DNA of 64,000 bases. Origin: Alphaproteobacteria bacterium (GTDB lineage: Bacteria > Pseudomonadota > Alphaproteobacteria > JANQMY01). The number at the start of each line of letters is the position of its first letter. The first letter of the stretch is position 1. Positions 1-64,000 of this stretch are shown here, piece by piece. The DNA lies in contig JANQPL010000003.1 of assembly GCA_028289425.1 (NCBI GenBank), positions 124,001 through 188,000 on the forward strand. The letters run 5' to 3'. The notes under the pieces are model-generated. The model was given only the letters and a program-made list of their open reading frames with translations, made no database searches and had not been told where the DNA came from. Made by a program: the position numbers and the translations under genes.

Positions 1-252
1 CAACGGAGCGGTTTCGTCATAGCCTTCTTCGCCGTCCGGATTAAGCGCTGCTTCGGGCGGCGCCTGAAAGATCACGATGCGCTTCGACTCGTAGACCTGC
101 GGGGCCGCAAGCCCTGCCCCGTCCGCATCGATCATGGTTTCGATCATATCTTCCACCAGCAAGCGCACGTCCGGCGCCGTGGGATCGGCGACGGGGTCCG
201 CAACTTTTCGCAGGATGGGATGCCCCATGCGGGCAATTTTTCTAATGGCCAT
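1..252 (-). CDS. def: Peptide deformylase, N-terminal part (runs off the window)
   Basis: Peptide deformylase removes the formyl group from the N-terminal methionine of new proteins in the cytoplasm. Only the first 84 codons are visible; the reading frame is still open at position 1. The ATG start (complement of 250-252) gives MAIRKIARMGHPILRK, the usual opening of the family, and the first signature motif GAGLAAPQ lies at residues 45-52. The other two signature motifs (EGCLS and HExDH, which carry the metal ligands) would lie outside the window, so activity cannot be judged. It is divergent from rpsU with 213 bases between them. Confidence 0.93.
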   Translation of the reverse strand, partial: MAIRKIARMGHPILRKVADPVADPTAPDVRLLVEDMIETMIDADGAGLAAPQVYESKRIVIFQAPPEAALNPDGEEGYDETAPL

Positions 253-416
253 GACAGCAATATGGAAAGCACATGGCAGCCTGTAAAGTCGCTCAAGACA
301 CCAATTCTTAAGGATATCCGCGGCCATATCTGCGTCGTATTGCCCCAAAAAGCGCGATAATCGGTACCCCAGCATCTGGACACGGAGCCCACGCTCTGTT
401 ACACACTCGCGCTCCG

Positions 417-433
417 GCCGGACTCGTTCCGGC
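417..433 (+). terminator. Terminator-like hairpin in the rpsU leader
   Basis: GCCGGA (417-422), loop CTCGT and TCCGGC (428-433) form a 6-bp perfect stem followed by TTTATTTTGTTG. It stands only about 30 bases before the rpsU start. No gene reading rightward ends before it, so it is either a leader attenuator of rpsU or the end of a short unseen transcript. The rest of 253-465 shows no promoter I can place with confidence. Confidence 0.5.
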
Positions 434-465
434 TTTATTTTGTTGTTTGGCTAAAGAGGTGCCTC

Positions 466-684
466 TTGCAGATTGTCGTTCGAGATAACAACGTGGACCA
501 AGCGCTCAAGGCGTTGAAGAAGAAGATGCAGCGCGAAGGGATTTTCCGCGAGATGAAACTCCGCAATCACTACGAGAAGCCTTCTGAAAAGCGCGCCCGC
601 GAAAAGGCCGAAGCCATTCGCCGGTCACGCAAATTGGCCCGCAAACGGGCGCAGCGCGAAGGCATGCTGCCGGGCCGTAAATAG
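466..684 (+). CDS. rpsU: 30S ribosomal protein S21
   Basis: Small-subunit ribosomal protein S21, 72 residues, the usual alphaproteobacterial size. The product opens [18 protein letters not shown] and continues into an Arg/Lys-rich helix ending MLPGRK, typical of S21. The start is TTG at 466, unusual for a ribosomal protein; it is supported by AAAGAGGTG at 453-461 and by the family's normal beginning (M-Q-x-x-V-R-D-N-N). No in-frame ATG or GTG fits better. The gene stands alone between a leader hairpin (417-433) and a strong terminator (706-731), so it is probably its own transcription unit. Confidence 0.96.
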
Positions 685-705
685 GCCAAACCACAATCAA
701 GAAAC

Positions 706-731
706 AGGCGGGATTTTCTCCCGCCTTTTTT
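706..731 (+). terminator. Rho-independent terminator of rpsU
   Basis: AGGCGGGA (706-713), loop TTTTC and TCCCGCCT (719-726) form a perfect 8-bp stem followed by a run of T to 731. It starts 22 bases after the rpsU stop. It also lies 46 bases beyond the pntB stop on the other strand. Confidence 0.9.
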
Positions 732-776
732 GTGCCGCGCGCAGGGCGGCGCCTGGAGCAAGTCTGACCTAGAGCG

Positions 777-2174
777 TCAGAACGACTTTACGATTTCCTC
801 GACCATCTTCTTGGCGTCCGAGAACAACATCATGGTGTTGTCGCGGAAGAAAAGTTCATTTTCCACGCCCGCATAACCGGAGCCCATGCCGCGCTTGACG
901 AACAACACGGTCTGCGCGCGCTCCACATCCAAGATCGGCATACCGAAGATCGGACTTTGGGGATCGGTTTTGGCGGACGGGTTTGTCACGTCGTTCGCAC
1001 CGATCACAAATGCCACGTCGGCTTGAGAAAATTCGCTGTTGATGTCTTCCAGCTCGAAGACTTCGTCATACGGCACGTTGGCTTCGGCCAGCAGCACGTT
1101 CATGTGGCCGGGCATGCGGCCCGCCACCGGGTGAATGGCATAGGACACCTTCACGCCTTCGGCTTTCAGACTGTCGGCCATTTCCCGCAAGGCATGTTGG
1201 GCTTGCGCCACGGCCATGCCGTAACCGGGCACGATGATGACGGAGCTTGCGTTCTTCATGATGAAGGCCGCATCGTCCGCACTGCCCTGCTTGATGGGCC
1301 GCGATTCCACCACGCCGCCCTCGGGCCCCGCCGTTTCGCCGCCGAAGCCGCCCAGGATCACGTTAAAGAAGGAGCGGTTCATCCCCTTACACATGATGTA
1401 GGACAGGATGGCGCCGGAGGATCCCACCAGGGCGCCGGTAATGATCAGCGCGATGTTTTCCAAGGTGAAGCCAATGCCTGCTGCCGCCCAACCGGAATAA
1501 GAGTTGAGCATCGAGACGACGACCGGCATGTCCGCGCCACCGATCGGAATAATAATCAGTACGCCAATCAGAAATGCCAGCAAGGTCAACGCCCAAAACG
1601 CCGAATGGCTTTCCGTCATGCAGAAGTAAGTGATCAGCCCCAACATCACCAAGCCGATCAGAGCGTTCAGGGGATGCTGAAAGGGGAAAACCGTCGGCGC
1701 GCCGGAAACCAGGCCCTGAAGCTTGGTGAAGGCCACAATGGACCCGGTGAAAGTAATCGCGCCGATGGCAACGCCCAGCGCCATTTCAATCTTACTGGCA
1801 AGTTTCAGAGCGCCCACACTGCCGATACCATACGCCTCCGGCGCATAGAGGGCTGCCGCCGCCACCAATACCGCCGCCAAGCCCACCAGGCTGTGGAAGG
1901 CGGCTACCAATTGGGGCATGGCCGTCATGGCGATGCGCTGGGCGATGACCGCCCCGATGCTGCCGCCAATCAAACCGCCGCCGATAATCATGCCCCAGGT
2001 CATCGTGTCTGAAACGTTGGCCAGCAGCAGCGTGGTGACCACGGCAATGACCATACCGGTCATGCCCTGGATGTTCCCCGTACGCGATGATTCCGGCGAC
2101 GACAGGCCCCGAAGCGCCAAAATAAAAAGGATGCCGGAAACCAGGTAGAGGATGGTTGCGAGATTGGGATCCAC
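777..2174 (-). CDS. pntB: NAD(P) transhydrogenase subunit beta
   Basis: Beta subunit of the proton-translocating transhydrogenase, which uses the proton gradient to reduce NADP+ with NADH. The protein (about 465 residues) has a run of hydrophobic membrane helices in its first 260 residues and then the NADP-binding domain, with the stretch VIIVPGYGMAVAQAQHALRE and the end motif KRGMGSGYAGVENELF, as in PntB. I chose GTG at 2174 (VDPNLATILYL): AAGGAG precedes it with an 8-base gap, whereas the GTG nine bases upstream overlaps that site. It is the last gene of pntAA-pntAB-pntB, 12 bases after pntAB. Confidence 0.96.
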   Translation of the reverse strand: MDPNLATILYLVSGILFILALRGLSSPESSRTGNIQGMTGMVIAVVTTLLLANVSDTMTWGMIIGGGLIGGSIGAVIAQRIAMTAMPQLVAAFHSLVGLAAVLVAAAALYAPEAYGIGSVGALKLASKIEMALGVAIGAITFTGSIVAFTKLQGLVSGAPTVFPFQHPLNALIGLVMLGLITYFCMTESHSAFWALTLLAFLIGVLIIIPIGGADMPVVVSMLNSYSGWAAAGIGFTLENIALIITGALVGSSGAILSYIMCKGMNRSFFNVILGGFGGETAGPEGGVVESRPIKQGSADDAAFIMKNASSVIIVPGYGMAVAQAQHALREMADSLKAEGVKVSYAIHPVAGRMPGHMNVLLAEANVPYDEVFELEDINSEFSQADVAFVIGANDVTNPSAKTDPQSPIFGMPILDVERAQTVLFVKRGMGSGYAGVENELFFRDNTMMLFSDAKKMVEEIVKSF

Positions 2175-2186
2175 CGTGACCACTCC

Positions 2187-2513
2187 TTATTTTTGTTTTT
2201 TCTTGTACATGGCCAGCATGCGTTGGGTGACCAGGAAGCCACCGAAGATGTTCACGGAAGCCAATATGACCGCGACAAATCCGAGCCATTTGGAGATTGT
2301 TGCACCGCCGGCGCCGCCATCCGGCGCCAACTCAACCCCCACCGCGATCAATGCGCCCACAATGATCACCGACGAAATGGCGTTGGTGACAGCCATCAGC
2401 GGCGTATGCAGCGCGGGCGTCACGCTCCAAACCACGTAGTAGCCGACGAATATCGCCAGCACGAAAATCGCCAGCCGATATGTAAACGGATCAATGATTG
2501 CTGCTTGTTCCAT
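2187..2513 (-). CDS. pntAB: NAD(P) transhydrogenase subunit alpha, part 2 (membrane)
   Basis: Membrane part of the split alpha subunit, 108 residues. It has hydrophobic helices such as [16 protein letters not shown] and [17 protein letters not shown] and the family sequence [14 protein letters not shown] at the C-terminus. In E. coli this part is fused to the soluble part as one PntA; Alphaproteobacteria usually encode three subunits, as here. It lies between pntAA (30 bases upstream) and pntB, and is surely co-transcribed. Together with PntB it forms the proton channel in the inner membrane. Confidence 0.95.
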
Positions 2514-2543
2514 CGCGGTCTCTTTCGGATCGGTGCTTAATGA

Positions 2544-3674
2544 TTATTGCTGGAATTGGGGATGAACGACGGCGCCTTCTTTGGTCAGCGCCGTGCCGGT
2601 GATGATCTCATCCTCCCAATCGACGGCCAATTGCTTGGTCTCGCCATTCACCAGCGGTGTGATGAAGTTGAGAAGATTGCGGGCGTATAAGGACGATGCG
2701 TCTGCGGACAATCGGCCGGCCACGTTCAAATGGCCGACGATTTTGACGCCATGCGCTTCGACAATTTCACCGGGCTTGGACAGGGGACAATTACCGCCCT
2801 GTTCCACCGCCAAATCGACGATCACCGAGCCCGGTTTCATTGATTTGACCATTTCTTCCGTGATCAGAACGGGTGCGGGGCGTCCCGGAATAAGCGCCGT
2901 GCAGATCGCGATATCCTGCTTTTTGAGCGTTTCCGCAATGAGCTCAGCTTGCGCCTTCTTATATTCCTCGCTCATTTCCTTGGCATAGCCGGCCGCAGTC
3001 TCGGCCTCTTTGGTCTCTTCGCTTTCGACCATGACGAAGGTGCCGCCCAAGCTTTCCACCTGTTCTTTTGCAGCCGGACGCACATCCGTTGCGCTCACAA
3101 CCGCGCCAAGCCGCTTGGCGGTGGCGATCGCTTGAAGACCGGCAACGCCCGCCCCCATCACCATGACTTTGGCCGGAGCAACCGTGCCCGCCGCCGTCAT
3201 CATCATGGGCATGGCCCGGTGGAAAATGGCGCAAGCATCCAAAACCGCCTTGTATCCGGCTAGGTTCGATTGAGATGACAACACGTCCATGGATTGGGCG
3301 CGGGTAATGCGCGGCATCAATTCCATGGCAAAGGCGGCAACACCGGCCTTGGCGTATTTTTGGATGGCGTCGGCTTCTTTGTAGGGATTGAGGATCGCCG
3401 CAAGCAGGGCGCCGGACTTCATGTGTCCCAGCTCTTCATCCGTGGGCGGCCGCACTTTGAACACCACATCGGCGTCTTTCAGCGCTTCCGCGGCCGATCC
3501 GACAATGGTTGCCCCGGCTTCCTTATAATCGTCGTCCGGAAGGTAAGAGGCATCGCCGGCCCCGGCTTCCACCACCACGTCGAAACCAAGAGCCGTCAAT
3601 TTCTTGACCGTATCTGGTACCGCCGCAACGCGGGTTTCGTTATCGGATCGTTCTTTTGGAACCGCAAGCTTCAT
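2544..3674 (-). CDS. pntAA: NAD(P) transhydrogenase subunit alpha, part 1 (NAD-binding)
   Basis: Soluble NAD(H)-binding part of the transhydrogenase, 376 residues. It opens MKLAVPKERSDNETRVA, and carries the Rossmann motif GAGVAGLQAIATAKRLGA and the segment DLAVEQGGNCPLSKPGE, both typical of the alanine dehydrogenase/PntA family. The start at 3674 is preferred over an in-frame ATG six codons upstream because GAGGACG precedes it at a normal distance and the family begins with MKL/MKI. First gene of the pnt set; the aa3-oxidase subunit IV gene lies about 200 bases upstream. Confidence 0.96.
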   Translation of the reverse strand: MKLAVPKERSDNETRVAAVPDTVKKLTALGFDVVVEAGAGDASYLPDDDYKEAGATIVGSAAEALKDADVVFKVRPPTDEELGHMKSGALLAAILNPYKEADAIQKYAKAGVAAFAMELMPRITRAQSMDVLSSQSNLAGYKAVLDACAIFHRAMPMMMTAAGTVAPAKVMVMGAGVAGLQAIATAKRLGAVVSATDVRPAAKEQVESLGGTFVMVESEETKEAETAAGYAKEMSEEYKKAQAELIAETLKKQDIAICTALIPGRPAPVLITEEMVKSMKPGSVIVDLAVEQGGNCPLSKPGEIVEAHGVKIVGHLNVAGRLSADASSLYARNLLNFITPLVNGETKQLAVDWEDEIITGTALTKEGAVVHPQFQQ

Positions 3675-3876
3675 AAATGACGTCCTCAGCAATCTCTTTT
3701 TTCACTGCCATTTGCACCGAACAGTGATGCTGCAATTCTTTCGGCAGCGCTTTTTCTTCCGCCAAACGTACGCTTTAAAAGACTATCGCGGCCTGCACGG
3801 GGTGGTGCGCACGCCGCATGTTTTGCATCGCCCCTCATCGGAGCAGCGATGCCAGCCCTTGTCTGTCCTATCGGAC

Positions 3877-4017
3877 CTAAAGGAGGAAGATCGCCATTGC
3901 GATCAGAACGACCACAACGCCCCCCGCAGACCATTTGGTCAACGTCATGAAGCCATCATAGGTGTCCTGGTTCGGAGCGGGGTCCATAACTTCTGGCTTT
4001 ACGACTTTCTCTTTCAT
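3877..4017 (-). CDS. aa3-type cytochrome c oxidase subunit IV (46 aa)
   Basis: A 46-codon gene. The product begins MKEKVVKPEVMDPAPNQDTY, continues YDGFMTLTKWSAGG and ends in a single hydrophobic helix (VVVVLIAMAIFLL). The soluble head with a Y-x-G/T-F motif followed by one C-terminal helix is the pattern of the small bacterial aa3 oxidase subunit IV family (COX4_pro_2). It reads in the same direction as the pnt operon; this neighbourhood is common in Alphaproteobacteria. It may share the pnt promoter, though about 200 bases separate it from pntAA. The other oxidase subunits are not in the window. Confidence 0.85.
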   Translation of the reverse strand: MKEKVVKPEVMDPAPNQDTYDGFMTLTKWSAGGVVVVLIAMAIFLL

Positions 4018-4145
4018 GACGGGCCCTAATTCTCAACCAAACTGCACGGGGGCGGACTATATCAACAATCGCCCCACCGACAAGTCCAACGTTGAGAATT
4101 AGGCCGCTACATGGGCCGGGCATGAGCCAAATCGTCGCACCCTGT

Positions 4146-5495
4146 TCAGACAGGCAGGGGTACGCCGCATTTTTGCAGAACCGCGGTCTGGCGTTCGCGC
4201 AAGGTTTCCAGGTCAAACCCCTCGATGGCCTCATTGAAAAGCCGATAGAAGTTAAGCTCCGCGTCCAGATGTAGAAAGACGGCGCCCAGACCAATCGCCG
4301 CCCGATCCATAAAGACAAATTCCCGCGGTGGGGTCACAGGCCCCAGCTCTTTGAGGCGCTTGCGTACTTCGAAAGCCTGTTTGCGCCCATAGTCGGACGG
4401 TTTCACCCCATCGGCAATGGTCCGCACACGATCATCGAGCAACGGGCCATAAATGAAGCCGGACCATATGTTCAGCGTTTGGATCAGTTCTTTGCTGAGG
4501 TTGCGGAACCCCCACGTTTCGTAAGCCGCGACCGCGAGATCGTCGTCCTGGTGCAAAAGCGCCTTGTAGAGATTGACCACGCCCATCACGAATTCGGGGC
4601 GGAAGATTCGGATGCACCCGAAATCGAGCAGGTTGATCCCGTGATCGGTGCGCACGGAATAGTTTCCAAGGTGCGGATCGCCGTGAATCGCCCCGAAATG
4701 GCTAAACGGAAACCACCAGGCCTGAAACATGGCGGCGGCGATACGTTTTCGGATGTCGGGGTCCGCTTCTTTGAACTCTAGAATTGGCCGTCCTTCGAGC
4801 CAGTTCATGGTCAACAGGCGCTGGGTCGACAGGTCGTCATAAACATTCGGCACTTCGATCATGTCCCTGTCGTGCAAGATCGTCCGGTAGAGCGCCATGT
4901 GCGCGGCTTCCAAAGCGTAGTCCAGCTCTTCCCGCAAGCGGGCGCCGATCTCCTCCGCCATGTGGGATGTATCGATGGATTGATCCATGCGCCGGTGGAT
5001 GGAAAACAAGAGGTTTAATTGGTTGAGGTCCGCCTCTACCGCCGACTGCATGTCCGGGTACTGAAGTTTGCAGGCCAGCGGCGTTCCGTCCAAATGAACC
5101 GCCCGATGCACTTGACCAAGGGACGCCGCCGCCGCCGCATCGCGTTCGAAGGACGCAAATCTGCTTTTCCAATCCTTGCCGAGTTCAGCCGCCATGCGCC
5201 GTTTGACGAACGGCCAGCCCATGGGCGGCGCGTTCGTCTGCAATTCCGCAAGCTGGCTTGCAAATTCCTCGGGCAACGCATCGGGAATGGTCGCGAGCAT
5301 TTGCGCAACCTTCATGATGGGCCCTTTGAGCCCACCCAGCGCGGCGCGCAATTCGCCCGCATAGCGGTCATTGTCTTGCCCCGAGCCAAGCAGCATGGTG
5401 CCCGCATACTTCATGGCAAGGCCACCAACGCCCGCCGACACTTTGGCGTAACGCTTGACCCGTCCGCCTACCGTATTGTTTTCACGAGAACTCAC
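4146..5495 (-). CDS. ABC1/AarF/UbiB-family atypical kinase
   Basis: Member of the ABC1 (UbiB/ADCK) family of kinase-like ATPases, which support ubiquinone or lipid metabolism. The 449-residue product carries the family's N-terminal extension (IMKVAQMLATIPDALP, the KxGQ region), the lysine strand LACKLQYP, an ExD-like LREELDY, the catalytic-loop segment HGDPHLGNY and the metal-binding LLDFGCIR. GTG at 5495 is the start, with AAAGG eight bases upstream. No hydrophobic tail like that of E. coli UbiB is seen, so it is closer to the soluble ABC1/ADCK types and I do not name it ubiB. A small secreted-protein gene lies 24 bases upstream on the same strand and may share the transcript. Confidence 0.88.
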   Translation of the reverse strand: MSSRENNTVGGRVKRYAKVSAGVGGLAMKYAGTMLLGSGQDNDRYAGELRAALGGLKGPIMKVAQMLATIPDALPEEFASQLAELQTNAPPMGWPFVKRRMAAELGKDWKSRFASFERDAAAAASLGQVHRAVHLDGTPLACKLQYPDMQSAVEADLNQLNLLFSIHRRMDQSIDTSHMAEEIGARLREELDYALEAAHMALYRTILHDRDMIEVPNVYDDLSTQRLLTMNWLEGRPILEFKEADPDIRKRIAAAMFQAWWFPFSHFGAIHGDPHLGNYSVRTDHGINLLDFGCIRIFRPEFVMGVVNLYKALLHQDDDLAVAAYETWGFRNLSKELIQTLNIWSGFIYGPLLDDRVRTIADGVKPSDYGRKQAFEVRKRLKELGPVTPPREFVFMDRAAIGLGAVFLHLDAELNFYRLFNEAIEGFDLETLRERQTAVLQKCGVPLPV

Positions 5496-5519
5496 ACAAT
5501 CGCCTTTACGTGCGTGACC

Positions 5520-5822
5520 CTATTCTTCGGCTTCGCCATCCCCCTCCTCCGTTTCGGATTTGCTGGGCAGACGCCGTATTAATATGTCCCCATTTTCAAG
5601 AATTTCAGGGGGGGCATATTGCGGCAAGTTATCGATGACGATTTCCAGCGCGCGGATTAGGTGTTGCGCGGCATCGGCCACGGACTGAGCCGCTTCGTCC
5701 AACTCGCCGGCCACTTCCTCTTTCGGCTCTTCGCTTTCCGCATAGACCGGGGCGGCCGTCATCAAGCAAGCAATTGTTAAGCATACCCCTGCCAGTTTTT
5801 TGGCGTTGTTCGATTGTTTCAT
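5520..5822 (-). CDS. Small secreted acidic protein, function unknown
   Basis: 100-residue protein with a clear Sec signal peptide (hydrophobic KLAGVCLTIACLMTAAPVYA, cleavage probably after VYA) and a short acidic mature part. The middle (SVADAAQHLIRALEIVIDNL) looks helical and is followed by PPEILENGDILIRR and an Asp/Glu-rich tail. I have seen similar short periplasmic proteins in Alphaproteobacteria but know no function. It probably shares a transcript with the downstream ABC1 kinase gene, which starts 25 bases after its stop. Confidence 0.75.
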   Translation of the reverse strand: MKQSNNAKKLAGVCLTIACLMTAAPVYAESEEPKEEVAGELDEAAQSVADAAQHLIRALEIVIDNLPQYAPPEILENGDILIRRLPSKSETEEGDGEAEE

Positions 5823-6053
5823 ATGCGACCTTCCATCGACTGTTCCCCCCTCGTCTCATCCTTTCGGACGGTCCGTTTGCTGTCTGATCAATAACAGCGT
5901 CAATCTGAAACGGCCCCGCCTGCGACTTAAGTGGGTTTTTACCTATGTGCTCCATTATGGCTCAGTTGTGGCCGGAGCTCATGGAATTTTTACGCTTCCT
6001 TAAGGGCGCCGGCCACGCGGACACTTTGTTGAAGATGCGTGATGAGGCGTCTC

Positions 6054-7592
6054 ATGGCACAGCTTATTCTTATTGTGGATGACGATCCGACCCAGCGTCG
6101 CTTGTTGGAATCCCTGGCAACGCGGTTTGGCTACCGGACGGTCCAAGCCGAAGGCGGCAAGGAAGCGCTCGAGCTTCTCGACGGCCCCCAAGGGGTTGAA
6201 GTGAGTTTGGTTCTGTTGGACCTGGTGATGCCGCAAATGGGCGGCATTGACGTGCTGGAGCAGCTCAAACCGAAGCGCCCTTCGCTGCCGGTCATCGTTC
6301 TGACCGCCCAAGGCGGCATCGACACGGTGGTGGGCGCCATGCGCGCCGGCGCCGACGACTTTATCGTCAAGCCCGCAAGTCCCGAACGCCTCCAAGTGTC
6401 GATCCAAAACGCATTGAAGCTGACGGCGCTGACCGGCGAAATCACACGCCTCACAAAACGCATCGACGGCCGCATGGGCTTTAAAGATCTGATTGCCCGC
6501 GGACCGGCCATGCAACAAGTCATCCGTTTGGGTAAGCGGGCCGCGGCGTCCAACATTCCGATCCTCATCGAAGGGGAAAGCGGCGTGGGCAAGGAAGTGA
6601 TCGCCCGCTCCATTCAGGGCGAAAGCGACCGCTCCGGCAAACCATTTGTCACCGTCAACTGTGGTGCGATCCCCGAGAATTTGGTTGAGAGCATTCTGTT
6701 CGGCCACGAAAAAGGCGCCTTCACTGGCGCCAATGACAAGCACGCCGGCAAGTTTCAGGAAGCCAATGGCGGCACCTTGTTCTTGGATGAAATCGGCGAG
6801 CTACCGCTGGACATCCAAGTGAAATTGCTGCGCGCCCTTCAAGAGGGTGAAGTTGATCCGATCGGCTCCAAACGGCCGGTGAAAGTGGACATTCGGCTCA
6901 TCAGCGCCACCAACCGCAACCTGTTGGAACTGGCCGAGCGCGGCGATTTCCGCGAAGACCTCTATTACCGCTTGAATGTCTTCCCCATTTACGTACCGCC
7001 CTTGCGCGAGCGCCCGGACGACATCGAAGATCTGGTCAATCACTTCATTGCTAAAATCGCCGGCGAGGAAGGCAAGAAGGTGGTGGGCATCGGTCAAGCC
7101 GCGTTGGACTTGCTGCGGCAATATCCATGGCCCGGCAATGTGCGTCAGCTTGAGAACACGATCTTCCGCGCGGTTGTACTGTGCGACAGCAACGCCCTTG
7201 AGCCGGAAGACTTCCCGCAAATTATGGGGAACATCCCCACGCCAAAACTCAACCCGTTCACCGATTCCGGTATCGAGCCCGAGGCGGACACCGAACAGAG
7301 CCAATTGGTTGGCGTTCCGGTGACGCCGACGCAACCGGAAGCGACGCGGGACAACATCATTCTCGCGCGGCCGCACGATGGCGGCATCCGCAGCCCTTTC
7401 GACATTACGGCCACTAATCCGGAAGGCCATTTGCGCAAGCTGGAAGAAGTCGAAGGTGAAATGATCCGAATGGCCATCGAGCGTTATAGCGGGCACATGA
7501 CGGAAGTCGCGCGCCGGCTTGGCATTGGGCGTTCTACGCTTTATCGGAAAGTGCGGGACCTGGGACTCGAATCGCGGACCGGCACCGAGTAG
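6054..7592 (+). CDS. Sigma-54-dependent response regulator (NtrC type)
   Basis: Cytoplasmic transcription activator for sigma-54 promoters, 512 residues, with all three NtrC modules. The receiver domain (1-120) has acidic residues 9-11, the phosphorylated Asp56 in LLDLVMP and Lys106. The AAA+ domain has Walker A GESGVGKE (174-181), the sigma-54-contacting GAFTGA (221-226) and Walker B LFLDEIGELP (242-251). A Fis-type helix-turn-helix closes the protein (MTEVARRLGIGRSTLYRKV). Start ATG 6054 is preferred over GTG 6039 and ATG 6042 because GAGG at 6045-6048 precedes it properly. No sensor kinase gene is adjacent, so its partner is unknown. It converges on gapR with 8 bases between stops. Confidence 0.94.
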   Translation: MAQLILIVDDDPTQRRLLESLATRFGYRTVQAEGGKEALELLDGPQGVEVSLVLLDLVMPQMGGIDVLEQLKPKRPSLPVIVLTAQGGIDTVVGAMRAGADDFIVKPASPERLQVSIQNALKLTALTGEITRLTKRIDGRMGFKDLIARGPAMQQVIRLGKRAAASNIPILIEGESGVGKEVIARSIQGESDRSGKPFVTVNCGAIPENLVESILFGHEKGAFTGANDKHAGKFQEANGGTLFLDEIGELPLDIQVKLLRALQEGEVDPIGSKRPVKVDIRLISATNRNLLELAERGDFREDLYYRLNVFPIYVPPLRERPDDIEDLVNHFIAKIAGEEGKKVVGIGQAALDLLRQYPWPGNVRQLENTIFRAVVLCDSNALEPEDFPQIMGNIPTPKLNPFTDSGIEPEADTEQSQLVGVPVTPTQPEATRDNIILARPHDGGIRSPFDITATNPEGHLRKLEEVEGEMIRMAIERYSGHMTEVARRLGIGRSTLYRKVRDLGLESRTGTE

Positions 7593-7600
7593 AACCGCCG

Positions 7601-7879
7601 CTACATGCCGAGGGCATGGATGTAGAGGTCTAGAATGGCCTCTTGCTCCTGGCGTTCTGCCGTATCCATCTTACGCAAGCGGACCACCTGGCGCATCACC
7701 TTCGGCTCGAAACCGTTACCCTTGGCTTCGGCATAAACCTCACGAATATCCGCAGCCAAGGCTGCCTTTTCTTCCTCCAGCCGTTCGATGCGCTGGATAA
7801 AAGACCGCAGCTGGTCCTGCGCGATGCCGCCAGTGTTCTTTTTGTCGGGAGATTTGTCGATCGCCTCTTGAGTCGCCAT
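7601..7879 (-). CDS. gapR: GapR nucleoid-associated protein (DUF2312)
   Basis: GapR is an alphaproteobacterial DNA-binding protein that tracks overtwisted DNA ahead of replication and transcription and is important for chromosome replication in Caulobacter. The 92-residue product contains [38 protein letters not shown] and the end [18 protein letters not shown], matching GapR almost throughout; the helices form its coiled-coil dimer. Start ATG at 7879 follows AGGAAAAAGCAGG. Its upstream region holds a palindrome overlapping a possible promoter (see 7909-7950). Confidence 0.95.
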
Positions 7880-7908
7880 CCTGCTTTTTCCTGAGGTTCG
7901 GAGAATCT

Positions 7909-7950
7909 GGTAAGGCCGGCGACCCTAGGCGGCCTTACCCAAAAAATCAA
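7909..7950 (-). promoter_or_regulatory. Possible gapR promoter with overlapping palindrome
   Basis: On the minus strand TTGATT (complement of 7945-7950), 17 bases, and TAGGGT (complement of 7922-7927) could be a sigma-70 -35/-10 pair for gapR. A perfect 10-bp inverted repeat, GGTAAGGCCG at 7909-7918 and CGGCCTTACC at 7930-7939, encloses the -10. The repeat could bind a regulator or, if transcription starts further upstream, form a hairpin in the gapR leader. It has no U-tract on either strand, so it is not a terminator. Confidence 0.45.
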
Positions 7951-7962
7951 CGGTCAAAATAG

Positions 7963-7979
7963 ACAGACCAGTAGTCTGT
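7963..7979 (-). terminator. Weak hairpin after the DUF1244 gene
   Basis: ACAGAC (7963-7968), loop CAGTA and GTCTGT (7974-7979) lie 11 bases past the stop at 7990. Reading on the minus strand the stem is followed by CTATTTTGACC, a poor T-run. It may be a weak terminator or a small operator in the gapR upstream region. Confidence 0.35.
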
Positions 7980-7989
7980 ATACGGAATA

Positions 7990-8289
7990 TTATCCGTGAT
8001 CCTTTTGCACCGCTTTGAATTGCGCCATTTTTTCAGGGCTCACTTCCTGTTGATACTTTTCCTTCCATTCGCCCGGCGGCATGCCATAGACAAGCGCGCG
8101 GGCATCGTCCTTCGACAGGTCAATTCCCTTATCCGCCGCTGCCTCGCGATACCAATCCCCCAAGCAATTGCGGCAAAACCCCGCCAAGATCATCAGATCG
8201 ATGTTTTGCACATCGGTCCGGTTGCGCAAATGGGACACCAGGCGGCGGAACGCAGCCGCTTCAAGTTCGGTGTTGGTTTGATCGTCCAT
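7990..8289 (-). CDS. DUF1244 family protein
   Basis: 99-residue protein of the DUF1244 family, known from many Alpha- and Gammaproteobacteria and of unknown function. Typical segments are FRRLVSHLRNRTDVQNIDLM, GFCRNCLGDWY (with two cysteines three apart) and DARALVYGMPPGEWKEKYQ. ATG at 8289 is the start, with AAGGAG seven bases upstream. It overlaps the stop codon of the upstream amidohydrolase by one base (TGATG), so the two are translationally coupled. Confidence 0.9.
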   Translation of the reverse strand: MDDQTNTELEAAAFRRLVSHLRNRTDVQNIDLMILAGFCRNCLGDWYREAAADKGIDLSKDDARALVYGMPPGEWKEKYQQEVSPEKMAQFKAVQKDHG

Positions 8290-9077
8290 CAATATTCTCC
8301 TTCCGGCGGCGCAATCGGGTCGAAAAACCCGGTAGGCGCCTCGTCAAGCGTCTGTTGAAGCGCATCAAACAATAGAGCCGCCCATTTTTCGACCCCTATC
8401 TCGTGGGATATGAGGTCTTGGCGAATTTCGATCAAGATGTGGGCAATCCCTCGGCAGGTGCCGTGGCGGTACAGGCAATCGCCCTTTAGGTTTCCAGCGT
8501 AGGGTTCATTGTCACCCACCGTCAGATCTTGACCGCTTAGCGCCTGCTGCAGGCGGCGCAGAAGGCGGTCGTCCCGGTCCCACAACAGGCCCAATTGCCA
8601 ATGGCGGTGATCGCCGCGCCATTTGTCGGTGAAACTGTGGATCGAAATTATTTTAGGCGCGAGACCCTCGGCCAAAATGGAATCAAGTGCGGCCGAGATC
8701 GCCCCGTCATAAGGGGCATAGAAGCGGTCAATCCGGTCTTGGATTTGGTCGTCGGTCAACTCTCGATTGCCGGGAACGATCGCACCGTCCGAAAGCCTCA
8801 TGACCAAGGTCGGATCGTCCAAGCCGCGATTGGGATCGATCACCAGACGGGACACCGTCCCCAAAATGGCTTGCGCGCCGAACATGTCAGCCAATTGCGC
8901 CGTGACGGGCCCGGCCCCGATGTCATAGGCGATGTGCCGCTGCAGCTCCTGAGCCGGCAAGCCCAACCCGTCGAACTCCCCCGGAATGTGGTTTGACGCA
9001 TGATCGCAAATGAACAACACGTCGCGGCGCGTGCGCGCGGCGATGTGGCGATAGGCAGGCGGCGTTTCGTTCTTCAT
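8289..9077 (-). CDS. N-formylglutamate amidohydrolase family protein
   Basis: 262-residue member of the N-formylglutamate amidohydrolase family, zinc hydrolases whose best-known member (HutG type) releases formate and glutamate at the end of a histidine degradation route. Conserved pieces are LFICDHASNHIP near the N-terminus, SRLVIDPNRGLDDP, IISIHSFTD and the C-terminal ILIEIRQDLI. No other histidine-utilisation gene is nearby, so the substrate could be another N-acyl amino acid. It forms an operon with the DUF1244 gene through a one-base overlap. Confidence 0.88.
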   Translation of the reverse strand: MKNETPPAYRHIAARTRRDVLFICDHASNHIPGEFDGLGLPAQELQRHIAYDIGAGPVTAQLADMFGAQAILGTVSRLVIDPNRGLDDPTLVMRLSDGAIVPGNRELTDDQIQDRIDRFYAPYDGAISAALDSILAEGLAPKIISIHSFTDKWRGDHRHWQLGLLWDRDDRLLRRLQQALSGQDLTVGDNEPYAGNLKGDCLYRHGTCRGIAHILIEIRQDLISHEIGVEKWAALLFDALQQTLDEAPTGFFDPIAPPEGEY

Positions 9078-9232
9078 GCTACGGCTGTTACCTCCCCCGG
9101 CGCCGTTCGATTACGTCGTTGACCGAATTATGGTCCGCACCGCTTAACATTTATGTTTGCATTTCCCTGCTAGTGTGCCAACGCTCTCCCGCAGACAAAA
9201 CCAATCCCGCAAAAGGACGGCAATTCGATCAA

Positions 9233-10678
9233 ATGACGCGGCGACGCCAAAGAAGTGTCAAGATCATCGCGACACTTGGGCCTTCTTCCAACGATCTGGA
9301 CATGGTGGAGCGACTGTTTCGCGCGGGCGCTGACGTCTTCCGTATCAATATGAGCCACTCCAGTCATGAAGATCTCACGTCAAGAGTTGCCACGATTCGC
9401 GAGGTGGAAAAACGCACCGAACGGCCGATCGGTGTTTTGGTGGATCTGCAAGGCCCCAAACTCAGAATCGGTAAGTTCCCGGAAGGGCGCGTCAATTTGG
9501 CACCGGGCAACACCTTCCATCTGGATCTGCAAAACAAGTTAGGCGACGAAAAGCGCGTTCACTTGCCTCACCCGGAAATCTTTGAAGTCTTGGAGAACGG
9601 GGCGCACATTCTCCTCGACGACGGCCGTATCCGCCTGCGCGTGGACACGCGCGAACACGACCATGCCAAGACGACGGTCATTTATGGGGGCACGTTATCT
9701 GACCGCAAGGGCGTCAATCTGCCCGACACGGTTTTGCCGGTACGCGCCATGACCGAAAAAGACCGGGCCGATTTAGACCACGGCCTGTCGCTCGGCATCG
9801 ATTGGGTCGCCTTGTCTTTTATTCAGCATCCGGACGATTTAGCTGACGCCCGAAAGGCAATCGCCGGCCGGGCGGCCTTGATGGCGAAAATCGAAAAACC
9901 GTCGGCGCTTGACCATCTGGATGAAATTATCGAATTGAGCGACGGCTTGATGGTCGCGCGGGGCGATCTGGGGGTCGAAGTGCCCATCGAAGACGTGCCG
10001 GGCCGGCAAAAGCAGCTCACACGCCAGGCACGGGCCGCCGGCAAGCCGGTCGTCGTGGCAACCCAAATGCTTGAATCGATGATTTCATCGCCCAGCCCCA
10101 CACGGGCCGAGGTTTCCGACGTGGCAACGGCTGTGTTTGAAGGGGCCGATGCCATCATGCTGTCGGCTGAATCGGCCGCTGGTCAGTACCCGGAGGAAGC
10201 GGTCGCCATGATGCATCGTGTGGCCCGCCGGGTGGAGGACGATGTCAATTATCGGTCCATCTTGGACGCCCAACGGCCCAGCGCCGAAGCAACGTCCGCC
10301 GACGCGATTACCGAGGCGGCGCGACAGGTCGCCGAAACCCTGGGGGCCGCCTCCATCGTTTGCTACACCAATTCCGGGTCGACAGGCTTGCGCGCGGCGC
10401 GGGAGCGGCCTGGCGTTCCGATCCTGGCACTGACGCCGGTGGAACAAATCGCGCGCCGGTTGGCGCTTGTCTGGGGCCTGCACTGCGTGCTCACGGAAGA
10501 CGCCGTCGATTTGGACGACATGGTCGATCGCGCCTGCCGCATCGCCTTCCAGGAGGGGGCTGCCGAGCGGGGGGAGCGGGTCATCATCACCGCGGGCGTG
10601 CCGTTCGGCACGCCGGGCGCAACAAACCTGCTGCGCATCGCCTATGTGGGCGACAGACGGCAATTAACGTCTGATTAA
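9233..10678 (+). CDS. pyk: Pyruvate kinase
   Basis: Pyruvate kinase makes ATP and pyruvate from phosphoenolpyruvate at the end of glycolysis. The 481-residue product begins MTRRRQRSVKIIATLGPSSN, has the barrel segments VDLQGPKLRIGKF and VALSFIQHPDDL, the active-site lysine in LMAKIEKPSALDHLDEI, the nearby MVARGDLGVE and the metal-site loop VVATQMLESMISSPSPTRAE. ATG 9233 is preferred to an in-frame start at 9119, which adds 38 residues unlike the family. The upstream TTGACC at 9119-9124 could be a -35 box, but I see no good -10. Confidence 0.96.
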   Translation: MTRRRQRSVKIIATLGPSSNDLDMVERLFRAGADVFRINMSHSSHEDLTSRVATIREVEKRTERPIGVLVDLQGPKLRIGKFPEGRVNLAPGNTFHLDLQNKLGDEKRVHLPHPEIFEVLENGAHILLDDGRIRLRVDTREHDHAKTTVIYGGTLSDRKGVNLPDTVLPVRAMTEKDRADLDHGLSLGIDWVALSFIQHPDDLADARKAIAGRAALMAKIEKPSALDHLDEIIELSDGLMVARGDLGVEVPIEDVPGRQKQLTRQARAAGKPVVVATQMLESMISSPSPTRAEVSDVATAVFEGADAIMLSAESAAGQYPEEAVAMMHRVARRVEDDVNYRSILDAQRPSAEATSADAITEAARQVAETLGAASIVCYTNSGSTGLRAARERPGVPILALTPVEQIARRLALVWGLHCVLTEDAVDLDDMVDRACRIAFQEGAAERGERVIITAGVPFGTPGATNLLRIAYVGDRRQLTSD

Positions 10679-10789
10679 CCACAACAAATCGCTATCGGCT
10701 CAAATTTTACCGAGCGTCCTAACTCTCCGTTTTGGTTTGCCTGCTTTAATGGCGGCAACACACAGTCGCGTCGGACGGTCATTGGAGTT

Positions 10790-11731
10790 ATGAGGAATTT
10801 CCTCGAAAGATTAAGAAATCTGCCCTGGGCAGAATGGAAGCGCCGCACCTCAGAAGGTAGCCGCACCGTCGCCCGACAAATCACATCCCTTGCCGACGAA
10901 AACAGACCGGACGCCGAAGAATATTTCCGCGACTTCGTGCTGCCGGTGAGCGGCTATGTCATGGCGGTGATTGCTCTGGGCGTGCCCGTCTATCTCATGC
11001 TGTTCGGCGCGCCGCTTTTTGGGATTGTCGCCTTTGTAACGCTGTGTCTGTTGGTTTGGCTGCCCAAACTGACGTACGGCGTACGCCGCCAATATGTCCA
11101 ATGCGGCATGAGCTTGCTCTTTGTCGTCACCATCGGCTTGGGCGTGCCGAAAGCGAATTACATATTCCAAACCCAAGGGTGTACTTACGCTGCGTCCCAC
11201 AAACAGTTCGGACATCTCACGTCTCTCGAAGATCCGAGACTGACGCAGGCACAGCGCAACTGGGCCACACGCACGGCCGATGCCCTTTCCGCCGACTGGC
11301 CGGCCGATGATTTGCCACCCATCAGCCCACTGATTATTGCCAATATGATCTTGCACTCGCCGCTTTTGATTTGGGAGCTTGAGTGGAACCCGGAAGGCGA
11401 CCATCCGGAAATGGGCATCTATCAGGCGAAAAGCGCCTATGCGGGCATGATTTTCGATAACCGGCTTGTGTGCGCCTTGTACGACCGCATCGATCGTACT
11501 CAGAGCACCAACTTCCGCAGCGCCAACCTCAACCGGATCAAAAAGACCACCGATACGGCGCTGGAGCTTATTTTACCGAAACTGGCTGAAATGCGCGATG
11601 CGCGGACCCTGCGCGCAGCAACGCTTCGATCTCAGCCGTCACTGCCTCGGGCCGCACATGATGGGGCATATGACCAACCCCCTCAAACGTCACCAGTTTC
11701 GAGTGCGGCACTTGTGCATGCAGCGCCTTAG
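10790..11731 (+). CDS. Hypothetical membrane protein
   Basis: 313-residue protein that I do not recognise. After a basic, Trp-containing N-terminus there are hydrophobic segments at about 53-93 (YVMAVIALGVPVYLMLFG and LFGIVAFVTLCLLVWL) and about 107-120, then a soluble domain with EWNPEGDHPEMGIYQAKSAY. The last 54 codons (11568-11731) run antisense into the convergent hydrolase gene and end in low-complexity Pro/Ser/Ala sequence, so the true functional end may be near LPKLAEMRDARTLR. Start ATG 10790 follows GGAG closely. Function unknown. Confidence 0.65.
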   Translation: MRNFLERLRNLPWAEWKRRTSEGSRTVARQITSLADENRPDAEEYFRDFVLPVSGYVMAVIALGVPVYLMLFGAPLFGIVAFVTLCLLVWLPKLTYGVRRQYVQCGMSLLFVVTIGLGVPKANYIFQTQGCTYAASHKQFGHLTSLEDPRLTQAQRNWATRTADALSADWPADDLPPISPLIIANMILHSPLLIWELEWNPEGDHPEMGIYQAKSAYAGMIFDNRLVCALYDRIDRTQSTNFRSANLNRIKKTTDTALELILPKLAEMRDARTLRAATLRSQPSLPRAAHDGAYDQPPQTSPVSSAALVHAAP

Positions 11732-12545
11732 AATGGATTTTCGGCGTCACCGTCCGATCCTGTAAACCGGTAACAATGGTCAGCGGCGCGCCGATCTCGC
11801 CATAGCGTTTGCTTTGCTCCGCCAAAAAAGCGCGCAAGTTGATCACATCCTCGGCATTCGCGCGAAAATTCGCCGGGCGCAACACCAAGCTTACCCCCGC
11901 CTGCTCTCGATAGAGTTCCGGAGGTGAATTGGGGGCGAATGTGTTCTTAATGGCCCCGGCGATTGACGCCTGGCCGATGGGCGTCACCAACAAACGCGTG
12001 AAAAGATCGCCGATATAGGGTGTGGTCGCAATCCGGTTGTACCATTTGGGCGGTGACCCCTTCCAAGGATGGGTGGCCGCCCCCAGCAACACCATGCCCG
12101 AGATTTCGTCGGGATAGGCAAGGGCATAGGCCAAAACGACTGACCCGCTCCACGAATGCCCGACAAGCAGAGGTTTTTCCACACCCAGCTTTTGAAGGCC
12201 GGCGCGGATCTGCGCGGCTTGCACGGCCGGGTTCCAGCCATTGGCGGGCACCCGGTCACTATAGCCATGACCAGGCCGGTCGATGGCGATGGCCCGGTGG
12301 TTTCTGGCCACGTCACCGAAGATGCTCAACACATAATCGCGCAGCGATCCGCTGGCGCCGTGCAGCAGCACCACGGGCTTACCGGTGCCCATCTCCGCAT
12401 AATGCAGTTTCAGCCCATCCACCTCGACGAACTTGCCGAGGGGCGGGAAAAGTTGCTCGGAACGCACCGTAAGCCAGGTGGAATATCCCAACAGGCTCAA
12501 AACAATTCCGGCGGTGACGAGGAGAAACATCAGTCCAGTTCGCAT
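11568..12545 (-). CDS. Alpha/beta hydrolase with N-terminal membrane anchor
   Basis: Alpha/beta-hydrolase-fold enzyme, about 325 residues. An N-terminal hydrophobic helix (MFLLVTAGIVLSLLGYSTWL) anchors it to the membrane. The fold shows the oxyanion strand PVVLLHGASGS, the nucleophile elbow GHSWSGS (Ser in GxSxSG), an acid near VTGLQDRTVTP and the catalytic His in GVGHMPHHV. The substrate cannot be told. Start ATG 12545 is chosen over TTG 12590, which adds a Ser/His-rich stretch unlike the family. Its 3' end overlaps the convergent gene at 10790-11731 by 164 bases. It lies downstream of the TPR gene on the same strand. Confidence 0.85.
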   Translation of the reverse strand: MRTGLMFLLVTAGIVLSLLGYSTWLTVRSEQLFPPLGKFVEVDGLKLHYAEMGTGKPVVLLHGASGSLRDYVLSIFGDVARNHRAIAIDRPGHGYSDRVPANGWNPAVQAAQIRAGLQKLGVEKPLLVGHSWSGSVVLAYALAYPDEISGMVLLGAATHPWKGSPPKWYNRIATTPYIGDLFTRLLVTPIGQASIAGAIKNTFAPNSPPELYREQAGVSLVLRPANFRANAEDVINLRAFLAEQSKRYGEIGAPLTIVTGLQDRTVTPKIHSKALHAQVPHSKLVTFEGVGHMPHHVRPEAVTAEIEALLRAGSAHRAFQPVSVK

Positions 12546-12599
12546 GCGTTCGCTTTTGCCATGACATGAGCGCGTATGGCCGCTCGTCAAGAGTGCCTC

Positions 12600-13160
12600 T
12601 TAAATCTTGCGCCCTTCGACTTTTTCGGAAAGTGCTTTGATACGTTCATCGCTGTCCGGCAGAAACGGGTTGAGCTCAAGGGCCTGCTGATAGACGTCTA
12701 AGGCTTTTTCGTATTCTCCGTAAGCAGATAAAATCGAGGACAGGCCCGACAAGGCTCCAAAATGCCGCGGCTCCAGCTCCAGCGTCTTCTGAATGTCGGC
12801 AAGCGACTGATCATAATCTTCCATAAGGAAGAACAGCGTCGCACGTTTATTCCACCCTTCCGCAAAGTCGGGCCGCAGATCGACGATCGCGTTCAACAAG
12901 CTCAGCGCCGTCGGAATATCTTCTGAGTCCAGCGCCACCAGACTGCGCTCCATCAGCAAGTTGATGCTCGCGCTTTCCGCATCGAGCCAGACTTCCCAGA
13001 TGGCGTCTTCAATGATTTGCGCGCGCCGCGCATCTTTGGTTACGGCCAGGTTCTCGAACAATTCGTCAAGATGGGGATCATCTTGCGCAGCAATGCCGGT
13101 GGCCGTGCCGAGAAGCGCCGCAAACAAGAACGCTGACAGAAGGAGGGAAAGTGATTTCAT
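12600..13160 (-). CDS. Secreted TPR-repeat protein
   Basis: 186-residue periplasmic protein with a Sec signal peptide (LSLLLSAFLFAALLGTATGIAA, cleavage near AAQ-DD). The mature part contains tetratricopeptide repeats, seen as AEGWNKRATLFFLMEDYDQS and FGALSGLSSILSAYGEYEKA, each followed by a second helix (ALDVYQQALELNPF). TPRs bind partner proteins; no partner is evident. It is in line with the upstream reductase gene (35 bases) and the downstream hydrolase. Confidence 0.85.
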   Translation of the reverse strand: MKSLSLLLSAFLFAALLGTATGIAAQDDPHLDELFENLAVTKDARRAQIIEDAIWEVWLDAESASINLLMERSLVALDSEDIPTALSLLNAIVDLRPDFAEGWNKRATLFFLMEDYDQSLADIQKTLELEPRHFGALSGLSSILSAYGEYEKALDVYQQALELNPFLPDSDERIKALSEKVEGRKI

Positions 13161-13194
13161 AGAATGTGCCGACCAATCCCAAGGAGATAATCGC

Positions 13195-14271
13195 CTAAAC
13201 GTTCATTTCCACTGTTTTACCGGCAATATCTTTACGGGCAACACCTTGAAATTCGGTGATGAAGTCGGCGCCGAACAGCTTGGAGGGGGTCTGGAAGCCG
13301 GGTTTGACTTCACCATTTAGGACCCGCCGGGTAATTTCCAAGCTGGTGTCCACCGTTAAGGTGTAGGCATCGGGCGTTTCCAAGACCGCTTCCGCGCTGC
13401 GCCCTTGAGGGGTTTCCGCCTTGGCCCAAAGGCTTAACCGTGCCTTTTCCCGCTGGCGCTCGGTGGGGCCTTCGGGCCCGCGGTCCGCCCGCTTTAGAAG
13501 GTAATTGTGCATGAAATCGCGTCGCAGCAACCAGCCATAGCGCCGCCGGCGCGCGGCCATGCGCTGAACGGGCCTGCTTCCGGAGAAATAGACTTCGATG
13601 TTGGGCACGCCTGTGCTGTGAAATGCTGTGGACACGTCGCCCCACCCCAGCCCGACCGCCGGTTCCGGCCCATCGCCAAAATCAAGCTTCGTCCGTTTGG
13701 GCCGCCGAAGGGAGACGATATCTCCGTCTTGGCGCACGGCCATGCCTTCCCAGGCGGTGTCGATCAGCATCTTTCGTGTGCCGCGCGAGGGCCGGTTGAA
13801 TCCTTTGATTCCGACGGTCAGCTTGGACGCATTCGGCATTTGCTGAGCCACATGGGCGGCCAAACAGTCGCTGGCCACCACATCGAACCCACAACCCGGC
13901 AGCAGCATAATGCCCGCCTGTTTGGCATCCGGATCGAGTTTTGCACAGTCCTCAAACACGTCGATCTCGCCGGTAATGTCCAGATAATGGGTGCGCGATC
14001 GCAGGCAGGCCTCGACCATTTGCGGTGAGGTCTCGGCAAAGGGACCCGCGGTCAGTAGAACCGCGTCCATATCCTTGAGGGCATCGGTGAGGCTTTCAAT
14101 ATCGTCCAACTGCAGGGAGCGTGCATCGAATCCGAGCTCTGCGGCCACCTCGAGAACCGCGCCGCCGTTGCGGCCAGCCAAAACAGGCACAAATCCGCGC
14201 TCGTGGGCCGCTTTCGCAACCATTTTGCCCACATAGCCCGTCACTCCATAAATCAGGAGTCGATGTGTCAT
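13195..14271 (-). CDS. Saccharopine dehydrogenase-like NAD(P)-dependent reductase
   Basis: 358-residue protein of the saccharopine-dehydrogenase NADP-binding superfamily, which includes trans-acting enoyl reductases. A Rossmann motif opens the protein (LLIYGVTGYVGKMVAKAA), followed by VLAGRNGGAV and TAGPFAETSPQMVEACLRS, and then HYLDITGE and LPGCGFDVVASDCLAAH, all typical of this superfamily. The actual substrate is unknown. ATG 14271 is chosen because GGAGGGG lies just upstream; a start at 14304 has no such site. Confidence 0.85.
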   Translation of the reverse strand: MTHRLLIYGVTGYVGKMVAKAAHERGFVPVLAGRNGGAVLEVAAELGFDARSLQLDDIESLTDALKDMDAVLLTAGPFAETSPQMVEACLRSRTHYLDITGEIDVFEDCAKLDPDAKQAGIMLLPGCGFDVVASDCLAAHVAQQMPNASKLTVGIKGFNRPSRGTRKMLIDTAWEGMAVRQDGDIVSLRRPKRTKLDFGDGPEPAVGLGWGDVSTAFHSTGVPNIEVYFSGSRPVQRMAARRRRYGWLLRRDFMHNYLLKRADRGPEGPTERQREKARLSLWAKAETPQGRSAEAVLETPDAYTLTVDTSLEITRRVLNGEVKPGFQTPSKLFGADFITEFQGVARKDIAGKTVEMNV

Positions 14272-14421
14272 CCAGCCCCTCCATACGCCTCTACCCGGCA
14301 GCACACATCGTTGCCGGTCCTGGTGACAGCACCAACACTATACAGAAGGTCAAATCGGGGAAAAGTGGACGGCCCTAATTTTGTAGGATGTGTGGCCCCA
14401 TAAGCGCATTTTTGGCGCGAT

Positions 14422-15714
14422 TTAGGGGCCGCCGGCCTGCTTGGGACGGGGGCCGCCGGTTGCCCAATCGAGGAATTGGACCGTATGGCACACGCCTATA
14501 TCCATGCGCGAGGCAAGCTGCATAGAGCAACCCACATTTGCAGAGATCACCAAATCCGGATTGAGTTTTCGGATATTCGACACTTTCCGCTTGGCGAGAG
14601 CCTGTGAAAGCTCCGGTTGAAGGATGTTGTAGGTACCTGCAGAGCCACAGCACAAATGCTCTTCGGGGATCTCCAGAACTTCACATCCGGCGTCGGCCAG
14701 CAGTTTTTGGGGCAATCCGTCGATGGCCTGCCCATGCCTGAGGGAGCAGGCCCCGTGATAGGTCACTTTGAATTGGCGGGGCAGAGACACGAATTTCAAA
14801 TCGAGTTTGCCGATGAGCTCGACGATGTCGATGGATTTCTTGCCGATGATCTTTGCGGAGTCGGCCAAATCCGGGTTGGACCGGAAAATCCGGCCATAGT
14901 CCTTCAGAACCGATCCGCACCCCGACGCGGTGGCGACGATATGATCGACCTCGTTGAGAACATTGTTCTTGGACCAAGCAATCGCGTTCTTAAGCGCCCA
15001 CTGTTCGGCCTGTTCGGTTTGCCCCAAATGGTGGGGCAACGCCCCGCAACAGCCGCTGCCCGACGGCACCAAAACCTCCATCCCATAGCGGTTGAGAATC
15101 CGGATGGCAGCCGCATTGGCTTCGGCATCCAAAACCGACTGGACGCACCCACGCAATAAGATGACCCGCCCCTTCTTGTCTTCTTCGGCCGGATAGACCG
15201 TGCCGAAATCCGACAATCGAGGCGCCGGCCAGCGATCCGGCGCCAGATCCAACATGACTTGGAACGGTTCCGGCAACCATCTCCGCAACGGCCGCCCCAA
15301 ATAGGCAAAGGCGATCGCCACGCGAAACATATTCGGCCGCGGCAGCAACCAACCCAAAAGGCGCCGCACCTGTTTGTCCAGCGCCGGACGTTCGAAGGTC
15401 TCTTCGATATGCGCCCGTGCCTTGTCGATCAGTTGGTCGTAATTCACATCCGACGGGCATGTGGTCTTGCACCCCAGGCACGACAGGCATCGGTCAAGAT
15501 GATGGACGGTTTCGGCGGTGGGTGCCTTGCCGCTTTCCAGCATGTTCTGAATAAGTTGAATGCGGCCGCGCGGCGAATCGAGCTCGTCGCCGGTCAGGAT
15601 GTAGGTGGGACACGTGGCGGCACAAAATCCGCAGTGTACGCACTTTCTAAGGGCTCGCTCGCAATCGGCAATTTCCGGTTCCGCGAGCTGCTGGTCGTCG
15701 AAATGTGTTTGCAT
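14422..15714 (-). CDS. glcF: Glycolate oxidase iron-sulfur subunit
   Basis: Iron-sulfur subunit of the membrane-linked glycolate oxidase, which passes electrons from glycolate to the respiratory chain. The 430-residue product has two ferredoxin-like 4Fe-4S motifs, CVHCGFCAATCP (near residue 25) and CLSCLGCKTTCP (near 77), and two Cys-rich CCG domains, seen as GSGCCGALPHH and EEHLCCGSAGTYN. Third gene of glcD-glcE-glcF, beginning 29 bases after glcE. The length and domain order match GlcF. Confidence 0.95.
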   Translation of the reverse strand: MQTHFDDQQLAEPEIADCERALRKCVHCGFCAATCPTYILTGDELDSPRGRIQLIQNMLESGKAPTAETVHHLDRCLSCLGCKTTCPSDVNYDQLIDKARAHIEETFERPALDKQVRRLLGWLLPRPNMFRVAIAFAYLGRPLRRWLPEPFQVMLDLAPDRWPAPRLSDFGTVYPAEEDKKGRVILLRGCVQSVLDAEANAAAIRILNRYGMEVLVPSGSGCCGALPHHLGQTEQAEQWALKNAIAWSKNNVLNEVDHIVATASGCGSVLKDYGRIFRSNPDLADSAKIIGKKSIDIVELIGKLDLKFVSLPRQFKVTYHGACSLRHGQAIDGLPQKLLADAGCEVLEIPEEHLCCGSAGTYNILQPELSQALAKRKVSNIRKLNPDLVISANVGCSMQLASRMDIGVCHTVQFLDWATGGPRPKQAGGP

Positions 15715-15743
15715 GGTAAGAGCGGTCTTAACTCACGGAGAAA

Positions 15744-16979
15744 TCAAACATCCGCATACATACGGCCACAGTTTAGGATCTTCTGCGGGTCGAATGCGTT
15801 CTTTATGTTTTGGGTCAGTGTCGCCGCCACGGCGTTCTGAGGATGAAACACGGAAACCTTTTGCCGTATCGCTTCCGGCGCGCGGATAAGGGTCGCATGG
15901 CCGCCGGCGCGGTTAACCGCCTGGCGCACCAGGTCCGCATCAGCCGCTCCTTCGGGCGCAACGGCAAGCCAGATGAGCCCGCCCGCCCAATCGCAATACC
16001 ACGCATCGGCGCCCACAGTGGCCACGATCGAGGAAAGATGCGTGGGTGCGGTGGACACGCGCCAAATGGCGAAATCGCTCTTGGCAAAGAAGGAAACGTC
16101 GGACACTTCACGCCACAGGCGCAGAGACGTCGTATCGTCCAAAACCGTAACGCCCGCATGCCCGGACAGGGGCTTAAGTTCGACCCCGTGTTGCGCCACC
16201 AACTCTTGGAGCGCCTTTACGCGCGCGCCGATCGAGGTCGCATATCCTTCCAGCCTCAGCAGGGTAAGACCCTGATCGATGCCGGAAATCTCGGGCAAGG
16301 CCGACATGGCCACCGTGACTTTGGGCAGATGCGCCGCACCGGACACTTCGAGTGGGGATTGCATAGCGGCTGTCATTAGGGCCTGTGCATTCCGGCCGCT
16401 TGCACCAGCGATCATGAGCGTGCGCACTTTTTCGGCCGCCGGCATGACCTTCACCGTAAGTTCCGTCAGTATGCCGAGCGTTCCGTAGGACCCCGCCATC
16501 AATTTCGGCAAATCGTAGCCGCTCACATTCTTCATGACGCGGCCGCCCGATTTAAAGGCTTCGTTCCGGCCGCTGACCGCTTCCACCCCCAACAGGTGGT
16601 CGCGCAAGGCACCCGCTTTCACGCGGCGCGCCCCGGAAAGGTTCGTCGCCACAAGTCCGCCCAGCGTGCCGCCGTCCTGCGACCCGTACAAGGCGCCCCA
16701 GCGCGGCGGTTCGAATGCGAGTTGTTGGCCTGCGTCCGTCAAGGTTTTGTCAATCTCCTGCAAAGGCGTTCCTGCCTTTGCGCGGAGGATAAGTTCTCCG
16801 GGTTCATAAAGGGTTATCCCTGATTGCCCCGAAAGATCGACAATCGCGTCCGCTTCTATGGGGCGGCCCAGACCCGATTTGCTGTTCTGACCTTGAATTC
16901 TGAGCTTTTTGCTCTCCGCGAGGGCCCATCCGACGACGTCGTGGAGCTCGTCGGAAGTGGATGGCTTGAACACGTCCAT
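15744..16979 (-). CDS. glcE: Glycolate oxidase FAD-binding subunit
   Basis: Second FAD-binding subunit of glycolate oxidase, about 411 residues, shorter than GlcD as is normal. It has the PCMH-type FAD region (LRIQGQNSKSGLGRP, then GTLGGLVATNLSGARRVKAG and the loop MKNVSGYDLPKLMAGSYGTLGI). ATG 16979 (MDVFKPSTSDEL) is preferred over an in-frame TTG at 16997 that overlaps the glcD stop. It lies between glcD and glcF and is surely co-transcribed. Confidence 0.94.
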   Translation of the reverse strand: MDVFKPSTSDELHDVVGWALAESKKLRIQGQNSKSGLGRPIEADAIVDLSGQSGITLYEPGELILRAKAGTPLQEIDKTLTDAGQQLAFEPPRWGALYGSQDGGTLGGLVATNLSGARRVKAGALRDHLLGVEAVSGRNEAFKSGGRVMKNVSGYDLPKLMAGSYGTLGILTELTVKVMPAAEKVRTLMIAGASGRNAQALMTAAMQSPLEVSGAAHLPKVTVAMSALPEISGIDQGLTLLRLEGYATSIGARVKALQELVAQHGVELKPLSGHAGVTVLDDTTSLRLWREVSDVSFFAKSDFAIWRVSTAPTHLSSIVATVGADAWYCDWAGGLIWLAVAPEGAADADLVRQAVNRAGGHATLIRAPEAIRQKVSVFHPQNAVAATLTQNIKNAFDPQKILNCGRMYADV

Positions 16980-16993
16980 GCCGCCATCCGGTC

Positions 16994-18481
16994 TCAAAAT
17001 CTCGGTAGATTTGGAAACGGCATTTTCCCGTGATGCACGTGCATCTTGCCGAGCTCCGCGCAGGAGTGAAGCTTGGGAAACACCTTCCCGGGATTGAGGC
17101 GCCCCTGGGGATCAAAAGCGCATTTGACGCGCTGCTGCTGTTCCAAGTCGATGTCCGTGAACATCTCGCCCATCAGGTCGCGCTTTTCGACACCGATGCC
17201 GTGTTCGCCGGACAGCACCCCACCCGCGGCGACACAGAGCTTTAAGATGTCGGCGCCGAAGGCTTCCGTCTTTTCGATCTGGTCGGGCTTGTTGGAGTCG
17301 AACAGGATCAGCGGATGCAGATTGCCGTCGCCCGCATGAAACACGTTAACCACCCGTAAACCATACTTTTGAGACAGACGCTCGATCTCGGTAAGCACCG
17401 ACGGCAATTGATGCCGCGGAATGGTGCCGTCCATGCACATATAGTCGGGCGACAATCGGCCGACCGCGGGAAAGGCGTTCTTGCGGCCCGCCCAAAACAA
17501 CAGCCGCTCGTCTTCATCCGCACTCGTGCGCACCGACGTGGCGCCGGTTGCCCGCGCAATGTCCGACACCTGCTTGATAAGCGCGTCCACTTCAGTTTCG
17601 GTACCGTCCAGTTCGACGATCAGCACCGCTTCAGCATCTTGCGGATAGCCCGGCTGACAGAAAGCCTCCGTCGCGGACACCGCGGCTTTGTCCATGAGTT
17701 CCATGCCGGCCGGAATGATGCCCGCCGAAATGATGTCGGCCACGCATTGGCCGGCAGACGCAATGTCGGGAAATCCCAGCAGGGCCGCCCGCGCCAGTGT
17801 AGGTTTCGGCAGTATACGGACGGTCACTTCGGTAATTACGCCCAGCAGACCTTCCGAGCCGGTCATCAGGCCCAGCAGATCGTACCCGTCCGCATCCAGA
17901 TGTTTTCCGCCCAGGCGCACGGTTTCGCCGGACATGAGCACCACTTCCAGCCCCAGAATATTGTTGGTGGTGAGCCCATATTTAAGGCAGTGCACGCCGC
18001 CGGAATTTTCCGCCACATTGCCGCCGATGGTGCAGGCGATTTGGCTTGAAGGGTCGGGGGCGTAATAGAAGCCGTCTTTCTCGACCGCCTCGGTGATCGC
18101 CAAATTGGTGACACCGGGCTGCGCAACGACGCAGCGGTTGTCCAAGTCGATATCGACGATCTGATTGAACTTCGCCATACCCAGCAACACGCCGTCGGGA
18201 AGCGGCAGCGCCCCGCCCGACAGGCCGGTGCCCGCGCCACGCGGCACCACTTTCACATTCATCTCGTGGCAAAGGCGCAAGATGCGGCTTACTTGGGCCA
18301 CCGTCTCGGGCAAAACCACCACCATTGGCAATTGGCGATAGGCGGTCAGGCCGTCGCAGTCATAAGCACGCAGCCGCGGCTCGTCGGCGATGACCGAGCT
18401 TTCCGGCAGGAATTCCTTGAAGGCCCTGATCAGCCGCAATCGGTTATCCAGTATCTCTTTTTCCGGTGGCGGCAGGTCCAC
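16994..18481 (-). CDS. glcD: Glycolate oxidase subunit GlcD (FAD-linked)
   Basis: Catalytic FAD-linked subunit oxidising glycolate (or D-lactate) in the glcDEF complex. The roughly 495-residue product has the FAD-binding segment VVPRGAGTGLSGGALPLPDG, then NVAENSGGVHCLKYGLTTNN, and the C-terminal motif GEHGIGVEKRDLM of the FAD-linked oxidase family. GTG at 18481 is chosen because GGGGAG lies five bases upstream; the longer GTG at 18517 lacks a good site. First gene of the operon; its promoter must lie in 18482-18603, where none stands out. Confidence 0.94.
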   Translation of the reverse strand: MDLPPPEKEILDNRLRLIRAFKEFLPESSVIADEPRLRAYDCDGLTAYRQLPMVVVLPETVAQVSRILRLCHEMNVKVVPRGAGTGLSGGALPLPDGVLLGMAKFNQIVDIDLDNRCVVAQPGVTNLAITEAVEKDGFYYAPDPSSQIACTIGGNVAENSGGVHCLKYGLTTNNILGLEVVLMSGETVRLGGKHLDADGYDLLGLMTGSEGLLGVITEVTVRILPKPTLARAALLGFPDIASAGQCVADIISAGIIPAGMELMDKAAVSATEAFCQPGYPQDAEAVLIVELDGTETEVDALIKQVSDIARATGATSVRTSADEDERLLFWAGRKNAFPAVGRLSPDYMCMDGTIPRHQLPSVLTEIERLSQKYGLRVVNVFHAGDGNLHPLILFDSNKPDQIEKTEAFGADILKLCVAAGGVLSGEHGIGVEKRDLMGEMFTDIDLEQQQRVKCAFDPQGRLNPGKVFPKLHSCAELGKMHVHHGKMPFPNLPRF

Positions 18482-18603
18482 GGTTTCTCCCCATTGCACC
18501 GCCTGATCGAAACACACGCTCCGACAAGGCGTTCTTGGTTGGCCGCTTCACTATAGACCGCATAGGGACCTATGATTCGTCAAGATCCGCACACGCAGGA
18601 CAC

Positions 18604-18634
18604 AAAAAAACCGCAGATAAACTCTGCGGTTTTT
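18604..18634 (-). terminator. Terminator of rpmJ (possibly bidirectional)
   Basis: AAAAACCGCAGA (18606-18617), loop TAAAC and TCTGCGGTTTTT (18623-18634) form a perfect 12-bp stem. Read on the minus strand it ends in a run of seven T and begins 20 bases beyond the rpmJ stop, so it should end rpmJ transcripts before glcD. The symmetry would also stop transcripts from the other strand. Confidence 0.9.
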
Positions 18635-18654
18635 GATCCAGAGTTTGGTTGGCG

Positions 18655-18780
18655 TTAGCCTTGCCGCGCCTTGAATCGACGCTGTGTTTTGTTAATGACG
18701 TACAGCCGCCCACGGCGTCGAACGACCCGGCAATCCCGGTGGCGCTTTTTCAGCGTCTTGATTGAGTTGCGGATTTTCAT
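18655..18780 (-). CDS. rpmJ: 50S ribosomal protein L36, cysteine-poor form
   Basis: 41-residue ribosomal protein L36. The sequence begins [20 protein letters not shown] and ends [12 protein letters not shown]. It has only one cysteine (residue 17), so the CxxC...C...H zinc ribbon of standard L36 is missing: this is the zinc-independent C-minus type. ATG 18780 is the start; longer frames read into the promoter. A strong promoter (18839-18867) and terminator (18604-18634) frame it as a single-gene unit. Confidence 0.95.
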
Positions 18781-18838
18781 GCGGGGCTCCGATCGTACCG
18801 AAGGGGCGCTTCCGAGCGCTGTTGTCCTAAAGGCGCGG

Positions 18839-18867
18839 AAAATAGGGGCCGCGCGAGGCAAAGTCAA
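18839..18867 (-). promoter_or_regulatory. Sigma-70 promoter of rpmJ
   Basis: On the minus strand TTGACT (complement of 18862-18867), exactly 17 bases, and TATTTT (complement of 18839-18844) give a near-consensus housekeeping promoter. It lies about 60 bases upstream of the rpmJ ATG. This is the best promoter match I found in the window. Confidence 0.65.
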
Positions 18868-18972
18868 CCACGGAAAGGTTAAGGCGACGCCCCCAGAGCA
18901 AGCGTCGGAAGATCGTCATGAAAGCGGTTTAGCCTTGATGGCCGCCGCCCCCTCCCGCTATTCAACAGCTCT

Positions 18973-20175
18973 ATGACGCCCTCCCGAGACGCCTCTTTTT
19001 TCGCCATATTCTCCGTCTTTTTGAGGCTGGGTCTCACCTCGTTCGGCGGGCCGATCGCCCATTTAGGCTATTTCCGGGAAGAGTTCGTCAATCGCCGGGC
19101 CTGGCTTACCGACCAGACTTACGCGGATTTGGTGGCCGTTTGCCAGTTCCTGCCGGGTCCGGCGTCGAGCCAGGCGGGATTTGCCATTGGCCTCATGAAG
19201 GGCGGGCTTGCGGGCGGGCTGGCCGCCTGGCTCGGCTTTACGCTCCCCTCGGCAGCCTTGCTCTTCGCCGCGGCGTCCGGCATCCATTTGGCGGAAGGCC
19301 CCCTGGCCTCCGCCGCCATCGATGGGCTCAAGACAGTCGCAGTGGCCGTGGTGGCACATGCGCTTTGGGGCATGGCGCGCAGTCTGTGTCCGGACAGCAT
19401 ACGCGCTGCCATCGCTTTCTTGGCCATGGCCGGCGTGCTGATCGCACCCTCTCCCACCATGCAGCTTTTGATGATTGCAGCGGCCGGCGTGTTGGGGGCC
19501 GTCTGGTGCCGAACAGATGGGGCTGACCGTGCCGCAGACACGCTGGGCCGCTATGCCCGCGCCCCCGCCATCGCAGCGTTTGTTGTATTTGCAGCTCTCC
19601 TATTTGGACTGCCCTTTCTGGTGACGCTTGGCGGTCAACCCTGGCTCGACTTGGCGAACGGCTTTTACCGGTCGGGCGCGCTTGTCTTCGGCGGCGGTCA
19701 TGTGGTGTTGCCCCTGTTGGATGCTCAAGTCGCTGAGCCCAACGGCATTTCGGACGATCTGTTTCTTGCAGGCTATGGCGCGGCCCAAGCAGTCCCTGGG
19801 CCGCTGTTCACCATTGCCGCCTATCTGGGCGCCTTGGTCCCCGGCGTACCGCCCATGCTTGGGGCCGCGATCGCCATCGTCGCGATCTTCCTGCCGGGAC
19901 TCCTGCTGATTTACGCAGCGCTTCCCTTTTGGCAGTCGGTTACCCAGTCCCCGCACGCCCGCGCTGTGCTTAACGGTGTCAATGCGGGCGTGGTGGGCAT
20001 TCTGGCCGCTGCCCTTTACACGCCGATTTGGACATCCGCCGTCACCACACCCACCGACTTCATCATCGCCAGCGGCGCCTTTCTTCTGCTGATGGTCGCC
20101 AAGCTGTCGCCCGGATATGTGGTGCTGATTGCCGTTCTGGCGTCCGTCGGCTTACGCATGACATTGCCGCTCTAG
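18973..20175 (+). CDS. chrA: Chromate transporter, ChrA (CHR) family
   Basis: Inner-membrane transporter of the two-domain CHR family, which exports chromate. The 400-residue protein has the paired signature motifs: LTSFGGPIAHLGYFREEFV in the N-terminal half (with CQFLPGPASSQAGFAIG) and LVFGGGHVVLPLLDAQV in the C-terminal half (with QAVPGPLFTIAAYLGAL). About ten hydrophobic helices are evident. No chromate regulator (ChrB) or reductase is nearby, so the in vivo substrate is uncertain. It stands alone between rpmJ and the YHS gene. Confidence 0.92.
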   Translation: MTPSRDASFFAIFSVFLRLGLTSFGGPIAHLGYFREEFVNRRAWLTDQTYADLVAVCQFLPGPASSQAGFAIGLMKGGLAGGLAAWLGFTLPSAALLFAAASGIHLAEGPLASAAIDGLKTVAVAVVAHALWGMARSLCPDSIRAAIAFLAMAGVLIAPSPTMQLLMIAAAGVLGAVWCRTDGADRAADTLGRYARAPAIAAFVVFAALLFGLPFLVTLGGQPWLDLANGFYRSGALVFGGGHVVLPLLDAQVAEPNGISDDLFLAGYGAAQAVPGPLFTIAAYLGALVPGVPPMLGAAIAIVAIFLPGLLLIYAALPFWQSVTQSPHARAVLNGVNAGVVGILAAALYTPIWTSAVTTPTDFIIASGAFLLLMVAKLSPGYVVLIAVLASVGLRMTLPL

Positions 20176-20334
20176 CGCGCCCCGCACCCCACTTCACACG
20201 CTGTTTACTGGGAGTGAATGGATCTTGGCGCCTGCACGCATTAGATGGTGGGTGTCAAAAGGACAATCGGTGCGGAGTTTCCTCCCCCCATTCTCAGCGC
20301 CGACATGTTTCCACTGATCCGTTGGTGGAGCATA

Positions 20335-20379
20335 GGGGGCGTCTTCTCTCTCCCCGCATCTCCCCGGGAAGGCGCCCCC
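20335..20379 (+). other. 12-bp inverted repeat upstream of the YHS gene
   Basis: GGGGGCGTCTTC (20335-20346) and GAAGGCGCCCCC (20368-20379) can pair over 12 positions with one G-U wobble, around a 21-base pyrimidine-rich loop. It ends 44 bases before the YHS start and is followed by ATTTGTTTGATCTGTTATTTT. It may be a terminator for chrA or a leader structure of the YHS gene. The rest of 20176-20423 shows no gene. Confidence 0.5.
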
Positions 20380-20423
20380 ATTTGTTTGATCTGTTATTTT
20401 GGAAATCGGTTTAGAGCAATCCA

Positions 20424-20888
20424 ATGAAAAAACTCGTCAGCAAATTTGTCGCGATCGGTATTTTCTTGGCCGGTCTGGTCGCCCTTGCAAGTCCTGCGCA
20501 AGCGGTCGATCCCATTTACACAGGCTACTTTTCAAACCTGGCCGTGTCCGGATATGACCCGGTTGCCTATTTCACCGAAGGTCGTCCTGTGAAGGGCAAT
20601 AGTTCGATCACCCATTCATATATGGGCGCCCAGTGGCGGTTCGCGTCGGAAGAAAACAAAGCCCTGTTCGTGGAGGCCCCTGACCAATACGCGCCCCAAT
20701 ATGGCGGCTATTGCGCCTGGGCGGTGTCACAAGGGTACACGGCAAGCGCGGACCCGGAACAATGGAGCATCGTGGACGGCAAGCTCTATCTGAACTATGA
20801 CGCCAATGTTCAAAGACGGTGGCAAAAAGATATACCGGGCTTCATCGCCGCGGCCGACGAAAACTGGCCGTCCATTCGCGGACGATAA
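20424..20888 (+). CDS. Secreted YHS-domain protein
   Basis: 154-residue exported protein with a Sec signal peptide (FVAIGIFLAGLVALASPAQA, cleavage after AQA). The mature part is a YHS-type domain: AVSGYDPVAYF near the start, then YMGAQWRFASEENKALF, YAPQYGGYCAWAVSQGY (one cysteine) and GKLYLNYD. YHS domains are thought to bind metal or heme-like ligands; the function of this periplasmic group is not known to me. It is followed at once by a strong terminator, so it is a single-gene unit. Confidence 0.88.
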   Translation: MKKLVSKFVAIGIFLAGLVALASPAQAVDPIYTGYFSNLAVSGYDPVAYFTEGRPVKGNSSITHSYMGAQWRFASEENKALFVEAPDQYAPQYGGYCAWAVSQGYTASADPEQWSIVDGKLYLNYDANVQRRWQKDIPGFIAAADENWPSIRGR

Positions 20889-20915
20889 AATCCAAACATA
20901 GAAATGTGATTGGCG

Positions 20916-20944
20916 AAAAGGCTGGCATGGGTGCTAGCCTTTTT
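20916..20944 (+). terminator. Rho-independent terminator after the YHS gene
   Basis: AAAAGGCTGGC (20916-20926), loop ATGGGT and GCTAGCCTTTT (20933-20943) form an 11-bp stem with one G-U pair, ending in five T. It ends only 29 bases before the radical SAM start, leaving little room for a separate promoter downstream of it. Confidence 0.85.
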
Positions 20945-20973
20945 CCCATTGGGATTGGGCAATCGGGGTCCGC

Positions 20974-22068
20974 GTGGAATCGATCTACTACGTCATCAAC
21001 TGGGCGTGCCATCGGAAGTGCAAGCATTGCTACGATGATCGCTTCCGGCCATATGTGCGGGGCGACATGGTCGCACGCATCGCAGAATCCAAAGCCGCCT
21101 TTCCGGCAATCATCGACAATCTGCCCGACACACTGCGCTATCTGGACCCGGATTTTCCGGATACGGACGGAAAGCCGACGGAACGGATAGGCCGCATCGT
21201 GCTCGCTGGAGGCGAGGTGCTGGTGGACCCGGTGCGCGAGCAGGTGTTCTACCCCATCCTCGAAAAGCTCTCGGACAAATACAGCAACGGCAAAGACGGC
21301 AAGATCATCATTCAGACCACGGGAGATTTGGTCACCAAGCCGCTGATAAAAGACATGATCGATCGCGGTGTCTGGCTGATTTCCGTGGCCGGCATGGATG
21401 ATTTTCACGTGGGCATGGAAGGCGACAAACGCGCGCCCATCATGGAAAACCTCACCGCCATGTTCGAAGAGATGGGCCTTGCCCAAGTGCCACTCAACAC
21501 CAAGGCGCGGGATTGGACCCAAGAGGACGGGCCCTTCTTCAATTTCTTCGGCGCCAATCCCGGTGCGTGGATTGGTGAGATTTGGCCGCGCGGCCGCGCT
21601 TGGCAAAACGGGTTGAGCCAAGCGGACATGTCGGTCAACTTTTGCGCGCGGCATTCAGGCGGCAAAAACTTTTTGAACTATGGATGGGCGGGGTCCGAGG
21701 TGGCGATCGAGCCCGATGGCAAAGTCTATCCTTGCTGCCTAAAAACCAAACGCCCCTTGGGCAGTTTGGCGGAAGAATCCCTGATCGACATTTTGGACAG
21801 TTTGAAAGGACACCCGGTCTTCGAGGCGCTCAACCAAGGCACGCCCGATGAGATGGGCGTGACGTTTGGTTGGAGCCGAGCGGATTTCGAAAAGGCATCG
21901 CACACGACAACGCCGGCCGGCGCGCCTTATGCAAATCTTTGTGTCGGCTGCGATCGCTTCTTCGAGGAAAAACTGGGACCGGTTCTGGACGAGCTTCGGT
22001 CCCAGCGCCTCCGTAAGCTGACGAATCGATCACATTTGCAGGAATCAATGATGTCCGGTGCCTCTTAG
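20974..22068 (+). CDS. Radical SAM protein, function unknown
   Basis: 364-residue radical SAM enzyme. The 4Fe-4S motif is at the very N-terminus, CHRKCKHC (Cys12, Cys16, Cys19), following IYYVINWA. The glycine-rich SAM site may be IVLAGGEVLVDP. The C-terminal half has further cysteines in VYPCCLKTKRP and LCVGCDRFFEE, which could hold an auxiliary cluster as in SPASM-like proteins. GTG 20974 is the start, after CGGGG; no longer frame is plausible because a terminator lies just upstream. Five genes follow in the same direction with small gaps, three with 4-base overlaps, suggesting an operon with the membrane Rieske protein. Substrate unknown. Confidence 0.85.
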   Translation: MESIYYVINWACHRKCKHCYDDRFRPYVRGDMVARIAESKAAFPAIIDNLPDTLRYLDPDFPDTDGKPTERIGRIVLAGGEVLVDPVREQVFYPILEKLSDKYSNGKDGKIIIQTTGDLVTKPLIKDMIDRGVWLISVAGMDDFHVGMEGDKRAPIMENLTAMFEEMGLAQVPLNTKARDWTQEDGPFFNFFGANPGAWIGEIWPRGRAWQNGLSQADMSVNFCARHSGGKNFLNYGWAGSEVAIEPDGKVYPCCLKTKRPLGSLAEESLIDILDSLKGHPVFEALNQGTPDEMGVTFGWSRADFEKASHTTTPAGAPYANLCVGCDRFFEEKLGPVLDELRSQRLRKLTNRSHLQESMMSGAS

Positions 22069-22128
22069 GCTCGATCAGGTTGGGGAGATCGACTATGATT
22101 TTACGTGGGGAACAGATCAGGGGCACAT

Positions 22129-22344
22129 GTGGTGAGCTTTGCTGAATTGATCGTGTCGGCGTTGGGACTGTATGCCGGGATTGGCATCATCTTCGCGCTG
22201 CTGTTTGTGACGTTTGGTGTCGCGCGGGTCGATCCCGCGGCGAAAGGCGCGCCGTGGGGGTTTAGGCTGATCATCCTTCCCGGCACGGTTGCCCTGTGGC
22301 CGCTCATGCTTATGAAATGGATCGGTGGGGGCCGCCGCGCATGA
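22129..22344 (+). CDS. Small membrane protein upstream of the Rieske fusion
   Basis: 71-residue protein with two hydrophobic helices (ELIVSALGLYAGIGIIFALL and FRLIILPGTVALWPLMLM) joined by a loop FGVARVDPAAKGAPWG. I know no function. Start GTG 22129 (or GTG 22132) fits AGGGG at 22119-22123. Its stop overlaps the next start by four bases (ATGA). Its place before two membrane electron-transfer genes suggests an assembly or structural subunit. Confidence 0.7.
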   Translation: MVSFAELIVSALGLYAGIGIIFALLFVTFGVARVDPAAKGAPWGFRLIILPGTVALWPLMLMKWIGGGRRA

Positions 22345-22514
22345 GGCGATCTCATCGCAGTTGGCATGCCCTCATCTGGCGCGTGTTAGGGCCGGTCATA
22401 TTGGTCGCTGCATTCATCGGACTGCAGGCGAAACAAGAGACGCCCGTGGAGAACCAGCAACCGGGGAAAGTTGAAGGCGCCGCGTTGCCCCCATCCGGCG
22501 GAGGCGCACAATGA
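22341..22514 (+). CDS. Small single-pass membrane protein
   Basis: 57-residue protein with a basic start (MRRSHRSWHALIWR), one hydrophobic helix (VLGPVILVAAFIGLQA) and a short Pro/Gly-rich tail facing the other side. Both ends overlap neighbours by four bases (ATGA at 22341-22344 and 22511-22514), which strongly supports translation. Function unknown; probably a subunit of the complex made by the adjacent genes. Confidence 0.7.
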   Translation: MRRSHRSWHALIWRVLGPVILVAAFIGLQAKQETPVENQQPGKVEGAALPPSGGGAQ

Positions 22515-23572
22515 GCCACGGCTATCAGGCGGTTCTATGGAATAAGCACAAACGTACCTACGATTTGGCGGTCGCCGGCGGGATTGTGGCCTATATCGGC
22601 ACGTTTATCGGCGTCAGCATGGCCACCTGGTCGGGCCCGAATATTCTGTCTACAGAGATTTTGTTGATCCAAGCCTTTGGAAGTTGTGCTTTCATTATGC
22701 TGACGATCATCCTTTCCATCGGTCCGCTGGCCCGGCTGAATTCGATTTTCAACCCCTTGCTCTACAATCGGCGCCATTTCGGCGTGATGTTTTTCATCGT
22801 CGCGCTGGCTCATGTGATCATCGCGACCTTCTGGTATCACGGCTTCGGCATCGTCAATCCGCTGGTCTCCATCCTCTCGATGAATTCGGAGTATGATCGG
22901 ATTGCGCAGTTCCCCTTTGAATCCCTTGGGTTCGTGGCGCTGTTGATCTTGTTCGTGATGGCCGCCACCTCCCATGACTTTTGGCTCGCCAATTTGAAGC
23001 CTGGCGTTTGGAAGGCCATGCACATGTTTGTCTATGTGGCCTATGGGCTGCTGGTCTTGCATGTGGTGCTGGGCGCGCTGCAGGCGGAACGGTCTTCTTT
23101 GTACACCTGGTTGGTGATTGCCAGCGCCGTGTGGCTTACGGTTCTGCACGTCCTGACCGGCGCGCGCGAAACATCGAAAGATCACCACGGTGCAGTTGCT
23201 GCACGCGACGGCGGTCATTGGATGGCCGTGGCCGCCTTGGACGATATTCCCAACGACCGGGCGCGCATCGTGCCCATGAAAGATGGTGAGCGCATCGCTG
23301 TCTTCAAATATGACGGAAAAGTCTCCGCCGTCTCAAATGTATGCGCCCACCAAAACGGACCCTTGGGGGAAGGGAAGATCGTCGACGGCTGCATTACCTG
23401 CCCCTGGCACGGTTATCAATACAATCCTGATAACGGGCAATCGCCGCCGCCCTTCACGGAAAAAATTCCCACCTACAAAGTGAAAATCGAAGGCGGTCAC
23501 GTGTTTGTGGACCCCACGCCCCTGCCGCCGGGCACGCCCGTCGCGCCGGCGATCATCGGCGGAAACGCATAG
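22511..23572 (+). CDS. Membrane cytochrome b-like / Rieske 2Fe-2S fusion protein
   Basis: 353-residue fusion. Residues 20-215 form about six membrane helices of the ferric-reductase-like type with histidines at 89, 101, 171, 184 and 213 that could hold two b hemes. Residues 230-340 are a Rieske domain, with Cys278-x-His280 in VCAHQNGPLGEG and Cys297-x-x-His300 in CITCPWHGYQYN; this spacing is typical of ferredoxin-like Rieske proteins. The arrangement suggests electron transfer between the quinone pool or heme and a soluble partner. It overlaps the previous gene by four bases and is followed after 10 bases by a membrane protein with a Cys/His motif. Confidence 0.85.
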   Translation: MSHGYQAVLWNKHKRTYDLAVAGGIVAYIGTFIGVSMATWSGPNILSTEILLIQAFGSCAFIMLTIILSIGPLARLNSIFNPLLYNRRHFGVMFFIVALAHVIIATFWYHGFGIVNPLVSILSMNSEYDRIAQFPFESLGFVALLILFVMAATSHDFWLANLKPGVWKAMHMFVYVAYGLLVLHVVLGALQAERSSLYTWLVIASAVWLTVLHVLTGARETSKDHHGAVAARDGGHWMAVAALDDIPNDRARIVPMKDGERIAVFKYDGKVSAVSNVCAHQNGPLGEGKIVDGCITCPWHGYQYNPDNGQSPPPFTEKIPTYKVKIEGGHVFVDPTPLPPGTPVAPAIIGGNA

Positions 23573-23582
23573 GAGGGCCGCC

Positions 23583-24377
23583 ATGACAGATCATCCGTCT
23601 AATGACAAAGATCCGTTCTATGTGGGGTATCTGACCGCGCCGCGCCGTTTTGCCGTTTTCTCCATGATTCTCATTCCGGTTCTGGTGGGTGTGGGCATCT
23701 TATCCGCCGGCATTATCGGCAGCAGCCATCGGGACCCCGGCACCGGCATTTGGGATCTGTCCCAACCGATCGAGCTTGTGGGCTGGGCGGACATGGCGCC
23801 CTATCCGGTGCTGCGGGTGCAGACCATGGATGACGGCTTGCTGCCCACTTACGAAACGGTGTTTGTGGTCTCTGAAGGCAAGATTGGCGCGGGCGACCGC
23901 ATCGGCCCGCTGGCCGGCCGTGAGGTCAAAGCCACGGGCTTTTTGATCGAGCGCGACGGCATGCGCATGCTGGAATTGGTGGGCGGCATGGATGCTGTTC
24001 AGGAAATGGTGGATGTGCGCGGCCAGCCTCCAGAGCTACCGCCGACACCGGAGACCGCTTCCCTTGGCACCTACACCTTGAAAGGGCAGATCATTGACTC
24101 CAAATGCTATCTGGGTGTGATGAAACCGGGTGAAGGCAAGCCGCACAAATCGTGCGCCACCTTGTGCATCATCGGCGGAATTCCACCCATGTTCATGACG
24201 CAAAATGCGGAAGGGGAGCGCATGGTCTATTTGGTGACCGATCCGGACGGGTCATCCGCCGTCAAACAAGGCATGACCGAATATATCGCCGATTGGATCG
24301 AAGTGACCGGGGAAATCGAAACCCAGGGCGATGTCGCCGTTTTCAAGATCAACCGCGAAACCATCCGCCGTCTCTGA
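23583..24377 (+). CDS. Membrane-anchored protein with a Cys-His motif, unknown
   Basis: 264-residue protein with one N-terminal helix (FAVFSMILIPVLVGVGIL) and a large exported domain. Near residues 170-200 it has DSKCYLGVMKPGEGKPHKSC followed by ATLCIIGGIPPMF, so Cys175, His188, Cys191 and Cys195 could bind a metal or cluster. The C-terminal domain resembles an OB-like strand set (WIEVTGEIETQGDVAVFKI). ATG 23583 follows AGGAGG and is preferred to a longer frame that overlaps the Rieske gene. It very likely works with the Rieske protein just upstream. I do not recognise a named family. Confidence 0.75.
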   Translation: MTDHPSNDKDPFYVGYLTAPRRFAVFSMILIPVLVGVGILSAGIIGSSHRDPGTGIWDLSQPIELVGWADMAPYPVLRVQTMDDGLLPTYETVFVVSEGKIGAGDRIGPLAGREVKATGFLIERDGMRMLELVGGMDAVQEMVDVRGQPPELPPTPETASLGTYTLKGQIIDSKCYLGVMKPGEGKPHKSCATLCIIGGIPPMFMTQNAEGERMVYLVTDPDGSSAVKQGMTEYIADWIEVTGEIETQGDVAVFKINRETIRRL

Positions 24378-24425
24378 GCGTAAGAACATACACAATAAGA
24401 AACAGGTTAAAGGAAGCGTAGCACG

Positions 24426-24887
24426 ATGTTCATGACACGAATGGCGTTGGTGATGTTGGCGGTGATTGCGTTTGCCGGGGGCGCGTCCGCGTCGGACGGC
24501 GATGTGATCCTTGGTACGTGGTGGACGCCGGAAAAAGACGGTAAGTTCGAGATGTACCGGTCCGACGACAACAAATATCACGGCAAGATATTGCCCGGCG
24601 ACGGCCCCGAGCGGCTGGATGAAAACAACCCGGATCCCGCGCTGCAATCACGCAGTTTGGTGGGTGTCGATTTCTTGGCGGGCTTTGCCTACGACGCCGA
24701 TAAAGGCGAATGGACCGGCGGCACGATCTATGACCCGGACAACGGCCGCACCTATGATGCGCGTATGTGGCTCGACAAGGACGATCGCACCAAGCTTAAT
24801 GCGCGCGGCTTTGTCGGCATCTCTGCCTTTGGACGCACAGCCACCTTTACGCGTGTTGACGAAAGCGCTACACAGGCAGGCGAATAG
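24426..24887 (+). CDS. DUF2147 secreted protein
   Basis: 153-residue exported protein: signal peptide (ALVMLAVIAFAGGASA, cleavage after ASA), then the DUF2147 pattern ILGTWWTPEKDGKFEMY, SLVGVDFLAGF, GGTIYDPDNGRTYDARMWL and LNARGFVGISAFGRTATFTR. This beta-rich periplasmic family is common in Proteobacteria and has no firm function. It follows the Cys-His membrane gene by 48 bases and may be co-transcribed with it. Confidence 0.88.
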   Translation: MFMTRMALVMLAVIAFAGGASASDGDVILGTWWTPEKDGKFEMYRSDDNKYHGKILPGDGPERLDENNPDPALQSRSLVGVDFLAGFAYDADKGEWTGGTIYDPDNGRTYDARMWLDKDDRTKLNARGFVGISAFGRTATFTRVDESATQAGE

Positions 24888-24938
24888 TAACAGCGCCTGC
24901 GCTTTTGTCCGCGCAAATTCCGCGAAGGATCCGCTTCG

Positions 24939-26066
24939 GTGATCGTTGGGACACTGAGGGAAATCAAAAACCACGAATACCGCGTCGGGCTCACACCTGA
25001 AAGTGTTCACGAGCTTGTCGCCCATGGTCACGAGGTCATTGTGGAAACCGGCGCCGGTACGGGCATTGGCGCCGACGACGCCACATACTTGTCCGCCGGT
25101 GCCCGCATCTGCTCAACGCCCAAAGACGTTTTCGATGCGGCGGAACTGATCGTCAAAGTGAAAGAGCCTCAAGCCCAAGAGCGCAAGCTGTTGGGGCCGC
25201 AGCATGTTCTGTTCACCTATCTGCATTTGGCGCCCGACCCGGAACAAACCAAGGATCTTTTGGCATCGGGGGCCACCTGTATTGCCTATGAAACGGTGAC
25301 CGACAAACGTGGCGGGCTGCCCTTGCTCAAACCCATGAGCCAAGTGGCGGGCCGCATGTCCGTCCACGCGGGCGCGTCCCATCTGGAAAAGGTGAGCGGC
25401 GGCCGCGGCATCTTACTGGGCGGTGTGCCGGGGGTGGCCCCAGGTAAAGTCACCGTCATCGGCGGCGGCGTGGTCGGGTTCAACGCGGCCCAAATGGCCG
25501 TCGGCTTGGGCGCCGACGTGACCATTTTGGACCGGGACCCGGAAGCGCTGGAACGTCTGGGCACTTATTTCGAAGCACGCGCCAAAACACGATTTTCCAA
25601 CCGGGCCAATCTCGCCGAATGCGTGGCCCAGGCCGATCTGGTGATCGGCGCGGTTTTGGTGCCCGGCGCCGCAGCCCCCAAGCTTGTGACCAAAGAGATG
25701 CTGGGCACCATGAAGCCGGGCGCCGTGTTGGTGGACGTGGCGATCGATCAAGGCGGTTGTTTTGAAACCTCCAAGCCCACCACCCATGACAATCCCATCT
25801 TCATTGTCGACGGCATTGTTCATTACTGCGTGACCAACATGCCGGGCGCCGTGGCGCGCACCTCCACCTATGCGCTCAACAATGTGACGTTGCCCCATGC
25901 CATGAACATCGCCGACCATGGCTGGCGAAATGCCATTGCGGGCGATACGCACCTCAAAGCCGGTCTTAATGTGTGGAACGGACATGTCACGTGCGAACCG
26001 GTTGCGCAGAATTTGGGGCTCGACTACTTGGCCGCCGACGACGCGATCTCCGGGGCCAAAGCGTAA
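24939..26066 (+). CDS. ald: Alanine dehydrogenase
   Basis: NAD-dependent L-alanine dehydrogenase, converting alanine to pyruvate and ammonia. The 375-residue product begins [18 protein letters not shown] (Arg near 15 binds substrate), has the conserved lysine in IVKVKEPQ, the catalytic His in [13 protein letters not shown], the NAD site [20 protein letters not shown], and the end motif [19 protein letters not shown]. Start is GTG 24939 with GAAGGAT nine bases upstream. It is related to pntAA but lacks the transhydrogenase C-terminus. It converges on the acyltransferase gene, six bases away. Confidence 0.95.
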
Positions 26067-26072
26067 ATCCCA

Positions 26073-26795
26073 TTAATCGTCCGTGGTCGGCGCGACTTTC
26101 GTGCGCAACCACTTAAGGAACGTGTTGTCGCGCCTCAGATATCTGTCCACTTCGTCAATGTCGTCGGCTAGCTGTTGCGGGTCCGCAAAGTAATCCGACC
26201 GCTTGGTCATAGGCTTATCCGGATCGAGCGGTTTGACAACTTTGGCCGGATTGCCCGCCGCAATCACATTGGGCGGAATATCTTCCACCACCACCGACCG
26301 CGCGCCGATAATGCTGTTTTCCCCGATGGTGACACCCTTGCATATGGTGGAACTGTCACCGATCCACACATTTTCTCCCAACACCACCGGCGCCATTTTC
26401 ACACCCTGCACTGTGCGGTCATAGGTATCGTGCCAATCCGCGTCGGTGATGTAGACGTGACTTGCCAGCATGGTGTTAGCGCCGATGGTCACATGGGCCA
26501 GCGACGTGATGCGCGCGCCGGGGGTGATCAACACATAATCGCCAATGTCGATACGCCCTTCATTGTCGTCATTCTTCCAGGTGCAGATGCGGATTTTTTG
26601 CTCCGCCGTCGACAGAATGTGGACCTGCCGGCCAAGCCGAATGTTCGCCCCCACCACTTCCACGTTCCACGGTTTACTGATGGCCGCTCCCTCGCCAATG
26701 GCATCGAACTGCGGATAGAGAAAGTGCTTTGCGTAGGCCAGCTCGAATTGGCGATGGGCTTTCTTCAGCCAATAAGGCGTGTGATCATGGCGCAT
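26073..26795 (-). CDS. Hexapeptide-repeat (left-handed beta-helix) acyltransferase
   Basis: 240-residue acyltransferase of the left-handed beta-helix class, which usually transfers acetyl groups to sugars. Hexapeptide repeats run from about 40 to 195: GDYVLITPGARI, IGANTMLASHVYITDADWHD (with the active-site-like His), VVLGENVWIGDSSTICKGVT and IGENSIIGARSVVV, ending GNPAKVVKPL as in maltose/galactoside O-acetyltransferase relatives. The frame stays open far upstream into the opposite CMD gene; ATG 26795 (MRHDHTPYWLKKA) is the plausible start. Acceptor unknown. Confidence 0.85.
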   Translation of the reverse strand: MRHDHTPYWLKKAHRQFELAYAKHFLYPQFDAIGEGAAISKPWNVEVVGANIRLGRQVHILSTAEQKIRICTWKNDDNEGRIDIGDYVLITPGARITSLAHVTIGANTMLASHVYITDADWHDTYDRTVQGVKMAPVVLGENVWIGDSSTICKGVTIGENSIIGARSVVVEDIPPNVIAAGNPAKVVKPLDPDKPMTKRSDYFADPQQLADDIDEVDRYLRRDNTFLKWLRTKVAPTTDD

Positions 26796-26901
26796 TCGGC
26801 TGATCCGTTGTTGCTGTTGTGGCGTTCGCTGTGGAAATCCCGGCGGGCGCGTGCACGATACAATAAGAGCCCCTGCGAATTCAAAAGAAAGGACACCGCC
26901 C

Positions 26902-27471
26902 ATGGCCCGCCTGACCCCGCTCACGCCCGATAAAATGAACGACGCCCAACGGGCCCTGTTCGACACCATCGACGCAGCGCGCCCCGGTGCACGGCAAGCG
27001 GCGGATGGGTCATTGATCGGCCCGTTCGATGCGTTCTTGCGCAACCCCAATACGGGCGCAAAGATGTTGGCGCTGGGAAGCGCCATGCGTTTCGACAGCG
27101 CCGTCCCCCGGCCCGCCATCGAAGTGGCCATTCTGTGTGTCGGCCGCAAATGGGAAGCTGAGTTCGAATGGTGGGCCCATGTGCGCCTTGCCTTGGAAGT
27201 GGGCGTCGAACAGCACGTGATCGATTCCATTCTGAAGGAAGAGGTGCCAAACTTCTCGGACGAGATACAAGCGGCCGTCTATCACGGGGTGCAGGAACTC
27301 CTGACGAACCGGCAACTGAGCAACGGCGCCTATGACAGGCTGAAGGGACTGATCGGCGAAGACGGCCTGCTCGATCTGTTCACCTTGGTGGGCTACTACA
27401 CCACGATTTCAATTATTCTCAACGGTTTCCGGGTGCCCCTGCCGCCGGGGGAACAAAACGCGTTTGGGTGA
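26902..27471 (+). CDS. Carboxymuconolactone decarboxylase family protein
   Basis: 189-residue member of the CMD/AhpD-like family. It shows GPFDAFLRNPNTGAKMLALG, a helix with VPRPAIEVAILCVGRKWEAE followed by FEWWAHVRLALE, and a C-terminal GYYTTISIILNGFRVPLPP. The CxxC pair of peroxidase-type AhpD is absent, so it belongs to the decarboxylase/hydrolase-like side of the family; the substrate is unknown. ATG 26902 follows AAAGGA nine bases upstream. Divergent from the acyltransferase. Confidence 0.85.
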   Translation: MARLTPLTPDKMNDAQRALFDTIDAARPGARQAADGSLIGPFDAFLRNPNTGAKMLALGSAMRFDSAVPRPAIEVAILCVGRKWEAEFEWWAHVRLALEVGVEQHVIDSILKEEVPNFSDEIQAAVYHGVQELLTNRQLSNGAYDRLKGLIGEDGLLDLFTLVGYYTTISIILNGFRVPLPPGEQNAFG

Positions 27472-27480
27472 CACCTCCGT

Positions 27481-27619
27481 CGTCATCCCGGACGCATTGC
27501 AGCATGAAAATGCTGCTATGCAGATCCGGGATCTAACTAGAACCCATTAAGAAACTGGTGTTGGAGTGGACCCCGGGTCTACACAGCAGCACTGCGTGCT
27601 GCAGTGTGCCCGGGGTGAC
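27481..27619. repeat. Intergenic palindromic repeat, copy 1
   Basis: A 139-base intergenic element bounded by CGTCATCCCGG and CCCGGGGTGAC. Inside are nested inverted repeats, for example AGCAT/ATGCT and CCGGAC...GATCCGGG. It fills the gap between two convergent genes (CMD and the iorB-like gene). Similar ends occur at 31990-32127 and 52303-52430. It may act as a two-way terminator or mRNA stabiliser. No coding content is seen. Confidence 0.6.
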
Positions 27620-27629
27620 AAGAAGGTTG

Positions 27630-29879
27630 CTACTCCGCAGCTTGCCCGAACGCTTGCGACAGCTGCTGATTGGTATTCCGCGGGCGCAAATCATACTGCT
27701 TGATGGGCAAGGACTTGATCCGTTCCCCCGACAGCACAAACAACGCATTGGCAACCGCCGGGCCGATGGGCGGGGTGCCGGGCTCCCCTGCACCGCCCGT
27801 GGTGTCACCGCTGTTGACAATGTGCACGCGCATCTCCGGCGCTTCGGCCAGATGGATCATTTCGTAATCGTCAAAGTTCGTTTGTTCGACCCGCCCACCA
27901 TCAATGGTGATGTTACCGTAGAGCGCCGCCGTCAGACCGTAAATGACACCACTTTGCATTTGTGATTCCACCGCTTGGGGATTCACCGCCGTGCCCACAT
28001 CGACGGCGATGGTCACATTGTGCACCTTAACGTCTCCGCCCTCTGACAAAGAAACCTCGGCGACCTGAGCAACGATCGACCCGAAGGATTGTTCGATGGC
28101 GATGCCGCGTGCCCGTCCTGGCGGTAGTGGGGTCCCCCAGCCGGCTTTTTCCGCGGCTGTCTCCAGCACTTTTCGGTGGCGCGGCGCACCGGCCAACAGC
28201 GTACGGCGGTATTCATAAGGGTCTTTGCCCGCCGCGTGTGCCAACTCGTCGATAAAGCTCTCATTGAAAAAACTATGTTGCGTGTGGCCCACACTCCGCC
28301 AGGGGCCTAAGGGAATGGGCTGTTCCATTCCCACACTGCGGATACTCTGGTTTTCGATCCCGTACTGAATATTGGGCGCATCAGCCGGTTCGTCCTGCCC
28401 CACATTGATATAGTGATTGGACCAAGCGATCGGCATGCCGTCGTCTCCCAGGACGGCTTTGAATTGGTTGGATACCGCCGGACGGTAAAAGTCGTGCTGG
28501 GTGTCTTCTTCCCGCGACCAGACCAGTTTCACCGGCATGCCAACATCCTGCGCGATACGCACTGCCTGGGGAATAAAATCGTCGCGGGACCGCCGCCCGA
28601 ACCCGCCACCCAGCAATTGATTGTGCACGGTGACATTGTCGGGATCGACGCCGATCGCATTGGCCGCGAAGGTGCGCGCGGCAAGCGGGTTCTGCGCGCC
28701 GGTCCAGATGTCAACCTTGCCGTTTTTGACGACAGCGGTGCAGTTCATCGGTTCCATGCAGGAGTGCGCCAGGAACGGCACTTGATATTCGGAAGTGATG
28801 ACTTCGGCTGCATCGGCGATGACCGCTTTGGCATCGCCCTCTTCCACATGAGCGGATCCCTCATTGACCGCCAATTCATCCGTATAGGACGCGAATATGG
28901 ACGCAGTGGTCACATTGGCATTGGCGCCCGCATCGAAGGCCACGTCCAACGCATCAAGCGCCGTTTTGGCGCGCCAATATTTATCCGCCACAACGGCAAC
29001 CGCATCGCCCAGATTCACCACCCGGATGACGCCGGGCATGCCGGCGATCGACCCTTCTTCAATCGAGGCCACGGTGCCGCCAAAAACGGGCGATTGCTTG
29101 ATCGCGGCATACACCATGCCGGGCAGTTCAATGTCGATGCCGAACATGGCCGTCCCGTCCACCTTCGGCGGAATGTCCCGGCGCGGCTGAGATGTGCCGA
29201 TCAACTTGAACTGCGACCGGTCCTTGAGCGGCGGACTTTGCGGCGGGTCGAGCTTGGCGGCCTCCGTCGACAATTCGCCGAATGTGGCGGACCTGCTGCC
29301 ATGAGACACCACGCTGTTGGCCACTGCTATTTCCGACGGGTCTACATTCCACCGAGCCGCGGCAGCCCGCACCATCATGTCCCGCGCGGAGGCGCCCGCG
29401 CGGCGCATGCCATGTTCGCCGGTAAAGGCAATCGCCGTGCTGCCGCCGGTGATTTGCAAATCCATTGCCTGGGCAATCTGAAGGAAGGTGAAGTCCACCA
29501 AGGGCCGGGCGAAGGCCGGAATGCCCACATCGCCCATAAGGTAGCCTTTGCCCAAGCCCGTATTGGCGTATTCGGGCAGCGCCGGGGCATATTCGAAGTC
29601 AACCAAATCCCAATCCGCATCCATTTCTTCAGCGAGCATCATGGCCAGCGCCGTGTTCGACCCCTGCCCCATTTCCGAGTGCGGAATAATGGCCGTGACT
29701 TTGTTGTCGGGGCTGATCTTGACCCAGGTGTTGAGTTGCAGCTCGCCTTCTTTCAGTACACTGTCGGACCCCAACTTGAGCCGGTTGGGCGACATGGAGA
29801 GGCCGACAACCAAACCGCCGCCCACAAGCGCGCCTGTCGCGAGCAGCGTGCGGCGTGTAATTTTTCCTATTGAAGCCAT
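27630..29879 (-). CDS. Molybdenum hydroxylase large subunit (isoquinoline 1-oxidoreductase beta-like)
   Basis: 749-residue molybdopterin-binding subunit of the xanthine dehydrogenase/aldehyde oxidase family, closest in layout to IorB. It begins with a twin-arginine-like signal (KITRRTLLATGALVGGGLVV), so the enzyme is probably periplasmic. Family motifs include IPHSEMGQGSNTALAMMLAE, LLGGGFGRRSRDDF, GPWRSVGHTQHSFFNESF and GGAGEPGTPPIGPAVANAL. Start ATG 29879 follows AAGGAG. It lies 107 bases after the 2Fe-2S subunit gene; no FAD subunit is present, as expected for IorAB. Substrate unknown (an aldehyde or N-heterocycle). Confidence 0.92.
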   Translation of the reverse strand: MASIGKITRRTLLATGALVGGGLVVGLSMSPNRLKLGSDSVLKEGELQLNTWVKISPDNKVTAIIPHSEMGQGSNTALAMMLAEEMDADWDLVDFEYAPALPEYANTGLGKGYLMGDVGIPAFARPLVDFTFLQIAQAMDLQITGGSTAIAFTGEHGMRRAGASARDMMVRAAAARWNVDPSEIAVANSVVSHGSRSATFGELSTEAAKLDPPQSPPLKDRSQFKLIGTSQPRRDIPPKVDGTAMFGIDIELPGMVYAAIKQSPVFGGTVASIEEGSIAGMPGVIRVVNLGDAVAVVADKYWRAKTALDALDVAFDAGANANVTTASIFASYTDELAVNEGSAHVEEGDAKAVIADAAEVITSEYQVPFLAHSCMEPMNCTAVVKNGKVDIWTGAQNPLAARTFAANAIGVDPDNVTVHNQLLGGGFGRRSRDDFIPQAVRIAQDVGMPVKLVWSREEDTQHDFYRPAVSNQFKAVLGDDGMPIAWSNHYINVGQDEPADAPNIQYGIENQSIRSVGMEQPIPLGPWRSVGHTQHSFFNESFIDELAHAAGKDPYEYRRTLLAGAPRHRKVLETAAEKAGWGTPLPPGRARGIAIEQSFGSIVAQVAEVSLSEGGDVKVHNVTIAVDVGTAVNPQAVESQMQSGVIYGLTAALYGNITIDGGRVEQTNFDDYEMIHLAEAPEMRVHIVNSGDTTGGAGEPGTPPIGPAVANALFVLSGERIKSLPIKQYDLRPRNTNQQLSQAFGQAAE

Positions 29880-29986
29880 GGGGGGTTCTCCTTCAATGCG
29901 CCGGGAGATCGCGCCATAGTCGCGTCTCTCTCAAGGTCGGGCGCCTGTTGTTGCCGTGCCGTCGAACGAAATCTGTGCAAGCAGGG

Positions 29987-30439
29987 TTAGGCGTCGCTCA
30001 ACTCATGTATCGAGTCGCGAACACGCTGATAGGTCCCGCAGCGGCACACATTCGTAATCGTGTCGTTGATATCTTGGTCGGTGGGGTTCGGATTTTCGGC
30101 CAGCAGCGCCGCGACCGCCATGATCATCCCCGACTGGCAATAGCCGCATTGGGGCACTTGGTTGCGGATCCATTCTTCCTGAACGGGATGCAGCTGTCCG
30201 CCACTGGCAAGCCCTTCGATGGTCGTGATTTCATATCCTTCGGCAGCTTCCACCGGTAGCACACAGGTGCGCTCCGCCGCCCCATCCATGTGGACGGTAC
30301 ACGCCCCGCAGGCGGCGATGCCGCAGCCATACTTCGTGCCTTTTAGGCCGATTTCGTCACGCAACACCCACAACAAAGGTGTGTCCGGCTCCACATCTAC
30401 CGTGTGGGTTTCACCGTTTACTTTCAAAGTGAAAGCCAT
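29987..30439 (-). CDS. 2Fe-2S subunit of the molybdenum hydroxylase (IorA-like)
   Basis: 150-residue iron-sulfur subunit that carries electrons from the molybdenum subunit. The plant-type 2Fe-2S site is [16 protein letters not shown] with a later Cys in RTCVLP; the second, helical 2Fe-2S site is [10 protein letters not shown] and [11 protein letters not shown]. It has no signal peptide and would be exported with the twin-arginine partner. ATG 30439 follows AAGGAG. First gene of the pair; the divergent TetR gene is the obvious candidate regulator. Confidence 0.93.
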
Positions 30440-30819
30440 GAGATGGTCTCCTTACTTTCAGTCAGCACCGGCCCCTTTGCTGATGGCCTGACGCTCCGCA
30501 CGTGTTCTGATAATCCCCTGCATCCATTGGAAACGCCGTTCCATGAACACGCAAGCCCCAAACGGTAACGCCTTCGTGACGGTCCAACAGTTCCCCCTAT
30601 TCAATTGGAAAAATCAAACGGATTCAACGGCGTGCAATGACAAAAGCTGTACATCAGAAGCGTAATACCGCCTTTCCTGCCGACCGCACCAAACGGATAC
30701 GCGTGAGATGTGCGCCCGCCGCGCCGATTTGACCGCCCATTCTGACGTTTGCTATCTACTTTGTCACGGATAATTCTGACAAAATAGTCTAAATCTGTCA
30801 ATCTGTATCGAGGAGATGT
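30440..30819. other. 380-base divergent intergenic region
   Basis: Lies between the IorA-like gene (leftward) and the TetR gene (rightward). The half near TetR is AT-rich and contains inverted repeats (30761-30800, listed separately). A 66-codon frame on the minus strand (30601-30801) has no ribosome site or recognisable product and I do not call it. No RNA gene is seen. Confidence 0.5.
30761..30800. promoter_or_regulatory. Candidate TetR operator
   Basis: TTGTCA (30761-30766) and TGACAA (30777-30782) form a 22-base inverted repeat with a 10-base spacer; a further TGTCA at 30796-30800 mirrors TGACA at 30777-30781. The site lies 20-60 bases before the TetR start, where an autoregulator would bind, and could also control the divergent iorAB-like pair. 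Confidence 0.5.
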
Positions 30820-31407
30820 ATGGCGAAGCAGGACGCAAAGCGTGACGCGGTGTTTGACGCTGCCGCCGACGTCTTTTCCAAATACGGCTTCCGGCGTACG
30901 TCGATGAACGACATTGCCGAAGCTGCCGGCATCTCACGCCCCGCGCTCTACTTGATGTTCGACAACAAAGAAGACCTGTTCCGCCAGCTCGCCTCGTATC
31001 GGCAAAATCAGGCCATCGATGAGGCCATCAAAGTTCTTGCCGGGAAAGGACCACTGTCGGACCGCTTCATCGGGGCGTTTCTCGCCTATGAAAAAATGTA
31101 TTACGAGCCGGTTTCCGGGTCGCCCCACGGCGAAGAGCTCATGGACATCAATCTCAGCATCGCCGGTGACGATATGAAAAAGGGGCGCGACCGCCTTATG
31201 GGATTTCTCGCCAAAGCCATCGATGAAGCCGTTGCCAAGGGCGAGGCCGATCTTTCCAGTTCGCGGATGAAACCGAGGGACTTTGTGGAACTCTATATGT
31301 CGTCGATTGGCGGTCAGAAGAAGTCGGCCACATCAATCAAAGATTTCCGCCGCCGTATCGGCGAGGTGGGCGCCATCTTTATGGCGTCGATTGCACCGCC
31401 GAAGTGA
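30820..31407 (+). CDS. TetR/AcrR family transcriptional regulator
   Basis: 195-residue repressor. The N-terminal helix-turn-helix is typical: VFDAAADVFSKYGFRRTSM, NDIAEAAGISRPALYLMFDN, then KEDLFRQLASY. The C-terminal ligand domain is not assignable. ATG 30820 follows GAGGAG. A good operator candidate lies just upstream. Divergence from the molybdenum hydroxylase genes suggests it may control them, but this is inference. Confidence 0.92.
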   Translation: MAKQDAKRDAVFDAAADVFSKYGFRRTSMNDIAEAAGISRPALYLMFDNKEDLFRQLASYRQNQAIDEAIKVLAGKGPLSDRFIGAFLAYEKMYYEPVSGSPHGEELMDINLSIAGDDMKKGRDRLMGFLAKAIDEAVAKGEADLSSSRMKPRDFVELYMSSIGGQKKSATSIKDFRRRIGEVGAIFMASIAPPK

Positions 31408-31529
31408 CCCGAAAAGCGCGGCAGATGCGCCCCCAAACGTTAAAGTTTTCCCCATTTTCGGCCGCTTTCCGTACGGTTTCGTATCCCTTCATCTCTTGTA
31501 TAATGGGGCACAAGCGATAGATAGAGCCC

Positions 31530-31976
31530 ATGCTAACGGATATTTACAACAAGAAGATTCTGCGTTTCGCGGGCAACATTCCTCGGCTCGAGCGCCTGCC
31601 CGATCCGGACGCTACGGTCACGGAAGTAAGCCGCACCTGCGGCAGCCAAGTGACCGTCGACATCAAGTATGACGGCCAGGTGGTCACCGATTTCGGTCAT
31701 GATGTGAAAGCCTGCGCGCTAGGCCAAGCGGCCTCGTCCATCATGGCGCGCAATGTCATTGGATCGAACGCTGACGAATTGCGCGCCGTGCGCGACCAAA
31801 TGCGCGGCATGCTGAAAGAAGGCGGCCCGCCCCCCACCGGCAAATGGCACGACCTTGAGGTGCTGGCGCCCGTGATCGAGTACCCGCCGCGCCATACATC
31901 GGTGATGCTCACCTTCGAAGCGGTGTGCAACGCGGTCGAAGAAGTCACGAACACGCGCCAGGTACCGGCCGCCTAA
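31530..31976 (+). CDS. Iron-sulfur cluster assembly scaffold protein (NifU/IscU-like)
   Basis: 148-residue IscU/NifU-N family scaffold, on which Fe-S clusters are built in the cytoplasm. It begins MLTDIYNKKILRFAGNIPRL, and has the three cysteines expected: Cys37 in SRTCGSQVTVDI, Cys62 in VKACALGQAASSIMARN and Cys133 in FEAVCNAVEEV. Alphaproteobacteria often carry this SUF-associated form away from the suf operon, as here. It stands alone, followed by an intergenic repeat. Confidence 0.9.
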   Translation: MLTDIYNKKILRFAGNIPRLERLPDPDATVTEVSRTCGSQVTVDIKYDGQVVTDFGHDVKACALGQAASSIMARNVIGSNADELRAVRDQMRGMLKEGGPPPTGKWHDLEVLAPVIEYPPRHTSVMLTFEAVCNAVEEVTNTRQVPAA

Positions 31977-31989
31977 CAAACCTTTTTTG

Positions 31990-32127
31990 CGTCATCCCAA
32001 GGCGAGCCCCCCGTCCGCGCTATGCGCGGAAGGAGCACAGGCATCGTGAGGTCTTGGGATCTAGGGTGGAAAACCACGACCGCCCAGCCGCGCGCTCTGG
32101 ATGCCAGGGACAAGCCCTGGCATGACG
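31990..32127. repeat. Intergenic palindromic repeat, copy 2
   Basis: 138-base element from CGTCATCCCAAGG to CCCTGGCATGACG, with inner arms GTCCGCGC/GCGCGGA and CCAGGG/CCCTGG. Its right end has 20 bases (GGACAAGCCCTGGCATGACG) identical to the inverted copy at 52303-52430. It lies between two convergent genes (Fe-S scaffold and malonyl-CoA synthetase). No coding content. Confidence 0.65.
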
Positions 32128-32194
32128 CATAGAGTTTAGGTGCCACACATAGCTCCAGCAGGGCACCATCCCAAGAGGACTGGTTGGCGGTCGC

Positions 32195-33715
32195 CTACTG
32201 ATACAAATCCTTGTACTCTTCCCGCAAGGCATTCTTTTGCACCTTGCCCATGGTGTTGCGGGGGATCTCGGTGACTTGGATGATGCGCTTGGGCACCTTG
32301 TAGGACGCTAGATCCTGTTTCATCGTCGCAATGATCTGCGCTTCATCGATCGCCCCGCTCTGTTCAGGCACGACAACGGCCGTTACCCCTTCACCAAAAT
32401 CCGTATGCGGAACACCGATGACCGCTGCATCGCTGATGGAAGGCAGCTCCAACAGCGCCGTCTCGATTTCCTTCGGATAAACATTGTACCCGCCTGAAAT
32501 GATGAGGTCCTTGGCACGCCCTACAATATGCACATAGCCGTTTTCGTCGATGCGGGAGAGATCGCCGGTGATGAAATACCCATCGTCGCGAAATTCGGAT
32601 TTTGTCTTTTCCGGATTGCGCCAATAGCCTTTAAAGACATTGGGCCCGCTCACCTCCAGAACGCCTGTCTCGCCTTGCGGCAGGTCCTCGCCATCCTCTT
32701 TGCACACGCGCACACTGATGCCCGGCAAGGGCGGTCCCACTGACCCAGGTACACGCGCACCGTCATAGGGGTTGGACGTGTTCATGACCGTTTCCGTCAT
32801 GCCGTAGCGCTCGAGGATCGTGTGGCCCGTGCGCGCCTCGAATTCCCGGAATGTATCTTCCATGAGCGGCGCAGATCCCGACACAAACAAACGCATATTG
32901 GCCGTGCACGCGCGGTCGAAATCGGCTTCCCCCAGCAGACGCACATAATGGGTGGGCACACCCATGAACACGGTGGCGCGCGGCAAACGCTCCACGACCC
33001 GGCGCGCATTGAAGCCGGGCAAGAAGATCTGTTTGCTGCCGTTGAGCAGTGCGCAGGGCAAGGCCACGAATAATCCGTGTGCGTGGAAAATGGGCAGGCT
33101 GTGCAGCAACACGTCCCCCGGCACGAACCCCCAGGCCTTATGCAAGGTGAGCGCGTTGGACGCCAGATTGTCATGGCTCAACATGGCGCCTTTCGGCTGC
33201 CCCGTCGTGCCCGACGTATACAAGATGGCGGCAATGTCGTCGGCAGTAGAGACCAAAGTCTCGAAATTGTTTGGCGCGTTTGCCGCCGCCTCCGCGAGCG
33301 TGCCTTGCCCCTTCCCGTCCAATGTGAACACGCGGGGCACATCCGCCTTTTTTGCAACGTCGATCACGGCCACCTGATCGGGGTCGGATACGAAAACGCT
33401 TGGTTCTGCATCGCGCAGCAAATAATCCACCTCTTTTGGCTTATAGGCCGTGTTCATGGGCAGATAGATGGCGCCGGCGCGCAGGCACCCCAAATAGAGG
33501 AACAAGGCGACGGCAGATTTGGGCGCTTGCACGGCCACCCGGTCTCCGGGCTCTACGCCGGCGGCCTTGAGCGCGTTCGCCATTTTGGCGGATTGGATCT
33601 CCAAATCTCCGAAGGAATAGGTTGTGGCGTCTTCTGTTTCCAGCGCAATTTGAGTCCGGTCTGCGGGAAATCGGCTTTCGAACAGGGTATAGAGGTTTTT
33701 GGATGGATCGGTCAT
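32195..33715 (-). CDS. matB: Malonyl-CoA synthetase (MatB-like)
   Basis: 506-residue AMP-forming acyl-CoA ligase closest to MatB, which activates malonate with CoA and ATP. It begins KNLYTLFESRFPADRTQIAL, has the AMP-binding P-loop LYTSGTTGQPKGAMLSHDN, the A-motif RYGMTETVMNTSNPY, the hinge segment GDLSRIDENGYVHIVGRAKD and the C-terminal lysine in PRNTMGKVQKNALREEY. No malonyl-CoA decarboxylase (matA) or malonate transporter is adjacent, so the substrate assignment rests on sequence resemblance. Start ATG 33715. Confidence 0.82.
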   Translation of the reverse strand: MTDPSKNLYTLFESRFPADRTQIALETEDATTYSFGDLEIQSAKMANALKAAGVEPGDRVAVQAPKSAVALFLYLGCLRAGAIYLPMNTAYKPKEVDYLLRDAEPSVFVSDPDQVAVIDVAKKADVPRVFTLDGKGQGTLAEAAANAPNNFETLVSTADDIAAILYTSGTTGQPKGAMLSHDNLASNALTLHKAWGFVPGDVLLHSLPIFHAHGLFVALPCALLNGSKQIFLPGFNARRVVERLPRATVFMGVPTHYVRLLGEADFDRACTANMRLFVSGSAPLMEDTFREFEARTGHTILERYGMTETVMNTSNPYDGARVPGSVGPPLPGISVRVCKEDGEDLPQGETGVLEVSGPNVFKGYWRNPEKTKSEFRDDGYFITGDLSRIDENGYVHIVGRAKDLIISGGYNVYPKEIETALLELPSISDAAVIGVPHTDFGEGVTAVVVPEQSGAIDEAQIIATMKQDLASYKVPKRIIQVTEIPRNTMGKVQKNALREEYKDLYQ

Positions 33716-33849
33716 GGCACTTTTTTAACGGCTCGGCTTTGCAGTGCAAGCACTGCTGCGCGGCGATGGGGCGAAATCACCGGTTTATTCATCCGCCACC
33801 TGATATATTTTGAAGGGACCACCTGATCGGCCTCAGAACGACAAAAAGA

Positions 33850-34260
33850 ATGGCGGTAAAGCGGCAAACAATCATCCGAATGGCGAAAGCGCGGCGCCTT
33901 GGTTGGCGTATTGCCGGCAGCATTGCCCTTGTCTTGGGGTTGATCGGCATTGCGCTGCCGCTGCTGCCCACAACGCCGTTTCTGCTGCTGGCCGCGTTCT
34001 GCTTTAGCCGCGGGTCGCGGAAATTGCACAACTGGCTGATCAATCATCCACGACTGGGACCGCCCATTCACGAATGGCGCGAGCACGGCGCCATTTCCCG
34101 ACGCGGCAAGATATTGGCGATGATCGCGCTGGTCCTTGCCTTTGTTGGCGCCCTTTTCTTCGGTGCCCCGGTTTGGGCGTTGAGCATGCAAGTGGTTGTA
34201 CTGCTGGCGGTGGCCATTTTCATTCTCACACGGCCGGCGCCCCCGGAACCGCAAGCCTAG
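33850..34260 (+). CDS. DUF454 (YbaN-like) inner-membrane protein
   Basis: 136-residue membrane protein of the YbaN/DUF454 family. It has the signature LPLLPTTPFLLLAAFCFSRG followed by SRKLHNWLINHPRLGPPIHE and two C-terminal helices (LAMIALVLAFVGALFFG, VVVLLAVAIFILT). Function unknown across the family. The start may be ATG 33850 or ATG 33880; neither has a clear ribosome site. Confidence 0.88.
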   Translation: MAVKRQTIIRMAKARRLGWRIAGSIALVLGLIGIALPLLPTTPFLLLAAFCFSRGSRKLHNWLINHPRLGPPIHEWREHGAISRRGKILAMIALVLAFVGALFFGAPVWALSMQVVVLLAVAIFILTRPAPPEPQA

Positions 34261-34378
34261 TCTGCTCAAGACGCGGCTGCGGCCATTTGTCGGCAACCGC
34301 GCGTTGACCGCTCCGCACCCTGTAATTATTGTACCGATCCGCACATAAAATGAAGGCGGCTCGCCGGAAGGTAACTTT

Positions 34379-34699
34379 ATGGACAAGGACGATGCGCAAT
34401 CCCTCAAAAGGCTTCGGCTTGCCGGTGCCGTTGAAGGAACCACCCTGTTGTTGTTGGTGTTCGGCGCGGTGCCCCTGAAATATTTGGCGGGCTGGCCCAC
34501 CGGCACCTCCGTCATGGGCCCCATACACGGCGTGACATTCCTGTTCTATGTGATAACGCTCATCGAAGTTGCGAGCGCGTCGCTGCTTAGTCGGCAGGAA
34601 ACATTGCGCACGTTTGCAGCGTGCCTCGTGCCGTTCGGCCCCTTTCTCAATGACGGATTACTGCGCCGGAAACTTGCGGCAGCAACAGGAGCCGCCTGA
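34379..34699 (+). CDS. DUF3817 membrane protein
   Basis: 106-residue integral membrane protein: LKRLRLAGAVEGTTLLLLVF, VPLKYLAGWP, MGPIHGVTFLFYVITL and a C-terminal PFGPFLNDGLLRRK, which is the DUF3817 pattern. Function unknown. ATG 34379 follows GGAAGG. Its stop overlaps the next start by one base (TGATG), so the two are coupled. Confidence 0.85.
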   Translation: MDKDDAQSLKRLRLAGAVEGTTLLLLVFGAVPLKYLAGWPTGTSVMGPIHGVTFLFYVITLIEVASASLLSRQETLRTFAACLVPFGPFLNDGLLRRKLAAATGAA

Positions 34700-35079
34700 T
34701 GTATGAACTGCTTAAGGTCCTTCACATCACGTCGGTCATCGTTTGGATGGGATCGATGATTTTGGCCGCAGCCTTGCCGCCCGCCGGCGTTTCGGAAAAA
34801 TCGGTCGCCGCGGTACGCCTGATCATGAATATCGGTATCAGCGTGGCGTGGATCGCAGGCCTCTATCTGGCCCAACAGGGTGGCTGGTTTTCCGATGGCT
34901 GGCTCCATGCAAAGCTTGCAATTGCCACTCTGCTGGCGGGCCTTCACGGGGTGATCGTTTCGCGCTTGCGCGGGCGCGCCTATGCCAGTGGGGAAGGCTT
35001 TATGTGGGTTTCGCTTCCCTGGCTTATGATGGTCACCGTGTTCGCGGCAAGCTATTTAGTGATCGTCAAACCCTTTTGA
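34699..35079 (+). CDS. CopD/HemJ-like four-helix membrane protein
   Basis: 126-residue protein with four hydrophobic helices. It opens MYELLKVLHITSVIVWMGSM, with a histidine near 9, and the third helix is LHAKLAIATLLAGLHGVIVS with two more. Histidines in these places occur in HemJ (protoporphyrinogen oxidase, heme b-binding) and CopD-like proteins. The length fits HemJ somewhat better, but key residues cannot be aligned by eye with certainty. Coupled to the DUF3817 gene. Confidence 0.7.
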   Translation: MYELLKVLHITSVIVWMGSMILAAALPPAGVSEKSVAAVRLIMNIGISVAWIAGLYLAQQGGWFSDGWLHAKLAIATLLAGLHGVIVSRLRGRAYASGEGFMWVSLPWLMMVTVFAASYLVIVKPF

Positions 35080-35187
35080 GATCCGGCGCATTCCTGCAAT
35101 GGTGCTGTGCAAGGCTCAATTCACGTTTCCAATTGCTCCGCGTGCCGCATCGTCAATAATTCCCAAAACATAATCGGAGGAACGAAC

Positions 35188-35832
35188 ATGATCACCGTTC
35201 ACGGCGTGCCCCTTTCCCCCTTCGTCCGCAAAGTGCAATTGGCCCTGCGCTACAAGGGGCTAGATTTCACGTCCATACCGGTGATGCCCGGCGACGACTC
35301 CGACGCGTTCAGCAAAATCAGTCCGCTGCACAAAATACCGGTATTGGAACATGACGGCTTTACCACGCCCGATTCCAGCGTGATCTTGCGGTACCTTGAC
35401 CAATCCTTTCCGGACAAGCCGATCTATCCGTCGGACCCGCAGAGCCAAGCCAAAGCGTGCTGGCTTGAGGAATATGGTGACACGAAACTTGTGGAAAGTG
35501 CGGCGCCCATCTTCTTTCAGCGTATTGTCCGGCCACGGTTTTTTAATGAGCCGACCGACGAGGCCCTGGTCACCCAAAAGATCGAGGTGGAGCTGCCGCC
35601 GGTTCTCGCCTATCTGAACGATGCCTTGCCAACCGACGGCTATGCGGTAGGGGACCATCTCAGCATCGCGGATATTGGGATCGTTAGCCCGTTGATGAGC
35701 GCCCGTCATGGCGACTATATGCCGGATGCCAAGACCTATCCCAAGCTGGCGGCCTATTTCGAGCGGGCGCTTGCGTCCGACATTGTCCAGAAACAACTTT
35801 CCGTCGAACTGGAGTTTATGGGCGTCAATTAG
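35188..35832 (+). CDS. Glutathione S-transferase family protein
   Basis: 214-residue cytosolic GST. The thioredoxin-like N-terminal domain (MITVHGVPLSPFVRKVQLAL, with Ser10 in the usual catalytic place) includes ISPLHKIPVLEHDGF and the glutathione-binding TTPDSSVILRYLD; the helical C-terminal domain includes HLSIADIGIVSPLM. ATG 35188 follows CGGAGG. Substrate unknown. It is followed by a 380-base gap. Confidence 0.9.
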   Translation: MITVHGVPLSPFVRKVQLALRYKGLDFTSIPVMPGDDSDAFSKISPLHKIPVLEHDGFTTPDSSVILRYLDQSFPDKPIYPSDPQSQAKACWLEEYGDTKLVESAAPIFFQRIVRPRFFNEPTDEALVTQKIEVELPPVLAYLNDALPTDGYAVGDHLSIADIGIVSPLMSARHGDYMPDAKTYPKLAAYFERALASDIVQKQLSVELEFMGVN

Positions 35833-36212
35833 ATTGAATCCGCAAGCATTTAGCTGCCCAATTCTTCGCGAATTGAACAATATTATGGTTAATAAGCCGT
35901 CATATTAATGTCAATTAACCTAACCTGCGGTTTCTATACTCGAAACGGGGATCGTTATATTCAACACCATAATTCTATGGTAACTTTTTCGTTACGTAAG
36001 GCTCGGCGAGAAGGCCAATACCAATAACCGCGACGGGCTTCTGACTGGGGAGATTGGCGCCTAGGGCGTACGCGGTTTGATGTGGTGAGGCGGCGAATCC
36101 CGACCTGCTGGTGGGTTTCCGCTGACATTGTGAGATTAGAGTTGGGTTCCTGTGGGGAGACAGGCGCAATGACGTTGCGCGCGGATAAAGCGCTGCGCCG
36201 AAGAGGCGCGCG
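35833..36212. other. 380-base intergenic region, partly AT-rich
   Basis: Separates the GST gene from the ferritin-like gene. 35840-36010 is markedly AT-rich for this genome. Small hairpins are CAATTC/GAATTG (35859-35875) and ACCATA/TATGGT (35966-35981), the latter followed by AACTTTTTC, a possible weak terminator. The promoter of the 36213-40051 operon must lie in the right half, but no clear -35/-10 pair is seen. No gene or known RNA recognised. Confidence 0.5.
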
Positions 36213-36908
36213 ATGAGCGGGGAAACTTCTCCGCCCTTGTGTTTCGAGACGGGCAAGGTGCGCCAGGAATTGGGCCTGCCCGGACGAGTGCACTCGCCTG
36301 TGGGCACGCCGCTGCGGCGGCTGACGACCCAGGAAGCGGAAGCTGTGGGCCAATTGGTGCCGACAATTCTGTGTGGCGAGGAATCCGCCGTCCACGTCTT
36401 CTACCGCGGCCTGGCGACTTTGCCGGCAGAAGACCGCCCCGCCGTGCTCAAAGTCGTCACCGACGAAACCGAACACGAAACGATGCTGTCGTCCCTGTTT
36501 GATCTTTGTCCGACCCCGGACGATATCAAGCTACGGCGCGCCAAATCGAAACGGTTCTTTATGTCCATGGCGGTGCGCGAACCCGACATCCACTTCGCAC
36601 AAGTCAGTGCCCTGGACAGCGGTGTCTGTATTCTGATGGATGAGTTGCTGCGCGGGCATTCGGCGGTGCTGCGCAATCCCGACCTGACCAGGATCGCGAC
36701 GCGTATAAAAATGGACGAGGCCACCCATGTAGGCGTGACGCGCCGCGCCACCAAGACATTGGGACTACCCGCGAAGACCTATCGCGACCAAGCTGTGGCG
36801 ACGAAACAAGCGTTTTGCGATCACCTGGCCTATTCCGCTGACGCCTTTGAGGCGCTGTCCGTATGCCCCGACAAGCTGTTTAAGCGCATCGTCAGGGAAA
36901 TACCATGA
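36213..36908 (+). CDS. Ferritin-like diiron protein, unknown reaction
   Basis: 231-residue helical protein with the ligand set of a diiron carboxylate enzyme: Glu57 (CGEESAV), Glu85-x-x-His88 (DETEHET), Glu144 (LMDELLRG) and Glu169-x-x-His172 (DEATHVG). Two ExxH motifs about 84 residues apart plus two more glutamates fit ferritin-like oxidases or oxygenases rather than storage ferritin. Start ATG 36213 follows AAGAGG. It overlaps the KAS III gene by four bases (ATGA), so its product probably acts on the same pathway, perhaps oxidising an acyl intermediate. No named family recognised. Confidence 0.8.
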   Translation: MSGETSPPLCFETGKVRQELGLPGRVHSPVGTPLRRLTTQEAEAVGQLVPTILCGEESAVHVFYRGLATLPAEDRPAVLKVVTDETEHETMLSSLFDLCPTPDDIKLRRAKSKRFFMSMAVREPDIHFAQVSALDSGVCILMDELLRGHSAVLRNPDLTRIATRIKMDEATHVGVTRRATKTLGLPAKTYRDQAVATKQAFCDHLAYSADAFEALSVCPDKLFKRIVREIP

Positions 36909-37972
36909 ACGCCTATGTGGTGCAGACGGACCTTCAGGTCCTTGGCACCGGCGAATGCTTCCCAAGTTTGATGTTGGACAGCGAGGAACTGGTGGCTCGC
37001 TTTCGCGACAATCTTGGGTTCGAAAGCGCGCCGCTGGCCAAGCGCATCGCCAAGACCATGGGCATTGAGGAGCGCCGGCTGGTCCGGGATTTGGCCGAAC
37101 CGCGCGAAAAACCCCGGGACAATGAAAGCAATCCGGATCTTGCCGCCGGTGCGGTTCACCAGGCGCTCGGGGAAGCGCAGATCGACGCGCAGGCGCTTCA
37201 ATATCTCATCGGGCACACTGCATCGCCCCACACCTTCATTCCGCCTAACGTTTCCTGGGTGGCGGACCGGCTGGGGTATGGCGGCCCTTATGGCGAGTTC
37301 CGCCAAGCATGCACCGGTTTTGCAAATGCGCTGGTGATGAGCAACGGGCTTTTGTCGGTCAGCGGTGAGGCGCCGGTTGCCATTGTCGGAAGTGAGACCG
37401 GTTCGGTCTTCTGCGACCTTGGCAACCTGGACGCCGACCGGGGACAGTTCGTCAATGCAGTTCAGATGGGCGACGGTTCGGCTGCCGTGATTCTCAAGCG
37501 CGCCAATGGGGACGACACTTCGCGCATCGAGCTTGTCTTTTTCGGTCAACTGAAGACAGGCGCCGTGCCCGGATTTACAATGTCAGAAGGCGCCTCGGGC
37601 GACCCGGCGCTGGAGCGGCGTACCTTGCACTTCGATCACGACTTTAACAGTGTACGGAGCGAAGGGCCCGAATTGTTCGCCCGGGGCCTTGCCACGCTGA
37701 AGCAATTGGACATCGACATTAACGCCATGGATTGGATCATTCCCCATCAAGCCAATGGGCGCATCGACCAGGTGATGGAAGAAGCACTGGGCATCCCGCG
37801 GGAAAAGGTGATCGTGGATGCCAATGTCACGGGCAATTTAGGGTCGGCGGCCATTTGGGTATCGTTTCACCGCCTGCGCACCTCCGACCGCATCAAGCGT
37901 GGCGATCGTGTGCTGGTTCTGGGGGCGGAAGCCACCAAATACATGTTCGGCGGTTTTATCTATCAGCACTAG
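36905..37972 (+). CDS. 3-oxoacyl-ACP synthase III-like enzyme (KAS III)
   Basis: 355-residue thiolase-fold condensing enzyme of the KAS III type. The catalytic triad is visible: Cys136 in FRQACTGFANAL, His281 in WIIPHQANGRI and Asn311 in NVTGNLGSA. It ends with LVLGAEATKYMFGGF, like other FabH relatives. It lies outside any fatty-acid synthesis operon and between a diiron protein and an ABC exporter, so it is more likely a secondary-metabolite or special-lipid enzyme than housekeeping FabH. The ABC ATPase gene starts four bases after its stop. Confidence 0.88.
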   Translation: MNAYVVQTDLQVLGTGECFPSLMLDSEELVARFRDNLGFESAPLAKRIAKTMGIEERRLVRDLAEPREKPRDNESNPDLAAGAVHQALGEAQIDAQALQYLIGHTASPHTFIPPNVSWVADRLGYGGPYGEFRQACTGFANALVMSNGLLSVSGEAPVAIVGSETGSVFCDLGNLDADRGQFVNAVQMGDGSAAVILKRANGDDTSRIELVFFGQLKTGAVPGFTMSEGASGDPALERRTLHFDHDFNSVRSEGPELFARGLATLKQLDIDINAMDWIIPHQANGRIDQVMEEALGIPREKVIVDANVTGNLGSAAIWVSFHRLRTSDRIKRGDRVLVLGAEATKYMFGGFIYQH

Positions 37973-37976
37973 ACCC

Positions 37977-38915
37977 ATGCCGGAGACAACGCCCACACCC
38001 GTCATTGAAGTCAAAGACCTGGTCAAAAAGTTTGACGGCAAAACCGTGGTGAACGGTGTCTCCATTCATGTGAATGAAGGCGAAATCGTCGGATTTTTGG
38101 GGCCCAATGGCAGCGGAAAAACCACCACCATCCGCCTTATGTGCGGGTTGTTGACACCCGATTCCGGCAGCGGCCAGTGCTTGGGCTACGACATCACCAC
38201 CCAAAGCGAAAAGATCCGCCAACAAATCGGTTACATGACCCAGAAGTTCAGCTTCTATGAAGACATGACCGTGGTGGAGAATTTGGATTTTGTGGGCGAG
38301 CTGTATGGGCTTGCCAACCGGGCCCGCCGGGTCAACGACATGATGGCCCAATTCGGCCTGACCCCCCGGCGCCAGCAAGTTGTCGGCACGCTCTCCGGCG
38401 GCTGGAAGCAAAGACTGGCGCTGGCGGCGAGCGTCATTCACACACCTAAGCTTTTGCTACTGGACGAACCCACCGCCGGTGTGGACCCCAATGCACGGCG
38501 CGAGTTTTGGGACCGTATTCACGACTTGGCATCGAAGGGGCTGACCGTCCTGGTGAGCACCCATTACATTGATGAGGCGGAGCGCTGCCATCGGGTCATC
38601 TACGTATCCGACGGTCAAGTGGTGACCCGCGGTACGGCGGACGAGATCATCGACCAGGCAAACCTGTCTACCTGGGTGGTGCGCGGCGACAATCTGGAAA
38701 CGCTCGCTCACGCCCTGGAAAAAAGGCCCGAAGTGCGCCAGGTGGCGCGCTTTGGCCGGTCGCTGCATGTGTTGGGCACGGACGCGGCGAGGCTGGACGC
38801 CCTGGCGGAAGATCTTCGGGACGATCCGGATCACGACTGGCAGCGGGCGGACACCACCCTTGAGGATGTGCTGATCGATCTGGGGGCGCGGAACGACCGC
38901 GCGGCCGCCCCATGA
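37977..38915 (+). CDS. ABC transporter ATP-binding protein (ABC-2 type export)
   Basis: 312-residue ATPase of an exporter. Walker A is GPNGSGKTT, the Q-loop region is IGYMTQKFSFYEDMTVVENL, the signature is LSGGWKQRLALAASVIHTPK and Walker B is LLLLDEPTAGVDP with the switch His in VLVSTHYIDEAE. A C-terminal extension of about 90 residues follows. The layout resembles the ATPases of drug/lipid exporters that work with an HlyD-type partner (YbhF/YhiH group). It overlaps the permease gene by four bases. Confidence 0.93.
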   Translation: MPETTPTPVIEVKDLVKKFDGKTVVNGVSIHVNEGEIVGFLGPNGSGKTTTIRLMCGLLTPDSGSGQCLGYDITTQSEKIRQQIGYMTQKFSFYEDMTVVENLDFVGELYGLANRARRVNDMMAQFGLTPRRQQVVGTLSGGWKQRLALAASVIHTPKLLLLDEPTAGVDPNARREFWDRIHDLASKGLTVLVSTHYIDEAERCHRVIYVSDGQVVTRGTADEIIDQANLSTWVVRGDNLETLAHALEKRPEVRQVARFGRSLHVLGTDAARLDALAEDLRDDPDHDWQRADTTLEDVLIDLGARNDRAAAP

Positions 38916-40051
38916 TCAATCTCGGTGTCAATTGGCGGCGGGTGCGCGCCGTGATGGTCAAGGAGTTCATCCAGCTGCGCCGCGACCGCCTGACCTTCGC
39001 CATGATGCTGGGCGTGCCCCTCTTACAGCTCATCCTGTTCGGCTACGCCATCAACAATGACCCGCGCAATCTGCCGACGGCCGTGTTGGTTGAAGAGAAT
39101 AATCAGTATACACGCTCATTCCTGAATGCGCTGGAAAATTCGCGCTATTACAAAATCAATTCGGTCCTGGACAACCACAGACAGGCGCAGCGCAAGCTGG
39201 AAACCGGCGCGGTCACCTTCGTGGTAACCATTCCGGCGGGCTTTGGGCGGGACTTGCTGCGCGGCGACCGCCCTCAATTGTTGATCCAAGCGGACGCAAC
39301 GGACCCGGCCGCCACAAGCAACGCGGTCGCCGCCTTGGAAGGCATCTCGCGCAATGCCTTCCGTCATGAGTTTCGCGGGCCGCTCGCGTCCCTCAACGCG
39401 CCGCCGCCTGCGGTGGATGTGGTGATCCACCGGCTCTACAATCCGGAATCCATCAGCACATACAACATCGTGCCCGGGCTGATCGGTGTCATCCTTACCA
39501 TGACCATGATCATGATGACCGCGCTCACGCTCACCCGCGAAACCGAAAACGGCACGCTGGAGAACTTGCTCTCCATGCCGGTGACGCCACTGGAAGTAAT
39601 GCTGGGGAAAGTGGCGCCTTACGTGTGCTTGGGCCTATTTCAGGTGACCGTCATTCTGATCACCGCAAGCCTGCTGTTCGGCGTACCCATTGTAGGGTCG
39701 TTGCTGCTTTTATTCCTGGTCGCGCTGGTGTTCATCAGCGCCAATGTGTTCTTGGGGTTCACACTCTCCACCTTCGCACGCACCCAATTGCAGGCCATGC
39801 AGATGACGTTTTTCGTCTTTCTGCCGACGATCCTGCTGTCCGGGTTTATGTTCCCCTTTCGGGGCATGCCGATGTGGGCACAGTATTTGGGTGAGATCCT
39901 ACCCCTCACCCATTTCCTGCGTATGGTCCGCGGCATCGTCCTCAAGGGGAACGGCGTCGCCGAGATCCTCCCCGAGCTGTGGCCCATTCTGCTGTTCCTG
40001 GTTCTGGTCGGGTGGGTCGCCCTGCTCCGCTATCGGCGCACCCTCGATTGA
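38912..40051 (+). CDS. ABC-2 type transporter permease
   Basis: 379-residue permease: one N-terminal helix (LTFAMMLGVPLLQLILFGYA), a periplasmic loop of about 150 residues, then five or six helices with the ABC-2 motif LTRETENGTLENLLSMPVTP before MLGKVAPYVCLGLFQVTVIL. It pairs with the ATPase just upstream. The last 51 codons overlap the convergent HlyD gene by 153 bases, yet the hydrophobic helix LLFLVLVGWVALLRYRR at the end is typical, so the permease end is genuine. Confidence 0.92.
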   Translation: MINLGVNWRRVRAVMVKEFIQLRRDRLTFAMMLGVPLLQLILFGYAINNDPRNLPTAVLVEENNQYTRSFLNALENSRYYKINSVLDNHRQAQRKLETGAVTFVVTIPAGFGRDLLRGDRPQLLIQADATDPAATSNAVAALEGISRNAFRHEFRGPLASLNAPPPAVDVVIHRLYNPESISTYNIVPGLIGVILTMTMIMMTALTLTRETENGTLENLLSMPVTPLEVMLGKVAPYVCLGLFQVTVILITASLLFGVPIVGSLLLLFLVALVFISANVFLGFTLSTFARTQLQAMQMTFFVFLPTILLSGFMFPFRGMPMWAQYLGEILPLTHFLRMVRGIVLKGNGVAEILPELWPILLFLVLVGWVALLRYRRTLD

Positions 40052-41098
40052 TTGCTTGGTGTCCGCCGGCGTCTCCTCGTCGGGACCGGGAAGCTGTTCT
40101 TCCTCGCTTTCAAGTGCCGGATCGGCCATCAAATCCTGATCAAGATCGAGAGCGATCTCCACCGGCTGTCCGGGTTTAAGCGATCGCGCACCCGAAAGAG
40201 GCATGGCTTCCACCAAGAAGACGAGTTTGTCGCGGCTGCCGGAACTGAAAATCACCGGCGGCGTATACTCCGCTTCCGGTGCGATGTAGCTGACCCGCGC
40301 CGTAAGGTCGCTCACACAGCCATCGCACGACACGGTTAGTTCGTTGCCCCGCTCGATGCGCGATAAATACTGTTCCGGAACGAAAAAGCGCAGCTTCTTG
40401 TTCTCCGGCGGTAAAAGCGAGACGACCGGCGACCCCGGGGTAACTACCTCTCCCGGATAATGCAACACATCCGTAATCGTGCCGGGTTTGGGCGCATAAA
40501 CCGTATGCTGATCATACAAATATTGCGACTGCGCCAATTCCGCCTTGGCCGCCCCCACACGCGCTTCAGCCGCCACAATTTCTTTCTCGCGCGCCGGCAT
40601 TTTTGCGGTTTCGAGTTGCGCCATTAGTTCGCGCACGCTGGCTTCGGCGAATTCTTTCTTGCTTTTCGCTTCATCTAACGCCCGTTTCGATCCGGCGCCT
40701 GTGCGCACCAGACGCTGTTGACGGGAAAGCTCGATTTCCGCAAGGCTCAGATCGGCTTGCCGTTCTTCAAGCTGGGCTTGGATGACGTCGATTTCCTGTG
40801 GCCGCTTGCCACTCAGCAGGTTTTCCAATTCCGCTTCCGCCTGGGCCACCCCCGCCTTGGCGCGCGCCAACAGGGCGGCATGTTCCCGGTCGTCCAATTT
40901 GAACAAGGCTTCGCCCGCGGCCACTCTGTCGCCTTCTTCCACCAGCATCTGCTCGAGACGGCCTTGAACCTTGGGACCGGCCAGGATGAAGTCGCCTTCC
41001 ACATAGCCTTCCACATACAGATGGCGGTCATCGCCACACGCCGCCAGCGCCGCGCCGAGCACGGCGGCGAATAGGATGGATGCGGCGTTACGGACCAT
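39899..41098 (-). CDS. HlyD-family membrane fusion lipoprotein
   Basis: 399-residue periplasmic adaptor. It starts with a lipoprotein signal (LFAAVLGAALAAC, lipobox Cys21), then a barrel-sandwich half (VQGRLEQMLVEEGDRVAAGE), a long coiled-coil hairpin (about 70-175) and the second half (VYAPKPGTITDVLHYPGEVV). It likely links the ABC exporter at 37977-40051 to an outer-membrane factor. ATG 41098 is the start. The last 60 or so residues are acidic, Gln/Asp-rich and antisense to the permease end, so this tail is not normal HlyD sequence and was probably gained by stop-codon loss. Confidence 0.88.
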   Translation of the reverse strand: MVRNAASILFAAVLGAALAACGDDRHLYVEGYVEGDFILAGPKVQGRLEQMLVEEGDRVAAGEALFKLDDREHAALLARAKAGVAQAEAELENLLSGKRPQEIDVIQAQLEERQADLSLAEIELSRQQRLVRTGAGSKRALDEAKSKKEFAEASVRELMAQLETAKMPAREKEIVAAEARVGAAKAELAQSQYLYDQHTVYAPKPGTITDVLHYPGEVVTPGSPVVSLLPPENKKLRFFVPEQYLSRIERGNELTVSCDGCVSDLTARVSYIAPEAEYTPPVIFSSGSRDKLVFLVEAMPLSGARSLKPGQPVEIALDLDQDLMADPALESEEEQLPGPDEETPADTKQSIEGAPIAEQGDPPDQNQEQQNGPQLGEDLGDAVPLEDDAADHTQEMGEG

Positions 41099-41231
41099 GG
41101 CTCTCCCCCTTGGACAGGCACAGTCTATCATTGCTTTTGTGAAGATTCGTAAATATTGCCTGTGCGGCAGATTGCTCGTTCAGCGGCATGAGGCCGCGCG
41201 ATTTGGCAGATAGACGAGAAAGGGCACCGGC

Positions 41232-41450
41232 ATGACCACCCTCATCCACAAACGGGTCGGCGCTGCCAATCGCGGCGAAAATCCCACCGTCATTGCCCGG
41301 CTTGCCAGCGGCTGGGCCGTCATGGGCGATGTTCAATTTTTGGAAGGCTATTGCCTTTTGCTGCCGGATCCGGTCGTTCCCACACTGAACGATTTGACGG
41401 GCGACACCCGTGCGCAAGTCCTGCCGGACCTGGTTCTGAACATGCGATAG
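41232..41450 (+). pseudogene. Truncated HIT-family gene (N-terminal part only)
   Basis: A 72-codon frame whose product matches the N-terminus of alphaproteobacterial HIT proteins: NPTVIARLASGWAVMGDVQF and LEGYCLLLPDPVVPTLNDL. After residue 60 the match fades and a stop follows at 41448-41450. The catalytic HxHxH segment, which should come about 60 residues later, is not found in any frame before the next gene. I read it as a decayed remnant cut by a rearrangement, next to the toxin-antitoxin island. Confidence 0.65.
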
Positions 41451-41483
41451 CCCGGCCGCAAAGGGGAGGTTACACATAAATTA

Positions 41484-41693
41484 CTAGAACCAGCGCGCCA
41501 GAAGATCTGTGACGATCTCCTCGACCACATTGATGGGTCGTTTCATTGTTGCGCCCCACCACGCGCCGCCGCCCCCGACTATCAACGCCAACCCGACTTC
41601 AATCCACACCTGATCAAACAGAATCCGGCCGGCCAAGAACCCGATAACGGCACCACCAAATCCAAGCAAGACGATTGCAATGAGCCTAGTCAT
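41484..41693 (-). CDS. Small two-helix membrane protein
   Basis: 69-residue protein with two hydrophobic segments (IAIVLLGFGGAVIGFLAG and VGLALIVGGGGAWWGATM) and a short charged tail. ATG 41693 is preceded by AGGA and by the stop of the RelE/ParE gene five bases upstream, so it appears to be the third gene of the toxin-antitoxin operon. No family recognised; function unknown. Confidence 0.55.
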   Translation of the reverse strand: MTRLIAIVLLGFGGAVIGFLAGRILFDQVWIEVGLALIVGGGGAWWGATMKRPINVVEEIVTDLLARWF

Positions 41694-41698
41694 CAATC

Positions 41699-41992
41699 CT
41701 ATTTCTCCTTTAAAACCGGTTCTTGCCGTTTGTGAATGATCGCGATGACTACGATGCCTTCATCGGTACCTCTGTAGTAAATCACATGGCTCTGATAGGG
41801 AAACGAACGGAGATTTGGTGCAAGCCATTCCGCAAGCTTCCCAATCGTCGGCAATTCAGCCAGCCGCAGGCAAGTTTCTTGAAGTCCGTGTACGTATCGC
41901 TTCGCTTGATCTGCGCCCCAGTTTTCAATCGTGTAGGCAACGATGCTTTCAATGTCGCGTCTGGCTTCATCCGCGAACTCAATCTTCGGCAT
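41699..41992 (-). CDS. RelE/ParE-family toxin
   Basis: 97-residue toxin of a type II toxin-antitoxin pair. It shows IEFADEARRDIESIVAYTIE, the middle segment LPTIGKLAEWLAPNLRSFPY and VIYYRGTDEGIVVIAIIHKR, the usual ParE/RelE fold pattern with a late Arg. Whether it hits ribosomes or gyrase cannot be told. The start overlaps the antitoxin end by 14 bases. The antitoxin is upstream, as in most such operons. Confidence 0.9.
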   Translation of the reverse strand: MPKIEFADEARRDIESIVAYTIENWGADQAKRYVHGLQETCLRLAELPTIGKLAEWLAPNLRSFPYQSHVIYYRGTDEGIVVIAIIHKRQEPVLKEK

Positions 41993-42251
41993 GGTCCGTC
42001 ATGGCAAACAAAGCATTGAACACGGCCTTGCCGTCGGTCACGCGCCCTGCGTCCGCGTCGCCGAGGCCGCGCGCCACTTTTTCTTTGAGGGCCGCCAGTT
42101 TCATCGCCTCGATCTCGGCATATTCTTGGGCCGAAATGACGACGGCGACCGGCCGTCCGTGTTTGTGGATCGCGACGGGCTCCTGCTGGGCCGTATCCAA
42201 GAGCTCCCCGAAACGGTTCTTTGCGTCTGCAGAGGCAAGCTTGCGCACCAA
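41979..42251 (-). CDS. Phd/YefM-family antitoxin
   Basis: 90-residue antitoxin. The N-terminal DNA-binding part is typical of Phd/YefM (MVRKLASADAKNRFGELLDT, then PVAIHKHGRPVAVVISAQEY) and the C-terminal helix would wrap the toxin. It overlaps the toxin gene by 14 bases. A set of four TTTAGCC-like repeats just upstream (42266-42308) is a natural candidate for its operator. Confidence 0.9.
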   Translation of the reverse strand: MVRKLASADAKNRFGELLDTAQQEPVAIHKHGRPVAVVISAQEYAEIEAMKLAALKEKVARGLGDADAGRVTDGKAVFNALFAMTDHAED

Positions 42252-42265
42252 AACTCTCCGTTAGT

Positions 42266-42308
42266 TTTAGCCAATTTAGCTATTTTAGCCTTATTGGGCG
42301 ATTTAGCC
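42266..42308. promoter_or_regulatory. Fourfold TTTAGCC repeats upstream of the antitoxin gene
   Basis: TTTAGCC occurs at 42266-42272, 42284-42290 and 42302-42308, with TTTAGCT at 42275-42281; the first three starts are 9 bases apart and the fourth 18, all multiples of nine. The array starts 15 bases before the antitoxin start on its upstream side, so it fits a repeated binding site for the Phd-like autorepressor. Confidence 0.55.
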
Positions 42309-42412
42309 AGATTAGAATCCTAAACATCGCCCCATTTATAAGCTATACTTATACACGAATGAGGCTCGTCCCCCGGCAACCTGTGGGGGATGGGCGAAAC
42401 AAATTTGGATGA

Positions 42413-42557
42413 ACCCCATGCGCCCATCTTTGTTGAATGCATCACCGGCCCGCTCCCCCGTCCCAACCACCCCTGAGGGTACCGTGTCGGGTGGTTGGGA
42501 GGGGGAGTGGGCCGGCCAGGTGCTCAAACATCGGATCTACCCTATGCGCCCATCTTT
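42413..42557. repeat. Long palindrome flanked by short direct repeats (MITE-like)
   Basis: CCGGCCCGCTCCCCC...CCACCC at 42445-42472 and its near-perfect complement at 42489-42515 form a hairpin of about 27 bp with a 16-base loop (CTGAGGGTACCGTGTC), one bulge and one wobble. It is flanked by direct repeats ACCC(C/T)ATGCGCCCATCTTT at 42413-42431 and 42539-42557. No transposase is present. It could be a non-autonomous mobile element or a strong terminator pair. The rest of 42252-42673 holds only the TA upstream repeats and the TauD leader. Confidence 0.65.
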
Positions 42558-42673
42558 TTGGGCGCCCCGGAACGAAGACGGATCGGCAAAAATGATCGGT
42601 GTTGAGTTGGCAGCACGCGGCCTGCTGGGCCATAATCCGGCAAAAATCGGCAGTTTTAGGTGAGGAATTTTCT

Positions 42674-43519
42674 ATGAGCGGCACTTCCATCGAGATCAAA
42701 CGGGTAGCAGGCGCGCTTGGCGCGGAAATCACCGGCATCGACTTGTCGGAAAACCTGTCCAATGAGGTGTTTTCGGACGTCCATCAGGCTTTCCTCGACC
42801 ATCAGGTCATCTTTTTCCGGGATCAAAAGGTCACCCCGGAACAGCAAAAAGCCTTCGGCCGGCGCTTCGGCAGTCTCAACGTGCACCCCTATGTGAAGGG
42901 CATGGATGACCATCCGGAGGTTATGGAAATCATCAAAGAGCCTGAGGACAAGATCAATTTCGGCGGCGGCTGGCATTCGGACATGTCCTTTCAGGAAAAG
43001 CCGGCCTTGGGCTCCGTGCTCTACGGGTTGGAAGTGCCGGAATTTGGCGGTGACACACTGTTTGCGAGCCAGTATACCGCTTACGACGCGCTGTCCGATG
43101 CCATGAAAGATCTGCTGGATGGTCTGTATGCGGTCCATACGGCGGAAAGAGAATACAGCGCCCAAGGCAATTCCGCTCAGAAACGTGAATCCATGGCGAT
43201 TGAACAGGCGGGCAATGACGTACCGGCCTATGAACACCCGGTCGTCCGTACACATCCTGAAACCGGACGCAAGGCGCTTTATGTGAACGGTGCCTTTACG
43301 ATGCGATTTAAGGGGATGTCCAAACGCGAAAGCCGGCCCCTGCTCGATTTCCTGGTTGATCACTGCGCCCAAGAACAGTTTACCTGCCGGTTCCGCTGGC
43401 AGAATGGATCGATCGCGTTTTGGGACAATCGCTGTGTGCAGCATTTTGCCCTGAACGACTATCACGGTCAGCGGCGCCATATGCGGCGGGTCACCATCAA
43501 CGGCGACAAACCCCACTAG
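42674..43519 (+). CDS. TauD/TfdA-family 2-oxoglutarate/Fe(II) dioxygenase
   Basis: 281-residue dioxygenase. The iron ligands are His101 and Asp103 (GGGWHSDMSF) and His257 (CVQHFALNDY); Arg268 after it (GQRRHMRR) would bind 2-oxoglutarate. It begins IKRVAGALGAEITGIDLSE, a normal TauD start. Family members cleave taurine, alkyl sulfates or herbicides; with an amidase and an acyl-CoA ligase downstream a sulfonate role is not implied. ATG 42674 follows GAGGAA. Likely first gene of a three-gene operon. Confidence 0.92.
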   Translation: MSGTSIEIKRVAGALGAEITGIDLSENLSNEVFSDVHQAFLDHQVIFFRDQKVTPEQQKAFGRRFGSLNVHPYVKGMDDHPEVMEIIKEPEDKINFGGGWHSDMSFQEKPALGSVLYGLEVPEFGGDTLFASQYTAYDALSDAMKDLLDGLYAVHTAEREYSAQGNSAQKRESMAIEQAGNDVPAYEHPVVRTHPETGRKALYVNGAFTMRFKGMSKRESRPLLDFLVDHCAQEQFTCRFRWQNGSIAFWDNRCVQHFALNDYHGQRRHMRRVTINGDKPH

Positions 43520-43531
43520 GTCGAGGCCCCC

Positions 43532-45061
43532 ATGCCCATTCCAAAACCGACCCGAACGGATATGCTTCGGGCCGCCGAACGCATTGGCCTCAATCCGGAC
43601 GATGCCTTGCTGGATGCCATCGAAGCCGGTGCCCCCATGGTGGCCGTCAGTTTCGATGTGGCTGCCGCCCTGTCGCCGGATCTGTGCAGGAACAACTACA
43701 AACGGGCGCCCGCATCGCCGCCGGCGGCAGAGGAAAACCCGCTCAACGCCTGGGCCGTTAAAGGCACCATCGAAGGTGCGGACAGGGGGCCGCTGAAAGG
43801 CAAGAGAATTGTCGTCAAGGATACGGTCAATGTGGCGGGCTGGCCCCTGCGCAATGGCAGCCTGTTCCTGGACGGACACACGCCCGACACGGATGCCACC
43901 ATCGTCACAGGCATCCTCGACGCGGGGGGCGCCATTGTCGGTAAATCGGTGTGCGAAGCCATGAGCCTGTCCATCGGCAGCCACACATCGGAGCCCGCAC
44001 CTGTTAAAAATCCACGTAACATCAAATATTCCGCTGGCGGATCATCGTCCGGCTCGGCGGCCCTTGTAGCGGCCGGCCAGGTGGATATGGCCATTGGCGG
44101 CGATCAGGGCGGATCGATCCGCATTCCGTCTTCCGCCTGCGGCATCTATGGCATGAAGCCCACACATGGCCTGGTACCCTATACGGGCATTATGCCGCTT
44201 GAAATGACCATCGATCACACGGGCCCCATGACCGCGTCTGTCGAAGACAACGCGCTGCTGTTGGAAGTACTGGCGGGCCCCGATGGGTTGGACCCCCGGC
44301 AAAAGGACCACGCAGCCGAAGACTATCGCGCCGCCTTGGGCAGGGATATCAGCTCCCTGACAATTGGCGTTGCGACCGAAGGTTTTACCCAAGCCAATGC
44401 CGAAGCCGACGTAAACGAGGCCGTCCAACAAGCGGCACAACAGCTCCAGCGCCTGGGTGCAACGGTAACCGAGATATCGGTTCCGGCGCTTAACATTTGC
44501 GGTGCGGCAGGCATGATCATCAATGCGGTGGGCTTCCACCGTCTCGTGTTTGATGGGCTGGGCCTGCCGCCCACCGGCAAAGGGTTCTACGACACCACGC
44601 TCATGCACCGCATGTCGGCCAGCGGCCTGAGCCTAGACACCCTGCCGGTGACCGCCAAAACACTCTTGGTCCTTGGCGAACATCTGATGCAAAACAACGG
44701 CCCCGTGGGCTACGGCATGGCGCGCAACGTATTGGTGGAGGCCAAAGCGCAAATCGATCGGCTGTTTCAAAAGGTCGACCTGTTGCTCATGCCCACCATG
44801 CCCAAGAAACCTTTCCAGATTCCGGATGAGGCACTATCGCCCATCGAGCAGGTCGCCTTGGGGTGGGACGGTTTGAACAACACATCGCCCTTCAATGCGA
44901 CGGGCCATCCGGCGATGAGCGTGCCCTGTGGCATCGCCGGCGAAGGGCTGCCGGTGGGCATGATGCTGGTGGCCGCTGACTATGCAGAGAAAACGATTTA
45001 CGGCGCCGCGCACGCTTATGAACAAAACACCGATTGGCGGGAGAACAGAGCGTCGCCGTAA
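43532..45061 (+). CDS. Amidase (amidase-signature family)
   Basis: 509-residue amidase of the Ser-cisSer-Lys class. Lys96 lies in RIVVKDTVNVAG, the cis-Ser in YSAGGSSSGSAAL (171-173) and the nucleophile Ser195 in GGDQGGSIRIPSS. Typical later pieces are MKPTHGLVPYTG and TGHPAMSVPCGI. An extra N-terminal segment of about 70 residues before the core resembles bacterial aliphatic/aryl amidases. It follows the TauD gene by 12 bases and precedes an acyl-CoA ligase by 51, suggesting a small catabolic operon in which the amidase releases an acid for CoA activation. Substrate unknown. Confidence 0.93.
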   Translation: MPIPKPTRTDMLRAAERIGLNPDDALLDAIEAGAPMVAVSFDVAAALSPDLCRNNYKRAPASPPAAEENPLNAWAVKGTIEGADRGPLKGKRIVVKDTVNVAGWPLRNGSLFLDGHTPDTDATIVTGILDAGGAIVGKSVCEAMSLSIGSHTSEPAPVKNPRNIKYSAGGSSSGSAALVAAGQVDMAIGGDQGGSIRIPSSACGIYGMKPTHGLVPYTGIMPLEMTIDHTGPMTASVEDNALLLEVLAGPDGLDPRQKDHAAEDYRAALGRDISSLTIGVATEGFTQANAEADVNEAVQQAAQQLQRLGATVTEISVPALNICGAAGMIINAVGFHRLVFDGLGLPPTGKGFYDTTLMHRMSASGLSLDTLPVTAKTLLVLGEHLMQNNGPVGYGMARNVLVEAKAQIDRLFQKVDLLLMPTMPKKPFQIPDEALSPIEQVALGWDGLNNTSPFNATGHPAMSVPCGIAGEGLPVGMMLVAADYAEKTIYGAAHAYEQNTDWRENRASP

Positions 45062-45112
45062 GACAAATCTGCCGGGCGCGGCATCTGATAACAATGAGTA
45101 TGTGAGGAGACC

Positions 45113-46651
45113 ATGGAACAAAATGCAGGCCTGTTGTTGACCAAGAGGGCGCACCTCAACCCGGCGCTCGAAGCGTGGGTCGATGTGGCCACCGAACGGC
45201 GCTTTACTTATGTGCAAATGAACTCCCGCTGCAATCGCACGGCTCATGTGCTCAAAGAACTTGGCGTGAAGAAAGGCGACCGGGTTGCGTTGCTGATGAT
45301 GAACTCGATCGAGTTCATGGAAAGCTTCTTTGCCATCGCGAAGCTGGGCGCCGTGTGCGTGCCGCTTAACTGGCGGTTGGTGCCTGACGAGTTGCAGTTC
45401 ATCATCAAGGACGCCGGCGCGACGGTTCTTCTGTATGGAGAGGAATTCGAAGAACAGGTTACGGACCTCCATGGCCGCGGCAAGCGGGCAACCGATATCA
45501 AACATTGGGTGTGCGTTGGCCAGCCGGCGCCTTTTGCGAAATCTTATGCGTCTTTGATGATGCAAGCAGACGACGCTGAACCGCCCGTGGTCGCGAATGG
45601 CGGCGACAATCTCTACATCATGTACACGTCGGGCACGACAGGCTTACCGAAAGGGGTAGTCCACACCCACGACACCGCGATTTGGGCGTGCATCACCATG
45701 AATATCACGGGCGATAATCGGTACCAGGACCGTTATCTGGGGCTGCTGCCCCTGTTCCATGTGGGCGCCCTCACGCCCATTACGGGGGCCGTTCACCGCG
45801 GAATCACCAATGTGGTGGCGCGCGCCTTCGACCCGGGTCAGACCTGGCAGACCATTCAAGACGAACAGATCACCACCATGCTGGCCGTGCCCGCCATGTT
45901 GAATGCCATGCTGCAAGTACCCCAACGCAGTGAGGTCAATTACTCAAGCTTGCGGTGGATCATGAGCGGCGCGGCACCGGTGCCCGTCACGTTGATTGAA
46001 GAGTTCGCCGGGCTGGGCATCGACATCAATCAGGTTTACGGCCTGACGGAGTCTTGCGGGCCCGCCTGCTTGATCAGCCCGGACGAAGCCATCAGCAAGG
46101 CAGGCTCCACCGGCAAGGCCTTCTTTCATACGGAAGTGCGCGTGATCGACGACAAAGGCGGCGATGTTCCTGCGGGCGGTATCGGCGAAGTCATCATCAA
46201 GGGACCGCATATCATGAAAGAGTATTGGAACCGGCCCGACGCGACCAAAGAAACCATCAAGAATGGCTGGCTCCATAGCGGGGACCTGGCCACAACCGAC
46301 GAAGACGGGTTCATTTACATTCAAGACCGCAAGAAAGACATGATCATTTCCGGCGGGGAGAACATTTATCCGGCCGAAATCGAAAATGTGATCTTGGGAC
46401 ATCCCAAGGTGCGCGATGTAGCGGTGATCGGACAGCCCAGCAAGCGCTGGGGCGAAAGCCCGTTGGCGGTCGTTGTTAAAGAAGATGAGTCATTGACTGC
46501 GGAAGAACTGCTCAAATGGTGCGACGGCAAAATGGCGCGCTTTAAGCAGCCCAAAGCCGTCGAGTTCATAGATGAGATTCCCCGCAACCCGTCCGGCAAG
46601 GCACTCAAGCGCCTGCTGCGCGAACGCTTCCCGGGACCCGCGCTGGAATAA
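45113..46651 (+). CDS. Acyl-CoA synthetase (AMP-forming)
   Basis: 512-residue AMP-dependent acyl-CoA ligase. P-loop: IMYTSGTTGLPKGVVHTHDT; A-motif: YGLTESCGPAC; hinge and C-domain: SGDLATTDEDGFIYIQDRKK and IISGGENIYPAEIENVI; final lysine in RNPSGKALKRLL. The type resembles medium/long-chain fatty-acid or aryl-acid ligases; exact acid unknown. ATG 45113 follows GAGGAGACC. Third gene after TauD and amidase. Confidence 0.93.
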   Translation: MEQNAGLLLTKRAHLNPALEAWVDVATERRFTYVQMNSRCNRTAHVLKELGVKKGDRVALLMMNSIEFMESFFAIAKLGAVCVPLNWRLVPDELQFIIKDAGATVLLYGEEFEEQVTDLHGRGKRATDIKHWVCVGQPAPFAKSYASLMMQADDAEPPVVANGGDNLYIMYTSGTTGLPKGVVHTHDTAIWACITMNITGDNRYQDRYLGLLPLFHVGALTPITGAVHRGITNVVARAFDPGQTWQTIQDEQITTMLAVPAMLNAMLQVPQRSEVNYSSLRWIMSGAAPVPVTLIEEFAGLGIDINQVYGLTESCGPACLISPDEAISKAGSTGKAFFHTEVRVIDDKGGDVPAGGIGEVIIKGPHIMKEYWNRPDATKETIKNGWLHSGDLATTDEDGFIYIQDRKKDMIISGGENIYPAEIENVILGHPKVRDVAVIGQPSKRWGESPLAVVVKEDESLTAEELLKWCDGKMARFKQPKAVEFIDEIPRNPSGKALKRLLRERFPGPALE

Positions 46652-46701
46652 GGAGATTTATGGGCTTATCCTCGAACTACGGGTTTCGAGGGGGGAAGCT
46701 T

Positions 46702-47889
46702 CTAGCGTCTGACCGCCATGCAGCCTTGGCCGCTGGCCGACAGGCCGCTGCAAATGGTGCGCGCTTCTTCGATCGTGGCCAGGCCCGCAAATCGGACGCG
46801 GTAGTAGATCCCCTTCTCGCCCAGATCCGCCATCTGCACGTCGGGGATCAAGTCGCCAAGCACGTCCGCGTACTGCATTTTGAAACGATAAACGGCTTGA
46901 TCGGCGGCCGCTTGATTGCGGAACGACGCCAATTGGACAACGGCATTGCCCAAATCCTGCGCTGCCTCTTTTTGAGGCAAGGTATCGGTCTTCCGGTGTT
47001 CCGGCGTGAGCAGCGCCACCTGCCGGTCTTGCTCGACTCCGGGCTGCCGGGCGGCGGCCGGCGGAACCGGCGCCGTCACAGTCGGCGCGACCGGCGCGGC
47101 GGACGTTGGATCGTTCCCCTCAAGCGGGATGTCGACAGCGGTAGAGCTGCCACCATCAATCGCCCCCGTGGCTTCAGAAGGGCCCGTCACGGGCGTGGCC
47201 TTTTCCGTCGTCAACGGATTTGGTTGACGTGGCGCATTGGCAAAACTGGAGGCAGTGATGTTGGTTGGTGCGGACGTGGCCGTCCGATCCGGCTTCTTTT
47301 CGGCGCTCTTGTCGCTTTCCTCGTTTTCCGCCGGGGTTCTGGACACCGGGCTAAAGTCGACCGGCGCTTGATCGTAGCCGGCCACCCGCACGGAGAATTG
47401 CTGGCGCTGGGCTGCCCGCTTGTCCAAATCGTTCGATCGTGCAGCCTGAGGCAACACCGGATCCACTTTTTGCGCATAGACCAGCGCGGCGATTTGGGCA
47501 TCCGGGTTTCCGGCGAGCGGCTGCAATTGCGCCATTACCGGCGCGTAGCTCACCTCTTGCGCCTGCTGCGGGCGGCGGCGCAGCTCGTGATCTCGCCGCG
47601 CTTGGCGCAATTGGCCGGTAGCACGATTGCTGGTTTCCGGCTCCACGCGGATTTCTTGCGGCTCGAAGCCGTCCTTTTGAAGGCGAACCGTGAAAGTGCC
47701 GGCAATGGGCCGGGTCAAAGTGCAGGGCGTAAGGCACCATTCACCACTGCTGACGCTGGCTGTCGCTCCGGCAGGGGTAGAATTGATCGCGATGACGTTG
47801 GATGTGGTCGGGGCTTGAGGAGATGCGCAAGCGGAGAGCAAAAATACGGCGCCACCCAGCAGCTGCAATCTACGAAACATGTCTGTCAT
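46702..47889 (-). CDS. PEGA/SPOR-domain lipoprotein
   Basis: 395-residue envelope protein. The lipoprotein signal is LLGGAVFLLSAC (lipobox LSAC). It is followed by a PEGA domain (IAINSTPAGATASVSSGEWC then GTFTVRLQKDGFEPQEIRV), a long Pro/Thr/Ala-rich linker (about 140-300), and a C-terminal SPOR domain (VVQLASFRNQAAADQAVYRF, then YYRVRFAGLATIEEARTIC), which binds denuded peptidoglycan at the division site. The start may be ATG 47889 or ATG 47880. It stands between two acyl-CoA ligase genes without clear link to them. Confidence 0.88.
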   Translation of the reverse strand: MTDMFRRLQLLGGAVFLLSACASPQAPTTSNVIAINSTPAGATASVSSGEWCLTPCTLTRPIAGTFTVRLQKDGFEPQEIRVEPETSNRATGQLRQARRDHELRRRPQQAQEVSYAPVMAQLQPLAGNPDAQIAALVYAQKVDPVLPQAARSNDLDKRAAQRQQFSVRVAGYDQAPVDFSPVSRTPAENEESDKSAEKKPDRTATSAPTNITASSFANAPRQPNPLTTEKATPVTGPSEATGAIDGGSSTAVDIPLEGNDPTSAAPVAPTVTAPVPPAAARQPGVEQDRQVALLTPEHRKTDTLPQKEAAQDLGNAVVQLASFRNQAAADQAVYRFKMQYADVLGDLIPDVQMADLGEKGIYYRVRFAGLATIEEARTICSGLSASGQGCMAVRR

Positions 47890-48077
47890 CCCAGTATATT
47901 TATAGTTAATACTCTAAGTCTGTATAACGTGCCGCTCAACGAATTAATTCCGGCGGCCGTTAAGTATTTGCCGGATCTCCTCGAACAACGCTGGGATTTA
48001 ATCTCTCGGCCCGCGCCAAAAGCCAAGACTTTTCTATGGTTTATGCTGGCGACCAATCGCCTCGGACAGACATACAC

Positions 48078-49661
48078 ATGACCAATACCTTTCTTGCCGT
48101 TCATCCCTTCGCCAAGCTAGATGTGCCTACATTTCTGTCACACCAGGCGCGGCACCGTAAGAATCACCCTTTCCTGATCTGGGAGCCGTTCGATGGGGAG
48201 CCGCGGCAATGGTCCTATGCGGGGTTTGATGCTGCAGTGCGGCAACTGGCCGTCGGCCTGTCCAACCGGGGTGTACGGGTGGGCGACCGCGTGCTGATCC
48301 ACATGGACAATTGCCCCCAGATCCTGTTGGCCTGGTATGCCTGCGCAGCCTTGGGGGCTGTGGCCGTGACCACCAACGCCCGCTCGGCCGGCAAAGAGCT
48401 TTCTTATTTTGCGGAGCATTCGCAATCCGTTGCCGGAATTACACAACCGGCCTTCGCTGATTTGCTGGCCGCCAACTGTCCCAGTCTCAAATGGATTGCG
48501 GTGACCGAAACAGACAGCGAGGGCACGCGGCCGTCGGGCCAACCGGGCCAAGGGCTTGAAAGTTTCGACCGGCTGTTTGCCGACGCCTCGGATTTTGTTC
48601 CGCGCCCGGCGGATCCGGATTTGCCGGTGGGTATTCAGTATACGTCCGGAACTACATCGCGGCCGAAAGGTGTGGTGTGGACACACGCAAATGCGTTGTG
48701 GGGGGCAAAGGTTTGCGCGATCCACGAAAACCTTATGCCCAACGATGTGCACCTTTGTTATCTGCCGCTGTTTCACACCAATGCTCAGTCCTATTCGGTG
48801 CTTGCTACTTTATGGGCCGGAGCGACGGTGGTCGTGCAACCGCGCTTTTCCGCGAGCCGCTTTTGGCCCATCTCACTCAAGCATCGGTGCACGTGGTCGT
48901 CGATGGTGCCGTTTTGTGCGCGTGCGCTGATGGATCGCGACGTACCGGCCCAGCATCAATACCGCTTTTGGGGTAACGGCATCTGCGATGCGCCGTGGGA
49001 TGCGCATTTTCGTGTCCGCACGATCGGCTGGTGGGGCATGACGGAGACCATTACTCAAGGCACAGTCGGCAATCCGTTCGCGCCGGATACGCCCATGACC
49101 ATGGGCCGGCCGGCGCCGGAATATGACATTGCCGTTTTGGATGATGAAGACCGTCCTGTAGAACCCGGCCAATCCGGCCGCCTGAAGATACGTGGCATCA
49201 GAGGCATCTCTCTGTTTGCGGAGTATCTCAACAATCCGGAAGCGACGGAGGGCAGTTTCGACGGCCAAGGCTATTTCGATACGGGCGACCGGGTCATCTT
49301 GCTTGAGGACGGCTATCTTCAATTCGCCGATCGGGACAAGGACATGCTGAAGGTGGGCGGCGAAAACGTGGCAGCATCCGAAATCGAGCGGGTCATCGCC
49401 GGCGTACCGGGCATCCAGGAAATCGCGGTGGTCGCCAAGTCGGACACAATGCTGGATCAGGTGCCCGTGGCCTTCCTTTTGGCGCATCCTGAAAATGAGG
49501 CGGCGGCGGAAGTGCTGAAAGAGAGCGTGCGCAAGGCCTGTGCCGAGGAACTGGCCGATTTCAAACAGCCACGGGATGTGATCATTCTGGATGCCTTCCC
49601 ACGCTCCACTCTTGAAAAGATCGCGAAGAACGAACTGCGCAAGATGCTGGAAGACGAATAG
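48078..49661 (+). CDS. AMP-dependent acyl-CoA ligase (CaiC-like)
   Basis: 527-residue acyl-CoA ligase, distinct from the one at 45113. P-loop: IQYTSGTTSRPKGVVWTHAN; A-motif: GWWGMTETITQGTVG; hinge: YFDTGDRVILLEDGYLQFAD and DKDMLKVGGENVAASEIERV; last lysine near RSTLEKIAKNELRK. The overall pattern is that of carnitine/crotonobetaine ligases and related enzymes. ATG 48078 is the best start; the frame opens earlier but lacks a site. Convergent with the SDR gene, 15 bases apart. Confidence 0.9.
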   Translation: MTNTFLAVHPFAKLDVPTFLSHQARHRKNHPFLIWEPFDGEPRQWSYAGFDAAVRQLAVGLSNRGVRVGDRVLIHMDNCPQILLAWYACAALGAVAVTTNARSAGKELSYFAEHSQSVAGITQPAFADLLAANCPSLKWIAVTETDSEGTRPSGQPGQGLESFDRLFADASDFVPRPADPDLPVGIQYTSGTTSRPKGVVWTHANALWGAKVCAIHENLMPNDVHLCYLPLFHTNAQSYSVLATLWAGATVVVQPRFSASRFWPISLKHRCTWSSMVPFCARALMDRDVPAQHQYRFWGNGICDAPWDAHFRVRTIGWWGMTETITQGTVGNPFAPDTPMTMGRPAPEYDIAVLDDEDRPVEPGQSGRLKIRGIRGISLFAEYLNNPEATEGSFDGQGYFDTGDRVILLEDGYLQFADRDKDMLKVGGENVAASEIERVIAGVPGIQEIAVVAKSDTMLDQVPVAFLLAHPENEAAAEVLKESVRKACAEELADFKQPRDVIILDAFPRSTLEKIAKNELRKMLEDE

Positions 49662-49676
49662 CGCTTCCGCGACGGG

Positions 49677-50555
49677 CTAAGGCTCGAGATCGCGGACCAT
49701 GGGGGCCCTGCCGGTGGTGCCGTAGGCCACACCCGCCCGCGGCCGCGGGCCCATCCCCGACTGGCGTTGGTCACTCAATGATCCGCTTACGGAATATCCG
49801 CCATCCACCACGTGCGCTTCGCCGGTAACGAAGGCACTTTCCGCGCTGGCCAAATAGAGCGCCGCATTTGCGATGTGCTCCGGCTCGCCCCGCTGCGGCC
49901 AAGGCTGAGTGCGTCTCATCGTTTCTTCCAGTTGCTCAATGCGCCCGCGATGGGCAAGCGGCGTAAAGATGAGGCCCGGACAAATGGCATTCACGCGAAT
50001 GTTGTCGGGCGCAAATTCAAGTGCCGCATTCTTGGTAAAATTGATGACACCTGCTTTTGCCGCCGAATAGGCTGTCGGTCCCGACCCGCCGCTAAGCCCG
50101 GCGACCGATGCGGTGTTGATGATTGCACCGCCTTCACCCTGCTTGATCATTTGACGCGCGGCATATTTCGTGCCCAGGAACACACCGCGCATGTTGATGG
50201 CGAACGTATCCTCCCAATGGCTCAACTCCGTTTCCACAATCGGACCGAAGGCGCCGCCCACGCCCGCATTGTTGAACATAATGTCCAATCGGCCGAAGCT
50301 TTCCGCCGCCAAAGCCACCGCGTTCTTTATGTCTTCTTCTTGAGCCACGTCGCCCGCGAGAAATCGAAACCGATCGCTTGCGCCGGCAGCCGAAACGCTG
50401 TCTGCGAGATCGGCGCCGTTTTCCGCGTTGAGGTCGAAACCAACCACGGCAGCGCCTTCGTTTAGGAACAAGTGGACCGTCGCCCAGCCCATGCCGCTGG
50501 CCGCCCCGGTAATGACCGCCACTTTACCGTCCAAGCGTCCCTTCTGTTGTGACAT
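49677..50555 (-). CDS. Short-chain dehydrogenase/reductase
   Basis: 292-residue classical SDR. NAD(P) site VAVITGAASGMGWATVHLFL with an acidic residue (VVGFDLN) that favours NAD; NNAGVGG; active-site Ser in NTASVAGLSG; Tyr-x3-Lys in AYSAAKAG; end motif VTGEAHVVDGGYSV. The C-terminal 30 residues beyond the fold are Arg/Pro/Gly-rich and may be unstructured. It lies five bases after the M48 protease gene on the same strand. Substrate unknown. Confidence 0.93.
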   Translation of the reverse strand: MSQQKGRLDGKVAVITGAASGMGWATVHLFLNEGAAVVGFDLNAENGADLADSVSAAGASDRFRFLAGDVAQEEDIKNAVALAAESFGRLDIMFNNAGVGGAFGPIVETELSHWEDTFAINMRGVFLGTKYAARQMIKQGEGGAIINTASVAGLSGGSGPTAYSAAKAGVINFTKNAALEFAPDNIRVNAICPGLIFTPLAHRGRIEQLEETMRRTQPWPQRGEPEHIANAALYLASAESAFVTGEAHVVDGGYSVSGSLSDQRQSGMGPRPRAGVAYGTTGRAPMVRDLEP

Positions 50556-50560
50556 CGTCT

Positions 50561-51631
50561 TTATCCTGTTTGTTGTGGTTGCCGGGCGTTCGCCGATGGT
50601 CCGTCCGCGCCGCCCGATCCATCTGCCGCGCTTTCGCTGGCAACGTCAATTGCCAGTGGCCCCGGATCTTTGCCGCCCGCATGGTCCACAATCGCCTCGA
50701 TCCGGTCATCGATGCTGGGATGCGTAGCAAACAAATCCGCAAATTCGTTGCGCGGATTGTCCACACACATCTCCATGACGGCGGAGGTTGCCCCTTCCAG
50801 CTCGCCGCGGTTCTCGATCTTGCGCAAGGCGGAGATCATGGCGTCCGGGTTTTTGGTGAGCTCCACCGCGCCCGCGTCCGCCAAATATTCCCGCGAGCGG
50901 GATAGCGCAAAACGGATCACAATTGACAACAACCAAGACAGCAAAATCAGCGCAATGGCGATGAACACCGCGATGGCCGTGCCGTTGCCTTTCCTGTCGC
51001 CGCTCGGGCGCCGAGGCATGTGACGCACGCCGGATCGGAAAATCGCCCGAAACACCAACTCGCCCACGAACGAGATGATGCCCGCCATGACCACCGAGAT
51101 GACCAACACCCGCACATCGCCGTTGCGGATGTGGGTAAGCTCATGCCCCAGCACTGCTTCCATCTCTTCGTCGGTCAAATGCCGCTTCAATCCCGTTGTG
51201 ACGCTGATGGCGTATTGCTTTTCGTTAAGGCCCGTGGCGAAGGCATTGAGCGCTTCATTCGGCACGATTTTGAGCTTGGGCATGGGCATGCCCCGCGAGA
51301 TGCAGAGATTTTCCAGCAGGTTATAAAGCTGTGGATCTTCGTCTCGCGTGATCGAATAGCCGCCGGTGACCGCGTCGATCATCTTTTCGTGCCATTGATA
51401 GGCAATGAAAATCCAGACCAGCGTGAAGAAGGTGACAAAAGGAGAGGCGATCAGCAGGTCGCTGAGCGCGCTGTTCAACAGTTCGTCTAAGGGTGCGACC
51501 GTCAGGAATGCGCGACCCAGCAAGGCGCCCGCAAAGGTCAGCACATAAACCAAGAAAAAAAGGCCGGCGATGAGGATGATCGACCGGCGCCGATTCGCCT
51601 GAATGTGCGTATAAAGACCAAACGCCCCCAT
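50561..51631 (-). CDS. M48-family (HtpX-like) membrane metalloprotease
   Basis: 356-residue membrane zinc protease related to HtpX, which degrades damaged membrane proteins. Two N-terminal helices (SIILIAGLFFLVYVLTFAGA and LIASPFVTFFTLVWIFIAYQ) precede the zinc motif HELTH (in VLGHELTHIRNGD), two more helices, and the third ligand Glu in SREYLADAGAVELT. The Pro/Gly-rich tail is not part of the core. It lies 20 bases after lemA on the same strand; LemA-HtpX pairs are common. The SDR gene follows closely. Confidence 0.93.
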   Translation of the reverse strand: MGAFGLYTHIQANRRRSIILIAGLFFLVYVLTFAGALLGRAFLTVAPLDELLNSALSDLLIASPFVTFFTLVWIFIAYQWHEKMIDAVTGGYSITRDEDPQLYNLLENLCISRGMPMPKLKIVPNEALNAFATGLNEKQYAISVTTGLKRHLTDEEMEAVLGHELTHIRNGDVRVLVISVVMAGIISFVGELVFRAIFRSGVRHMPRRPSGDRKGNGTAIAVFIAIALILLSWLLSIVIRFALSRSREYLADAGAVELTKNPDAMISALRKIENRGELEGATSAVMEMCVDNPRNEFADLFATHPSIDDRIEAIVDHAGGKDPGPLAIDVASESAADGSGGADGPSANARQPQQTG

Positions 51632-51651
51632 CGGGTCAGCGCATCATCTAC

Positions 51652-52209
51652 TCAGAACTCGACTTTAGGTGCTGCAGCGATCGTCGCCCGGTCCTCACCC
51701 AAATCGAAAAACTCGCGTTCTTTGAAGCCGAAACTCGCCGCAAACAGAACCGCCGGAAATTGCTGAATGCCCGTGTTGAGCTCACTCACGGCATTGTTGA
51801 AAAACCGCCGGGCTGCGGCCAGCTTGTTTTCCACATCCGACAGTTCGTCTTGAAGCTGGATGAAATTCGTATTGGCTTTGAGGTCAGGATAGGCTTCGGC
51901 GAGCGCAAATAGTTTGCCAAGAGCACTGGTGAGCACGCCTTCCGCGCTGGCCTGCGCCGCCGGGCCCGCGGCGGTAACTGCCGAATTGCGGGCTTGCACC
52001 ACAGCATCCAACGTTTCGCGCTCATGCGAGGCATACCCCTTCACGGTCTCCACCAAATTGGGAATGAGATCGTGGCGCTGATTGAGCTGCACTTCAATGT
52101 CGGCATAGGATTGATCCACCCGCTGGTCCAGGGCCACCAGCCGGTTGTAGATCGACACCAGCCAAACGCCCAACGCCACCAAAATGCCGATACCAATGAG
52201 AAATTCCAT
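51652..52209 (-). CDS. lemA: LemA family protein
   Basis: 185-residue LemA protein: one N-terminal membrane helix (MEFLIGIGILVALGVWLVSI) and a helical bundle outside the membrane, with the family sequence LDQRVDQSYADIEVQLNQRH, DLIPNLVETVKGYASHE and NELDxAxRxYN-like ENKLAAARRFFNNAVSELN. The function is not settled; pairing with an M48 protease is usual. ATG 52209 follows GGGAAGG; a longer frame reads into the intergenic repeat. Confidence 0.93.
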   Translation of the reverse strand: MEFLIGIGILVALGVWLVSIYNRLVALDQRVDQSYADIEVQLNQRHDLIPNLVETVKGYASHERETLDAVVQARNSAVTAAGPAAQASAEGVLTSALGKLFALAEAYPDLKANTNFIQLQDELSDVENKLAAARRFFNNAVSELNTGIQQFPAVLFAASFGFKEREFFDLGEDRATIAAAPKVEF

Positions 52210-52302
52210 GGGTTGCCTTCCCGCGTTTCGTACCTTCCGTGTGCTTCCCAACCTAGCACGCCGAATTCCCTTGGACCACTCGGTAAAGAAAGTTGGAAAT
52301 TT

Positions 52303-52430
52303 CGTCATGCCAGGGCTTGTCCGCAAAGGCTTTGTGCATCCAGTGCAACTCGGCGCAGCGACCAATGAATTAGGCCCGTGCAGCTCTGCCCTGGATCCAG
52401 GAACGCGCTGACACGCGTCCTGGGATGACG
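52303..52430. repeat. Intergenic palindromic repeat, copy 3 (inverted)
   Basis: 128-base element bounded by CGTCATGCCAGGG and CCTGGGATGACG. In reverse complement it reads CGTCATCCCAGG at the left and GGACAAGCCCTGGCATGACG at the right, matching copy 2 (31990-32127). It contains the arms GAACGCG/CGCGTCC and CTGGATCCAG. Here it sits between divergent genes (lemA and the MazG-like gene), so its role cannot simply be termination. Confidence 0.65.
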
Positions 52431-52470
52431 TAAAGAATGTGGATTCGCGAATTAATCAAGTGAGCCCCCC

Positions 52471-52782
52471 ATGAATAGTCTGCAATCCAAAATCGAAAAT
52501 TTCATCGATGCCAACGGACTGCGATGCGACCCCGCGACCCGCGCGCTCGATCTGGCAAGTGAGTTCGGCGAAGTGGCCAAAGAAATCTTGAAGGCTAGCG
52601 ACTACGGCAAGCGTCCGGTCACCGCGACGGAGGATTTGCGCGAAGAGCTAGGTGATTTGGCGTTTTCACTTTATGCGCTGGCCACTGAACTTGGCTTGGA
52701 ATTGGATGACGCCGCCGAACTTGCTCTCCGCAAATATGGTACGAGACTGGCGAAAAGCGGGTCTTCCGGCTCTGACGGTTAG
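52471..52782 (+). CDS. MazG-like nucleotide pyrophosphohydrolase
   Basis: 103-residue protein with the all-alpha NTP pyrophosphohydrolase pattern: LASEFGEVAKEILKASDYGK and EDLREELGDLAFSLYALATE supply the ExxE...ExxD metal ligands (Glu-Val-Ala-Lys-Glu and Glu-Glu-Leu-Gly-Asp). Such enzymes hydrolyse non-canonical or excess NTPs. It is shorter than MazG (single domain). Stop at 52780-52782; the next 145 bases hold nothing recognisable. Confidence 0.88.
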   Translation: MNSLQSKIENFIDANGLRCDPATRALDLASEFGEVAKEILKASDYGKRPVTATEDLREELGDLAFSLYALATELGLELDDAAELALRKYGTRLAKSGSSGSDG

Positions 52783-52927
52783 AGCAGCGCAAAATCCCGA
52801 TCAAGCTGAGCAGTGGCCGGATCAATTCCCGGCAAACACAGACTCAGCAAAACTCCCGTCAAAGCTGCGCATACAGCACACATGGTGCTCCCTTATTCAC
52901 GGCAAGGGCGGACCTGTACCGCCGGGC

Positions 52928-53869
52928 TTACCGTGCGAAACGCTGCGGGCCGTCGGCCAGGTCCCTGTCAGCGGTGAACACCACGTCCATGGATACGACC
53001 GACGCCAAGTCCAAAAACTTCTCCGGCAGTTGCTGGCGCACTTCGTCTTGGGCCGCCACGTTGGCCAGCGGGTGTGTCCCTGACTTGGGCAAGAGCACGT
53101 AGATGTGGCTGTACAGCTCTCTTCCCTGCCATACCGACCGCAGACGAAACTCCGGCGCGCCATAGGGCCTGAGGACTTCCCGCGCGATAGCGTGCTGATC
53201 GTCCTTGTCCTCTTTGTCGATGGACCGCTGAGTCATTTCGAACCAGCTTTCCCGTATGATCCGTAGCGGGATGATTATCGTTGCCAGCACCATGCTCAAC
53301 ACTACCAGCGGGTCCACGTAAGGGGCCCAGGCGGTGAAAGCACTGTGTTGCAGGACAAAGCCGATCAGAAAGGCCACCGCAATGCCCAGCGACAAATAGC
53401 CGTCGATCAGCCAATCTTTCATGTCCACGGCAAGAATGTCGGACTGGGTTTGCTCGGCGTAGCGTCTGATCCTGGCGGCAACGGCAAAACAACCGGCAGC
53501 GGCGATCACACCATAGACGACGACTAAGCCGGCCGCCGTTTCGTTGCCCCCTGACGCCAGCTGGAACGCCGCCGTCACGCCGGCCCAAGCCAAGACGAGG
53601 AGGATTAGAACGCCCTTGAACAGCACCAAGAGCGGTTCGAACGCCGCATAGCCGAAGGGATACGTGTCATCACCGGGTCGCGCCACCAAGCGCGCCACGA
53701 AGAGACCCAAGACAGAAATCAGAATATCGACGGCCGAATACGCTCCATCCAGCCAAACGCCGTCGGAGTGCGTTGCATAAGCAAAGCCAAAGGCCAGCAC
53801 GACAAAGAAGGCCGCGCCGCATATGGAAAGCTTGATGCCGCGATCTTCCAGTCGCGCCGCATCAGTCAT
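52928..53869 (-). CDS. Cation diffusion facilitator (CDF) family transporter
   Basis: 313-residue metal-proton antiporter of the CDF family with five to six helices and a C-terminal cytoplasmic domain (about 215-313). Helix 2 contains LDGAYSAVD and helix 5 KDWLIDGYLS; the DxxxD (DWLID) in helix 5 replaces the HxxxD of zinc CDFs, and Tyr occupies the usual His place in helix 2. So the metal is probably not zinc alone; Fe or Mn is possible. The loop TYPFGYAAFEPLLVLFK is family-typical. An inverted repeat upstream (54067-54104) may be its operator. Confidence 0.88.
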   Translation of the reverse strand: MTDAARLEDRGIKLSICGAAFFVVLAFGFAYATHSDGVWLDGAYSAVDILISVLGLFVARLVARPGDDTYPFGYAAFEPLLVLFKGVLILLVLAWAGVTAAFQLASGGNETAAGLVVVYGVIAAAGCFAVAARIRRYAEQTQSDILAVDMKDWLIDGYLSLGIAVAFLIGFVLQHSAFTAWAPYVDPLVVLSMVLATIIIPLRIIRESWFEMTQRSIDKEDKDDQHAIAREVLRPYGAPEFRLRSVWQGRELYSHIYVLLPKSGTHPLANVAAQDEVRQQLPEKFLDLASVVSMDVVFTADRDLADGPQRFAR

Positions 53870-54066
53870 AAATCACCCGATTGGTTACGGATTAAAGTGA
53901 GTGGAAATAAGGCATGCGCCCGCGTTCACCGCGGCGCGGTGGATGCACCTAGGTGGGCGCCAGTTCCGGGAAGGAATCAACGCCTTTGTGGCCGTACCAG
54001 AGGCAACCGGACAGGCGTGCCATGAGTATCCTCATCAAATCGTTTCACCGGTAATATGGGGACGCT

Positions 54067-54104
54067 ATCTGATTTGCCCAGCCCAAGGGAATCCCAAATC
54101 AGAT
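54067..54104. promoter_or_regulatory. 10-bp inverted repeat upstream of the CDF gene
   Basis: ATCTGATTTG (54067-54076) and CAAATCAGAT (54095-54104) are perfect complements with an 18-base spacer. It lies in the 290-base gap between the SDR stop and the CDF start, about 200 bases upstream of the latter. There is no T-run, so it is more likely a protein site, or an unusual hairpin. CACCTAGGTG at 53946-53955, a perfect 10-bp palindrome, lies closer to the CDF start. Confidence 0.45.
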
Positions 54105-54159
54105 TCAAATCCGGAATTTCCTTGAATTTTTTGTGAAATGCTTTTCCGGCCGGCCGGCA

Positions 54160-54834
54160 TTACCAGGGCAGCAAAGTGCCGTCTTGGTGGCGGAATTCCG
54201 GGGGCGTGTCCGGCCCCAAAGCCCGCATTTGCTTGAAAAGACCGGCGGCCGATTCCGCAGGCCTTGTAAATGTGTCCCAGTCCTTGGCGCCTTTGGTCAT
54301 GTCCGTTGCCACGGTGCCTGGGTGCAGTAGGATCACGGCCACATTTTGGGGCTTAAACTGATGGTACAGGGTCACCCCTAACATATTCGCCGCCGCCTTT
54401 GACATTCTGTAGCTGTACATCCGCCCCGATTGGTTGTCGCCAATCGATCCCATGCGGCTCGTGACGATGCCAATCTTGCCGCCAGACGTAAAATTGCCGG
54501 CCAAAGCCTGCGCCACACGCAATGGCCCCAGCGCATTGAGATTGTAGTGGTCCTGCATCACGTCGAAATCGATTTCGCCCCAGCGCTCGAACGCGCCCAC
54601 ACCGGAGACATGCACCAGCTCGTCAATCGGCATTTCTTCCATTTGCTCCGCCAACGAACGAACCGCTGCATCATCGGTGACATCGATGCGAGGAATAACG
54701 CGCACACCTTCATTGCGCCAATGATCCCCGTCCTCCAAACAAATCGCAGTCACGTCGTAGTCGTGGGATTTATACTCCTTCACCAGCGCCGCACCGATGC
54801 CGCGGTCTGCGCCGACAATGACGCTGTGTGACAT
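54160..54834 (-). CDS. Short-chain dehydrogenase-like protein (CsgA/sepiapterin-type)
   Basis: 224-residue SDR. It begins MSHSVIVGADRGIGAALVKE (NAD(P)-binding GxxxGxG), with LNALGPLRVAQALAG, the active-site Ser in VTSRMGSIGDN, Tyr-x3-Lys in MYSYRMSKAAANML and the LHPGTVATDMTKG end piece. This pattern is that of the SDR subgroup including C-factor CsgA. ATG 54834 follows AAGGAAAGG. No operon partner is close; the divergent hydrolase starts 146 bases away. Confidence 0.9.
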   Translation of the reverse strand: MSHSVIVGADRGIGAALVKEYKSHDYDVTAICLEDGDHWRNEGVRVIPRIDVTDDAAVRSLAEQMEEMPIDELVHVSGVGAFERWGEIDFDVMQDHYNLNALGPLRVAQALAGNFTSGGKIGIVTSRMGSIGDNQSGRMYSYRMSKAAANMLGVTLYHQFKPQNVAVILLHPGTVATDMTKGAKDWDTFTRPAESAAGLFKQMRALGPDTPPEFRHQDGTLLPW

Positions 54835-54910
54835 GTCGCTTGCCTTTCCTTGTGCAAATTCGCCCACCAAGCAAGATCAATGACTTATGACCTCAAATCA
54901 ACGGGCGATT

Positions 54911-54938
54911 TTGCAATTCGGGCGTCTTGAGCTAGCCT
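54911..54938 (+). promoter_or_regulatory. Possible promoter of the alpha/beta hydrolase gene
   Basis: TTGCAA (54911-54916), 16 bases and TAGCCT (54933-54938) resemble a housekeeping promoter; it lies about 40 bases before the start at 54981. The match to consensus is modest. Confidence 0.35.
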
Positions 54939-54980
54939 TCGGGCCTTGATTTGCAGACTCACCTCCAAGGGGAAATGCCC

Positions 54981-55751
54981 ATGGCCAGTATCGACACGGT
55001 CGACGACACTTTCGAACGCCCATCACGGGCGCTCATGCTTGCGGAATTGCCGCGGGCGCTATTCGAAGGTCTAACTCTTGGAACGGCAGCGCCATTGCTT
55101 TTGAGCGTGCCTCATGGAGACGGACATCCGGTTTTGGTGTTGCCCGGTTTCATGGCCAGCGATCGGTCAACGGAAATTTTGCGCGATTTTCTCGAACGCA
55201 AACGGTACGTGGCGGAACCCTGGATGCTCGGACGCAATTTGGGGCCGCGCGGCAAAGTGCCAGAAATGATGTTGGGGCGGGTCAATGAAATTTTCGCCAG
55301 GTCGGGCCGCAAAATCTCCCTGGTGGGCTGGAGCTTGGGTGGCATTTACGCCCGCGAAATCGCTAAGCGGCGTGCCGATGCCATCCGCCAAGTGATCACC
55401 TTGGGCAGCCCTTTTGGCGTGGGCGGTGGGCTCAGTAACACCGGCCCCCTTTACGACCGGCTCAACGGAGACGGCGCCGCAACCGAGCACAACGCTGCTG
55501 CCGACAGTTTGCACAGTCCGCCCCCGGTGCCTTCCACAGCGATCTACTCAAAGACCGACGGCATTGTCCCCTGGCAAAGCTGTCTGGAACCCGAGACAGA
55601 TATAACCGAAAACATCGAAGTGCCGGGCAGCCATTGTGGGCTTGGTGTGAACGGGTTTGTCCTTTATGCGATCGCCGAACGGTTAAGCCAGCCCCTCGAT
55701 CAATGGCGGCCGTTTTCAAAACGCGGCTGGCGGCGCGCATTTTACCGCTAA
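54981..55751 (+). CDS. Alpha/beta hydrolase (lipase/esterase-like)
   Basis: 256-residue alpha/beta hydrolase. Oxyanion strand: HPVLVLPGFMASDRST; nucleophile elbow: SLVGWSLGGIYAREIAKRRA (GxSxGG); acid near YSKTDGIVPW; catalytic His in EVPGSHCGLGVN. The motif set is that of triacylglycerol-lipase-like cytosolic hydrolases. ATG 54981 is chosen because AAGGGG lies eight bases upstream. The GST-like gene follows after 15 bases, so the two are likely co-transcribed. Confidence 0.88.
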   Translation: MASIDTVDDTFERPSRALMLAELPRALFEGLTLGTAAPLLLSVPHGDGHPVLVLPGFMASDRSTEILRDFLERKRYVAEPWMLGRNLGPRGKVPEMMLGRVNEIFARSGRKISLVGWSLGGIYAREIAKRRADAIRQVITLGSPFGVGGGLSNTGPLYDRLNGDGAATEHNAAADSLHSPPPVPSTAIYSKTDGIVPWQSCLEPETDITENIEVPGSHCGLGVNGFVLYAIAERLSQPLDQWRPFSKRGWRRAFYR

Positions 55752-55766
55752 ACATTAGGAGTACGG

Positions 55767-56531
55767 ATGATGGACTATATTGACGTTGCCACCGCGCGTG
55801 GCATGGATGGGTTGCGCGTGGCGTTCGTTCGCGGTGTACCCAGCCCCTGGGGCATGGCCGCCAAAGCCATGTTCGAACACCACAAGATCGCCTTTGTGGC
55901 GGTGGAACAGAAAGGCGGCCAGGAAAATCCGGAATTGGTGGAATGGACGCGCCACCGGAACGGCCCGGTCGTGGTTTACAATGACGAAGCACCGCGCGTG
56001 CGCTGGCACGAAATCATGACATTGGCAGAGCGTTTGGGAAGCGGGCCGTCTTTAGTGCCGGAGAATATCGACGAACGCATGCGCATGGTGGGCATTGTCA
56101 GCGAGCTTGCCGATGAAGGTGGATTGGTTTGGCAAGGCCGCATGGGCATGCTGCACGCTGCCTACAAAGCCCAAGGCGATGCGGTCCTCAACACACCCAT
56201 GTTCAAAGAATACGGATATTCAGCCGACGCTCTGAAAATTTCGCAGCGGCGCATGAAAGACATTGTGGGCATGGTGACGGCACAAGTGCGCAAACAGCAA
56301 GACGCGGGCAGCAAATATCTAGTGGGCAGCACGCTTAGCGCGGCGGACATCTATTGGGCGATTTTTTCACAGCCGCTGCGCGTCTCACCGCCGGAGATCA
56401 ACCCAATGACGGATCCCATGCGGTCTATGTGGGAAGCCGGCGCCCAACAATGGGCGGATGCGGACCAAGCTATCTTCGACCAGCGGGATTACATCTTCGA
56501 CAAGCACATCAAGACGCCCATGGAATTTTAG
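55767..56531 (+). CDS. Glutathione S-transferase-like protein
   Basis: 254-residue protein with a thioredoxin-like N-terminal part (GLRVAFVRGVPSPWGMAAKA, then RNGPVVVYNDEAPRVRWHEI) and a helical C-terminal part with YLVGSTLSAADIYWAIFSQP, the usual GST N-capping region. It lacks the common Ser/Cys/Tyr at the expected N-terminal position unless SPWG provides it. Start ATG 55767 or 55770 after TAGGAG. Substrate unknown; its neighbour is a hydrolase. Confidence 0.8.
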   Translation: MMDYIDVATARGMDGLRVAFVRGVPSPWGMAAKAMFEHHKIAFVAVEQKGGQENPELVEWTRHRNGPVVVYNDEAPRVRWHEIMTLAERLGSGPSLVPENIDERMRMVGIVSELADEGGLVWQGRMGMLHAAYKAQGDAVLNTPMFKEYGYSADALKISQRRMKDIVGMVTAQVRKQQDAGSKYLVGSTLSAADIYWAIFSQPLRVSPPEINPMTDPMRSMWEAGAQQWADADQAIFDQRDYIFDKHIKTPMEF

Positions 56532-56560
56532 GCGTCTTGATGCGTCAGGGGCGCTTTTGA

Positions 56561-57295
56561 TCAGAAGCTGACCGAAAGTCCAGTACGGACGTATACAGAG
56601 TTTATATCGTCCTCGAAAATTCCGCCGCCACCGCCGGCAATCGGCAATGCGTCGAAGCGGCGTTCACTGGACGCGTTGACGATTTGACGAAAGCCCACAT
56701 CTGTGAATACGGACACCGTATCGGTCAAGGCATATTTCGCCCCACCCGTCACATGCCAGGTCAGCGATGTGTCGCCATCATCATTCAGGTTGAGGCCCGC
56801 ATTGTAGAAGATGTTGTGGTTGGTGATGGCCACACCGACACCGCCCCCGATGTAAGGCGTGATGCCGGTGTCGAACAGTTCGGGCCCGTCGATAAACAAA
56901 TTGCCCAAGATGCTGACCGACGAGGCCTGGCTGCCTTCGAACACGGTTTCATTACCAATGCCGTTGCCCGAGAAATCCAACTGGCCCACATTGTTTTCGG
57001 AATAGTTGACTTCAATTTCCGTGCGCGGCGTGAACGCGGCAAGGTCAATGTCATTCCACTTGTAGCCAAGGGCACCGCCGAAGGTGAACCCGGTGTTGAA
57101 TTCGGTATCGACCGTCGTGGTGCCATTGGTGTAGTCCACATCGCCGGTCGGAATGGCCGCACCGGCAAAGATCGAAGCGTACCAATCCTTGTCTTCCGCC
57201 ACAGCCTGACCGGCCACGGCAAGGTTGACAACAATCGCTGTCATTGCAGCACCGGCAACGTTCTTTAGTCCGATCTTGTTCGCAACTGAGTTCAT
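56561..57295 (-). CDS. Outer-membrane beta-barrel protein
   Basis: 244-residue porin-like small barrel. Signal peptide: GAAMTAIVVNLAVAGQAVAE (cleavage after AVA). The mature part has alternating strands, for example KDWYASIFAGAAIPTGDVD, GFTFGGALGYKWND, TPYIGGGVGVAITNHN and a C-terminal VRTGLSVSF ending in Phe, the usual sorting signal for outer-membrane insertion. It resembles Opa/OmpW-type 8-stranded barrels. ATG 57295 follows AAGGAG. Function unknown. Confidence 0.88.
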   Translation of the reverse strand: MNSVANKIGLKNVAGAAMTAIVVNLAVAGQAVAEDKDWYASIFAGAAIPTGDVDYTNGTTTVDTEFNTGFTFGGALGYKWNDIDLAAFTPRTEIEVNYSENNVGQLDFSGNGIGNETVFEGSQASSVSILGNLFIDGPELFDTGITPYIGGGVGVAITNHNIFYNAGLNLNDDGDTSLTWHVTGGAKYALTDTVSVFTDVGFRQIVNASSERRFDALPIAGGGGGIFEDDINSVYVRTGLSVSF

Positions 57296-57705
57296 AACGT
57301 CTCCTTATTGGGTTTGTTGCTTTTTGAGAGATGAGCGGATCAAGATCCGACCAATCCCGTTTTTTCTCCCCGGATACGCGTGATGAACTTGGCGTCAGGC
57401 AACAGGAGCCCCGCGCCGGCCACATGAATGACAGCCAAGTCGAATGTAATAAATCTGTTTACGGATCTTTAGCCGCACGGCGCTCAGAAGCGCCGCCCCG
57501 GTTGTGTGGATGAAGCCAACGTCAGAGTCCCTGACTCCAAATGAGGACTGTCACCTAAACAACCAACCCGATGTTGTGCGCAACCTAACACCGGGATTCG
57601 CGCACGAACAACACCACAATCGCTTGTTCAGCAATTGTTGAACACGCGTGAGGATACCCTCACGAAGGGTCGAATTCGACGTGAAATTAGGTGCTGGTTA
57701 CGGCG
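57296..57705. other. 410-base intergenic region with two inverted repeats
   Basis: Lies between the outer-membrane protein start and the end of the enoyl-CoA hydratase gene, both on the minus strand, so it holds the barrel promoter. GTTCA/TGAAC around GCAATTGT (57626-57643) is an 18-bp operator-like palindrome with one mismatch; CGTGAGG/CCTCACG (57647-57664) is a 7-bp hairpin right beside it, 42 bases past the hydratase stop. No gene is seen in the remainder. Confidence 0.5.
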
Positions 57706-58497
57706 TTAGTCGCCGGAGTATTTGGGGACACGCTTTTCCACAAAGGCCGTGACGGCTTCCTGACGGTCTTTGGTTGAATTGGTGATGGTTTCGTACGCGA
57801 TCGCTGCGTCCATCACGCTGTGCGCAATTTGCTTGAGTGGAATGTTAGCGGCTGTTTTTGTCCAGCGCACGGCAAAACGCGGATTGCCGAGGATCTTCTG
57901 CGCGATCTCTTTGACTTTTGCATCCAACTGATCCGTAGGCACCGCATAATTGATGAGCCCCATGGCTTCCGCCTTCGGCGCGGGCACCATATCGCCCGTG
58001 AGCAGCAATTCTTTGGCCCGTGCAAAACCGATCAGTTGGGGCCAGATCACCGCGCCCCCATCGCCCGCCACGAGGCCCACTTTGACATGGGGATCGCCGA
58101 TCACTGCCTTTTCGTCCGCGATGATCACATCGCAAAGAAGGGCCATGCTGGCACCGAGGCCGGCGGCGGCCCCATTCAGACGGCAAATGATCGGTTTTTC
58201 CAATTCCAGCAAATCGAACACGATCCTTTTGGCGTCCACGCCCAGATCGCGAAACATGGCCGGGTTGTCGATCATGTCCTGAAACCAGTCCATGTCGCCA
58301 CCCGCACAGAATGCACGCCCTTGTCCGGTGAGCACAACTAGGTCGCAGTCCGTGTCCTTCTGAATATCGGCAAACACGCGCGACAGCTCTTCGTGGAGAT
58401 CGTGATCGACCGCATTCATCGGTCCGTTGTCGATGGTCACAGTGAGCACCCGGTCGGCGCGCTCAAACCGCATGGTCTTGTACCCGGCGTAATCCAT
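57706..58497 (-). CDS. Enoyl-CoA hydratase/isomerase family protein
   Basis: 263-residue crotonase-fold enzyme. The oxyanion-hole segments are GQGRAFCAGGDMDW and LNGAAAGLGASMALLCDVII; the second active-site region is DPHVKVGLVAGDGGAVIWPQ, where an Asp stands near the usual second Glu. C-terminal end is VEKRVPKYSGD. ATG 58497 follows AAGGAG with a six-base gap; a 13-codon longer frame has no site. Third gene of a leftward set with a flavin enzyme and a nitroreductase. Confidence 0.92.
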   Translation of the reverse strand: MDYAGYKTMRFERADRVLTVTIDNGPMNAVDHDLHEELSRVFADIQKDTDCDLVVLTGQGRAFCAGGDMDWFQDMIDNPAMFRDLGVDAKRIVFDLLELEKPIICRLNGAAAGLGASMALLCDVIIADEKAVIGDPHVKVGLVAGDGGAVIWPQLIGFARAKELLLTGDMVPAPKAEAMGLINYAVPTDQLDAKVKEIAQKILGNPRFAVRWTKTAANIPLKQIAHSVMDAAIAYETITNSTKDRQEAVTAFVEKRVPKYSGD

Positions 58498-58519
58498 TAG
58501 ATGCTCCTTAGACTGAGCG

Positions 58520-59713
58520 TTAGAGCTGTGTGACACCCGGCGCCTTGTCGGTCAGCTTGATGTTGCCGGCCAACTGCAGCGATCCGATGCCAACCATTCG
58601 GTGTTGGGTGGCCGTGTGGATATCGCGAAAATGGCGCTGCATGGAGCAATGGCCGTGGACCGATGTGCCGCCGCCCGCATTGTAGAGTTTGTCGACCGCG
58701 TCGGCGCACATGATGGTAGCGTGGCTTGCCGCCATGCGTAATTGCCGCCGGTCTTCGATGGAGGCTTTTTCGCCGGCGACCATCTTGTCCCACACTTCCT
58801 GGACCGCATGGGCGAGGTAGCGATGCGCCCCTTCGACCATTGCCTCCGCACGGCCAAGCTCAAGCTGGGTGACGGAGGATTCATTGATGGTCTTCTTCTG
58901 CCAAGCCGGAATTTTCTTGCGCGCAAGTTCTGAGAAATCGTCAACCGCGCGGCGGGCAATGCCCAATGGCACTGAAGCTACCGCCGCCGCGAACAATCCG
59001 AAAAATGGAAAGCGATAGAGCGGGCTGTCGATGACACGTTTCGATCCGCCCAGAACGGTCCACCGGCCTTCGGGCACGAACGCGTTTTCCACCTCGAAGT
59101 CCACGCTACCTGTCCCGCGCAGGCCCGACGGATCCCAATTGTCATGCAGCTTCACTTGGGACTTTTCGAAATACATCACATGCACCATGGGTTCCCCATT
59201 GGGAAAACGGCGAATGTCGTCACCGTCCTGCACCATTGTGCCGCCGCAGATCCAATCCGCATGATGGGTGCCGGACCCCCATTGCCACCGCCCGGTGACT
59301 TCGACACCGCCGTCCACAATCTTGCCTTTGCCGGTGGGTGCCGTGGCCCCCGCCGCGATGGGCACGCGGCCATGGGCGTCGTAAACTTTTTTCGCCCATT
59401 CCGGCGACAGGGCAGCCGCCGTGGTGGCAGTGGTAAGGTAAATCATGGCGAGCCAACCGACGGAACTGTCCGCGTAGGATGCTTCTTCAATCGCTTGAAG
59501 TATTTCGGGAACATCGCATTCTTCACCGCCCAGCGATTTTGGAATGGCCATGCCGAAAACACGCCGGTCATTGAGTGCGGCGACCAGATCGGCGGGCACA
59601 CATTTGGCCGCTTCTATTTCATCGGTCCTGCGTTCAATTTCGGTCCGCAATTCGCGAATGGCGGCAATTGCCGGTGAGACCGTGGGCGCGATTGTCTGAA
59701 CGGCTTCGGACAT
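58520..59713 (-). CDS. Acyl-CoA dehydrogenase-fold flavin enzyme (hydroxylase-like)
   Basis: 397-residue protein with the acyl-CoA dehydrogenase fold. Residues EILQAIEEASYADSSVGWLA, the strand GRWQWGSGTHHADWICGGTM, LRGTGSVDFEVENAFVP and the end GHCSMQRHFRDIHTATQHRM are typical of the group-D flavin monooxygenases (HpaB/HsaA/C2-hydroxylase type) rather than true dehydrogenases, since no catalytic Glu is seen at the usual place. It would need a reductase to supply reduced flavin; the nitroreductase upstream is a candidate. 12 bases separate the two genes. Confidence 0.85.
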   Translation of the reverse strand: MSEAVQTIAPTVSPAIAAIRELRTEIERRTDEIEAAKCVPADLVAALNDRRVFGMAIPKSLGGEECDVPEILQAIEEASYADSSVGWLAMIYLTTATTAAALSPEWAKKVYDAHGRVPIAAGATAPTGKGKIVDGGVEVTGRWQWGSGTHHADWICGGTMVQDGDDIRRFPNGEPMVHVMYFEKSQVKLHDNWDPSGLRGTGSVDFEVENAFVPEGRWTVLGGSKRVIDSPLYRFPFFGLFAAAVASVPLGIARRAVDDFSELARKKIPAWQKKTINESSVTQLELGRAEAMVEGAHRYLAHAVQEVWDKMVAGEKASIEDRRQLRMAASHATIMCADAVDKLYNAGGGTSVHGHCSMQRHFRDIHTATQHRMVGIGSLQLAGNIKLTDKAPGVTQL

Positions 59714-59725
59714 GATCAGCTCCTG

Positions 59726-60388
59726 TTAGAGGGAAATCTGCTGTTTCCAAACATCTTCAAAGAAGAGTTCGTCTGCGCCACGGCGCTTTATGGGGCCGTA
59801 TCCGCCGCCGACCGGATAGCCCATAGGGACAGCGGCGCAGGTGTACCAGTCATCGGGAATGCTCAGGAGAGACTTCACATCGCCTTCCACTTGGCACAAC
59901 AAGGTGGTCAAGACGCAACCTACGCCCTCTGCGCGGCAGGCCAGCATGAGGTTTTGAACCGCCGGATAAACCGACCCGCCACCTACAACGGAGATCCGGT
60001 CTTGTTTCGCGTCCGTCACCGCCATCATCTTCGGGTTGAAGCAAACGATTGCTACCGCGGGTACTTCGTGAAAATGCGCACACAGATAATCACCCGCCGT
60101 AATGGTGCGTTCTTCCTTCGCTTGTTCTTCGGCACTTAGCCCTTCGAAGCGTTTACGGTACATGGCCGCGAACTTTTCCCAGAGGGTTGTGTACATGTCG
60201 CCCAGCGCTTTCTTCTTCATCGTGTCCCGCACAACGATCATGCGCCAAGGCTGTTGATTGCCGCCGGACGGGGCCCAGGTGGCCGCCGTGAGTATGCGAG
60301 ACAACACATCGTCCGGGATCGGATCACTTCTCAACCGGCGAATGGCCCGTTGGGTGCTCATCACGTCGTAAAGCGCTTCAGCGGACAT
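59726..60388 (-). CDS. Nitroreductase family protein
   Basis: 220-residue FMN-dependent oxidoreductase. It has STQRAIRRLRSDPIPDDVL, the FMN-contacting WAPSGGNQQPWRMIVV, GGGSVYPAVQNLMLACRAEG and the C-terminal VPMGYPVGGGYGPIKRR. It may reduce nitro compounds or quinones, or supply reduced flavin to the downstream hydroxylase-like enzyme. ATG 60388 follows GGAGGAGAG; the frame extends 19 codons further but without a site. First gene of the leftward set. Confidence 0.92.
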   Translation of the reverse strand: MSAEALYDVMSTQRAIRRLRSDPIPDDVLSRILTAATWAPSGGNQQPWRMIVVRDTMKKKALGDMYTTLWEKFAAMYRKRFEGLSAEEQAKEERTITAGDYLCAHFHEVPAVAIVCFNPKMMAVTDAKQDRISVVGGGSVYPAVQNLMLACRAEGVGCVLTTLLCQVEGDVKSLLSIPDDWYTCAAVPMGYPVGGGYGPIKRRGADELFFEDVWKQQISL

Positions 60389-60487
60389 GCTCTCTCCTCC
60401 ATTGGATGAAGGCGCCAGAGTGGCCGATGTTATTTCTGGAGTCAAGCTCTAGTTTTCGTCTATTTTTTCAGATAAACTATCCAAGAT
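60389..60487. promoter_or_regulatory. Divergent control region, nitroreductase/TetR
   Basis: 99-base gap between divergent starts. TAGTTT (60450-60455) and AAACTA (60474-60479) form an inverted repeat with an 18-base AT-rich spacer, next to the TetR start, and are a candidate operator. No -35/-10 pair is clear. Confidence 0.4.
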
Positions 60488-61120
60488 ATGACCAGTCAGA
60501 CAGGCATCGCTGACACGGCCAGACCGTCCGGCGGCAAGGCCCAGCGCACTTACGATCGCCTCGCGGCCGCCACACTAGAGGAGATCAACGCCCATGGCGG
60601 CTTCACGGCGGAAGCCGTGGCACGCCGGGCCGAAAGCTCACCGGCCACCTTCTTCAGCTACTTCCCAACAAAGGATGATGCGTTGGCGGCGGCATTCTCT
60701 CTCGCACTCGACGAGTTGGTAATCGTCGCGGAAGACGGCCTTCGGATCGAAGATCTCTTGGATCGGGGACTTGAACCGGTCTGTTCGGACTTTGTCGACC
60801 AGGTGGTCGCCTACTTCACCCGCTACACGCTGATGTTTCGGGCGGCCTTGGTGCTGCTCCCCCAGAACAAGTCGATTCGAGATACGTTTCGTGACCATCA
60901 GGCGCGCACACTGGCCCATTATGTAAGATTCATCGAACTGGGGCAGAAATCGGGTTTTGTGCGCAAAGGAGACAAAAACGCCTTGGCCAATACGCTAATG
61001 GTCATGACTCAGGGGCTGAACAATCCGCTGCTGACCGGCCGAAAACAGGCAAAACTGCATCGGGAACTTTCGCGGGGCTTGATCTTGCATCTAGCGCCCG
61101 ACACGGCGAGCGGCCCATAA
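60488..61120 (+). CDS. TetR family transcriptional regulator
   Basis: 210-residue repressor. Helix-turn-helix: ATLEEINAHGGFTAEAVARR and AESSPATFFSYFPTKDDALA, a standard TetR pattern. The ligand domain is unassigned. It faces the nitroreductase/hydroxylase/hydratase genes across a 99-base control region, so it likely regulates that set. ATG 60488 has no obvious ribosome site, but the N-terminus fits. No link to the acidic-repeat gene 133 bases downstream is seen. Confidence 0.9.
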   Translation: MTSQTGIADTARPSGGKAQRTYDRLAAATLEEINAHGGFTAEAVARRAESSPATFFSYFPTKDDALAAAFSLALDELVIVAEDGLRIEDLLDRGLEPVCSDFVDQVVAYFTRYTLMFRAALVLLPQNKSIRDTFRDHQARTLAHYVRFIELGQKSGFVRKGDKNALANTLMVMTQGLNNPLLTGRKQAKLHRELSRGLILHLAPDTASGP

Positions 61121-61253
61121 ACCGCGGAATCATTGACATTTCTGAGGCCCTGTCGCCCTCACGAAGTTGCGATGGCGCGCGACTTGCCCTCCGCCCCCTC
61201 AATCCCTAACATTTCCGCCGGTAGGACTGGGTAGACCAAAAAAGGGTAAGTTA

Positions 61254-61547
61254 GTGTCAAAATCGGAAGAACGTCAGAAATTGCTCGGCAAGCTCTCGAA
61301 GGGCTTGGTATACGCCACACCGCTTCTTGTGGCTGGCGCCTTTGCAACGGACGCTTTTGCGGAAAGCAAAACGCTGGTCGTCGCCGAAGCCGAAGCCGCT
61401 GCAGAAGCTTCTGCGGAGGGCGAAGCTGAAGGTGAAGCCAAAGCTGAAGGTGAAGCCAAAGCTGAAGGCGAGGCTGAAGGTGAAGCGGCCGCCGAGGCAG
61501 AGGCTGAAGGCGAGGCCGAGGGCGAAGCGAAGGCCGAAGCTGAATAA
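61254..61547 (+). CDS. Leader-bearing Glu/Ala/Gly-repeat peptide, possible TTLL substrate
   Basis: 97-residue low-complexity protein. Residues 1-36 look like a signal peptide or RiPP-type leader: basic SKSEERQKLLGKLSKG, hydrophobic LVYATPLLVAGAFA and an AFA cleavage-like site. From about 44 to the end it is almost only Glu, Ala and Gly with three Lys, in units such as AEGEAKAEGEAKAEGEAEGE, ending with a C-terminal Glu. GTG 61254 is the start, after AAAAGGG. It converges on the TTLL/PqqD/HprK fusion gene. Acidic Glu/Gly tails are what tubulin-modifying TTLL enzymes act on, so it is a natural candidate substrate; this is inference. Confidence 0.75.
   Translation: MSKSEERQKLLGKLSKGLVYATPLLVAGAFATDAFAESKTLVVAEAEAAAEASAEGEAEGEAKAEGEAKAEGEAEGEAAAEAEAEGEAEGEAKAEAE
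61425..61460 (+). repeat. Perfect 18-base tandem duplication in the acidic-peptide gene
   Basis: GCTGAAGGTGAAGCCAAA occurs twice head to tail (61425-61442 and 61443-61460), encoding AEGEAK twice, and degenerate copies continue on both sides. The repeat keeps frame (six codons), so copy number could change without frameshift. Confidence 0.85.
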
Positions 61548-61568
61548 TTCAGCGCACAGAACAAATTT

Positions 61569-61601
61569 GGGGCGGCATCTGGCGTGGGCCGGTGCCGCCC
61601 C
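61569..61601 (+). terminator. Hairpin between the convergent acidic-peptide and TTLL genes
   Basis: GGGGCGGCA (61569-61577) and TGCCGCCCC (61593-61601) form a perfect 9-bp stem with a 15-base loop, 22 bases after the peptide stop. It is followed by TTATTGATT, a poor U-tract; on the other strand CCAAATTTGTT follows. A moderate terminator for the peptide gene, perhaps in both directions. Confidence 0.65.
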
Positions 61602-61620
61602 TTATTGATTCCGCGAAAGT

Positions 61621-63954
61621 CTATAGCAATTCGGCCGCCGCGATGGGATCGGAATACTGCACCCGGTGCACCGGAAGCCCGTTTAGCCATGCGACAAGCT
61701 GCGCCGGATCCCCTGACGTGCCAATCTTTTGCGCCCACAAATCAGGCAGCAGGTCAGCAACACTGATCTCTGTTGCCGTCCCGTCCATGTCTTCACTAGA
61801 TTCTGCGATAAGGATGCGGTCGACCGCTAACGATTGACCGTCGCAAGCACCTCGAGCCGCCAAATGGCGCACCGGATATCCCAGCCGGGCTTCGTGCAAC
61901 GTGTCCGAAAGTCCCAAGGAGCTCCTGCAATCTGCATCCGCGGCAAACGTGTCCGGCACCCAAACCGGAATAGGGAGAGGCCACAAGCCTGCCGCCGCGC
62001 GATCGAGCACAACCGCTCCTGCGATTTGCTGCCCGCCGCAGCGTTGCGCCAAAGCAGCAATCAAGGCCCCGCCACCACGGCCGATAATGAGATAGTTCGC
62101 CTGGTCGCAGGCGACAAATCCCGCGCGCAGCACAATGCGATCGGGACGATGTTCCGACTCGTCCATTAGGAGTTCATCCGCAAGCAGTGGAACAATACGG
62201 CTAAGACGCACATCGCTGGCGATTATTCGAGTATCGCGCAGAACGGTGTAGCCTTGAGCCCCTTTCACGATGGAAATCTTTTGCACGTCCTCCGCCAAGG
62301 AATTAGGTGTAGCATCTGCCAGAAGTTCCAACCGACGGCCTATCGGGTCATGCGTGTACTGAATTAGATAGGCGGCGGCCTGGGTTTGCACATGCGTCTC
62401 ACCGACCCATTGGTCCCCATTGTCCTCCGATTTCCGAGATTTCTGAGGCTGCTGGTCGGACAGCCGCACCAATCCCTTTTGCCCCCAATCGGCGAGCGTA
62501 TTCCATACATCGCGCGCGATTTGGTGTTTAGGAACCGGTGCCTGAGCCGCCAATTGATCGATGATCTGGCTGGGCTTCAAGCCTTCGGCGAGCTGAAGCC
62601 AAATGAACGTGGCGGTTTCATTCGGCACAAAGAACTGGCGGACCGTCCGCGCATAAAGCGCCAGCGCGTCGCCGGAAACGAACTCCTCCACCTCATTGGG
62701 CACGAGCTCGATCTCCGGCATGGGCGAGCAGCCTACGTGTTCGGCCAACACCAAATCACTGTAGCGGGGCACCGGAAACGATGTGAGATACCGGGACGGG
62801 TCTTCCCCAGGGAACACGCATCGATAATCGCCAATACGTGACTGTTCCCAATCCCACTCGGCCTCGATCCGCTCGTCGAAGGTCAACGCCGACCAATCGG
62901 GCCTTTCTTCGTTTGCACCGATCATGGACACCAAGTCGACAACCAACTGCCGTTTGATGCGCGCTTCATCAATGCCGCCATCCTCCGGTCCGGAACAGAC
63001 ATCCAAAGACGGGCTCAAGTTACACTCAAGGATCCATGGTTTCAGGTCCGCGTCCACCATGCAGTCCAAGCCGAACAATTCGTAACACCCGTCGCTATCG
63101 ACGCCGGTCGTCTCGATTCGTTGCCGCATGCGTTCGCGGGCCGACATCATGGTCAGTACAATGAGGTCTTCGAGATCCTGAAAGATGCGTTTGTCGTCAT
63201 GCCCTTGATCGCGCAGCCATTGCCGGTACTTGGAAAACGGGATGAAAACCACCGACGCCGGCGCATCTTCGTTTTCTTCGTTCACGTCCGGATTTGTCAG
63301 ATGCACGAACAGGTTTTTGAGGCTGGTCGGGTCGGTCGAATAGGGTTCGGAGGCGAGTTTCGCGAAACCTTCCTTGTACCAATAAACCCGCAAGGGGTCG
63401 ACGGACTGGATGACCACATAGCACCGCAGGACATATTTGTGTCCATTGTAAAGGTGCGGCCTGTGCAGATACTCCTGCACCATCCAATCTTCCCCTTTGG
63501 GCGCCAAGGCCGCATCCTCAAGAACTTGAATGCCCCGCCCCCGTGACAGGCCTTTCGGCTTTTGAATCCAGAGCTTGTTCGGATTCTTGTCCGCCGCTTC
63601 CTGCAGGTCAAAATAGTCCTCGGGCATCGAGTAAACGCGTGGGAAGAAATCGAAACGTTCGGCGAGCTTATGACCGTCGAGCCTTTTACGCGCCTTCAAC
63701 AGCGACTGATACAACAGGCTTTTGACCGTAAGCCCATTATTGCCTGGAATGTGATTGACCGTTTTTCCCGGTTCCAGCGCCTTGAACACCCGCGTCTCGG
63801 GCATACCCGTGAACCAATAGGCATCCCAATCGTCGGCCGTTCCCAGTTCCCACTGCGCCGAATCCAAGGCCGCTTCGAATGCGGCATCCTGGCCTTCGGA
63901 CCATTTTCCGCCAAACCAATATTTTCGGCGGCGCTTGTTGGATGTTTTGTCCAT
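61621..63954 (-). CDS. TTLL-like ATP-grasp ligase / PqqD-like / HprK-like fusion protein
   Basis: 777-residue protein with three domains. About 55-350 is a tubulin-tyrosine-ligase-like ATP-grasp ligase: IQKPKGLSRGRGIQVLED (nucleotide site), MVQEYLHRPHLYNGHKYVLR, LRVYWYKEGFAKLASEPYS, the TTL signature LFVHLTNPDVNEENED, and ELFGLDCMVDADLKPWILEC followed by NLSPSL with the metal-binding Glu310 and Asn312. About 425-497 is a PqqD-like winged helix (ATFIWLQLAEGLKPSQIIDQ). About 560-777 resembles HprK kinase, but its P-loop place reads IIGRGGGALIAAL with no Lys, so it is likely non-catalytic. TTLLs add amino acids to glutamate-rich protein tails; PqqD and HprK-like domains occur in peptide-modification clusters. 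ATG 63954 is preferred to 63984, weakly. Confidence 0.85.
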   Translation of the reverse strand: MDKTSNKRRRKYWFGGKWSEGQDAAFEAALDSAQWELGTADDWDAYWFTGMPETRVFKALEPGKTVNHIPGNNGLTVKSLLYQSLLKARKRLDGHKLAERFDFFPRVYSMPEDYFDLQEAADKNPNKLWIQKPKGLSRGRGIQVLEDAALAPKGEDWMVQEYLHRPHLYNGHKYVLRCYVVIQSVDPLRVYWYKEGFAKLASEPYSTDPTSLKNLFVHLTNPDVNEENEDAPASVVFIPFSKYRQWLRDQGHDDKRIFQDLEDLIVLTMMSARERMRQRIETTGVDSDGCYELFGLDCMVDADLKPWILECNLSPSLDVCSGPEDGGIDEARIKRQLVVDLVSMIGANEERPDWSALTFDERIEAEWDWEQSRIGDYRCVFPGEDPSRYLTSFPVPRYSDLVLAEHVGCSPMPEIELVPNEVEEFVSGDALALYARTVRQFFVPNETATFIWLQLAEGLKPSQIIDQLAAQAPVPKHQIARDVWNTLADWGQKGLVRLSDQQPQKSRKSEDNGDQWVGETHVQTQAAAYLIQYTHDPIGRRLELLADATPNSLAEDVQKISIVKGAQGYTVLRDTRIIASDVRLSRIVPLLADELLMDESEHRPDRIVLRAGFVACDQANYLIIGRGGGALIAALAQRCGGQQIAGAVVLDRAAAGLWPLPIPVWVPDTFAADADCRSSLGLSDTLHEARLGYPVRHLAARGACDGQSLAVDRILIAESSEDMDGTATEISVADLLPDLWAQKIGTSGDPAQLVAWLNGLPVHRVQYSDPIAAAELL

Positions 63955-64000
63955 GCTCAACTTTCTATGACGAAAACATGTCATGCGCGCAATTCGATTC

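Follow-up and report, generated by a model that had tools for sequence, protein, structure and literature searches.

Does the run of genes at this locus, in which a diiron protein and a KAS III condensing enzyme are encoded directly ahead of an ABC exporter, form a single pathway, and what kind of product would such a pathway make and release? We analysed these genes within the 64,000-nucleotide stretch of alphaproteobacterial DNA that carries them (hereafter, the window), together with homologous loci in other genomes. The features concerned are listed in Table 1.

Table 1 Features of the window discussed in the text, with positions counted from its first nucleotide.
Feature	Position	Strand	Description
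Exported YHS-domain (seleno)protein gene	20424-20888	+	Best YHS copy of the window, 15 kb upstream of the cassette
Malonyl-CoA synthase gene	32195-33715	-	NCBIfam 789.9 bits (cut-off 558)
Diiron protein gene	36213-36908	+	231 aa; predicted ferritin-like, no curated family
KAS III (FabH-like condensing enzyme) gene	36905-37972	+	355 aa; triad C136-H281-N311
ABC exporter ATPase gene	37977-38915	+	ABC_tran above cut-off (Pfam)
ABC-2 permease gene	38912-40051	+	ABC2_membrane_3 172.8 bits (cut-off 31.6)
HlyD-type periplasmic adaptor lipoprotein gene	39899-41098	-	Pfam HlyD above cut-off

The spacing of the four forward-strand genes agreed with the original prediction of a coupled set: the diiron and KAS III ORFs overlap by 4 bases, a gap of 4 bases separates the KAS III ORF from that of the ABC ATPase, and the ATPase and permease ORFs share 4 bases. 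The convergent HlyD-type ORF, likewise predicted as a lipoprotein gene, shares 153 bases with the permease gene; when started at the ATG at 41098, it carries a lipobox-like LAAC (read by eye). Families of ACP_syn_III, ABC_tran, ABC2_membrane and HlyD scored above the Pfam cut-offs in this region, and an ABC exporter, as had been claimed, was thus recovered with both its ATPase and its ABC-2 permease.

The search for conserved diiron-KAS III pairs succeeded in both Alpha- and Gammaproteobacteria. In 17/19 distinct homologous loci the diiron gene came first and was immediately followed by the KAS III gene. The overlap is 4 bases in the window and in genomes G739 and G294, and the longest ORFs of the two genes overlap in 14/17 pairs. 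Distances between the diiron proteins and between the KAS III proteins of the 17 pairs correlated with r 0.97, a correlation that shared descent alone could give. Relatives of the diiron protein were rare, save in the order of genome G642: they occurred in 2/289 genomes drawn from the class of the window genome and 5/398 drawn from its phylum, and in 3/369 of the class and 15/148 of the order of G642 (the draws overlap, and the window genome is counted among both the 289 and the 398). An additional contig scan of genomes for diiron relatives returned only the protein of G065, and a scan of viral sequences returned no relative. This G065 protein, from an alphaproteobacterial MAG and the same as that of locus L010, is one of the two homologues without an adjacent KAS III gene; the other lies on a Piscinibacter gummiphilus plasmid (L003 11806-13449), where an alpha/beta hydrolase gene follows the diiron homologue and KAS III is absent.

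The reverse situation, a related KAS III without the diiron gene, was found twice. A KAS III profile searched against the 398 genomes of the phylum gave six matches at E 1e-50, one of which was new. This was G567, a complete alphaproteobacterial genome with the gene order YHS lipoprotein-KAS III-ABC ATPase-ABC-2 permease; its KAS III is 45% identical to that of the window, and a diiron search relaxed to E 1 found no homologue in this genome. The plasmid collection contained a single KAS III relative, encoded by the giant plasmid of Streptomyces clavuligerus (three records, 40.6% identity), with a membrane FA_desaturase gene overlapping the KAS III gene by 4 bases and genes for a luciferase-like monooxygenase and then a KR-ACP protein downstream. 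This desaturase-KAS III-monooxygenase-KR-ACP run of pCLA1 (L038 12829-18003) is unannotated in the collection and looks like a small biosynthetic cluster. G567 shows the diiron gene to be dispensable, as its KAS III and ABC exporter are retained in the absence of that gene. Taken with the S. clavuligerus plasmid, it makes KAS III the constant part and the oxidising partner exchangeable or absent.

The exporter genes vary as well. The gammaproteobacterium G739 has the same order as the window (diiron-KAS III-ABC ATPase-ABC-2 permease), its ATPase and permease being 35% and 39% identical to those of the window, and the permeases of the window and G567 are 38–39% identical. By contrast, 11/17 pair loci have an MMPL/RND-type gene as the immediate upstream neighbour of the diiron gene, in the same orientation. 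One such gene tested, from G1009, belonged to Pfam MMPL, and another, from G642, matched the HpnN and HAE3 amphiphile transporters best in NCBIfam, below their cut-offs. No adjacent ABC-2 or MMPL exporter gene was found in four of the 17 pair loci (G510, G1071, G1022 and G1004); in G1022 and G1004 a nearby phosphonate-type importer was deemed, by eye, to be unrelated to the pair. Since two unrelated exporter types adjoin one enzyme pair, export probably belongs to the function of the module. The KAS III tree, from which G1107 was left out as its gene is cut by the contig end, grouped the MMPL loci with those lacking an exporter, at high support (100/99), and left the three ABC loci outside this group; several branches are long.

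The pump of the window could nevertheless be a general efflux system of the YbhG or RbbA kind that merely adjoins a real enzyme pair without being functionally linked to it. Its best NCBIfam matches are indeed general ones (DrrA, RbbA and PRK03598), all under their cut-offs, with the HlyD-type protein reaching 172.8 bits against the 393 of PRK03598, and the HlyD adaptor, DrrA/RbbA-like ATPase and RbbA-like permease together resemble the YbhG-YbhFSR and YhiI-RbbA-YhhJ exporters. The window genes differ from these exporters in falling below all the curated cut-offs concerned and in being joined to a KAS III operon. G739 and G567, the two other loci of the ABC type, showed no HlyD gene in their cassettes, and the four pair loci lacking an adjacent exporter point the same way. 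However, the KAS III-ATPase-permease order is common to G739 and G567, with the permeases of the set 38–47% identical, and a second exporter type adjoins the pair in 11/17 loci. We regard a functionally unlinked pump as quite unlikely. The HlyD-type lipoprotein is a probable but unproven partner of the ABC exporter.

The nature of the diiron protein was then considered. Nothing exceeded a curated cut-off in searches of Pfam, NCBIfam, PHROGs, PADLOC and PDB sequences; the last three have no curated cut-offs, and the protein gave weak matches or none there. Pfam AurF (PF11583) scored 16.2 bits, under its gathering cut-off of 29.6, NCBIfam gave no match, and phmmer matched no PDB sequence. No match to the aldehyde-deformylating-oxygenase family of Pfam was listed to E 1, a search in which HMMER filters drop weak matches. 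The attempt to place the protein in a known family thus failed on these searches. A profile of seven homologues gave weak matches to diiron proteins, including a designed one (E 5.6e-4) and a ribonucleotide-reductase-like chain (E 1.6e-3). The AlphaFold model, built from two sequences, is a helical bundle (pLDDT 80.3, pTM 0.80). Foldseek found nothing below E 0.001 with this model; R2-like oxidases came first at 1.9e-3, and cADO 4rc5 followed at E 5.5e-3. After structural realignment cADO 5ux2_B ranked first (Z 19.1, rmsd 2.8, 190 aligned residues), ahead of R2-like oxidases (Z 17.1), ribonucleotide reductase R2 and methane monooxygenase. We take the match to cADO as one of fold and not of function, because high Z scores are common among helical bundles.

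The model thus agrees with the ferritin-like bundle expected of a diiron enzyme, while the list of six ligands in the original prediction had to be mended through conservation. Positions invariant in the 19 homologues include C10, P50, C54, G55, E56, S58, E85 and H88, as well as D135, D168, E169, H172 and F212. The two ExxH motifs, E85xxH88 and E169xxH172, stood as predicted, but E57 (helix A) and E144 (helix C) did not: position 57 is Gln in 15/19 homologues and position 56 is Glu in 19/19, and position 144 is Glu in 2/19 and position 135 is Asp in 19/19. E144 and D135 would lie about 180 degrees apart on an ideal helix, and D135 is 34 residues ahead of E169xxH172. We therefore replaced E57 and E144 by E56 and D135, which makes E56, E85xxH88, D135 and E169xxH172 the most likely ligands: these are invariant, and E57 and E144 are not. 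The protein is accordingly best described as a ferritin-like diiron carboxylate protein with a predicted metal site.

It resembles cADO, whose substrate is a fatty-acyl-derived aldehyde, in being a small ferritin-like bundle. It differs from cADO in sequence (10–14% identity, and no match to a curated family), apparently in the helix-C ligand, which by conservation would be Asp (D135) rather than Glu, and in its partner, which is a KAS III, no acyl-ACP reductase partner being seen. The AurF/CmlI/Dob3 diiron N-oxygenases are also ferritin-like and share the weak Pfam AurF match mentioned above, but that match lies under the cut-off and they are larger proteins. Could the protein not be an oxygenase at all, but a regulatory or protective partner of KAS III that binds metal or bears a radical? 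R2-like oxidase and ribonucleotide-reductase folds are near at Z 16–17, and the invariant C10 and C54 could have a redox or structural role. On the other hand, every ligand position is kept in 19/19 members, and Streptomyces pairs its KAS III with another type of O2-activating enzyme, the membrane desaturase, so that we consider such a role very unlikely.

The nearest described logic is that of BioE, a small ferritin-like diiron oxygenase of biotin synthesis which acts on acyl-ACP or acyl-CoA with the ligands E, ExxH, E and ExxH, according to PMC12915131. BioE differs in that its helix-C ligand follows the first ExxH at a distance of 69 residues (PMC12915131), against 47 here. The present protein also has Asp at helix C, and its locus includes export genes and lacks biotin genes.

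This likeness bears on the order of the reactions, as the diiron enzyme may act first, oxidising or cleaving a long-chain acyl-ACP as BioE does to give an unusual starter that KAS III would extend before export. The substrates of cADO-type enzymes, acyl-ACP or its aldehyde, count for such an order. So do the diiron gene preceding KAS III in 17/17 pair loci, the Piscinibacter plasmid, where a hydrolase gene instead of KAS III comes after the diiron gene, and the action of BioE on acyl-ACP (PMC12915131). Gene order is, however, a poor guide to reaction order, and the KAS III and exporter of G567, found without a diiron gene, imply another starter for this KAS III type, at least there. We judge a diiron-first route unlikely.

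The condensing enzyme itself is more readily placed. C136 is kept in 18/18 aligned rows and H281 and N311 in 17/18, the exception being G1107, which ends at its contig end; the Cys136-His281-Asn311 triad, predicted as intact, is so indeed. E131, R133, Q134, E342 and K345 are also conserved. With this triad and Pfam ACP_syn_III domains above cut-off, the protein is a member of the ACP_syn_III superfamily and shares its fold family with KAS III enzymes of the FabH, BioZ and OleA type. It differs from them in scoring below the NCBIfam subfamily cut-offs of housekeeping FabH (113.7 bits against 249 for NF006829, and 103.3 against 292.1 for TIGR00747) and in bearing its own C-terminal signature, GAEATKxxxGGF. 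The window genome has a separate KAS III, with an ACP_syn_III score of 113.3 bits vs 32.2 for the cassette enzyme. The single-sequence AlphaFold model had a pLDDT of 32.8. The best-scoring KAS III of the PDB was 5by7, whose identity the literature search found in no paper.

The cassette enzyme also matches BioZ chains in the PDB (9j6e, E 3.7e-12), which raises a biotin-precursor route in which a BioE-like diiron enzyme and a BioZ-like KAS III would yield pimeloyl-ACP; PMC12915131 describes BioZ as a KAS III and BioE as a diiron oxygenase that acts on acyl-ACP. Yet ordinary FabH chains match the cassette KAS III as well as, or better than, BioZ, bioB of the window genome lies on another contig, and the exporters of the cassette would be needless for a vitamin precursor. 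This route is highly improbable.

A YHS (seleno)protein gene adjoins the KAS III cassette in G739, G294 and G567. YHS copies numbered one to six per genome in all 18 genomes examined, and adjacency was observed in three of the 18 vs about 0.04 expected, a post hoc estimate that treats the genomes as independent. We regard the link as a lead only, and as weak in the window, where the YHS copy lies 15 kb off. There the YHS gene is followed by one for a SPASM-domain protein that looks like a radical SAM protein (20424-22068, +).

Because diiron-KAS III pairs are kept in both Alpha- and Gammaproteobacteria, mostly with an exporter gene alongside, the compact acyl-product pathway of the original prediction is the best reading of the locus, with the qualification that the diiron gene is dispensable, as in G567. 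We give about an even chance to a small biosynthesis-and-export module in which the acyl-product pathway is built on KAS III, the O2-activating enzyme that tailors the product is exchangeable, and the exporter is dedicated to it. Judging from its family and intact triad, KAS III would condense an acyl thioester with malonyl-ACP or malonyl-CoA to a beta-ketoacyl compound. The diiron protein, by its fold and ligands, may be a compact oxygenase of the aldehyde-deformylating-oxygenase fold using O2 and an external reductant, and would hydroxylate, desaturate or cleave a C-C bond of the same acyl chain before or after condensation. The linked exporter, ABC-2 here and MMPL/RND in most gammaproteobacterial loci, would move the amphiphilic product out. 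The carrier protein and ketoreductase would be drawn from housekeeping fatty-acid synthesis, and KAS III would stay constant while oxidising enzyme and exporter are swapped between loci.

The claim that this set matches no recognised pathway held in a literature search, most subscription papers being outside its reach, which found no paper describing it. Each part is of a known kind, and the combination and the diiron family appear to be undescribed. More tentatively, and with some doubt on our part, the KAS III subfamily may mark an undescribed, widely scattered lipid-secretion pathway with two unrelated kinds of O2-activating diiron enzyme (a new ferritin-like family in proteobacteria and, in Streptomyces, a membrane fatty-acid desaturase), with exporters likewise of two unrelated types (ABC-2 and MMPL/RND) and, in some genomes, a periplasmic YHS lipoprotein as a possible recipient of the product; on this view the ferritin-like enzyme would represent a new diiron family that oxidises acyl chains and has Asp as its helix-C ligand. 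If the module is right, it offers a compact, genetically tractable system of three to five genes in which to study both a novel acyl product and a novel family of diiron oxygenases. As several near-complete gammaproteobacterial genomes carry the pair, gene deletion combined with lipidomics could reveal the product in growable strains, and the swapping of oxidase and exporter about a constant condensing enzyme is a natural experiment on which part sets the product.

The predicted lack of a local ketoreductase applies to the window cassette but not everywhere: in one gammaproteobacterial genus (L039-L043) an SDR gene, possibly for a ketoreductase, follows KAS III in 5/6 loci examined, G642 being the exception. 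The malonyl-CoA synthase gene of the window lies 2.5 kb from the KAS III operon, divergent from it, in a neighbourhood that looks catabolic; the enzyme could supply the extender unit, the linkage being weak. On the other side of the cassette, adjoining genes for a ParE-type toxin and a Phd/YefM-type antitoxin (41699-42251, -) form a type II toxin-antitoxin pair.

Follow-up and report, generated by a model that had tools for sequence, protein, structure and literature searches.

The window analysed here is a stretch of 64,000 nucleotides of an alphaproteobacterial genome. Near its end lie two convergent genes on opposite strands, 73 bases apart, one for a small acidic peptide and the other, with its start at 63954 and its stop at 61621, for a multidomain protein containing a TTL domain. 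The features of the locus, and the evidence for each, are as follows.

61254..61547, plus strand: candidate precursor (substrate) peptide gene, 97 aa, GTG start (open reading frame, leader-profile match within its own genome, orthologue beside the TTLL fusion of G001, a genome of the same genus)
61254..61361, plus strand: residues 1-36, a leader that is also a putative Sec signal peptide, with a charged helix (R..LL.KLS+G), a hydrophobic core and AFA before E (aligned with 39 other leaders)
61383..61544, plus strand: proposed acceptor region, residues 44-97, an alternating repeat of (A/G)E with 21 Glu and no EE pair (sequence and shuffle test)
61621..63954, minus strand: candidate modifying enzyme of 777 aa, a TTL-PqqD-(HprK/PEPCK-like) fusion (Pfam, PDB sequence search, AlphaFold model, Foldseek)
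62980..63768, minus strand: TTL catalytic (ATP-grasp) domain, residues 63-325 (PF03133, E 2.5e-60; TTLL6 structures, TM 0.83; ATP/Mg residues)
62467..62640, minus strand: PqqD/RRE-like domain, residues 439-496 (PF05402, E 7.7e-10; PDB matches TbiB1 and TfuB1)
61624..62403, minus strand: C-terminal PEPCK/HprK-like domain without Walker A (predicted model and Foldseek)

The peptide reads MSKSEERQKLLGKLSKGLVYATPLLVAGAFATDAFAESKTLVV and then AEAEAAAEASAEGEAEGEAKAEGEAKAEGEAEGEAAAEAEAEGEAEGEAKAEAE, the latter a tail of 54 residues that holds 21 Glu and has Glu as its last residue. Within residues 1-36, a charged amphipathic part (RQKLLGKLSKG) is followed by a hydrophobic part that ends in AFA before E. 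In the tail, residues 44-97 (AEAEAAAEASAEGEAEGEAKAEGE...AKAEAE), Glu alternates with Ala or Gly so strictly that Glu-Glu pairs are absent; a mean of 7.8 would be expected, and zero was never reached in 5000 shuffles. The initial annotation had described a leader-like N-terminus and about 50 residues of Glu/Ala/Gly repeat next to a TTLL fusion, and this description is confirmed. A chance low-complexity reading frame is ruled out by conservation and by the shuffle test. Because the same leader is found next to TTLL fusions in two classes of proteobacteria, 61254-61547 is the coding frame and the antisense frame 61274-61738 is ruled out as one.

The source genome carries a single copy of the fusion and a single copy of the precursor, and the window peptide is its sole strong match to the leader profile (E 5.5e-13). 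In G001, the fusion is 60% identical to that of the window and adjoins a precursor whose leader is 89% identical. A few kb past the fusion in the window's own genome (C14), beyond the end of the window, genes at 66515-67279 and 67297-69399 on the window's scale appear by eye to encode secreted peptidase-like and caspase-like proteins.

Recurrence of the gene pair and its neighbours

A locus scan with one genome per species, made for relatives of four aligned fusions, gave 80 loci, or 81 with the window's own; a single-sequence scan of genome contigs with the window enzyme alone gave no match. The 80 loci span Marinobacter, Halomonas and its relatives, Ectothiorhodospiraceae, Robiginitomaculum, Marinicaulis and Rhodobacteraceae. 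Leader-bearing frames were found at 77 of the 81 loci, in Alpha- and Gammaproteobacteria, and lie no more than 1 kb from the fusion in 75, on the same or the opposite strand and on its 5' or 3' side. For three of the four loci without a nearby leader (L037, L066 and L089), the profile finds a leader-bearing frame in another part of the genome, that of L066 being the weakest match (E 7e-7) and known from the profile match alone. At L063 the fusion is present and no leader peptide was detected in the genome.

Presence and absence of the two genes also coincide within families. Among 111 Halomonadaceae genomes, the leader occurs in 17 of 17 with a full-length fusion and in none of 93 without it (Fisher 4e-19), and a genome of this family in which the fusion is truncated to a 204-residue remnant (G759:C12:523086-523697) has no leader. 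Among 121 Marinobacteraceae genomes, the corresponding counts are 18 of 18 and 0 of 103; in one genome of this family (G961:C10:506740-509140) the fusion is split into two frames and the precursors are kept. Within the phylum (about 396 genomes), leader matches that are strong (E below 1e-10) are limited to the three genomes with the fusion, the fusion and leader scans having used two samples near-identical in size that were not matched genome by genome. The best few of the weak leader matches in other phylum genomes (E above 1e-4), each read in a single frame, gave no leader-plus-repeat peptide. Since the leader profile was derived from TTLL-linked loci only, a divergent leader family without a TTLL would escape these scans. 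Plasmid searches with the window enzyme and with a Marinobacter precursor gave no match, and weaker TTL-domain matches within the class were mostly short and partial. Taken together, these results establish the pairing of fusion and precursor nearly as firmly as sequence can. The two genes, paired in the initial annotation by proximity and chemistry, are indeed neighbours across genomes, and in the genomes scanned leader-bearing acidic peptides are not widespread without a TTLL gene.

Several features of the precursors suggest that they leave the cytoplasm. The leader probably doubles as an export signal, since an AxA motif is present in 104 of 111 leaders and a lipobox is clear in two cases, L090 (6663-6977, minus strand; LLVAGC) and L100 (8379-8840, minus strand; LLLAAC). 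These two precursors are probable lipoproteins bearing the acidic repeat. A Sec signal is uncommon in RiPP precursors, although bufferins are an established case (PMC12452194).

The alternating pattern of the window tail is a family trait. In 70 peptide tails, composed of 39% Glu, 25% Gly, 24% Ala, 4.6% Lys, 1.7% Ser and 0.8% Thr with no Cys, there are 27 EE pairs where shuffling predicts 429 +/- 11.5. Some tails deviate: those of Spiribacter (L097, 7257-7538, minus strand) and of a related locus (L094, 7196-7561, minus strand) have (TPEA)n instead of GEAE with wider Glu spacing, and the L038 precursor is a short peptide with a deviating tail. At 41 loci there is a second precursor that joins the leader to an E/A/G/K-rich stretch and a SoxA/TsdA-like cytochrome c (PF21342 in the representatives tested), as at L051 (11501-12172, plus strand), L092 (13756-14460, minus strand) and L034 (7061-7957, minus strand). 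These leader-repeat-cytochrome c fusions seem to be another substrate for the ligase.

Neighbouring genes were grouped into clusters of which the representatives were profiled. In 43 gammaproteobacterial loci, a DinB-family protein is encoded near the fusion (for example L015, 303-866, minus strand) and is possibly a second tailoring enzyme or a thiol-linked partner. Other recurrent neighbours are rhodanese (25 loci), an ECF sigma factor (24), cytochrome c (12, mostly in Robiginitomaculum) and DoxX, the last seen as one profiled cluster (10 loci) and another that looks like DoxX (11 loci). Part of this recurrence is plain synteny among close relatives, and in the window's own genome none of the recurrent clusters was found to flank the pair. 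The neighbours are a hint, short of proof, of redox or sulfur stress in the envelope. Precursors also occur several kb from the fusion and adjoining DoxX, at L080 (15120-15812, plus strand), L084 (17336-17638, plus strand) and L098 (13273-13593, plus strand); an ECF sigma factor gene is nearby at L080 and L084 as well, and these three loci present a bufferin-like gene set. The initial annotation had envisaged a two-gene RiPP-like or tail-modification system. That the genes form one system is strongly supported by neighbourhood and co-occurrence; the restriction to two genes does not extend to other lineages, where the cytochrome-fused second substrate, the DinB-like protein, DoxX and the ECF sigma factor are added.

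Domains and active site of the fusion protein

The TTL domain of the fusion belongs to the TTL/TTLL family, scoring 204.6 bits on PF03133 where the curated cut-off is 20.1. By PDB sequence search, the nearest solved structures are those of TTLL6 (wild-type chain, E 3e-55), TTLL7 (E 6e-46) and TTLL11, and the alignment to TTLL6 extends past the TTL domain (GDYRCVFPGEDPSRY versus GGFRLIYPGLNLEKY). The AlphaFold model of the fusion has a pLDDT of 91.4 and matches TTLL6 structures in Foldseek with a TM of 0.83 on target length. In sequence and in fold, scores for the TTLL-type chain 5vlq and for the TTLs are far below those for the glutamylases TTLL6, TTLL11 and TTLL7. The ATP/Mg residues that were checked (K, K, R, D, E and N) are invariant in 80-81 homologues.

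Three further positions were compared between the bacterial homologues and TTLL6. The Cys and His of TTLL6 at residues 179 and 362 are replaced by Ser or Ala and by Leu, respectively. At the position of Gln180, the homologues have Arg (54) or Lys (26; n=80) and never Gln. In the engineered TTLL6 chains 6vzq-6vzs, the same three positions differ from the wild type, with Cys-Gln changed to Ala-Arg and His to Ile. Q180 has been reported as the primary determinant of TTLL6 elongase selectivity (PMC12366701). With this elongase Gln replaced by an initiase-like Arg or Lys, the sequences suggest that the bacterial TTL fusions are initiases that would start chains on Glu side chains.

The PqqD-like domain, which the initial annotation had put forward as the means of leader recognition, is real by its Pfam score and resembles the leader-binding B1 proteins of lasso peptides, with TbiB1 and TfuB1 as its matches in the PDB sequence search. 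Its joining to a TTL domain need not imply leader binding. The C-terminal third of the fusion has no credible Pfam or NCBIfam match. Its model (pLDDT 90.8) resembles PEPCK (E 4e-5) and HprK (3tqf, E 4e-3) in Foldseek, and the Walker A motif, GxxxxGK[ST], is absent from 52 homologues. An active HprK-type kinase is disfavoured by this absence. Lacking Walker A, the domain is, on its predicted model, probably a non-catalytic scaffold and a degenerate kinase domain.

Proposed mechanism and its alternatives

Since one gene is hardly ever seen without the other, the fusion very probably acts on the neighbouring peptide and would add an amino acid to it. The reading that we hold to be probable, with moderate confidence, is a leader-guided RiPP-like system in which the PqqD domain binds the leader, the TTL domain glutamylates side chains of the repeat, and the product is exported. 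The PqqD-like (RRE) domain would bind the precursor by its conserved N-terminal helix. In the cytoplasm, the TTL domain would then spend ATP to activate the carboxyl groups of Glu residues within the (A/G)E repeat and attach to these side chains an amino acid, glutamate being the likeliest, with donor and acceptor site both proposed by homology. Branches would be started in the manner of eukaryotic initiases such as TTLL5, which is recruited through a separate docking domain and glutamylates the Glu-Gly repeats of RPGR (PMC13052805). The N-terminus could then serve as a Sec signal peptide, yielding an exported, hyper-acidic, branched peptide with a presumed function in the envelope. In many relatives, the exported product would be a cytochrome c bearing such a repeat.

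Considerably less probable, but with some weight, is that the same enzyme and substrate and the same leader recognition serve to add a residue other than Glu, such as glycine or cysteine, to the Glu side chains. Donors differ within the TTL family, and the glycylases TTLL3/8 are likewise initiases on internal Glu (PMC12340829). A thiol-bearing product would suit the sulfur and redox neighbours (rhodanese, DoxX and the SoxA/TsdA-like cytochrome). Against this, the closest solved relatives are glutamylases by both sequence and fold, and glutamate is kept as the donor in the favoured scheme.

The site of addition is a separate matter. The initial annotation had allowed action either at Glu side chains or at the C-terminus, and it had pointed to the terminal glutamate, which is true of the window peptide but not conserved: the last residue in the 70 tails is Gly in 36, Tyr in 8, Glu in only 7, Ser in 6 and Ala in 4, with others in the rest. 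The C-terminal Glu is disfavoured as the acceptor by this count. Extension of the peptide C-terminus, by a tyrosine-ligase or TTLL11-like main-chain ligation, would fit the terminal Glu of the window peptide, and TTLL11 and TTLL6 can both extend main chains (PMC12366701). It is nonetheless unlikely, given the variable last residue, the 41 substrates in which a cytochrome domain stands behind the repeat, and the replacement of the elongase Gln in every homologue. Because the repeat is internal in the cytochrome fusions and the C-terminus is variable elsewhere, side-chain modification fits better, with residues inside the repeat as the likelier acceptors.

That the peptide is not a target of the fusion at all, the two genes merely sharing an envelope-stress regulon and the acidic tail being an unmodified polyanion or linker, is a shade more improbable still. 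The ECF sigma factor and DoxX genes that recur near precursors are in keeping with it, and acidic repeats could bind cations by themselves; it is opposed by the one-to-one co-occurrence across gain and loss, the common leader in precursor families with differing cargo, and the retention of the catalytic residues. Least probable of all is a graspetide-like crosslinking of Glu side chains to Lys, Ser or Thr of the same peptide, for which ATP-grasp RiPP enzymes making lactam and lactone linkages offer a precedent (PMC8939145), since such nucleophiles are few or absent in the tails and the enzyme is of the TTL type, which goes unmentioned in that graspetide survey.

To return to side-chain glutamylation, the system has the marks of a RiPP pathway: an encoded precursor with a conserved leader and a variable tail, and an RRE in the form of the PqqD domain, which may bind that leader. 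Chances seem about equal for and against a more general claim, that these loci define a RiPP-like class in which an RRE-fused bacterial TTLL places branched glutamates on exported peptides and c-type cytochromes, possibly for redox, sulfur or metal handling. If true, "tubulin-code" chemistry would be at work in a bacterial secreted-peptide pathway and in the envelope, a new type of secreted polyanion would be added, and there would be a first hint of such modification on c-type cytochromes. It would also provide a simple bacterial model for TTLL chemistry and open to testing how bacterial and eukaryotic TTLLs are linked in evolution; by exchange of leaders, the RRE-fused ligase could then be redirected to glutamylate proteins of choice.

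Relation to known systems

No description of a bacterial TTL-PqqD system was found in the literature searched, which lay outside subscription journals, and bacterial TTLs may have been noticed earlier. The closest known systems are the eukaryotic TTLL glutamylases, TTLL6 by structure and TTLL5 by substrate type and likely activity. Common to them and to the fusion are the TTL fold, the ATP/Mg residues, a flexible Glu-rich acceptor and a separate docking module. The fusion differs in being bacterial, in having a PqqD/RRE-like domain as its putative docking module rather than a microtubule-binding or CID domain, and in its proposed substrate, a small, probably exported peptide or a cytochrome instead of tubulin.

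Among RiPPs, the MNIO-modified bufferins and oxazolins resemble the present system in their N-terminal signal peptide, which is putative here, in repeated simple motifs, in a partner domain of the RRE type, in nearby genes for DoxX and ECF sigma factors, and in some long or domain-fused precursors (PMC12452194). Here, the modifying enzyme identified beside the precursor, where neighbours were seen through profiled cluster representatives, is a TTL ligase with the RRE fused to it, and the Cys motifs of a bufferin core are missing from the 70 peptide tails. Graspetides (omega-ester/amide RiPPs) likewise combine an ATP-grasp enzyme with a leader-bearing precursor, but the present enzyme is of the TTL type and the core lacks conserved Lys, Ser or Thr partners. 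The PqqD-like domain is shared with lasso peptide B1 proteins; it is fused to TTL here, and no lasso cyclase or B2 protease is found among the profiled recurrent neighbours. Finally, RimK and SidJ are also bacterial enzymes that ligate glutamate to proteins, but RimK is an ATP-grasp enzyme of another kind, with ribosomal protein S6 as its target (PMC4431377), and SidJ is a pseudokinase that modifies effectors in host cells (PMC6858067, PMC8548325).
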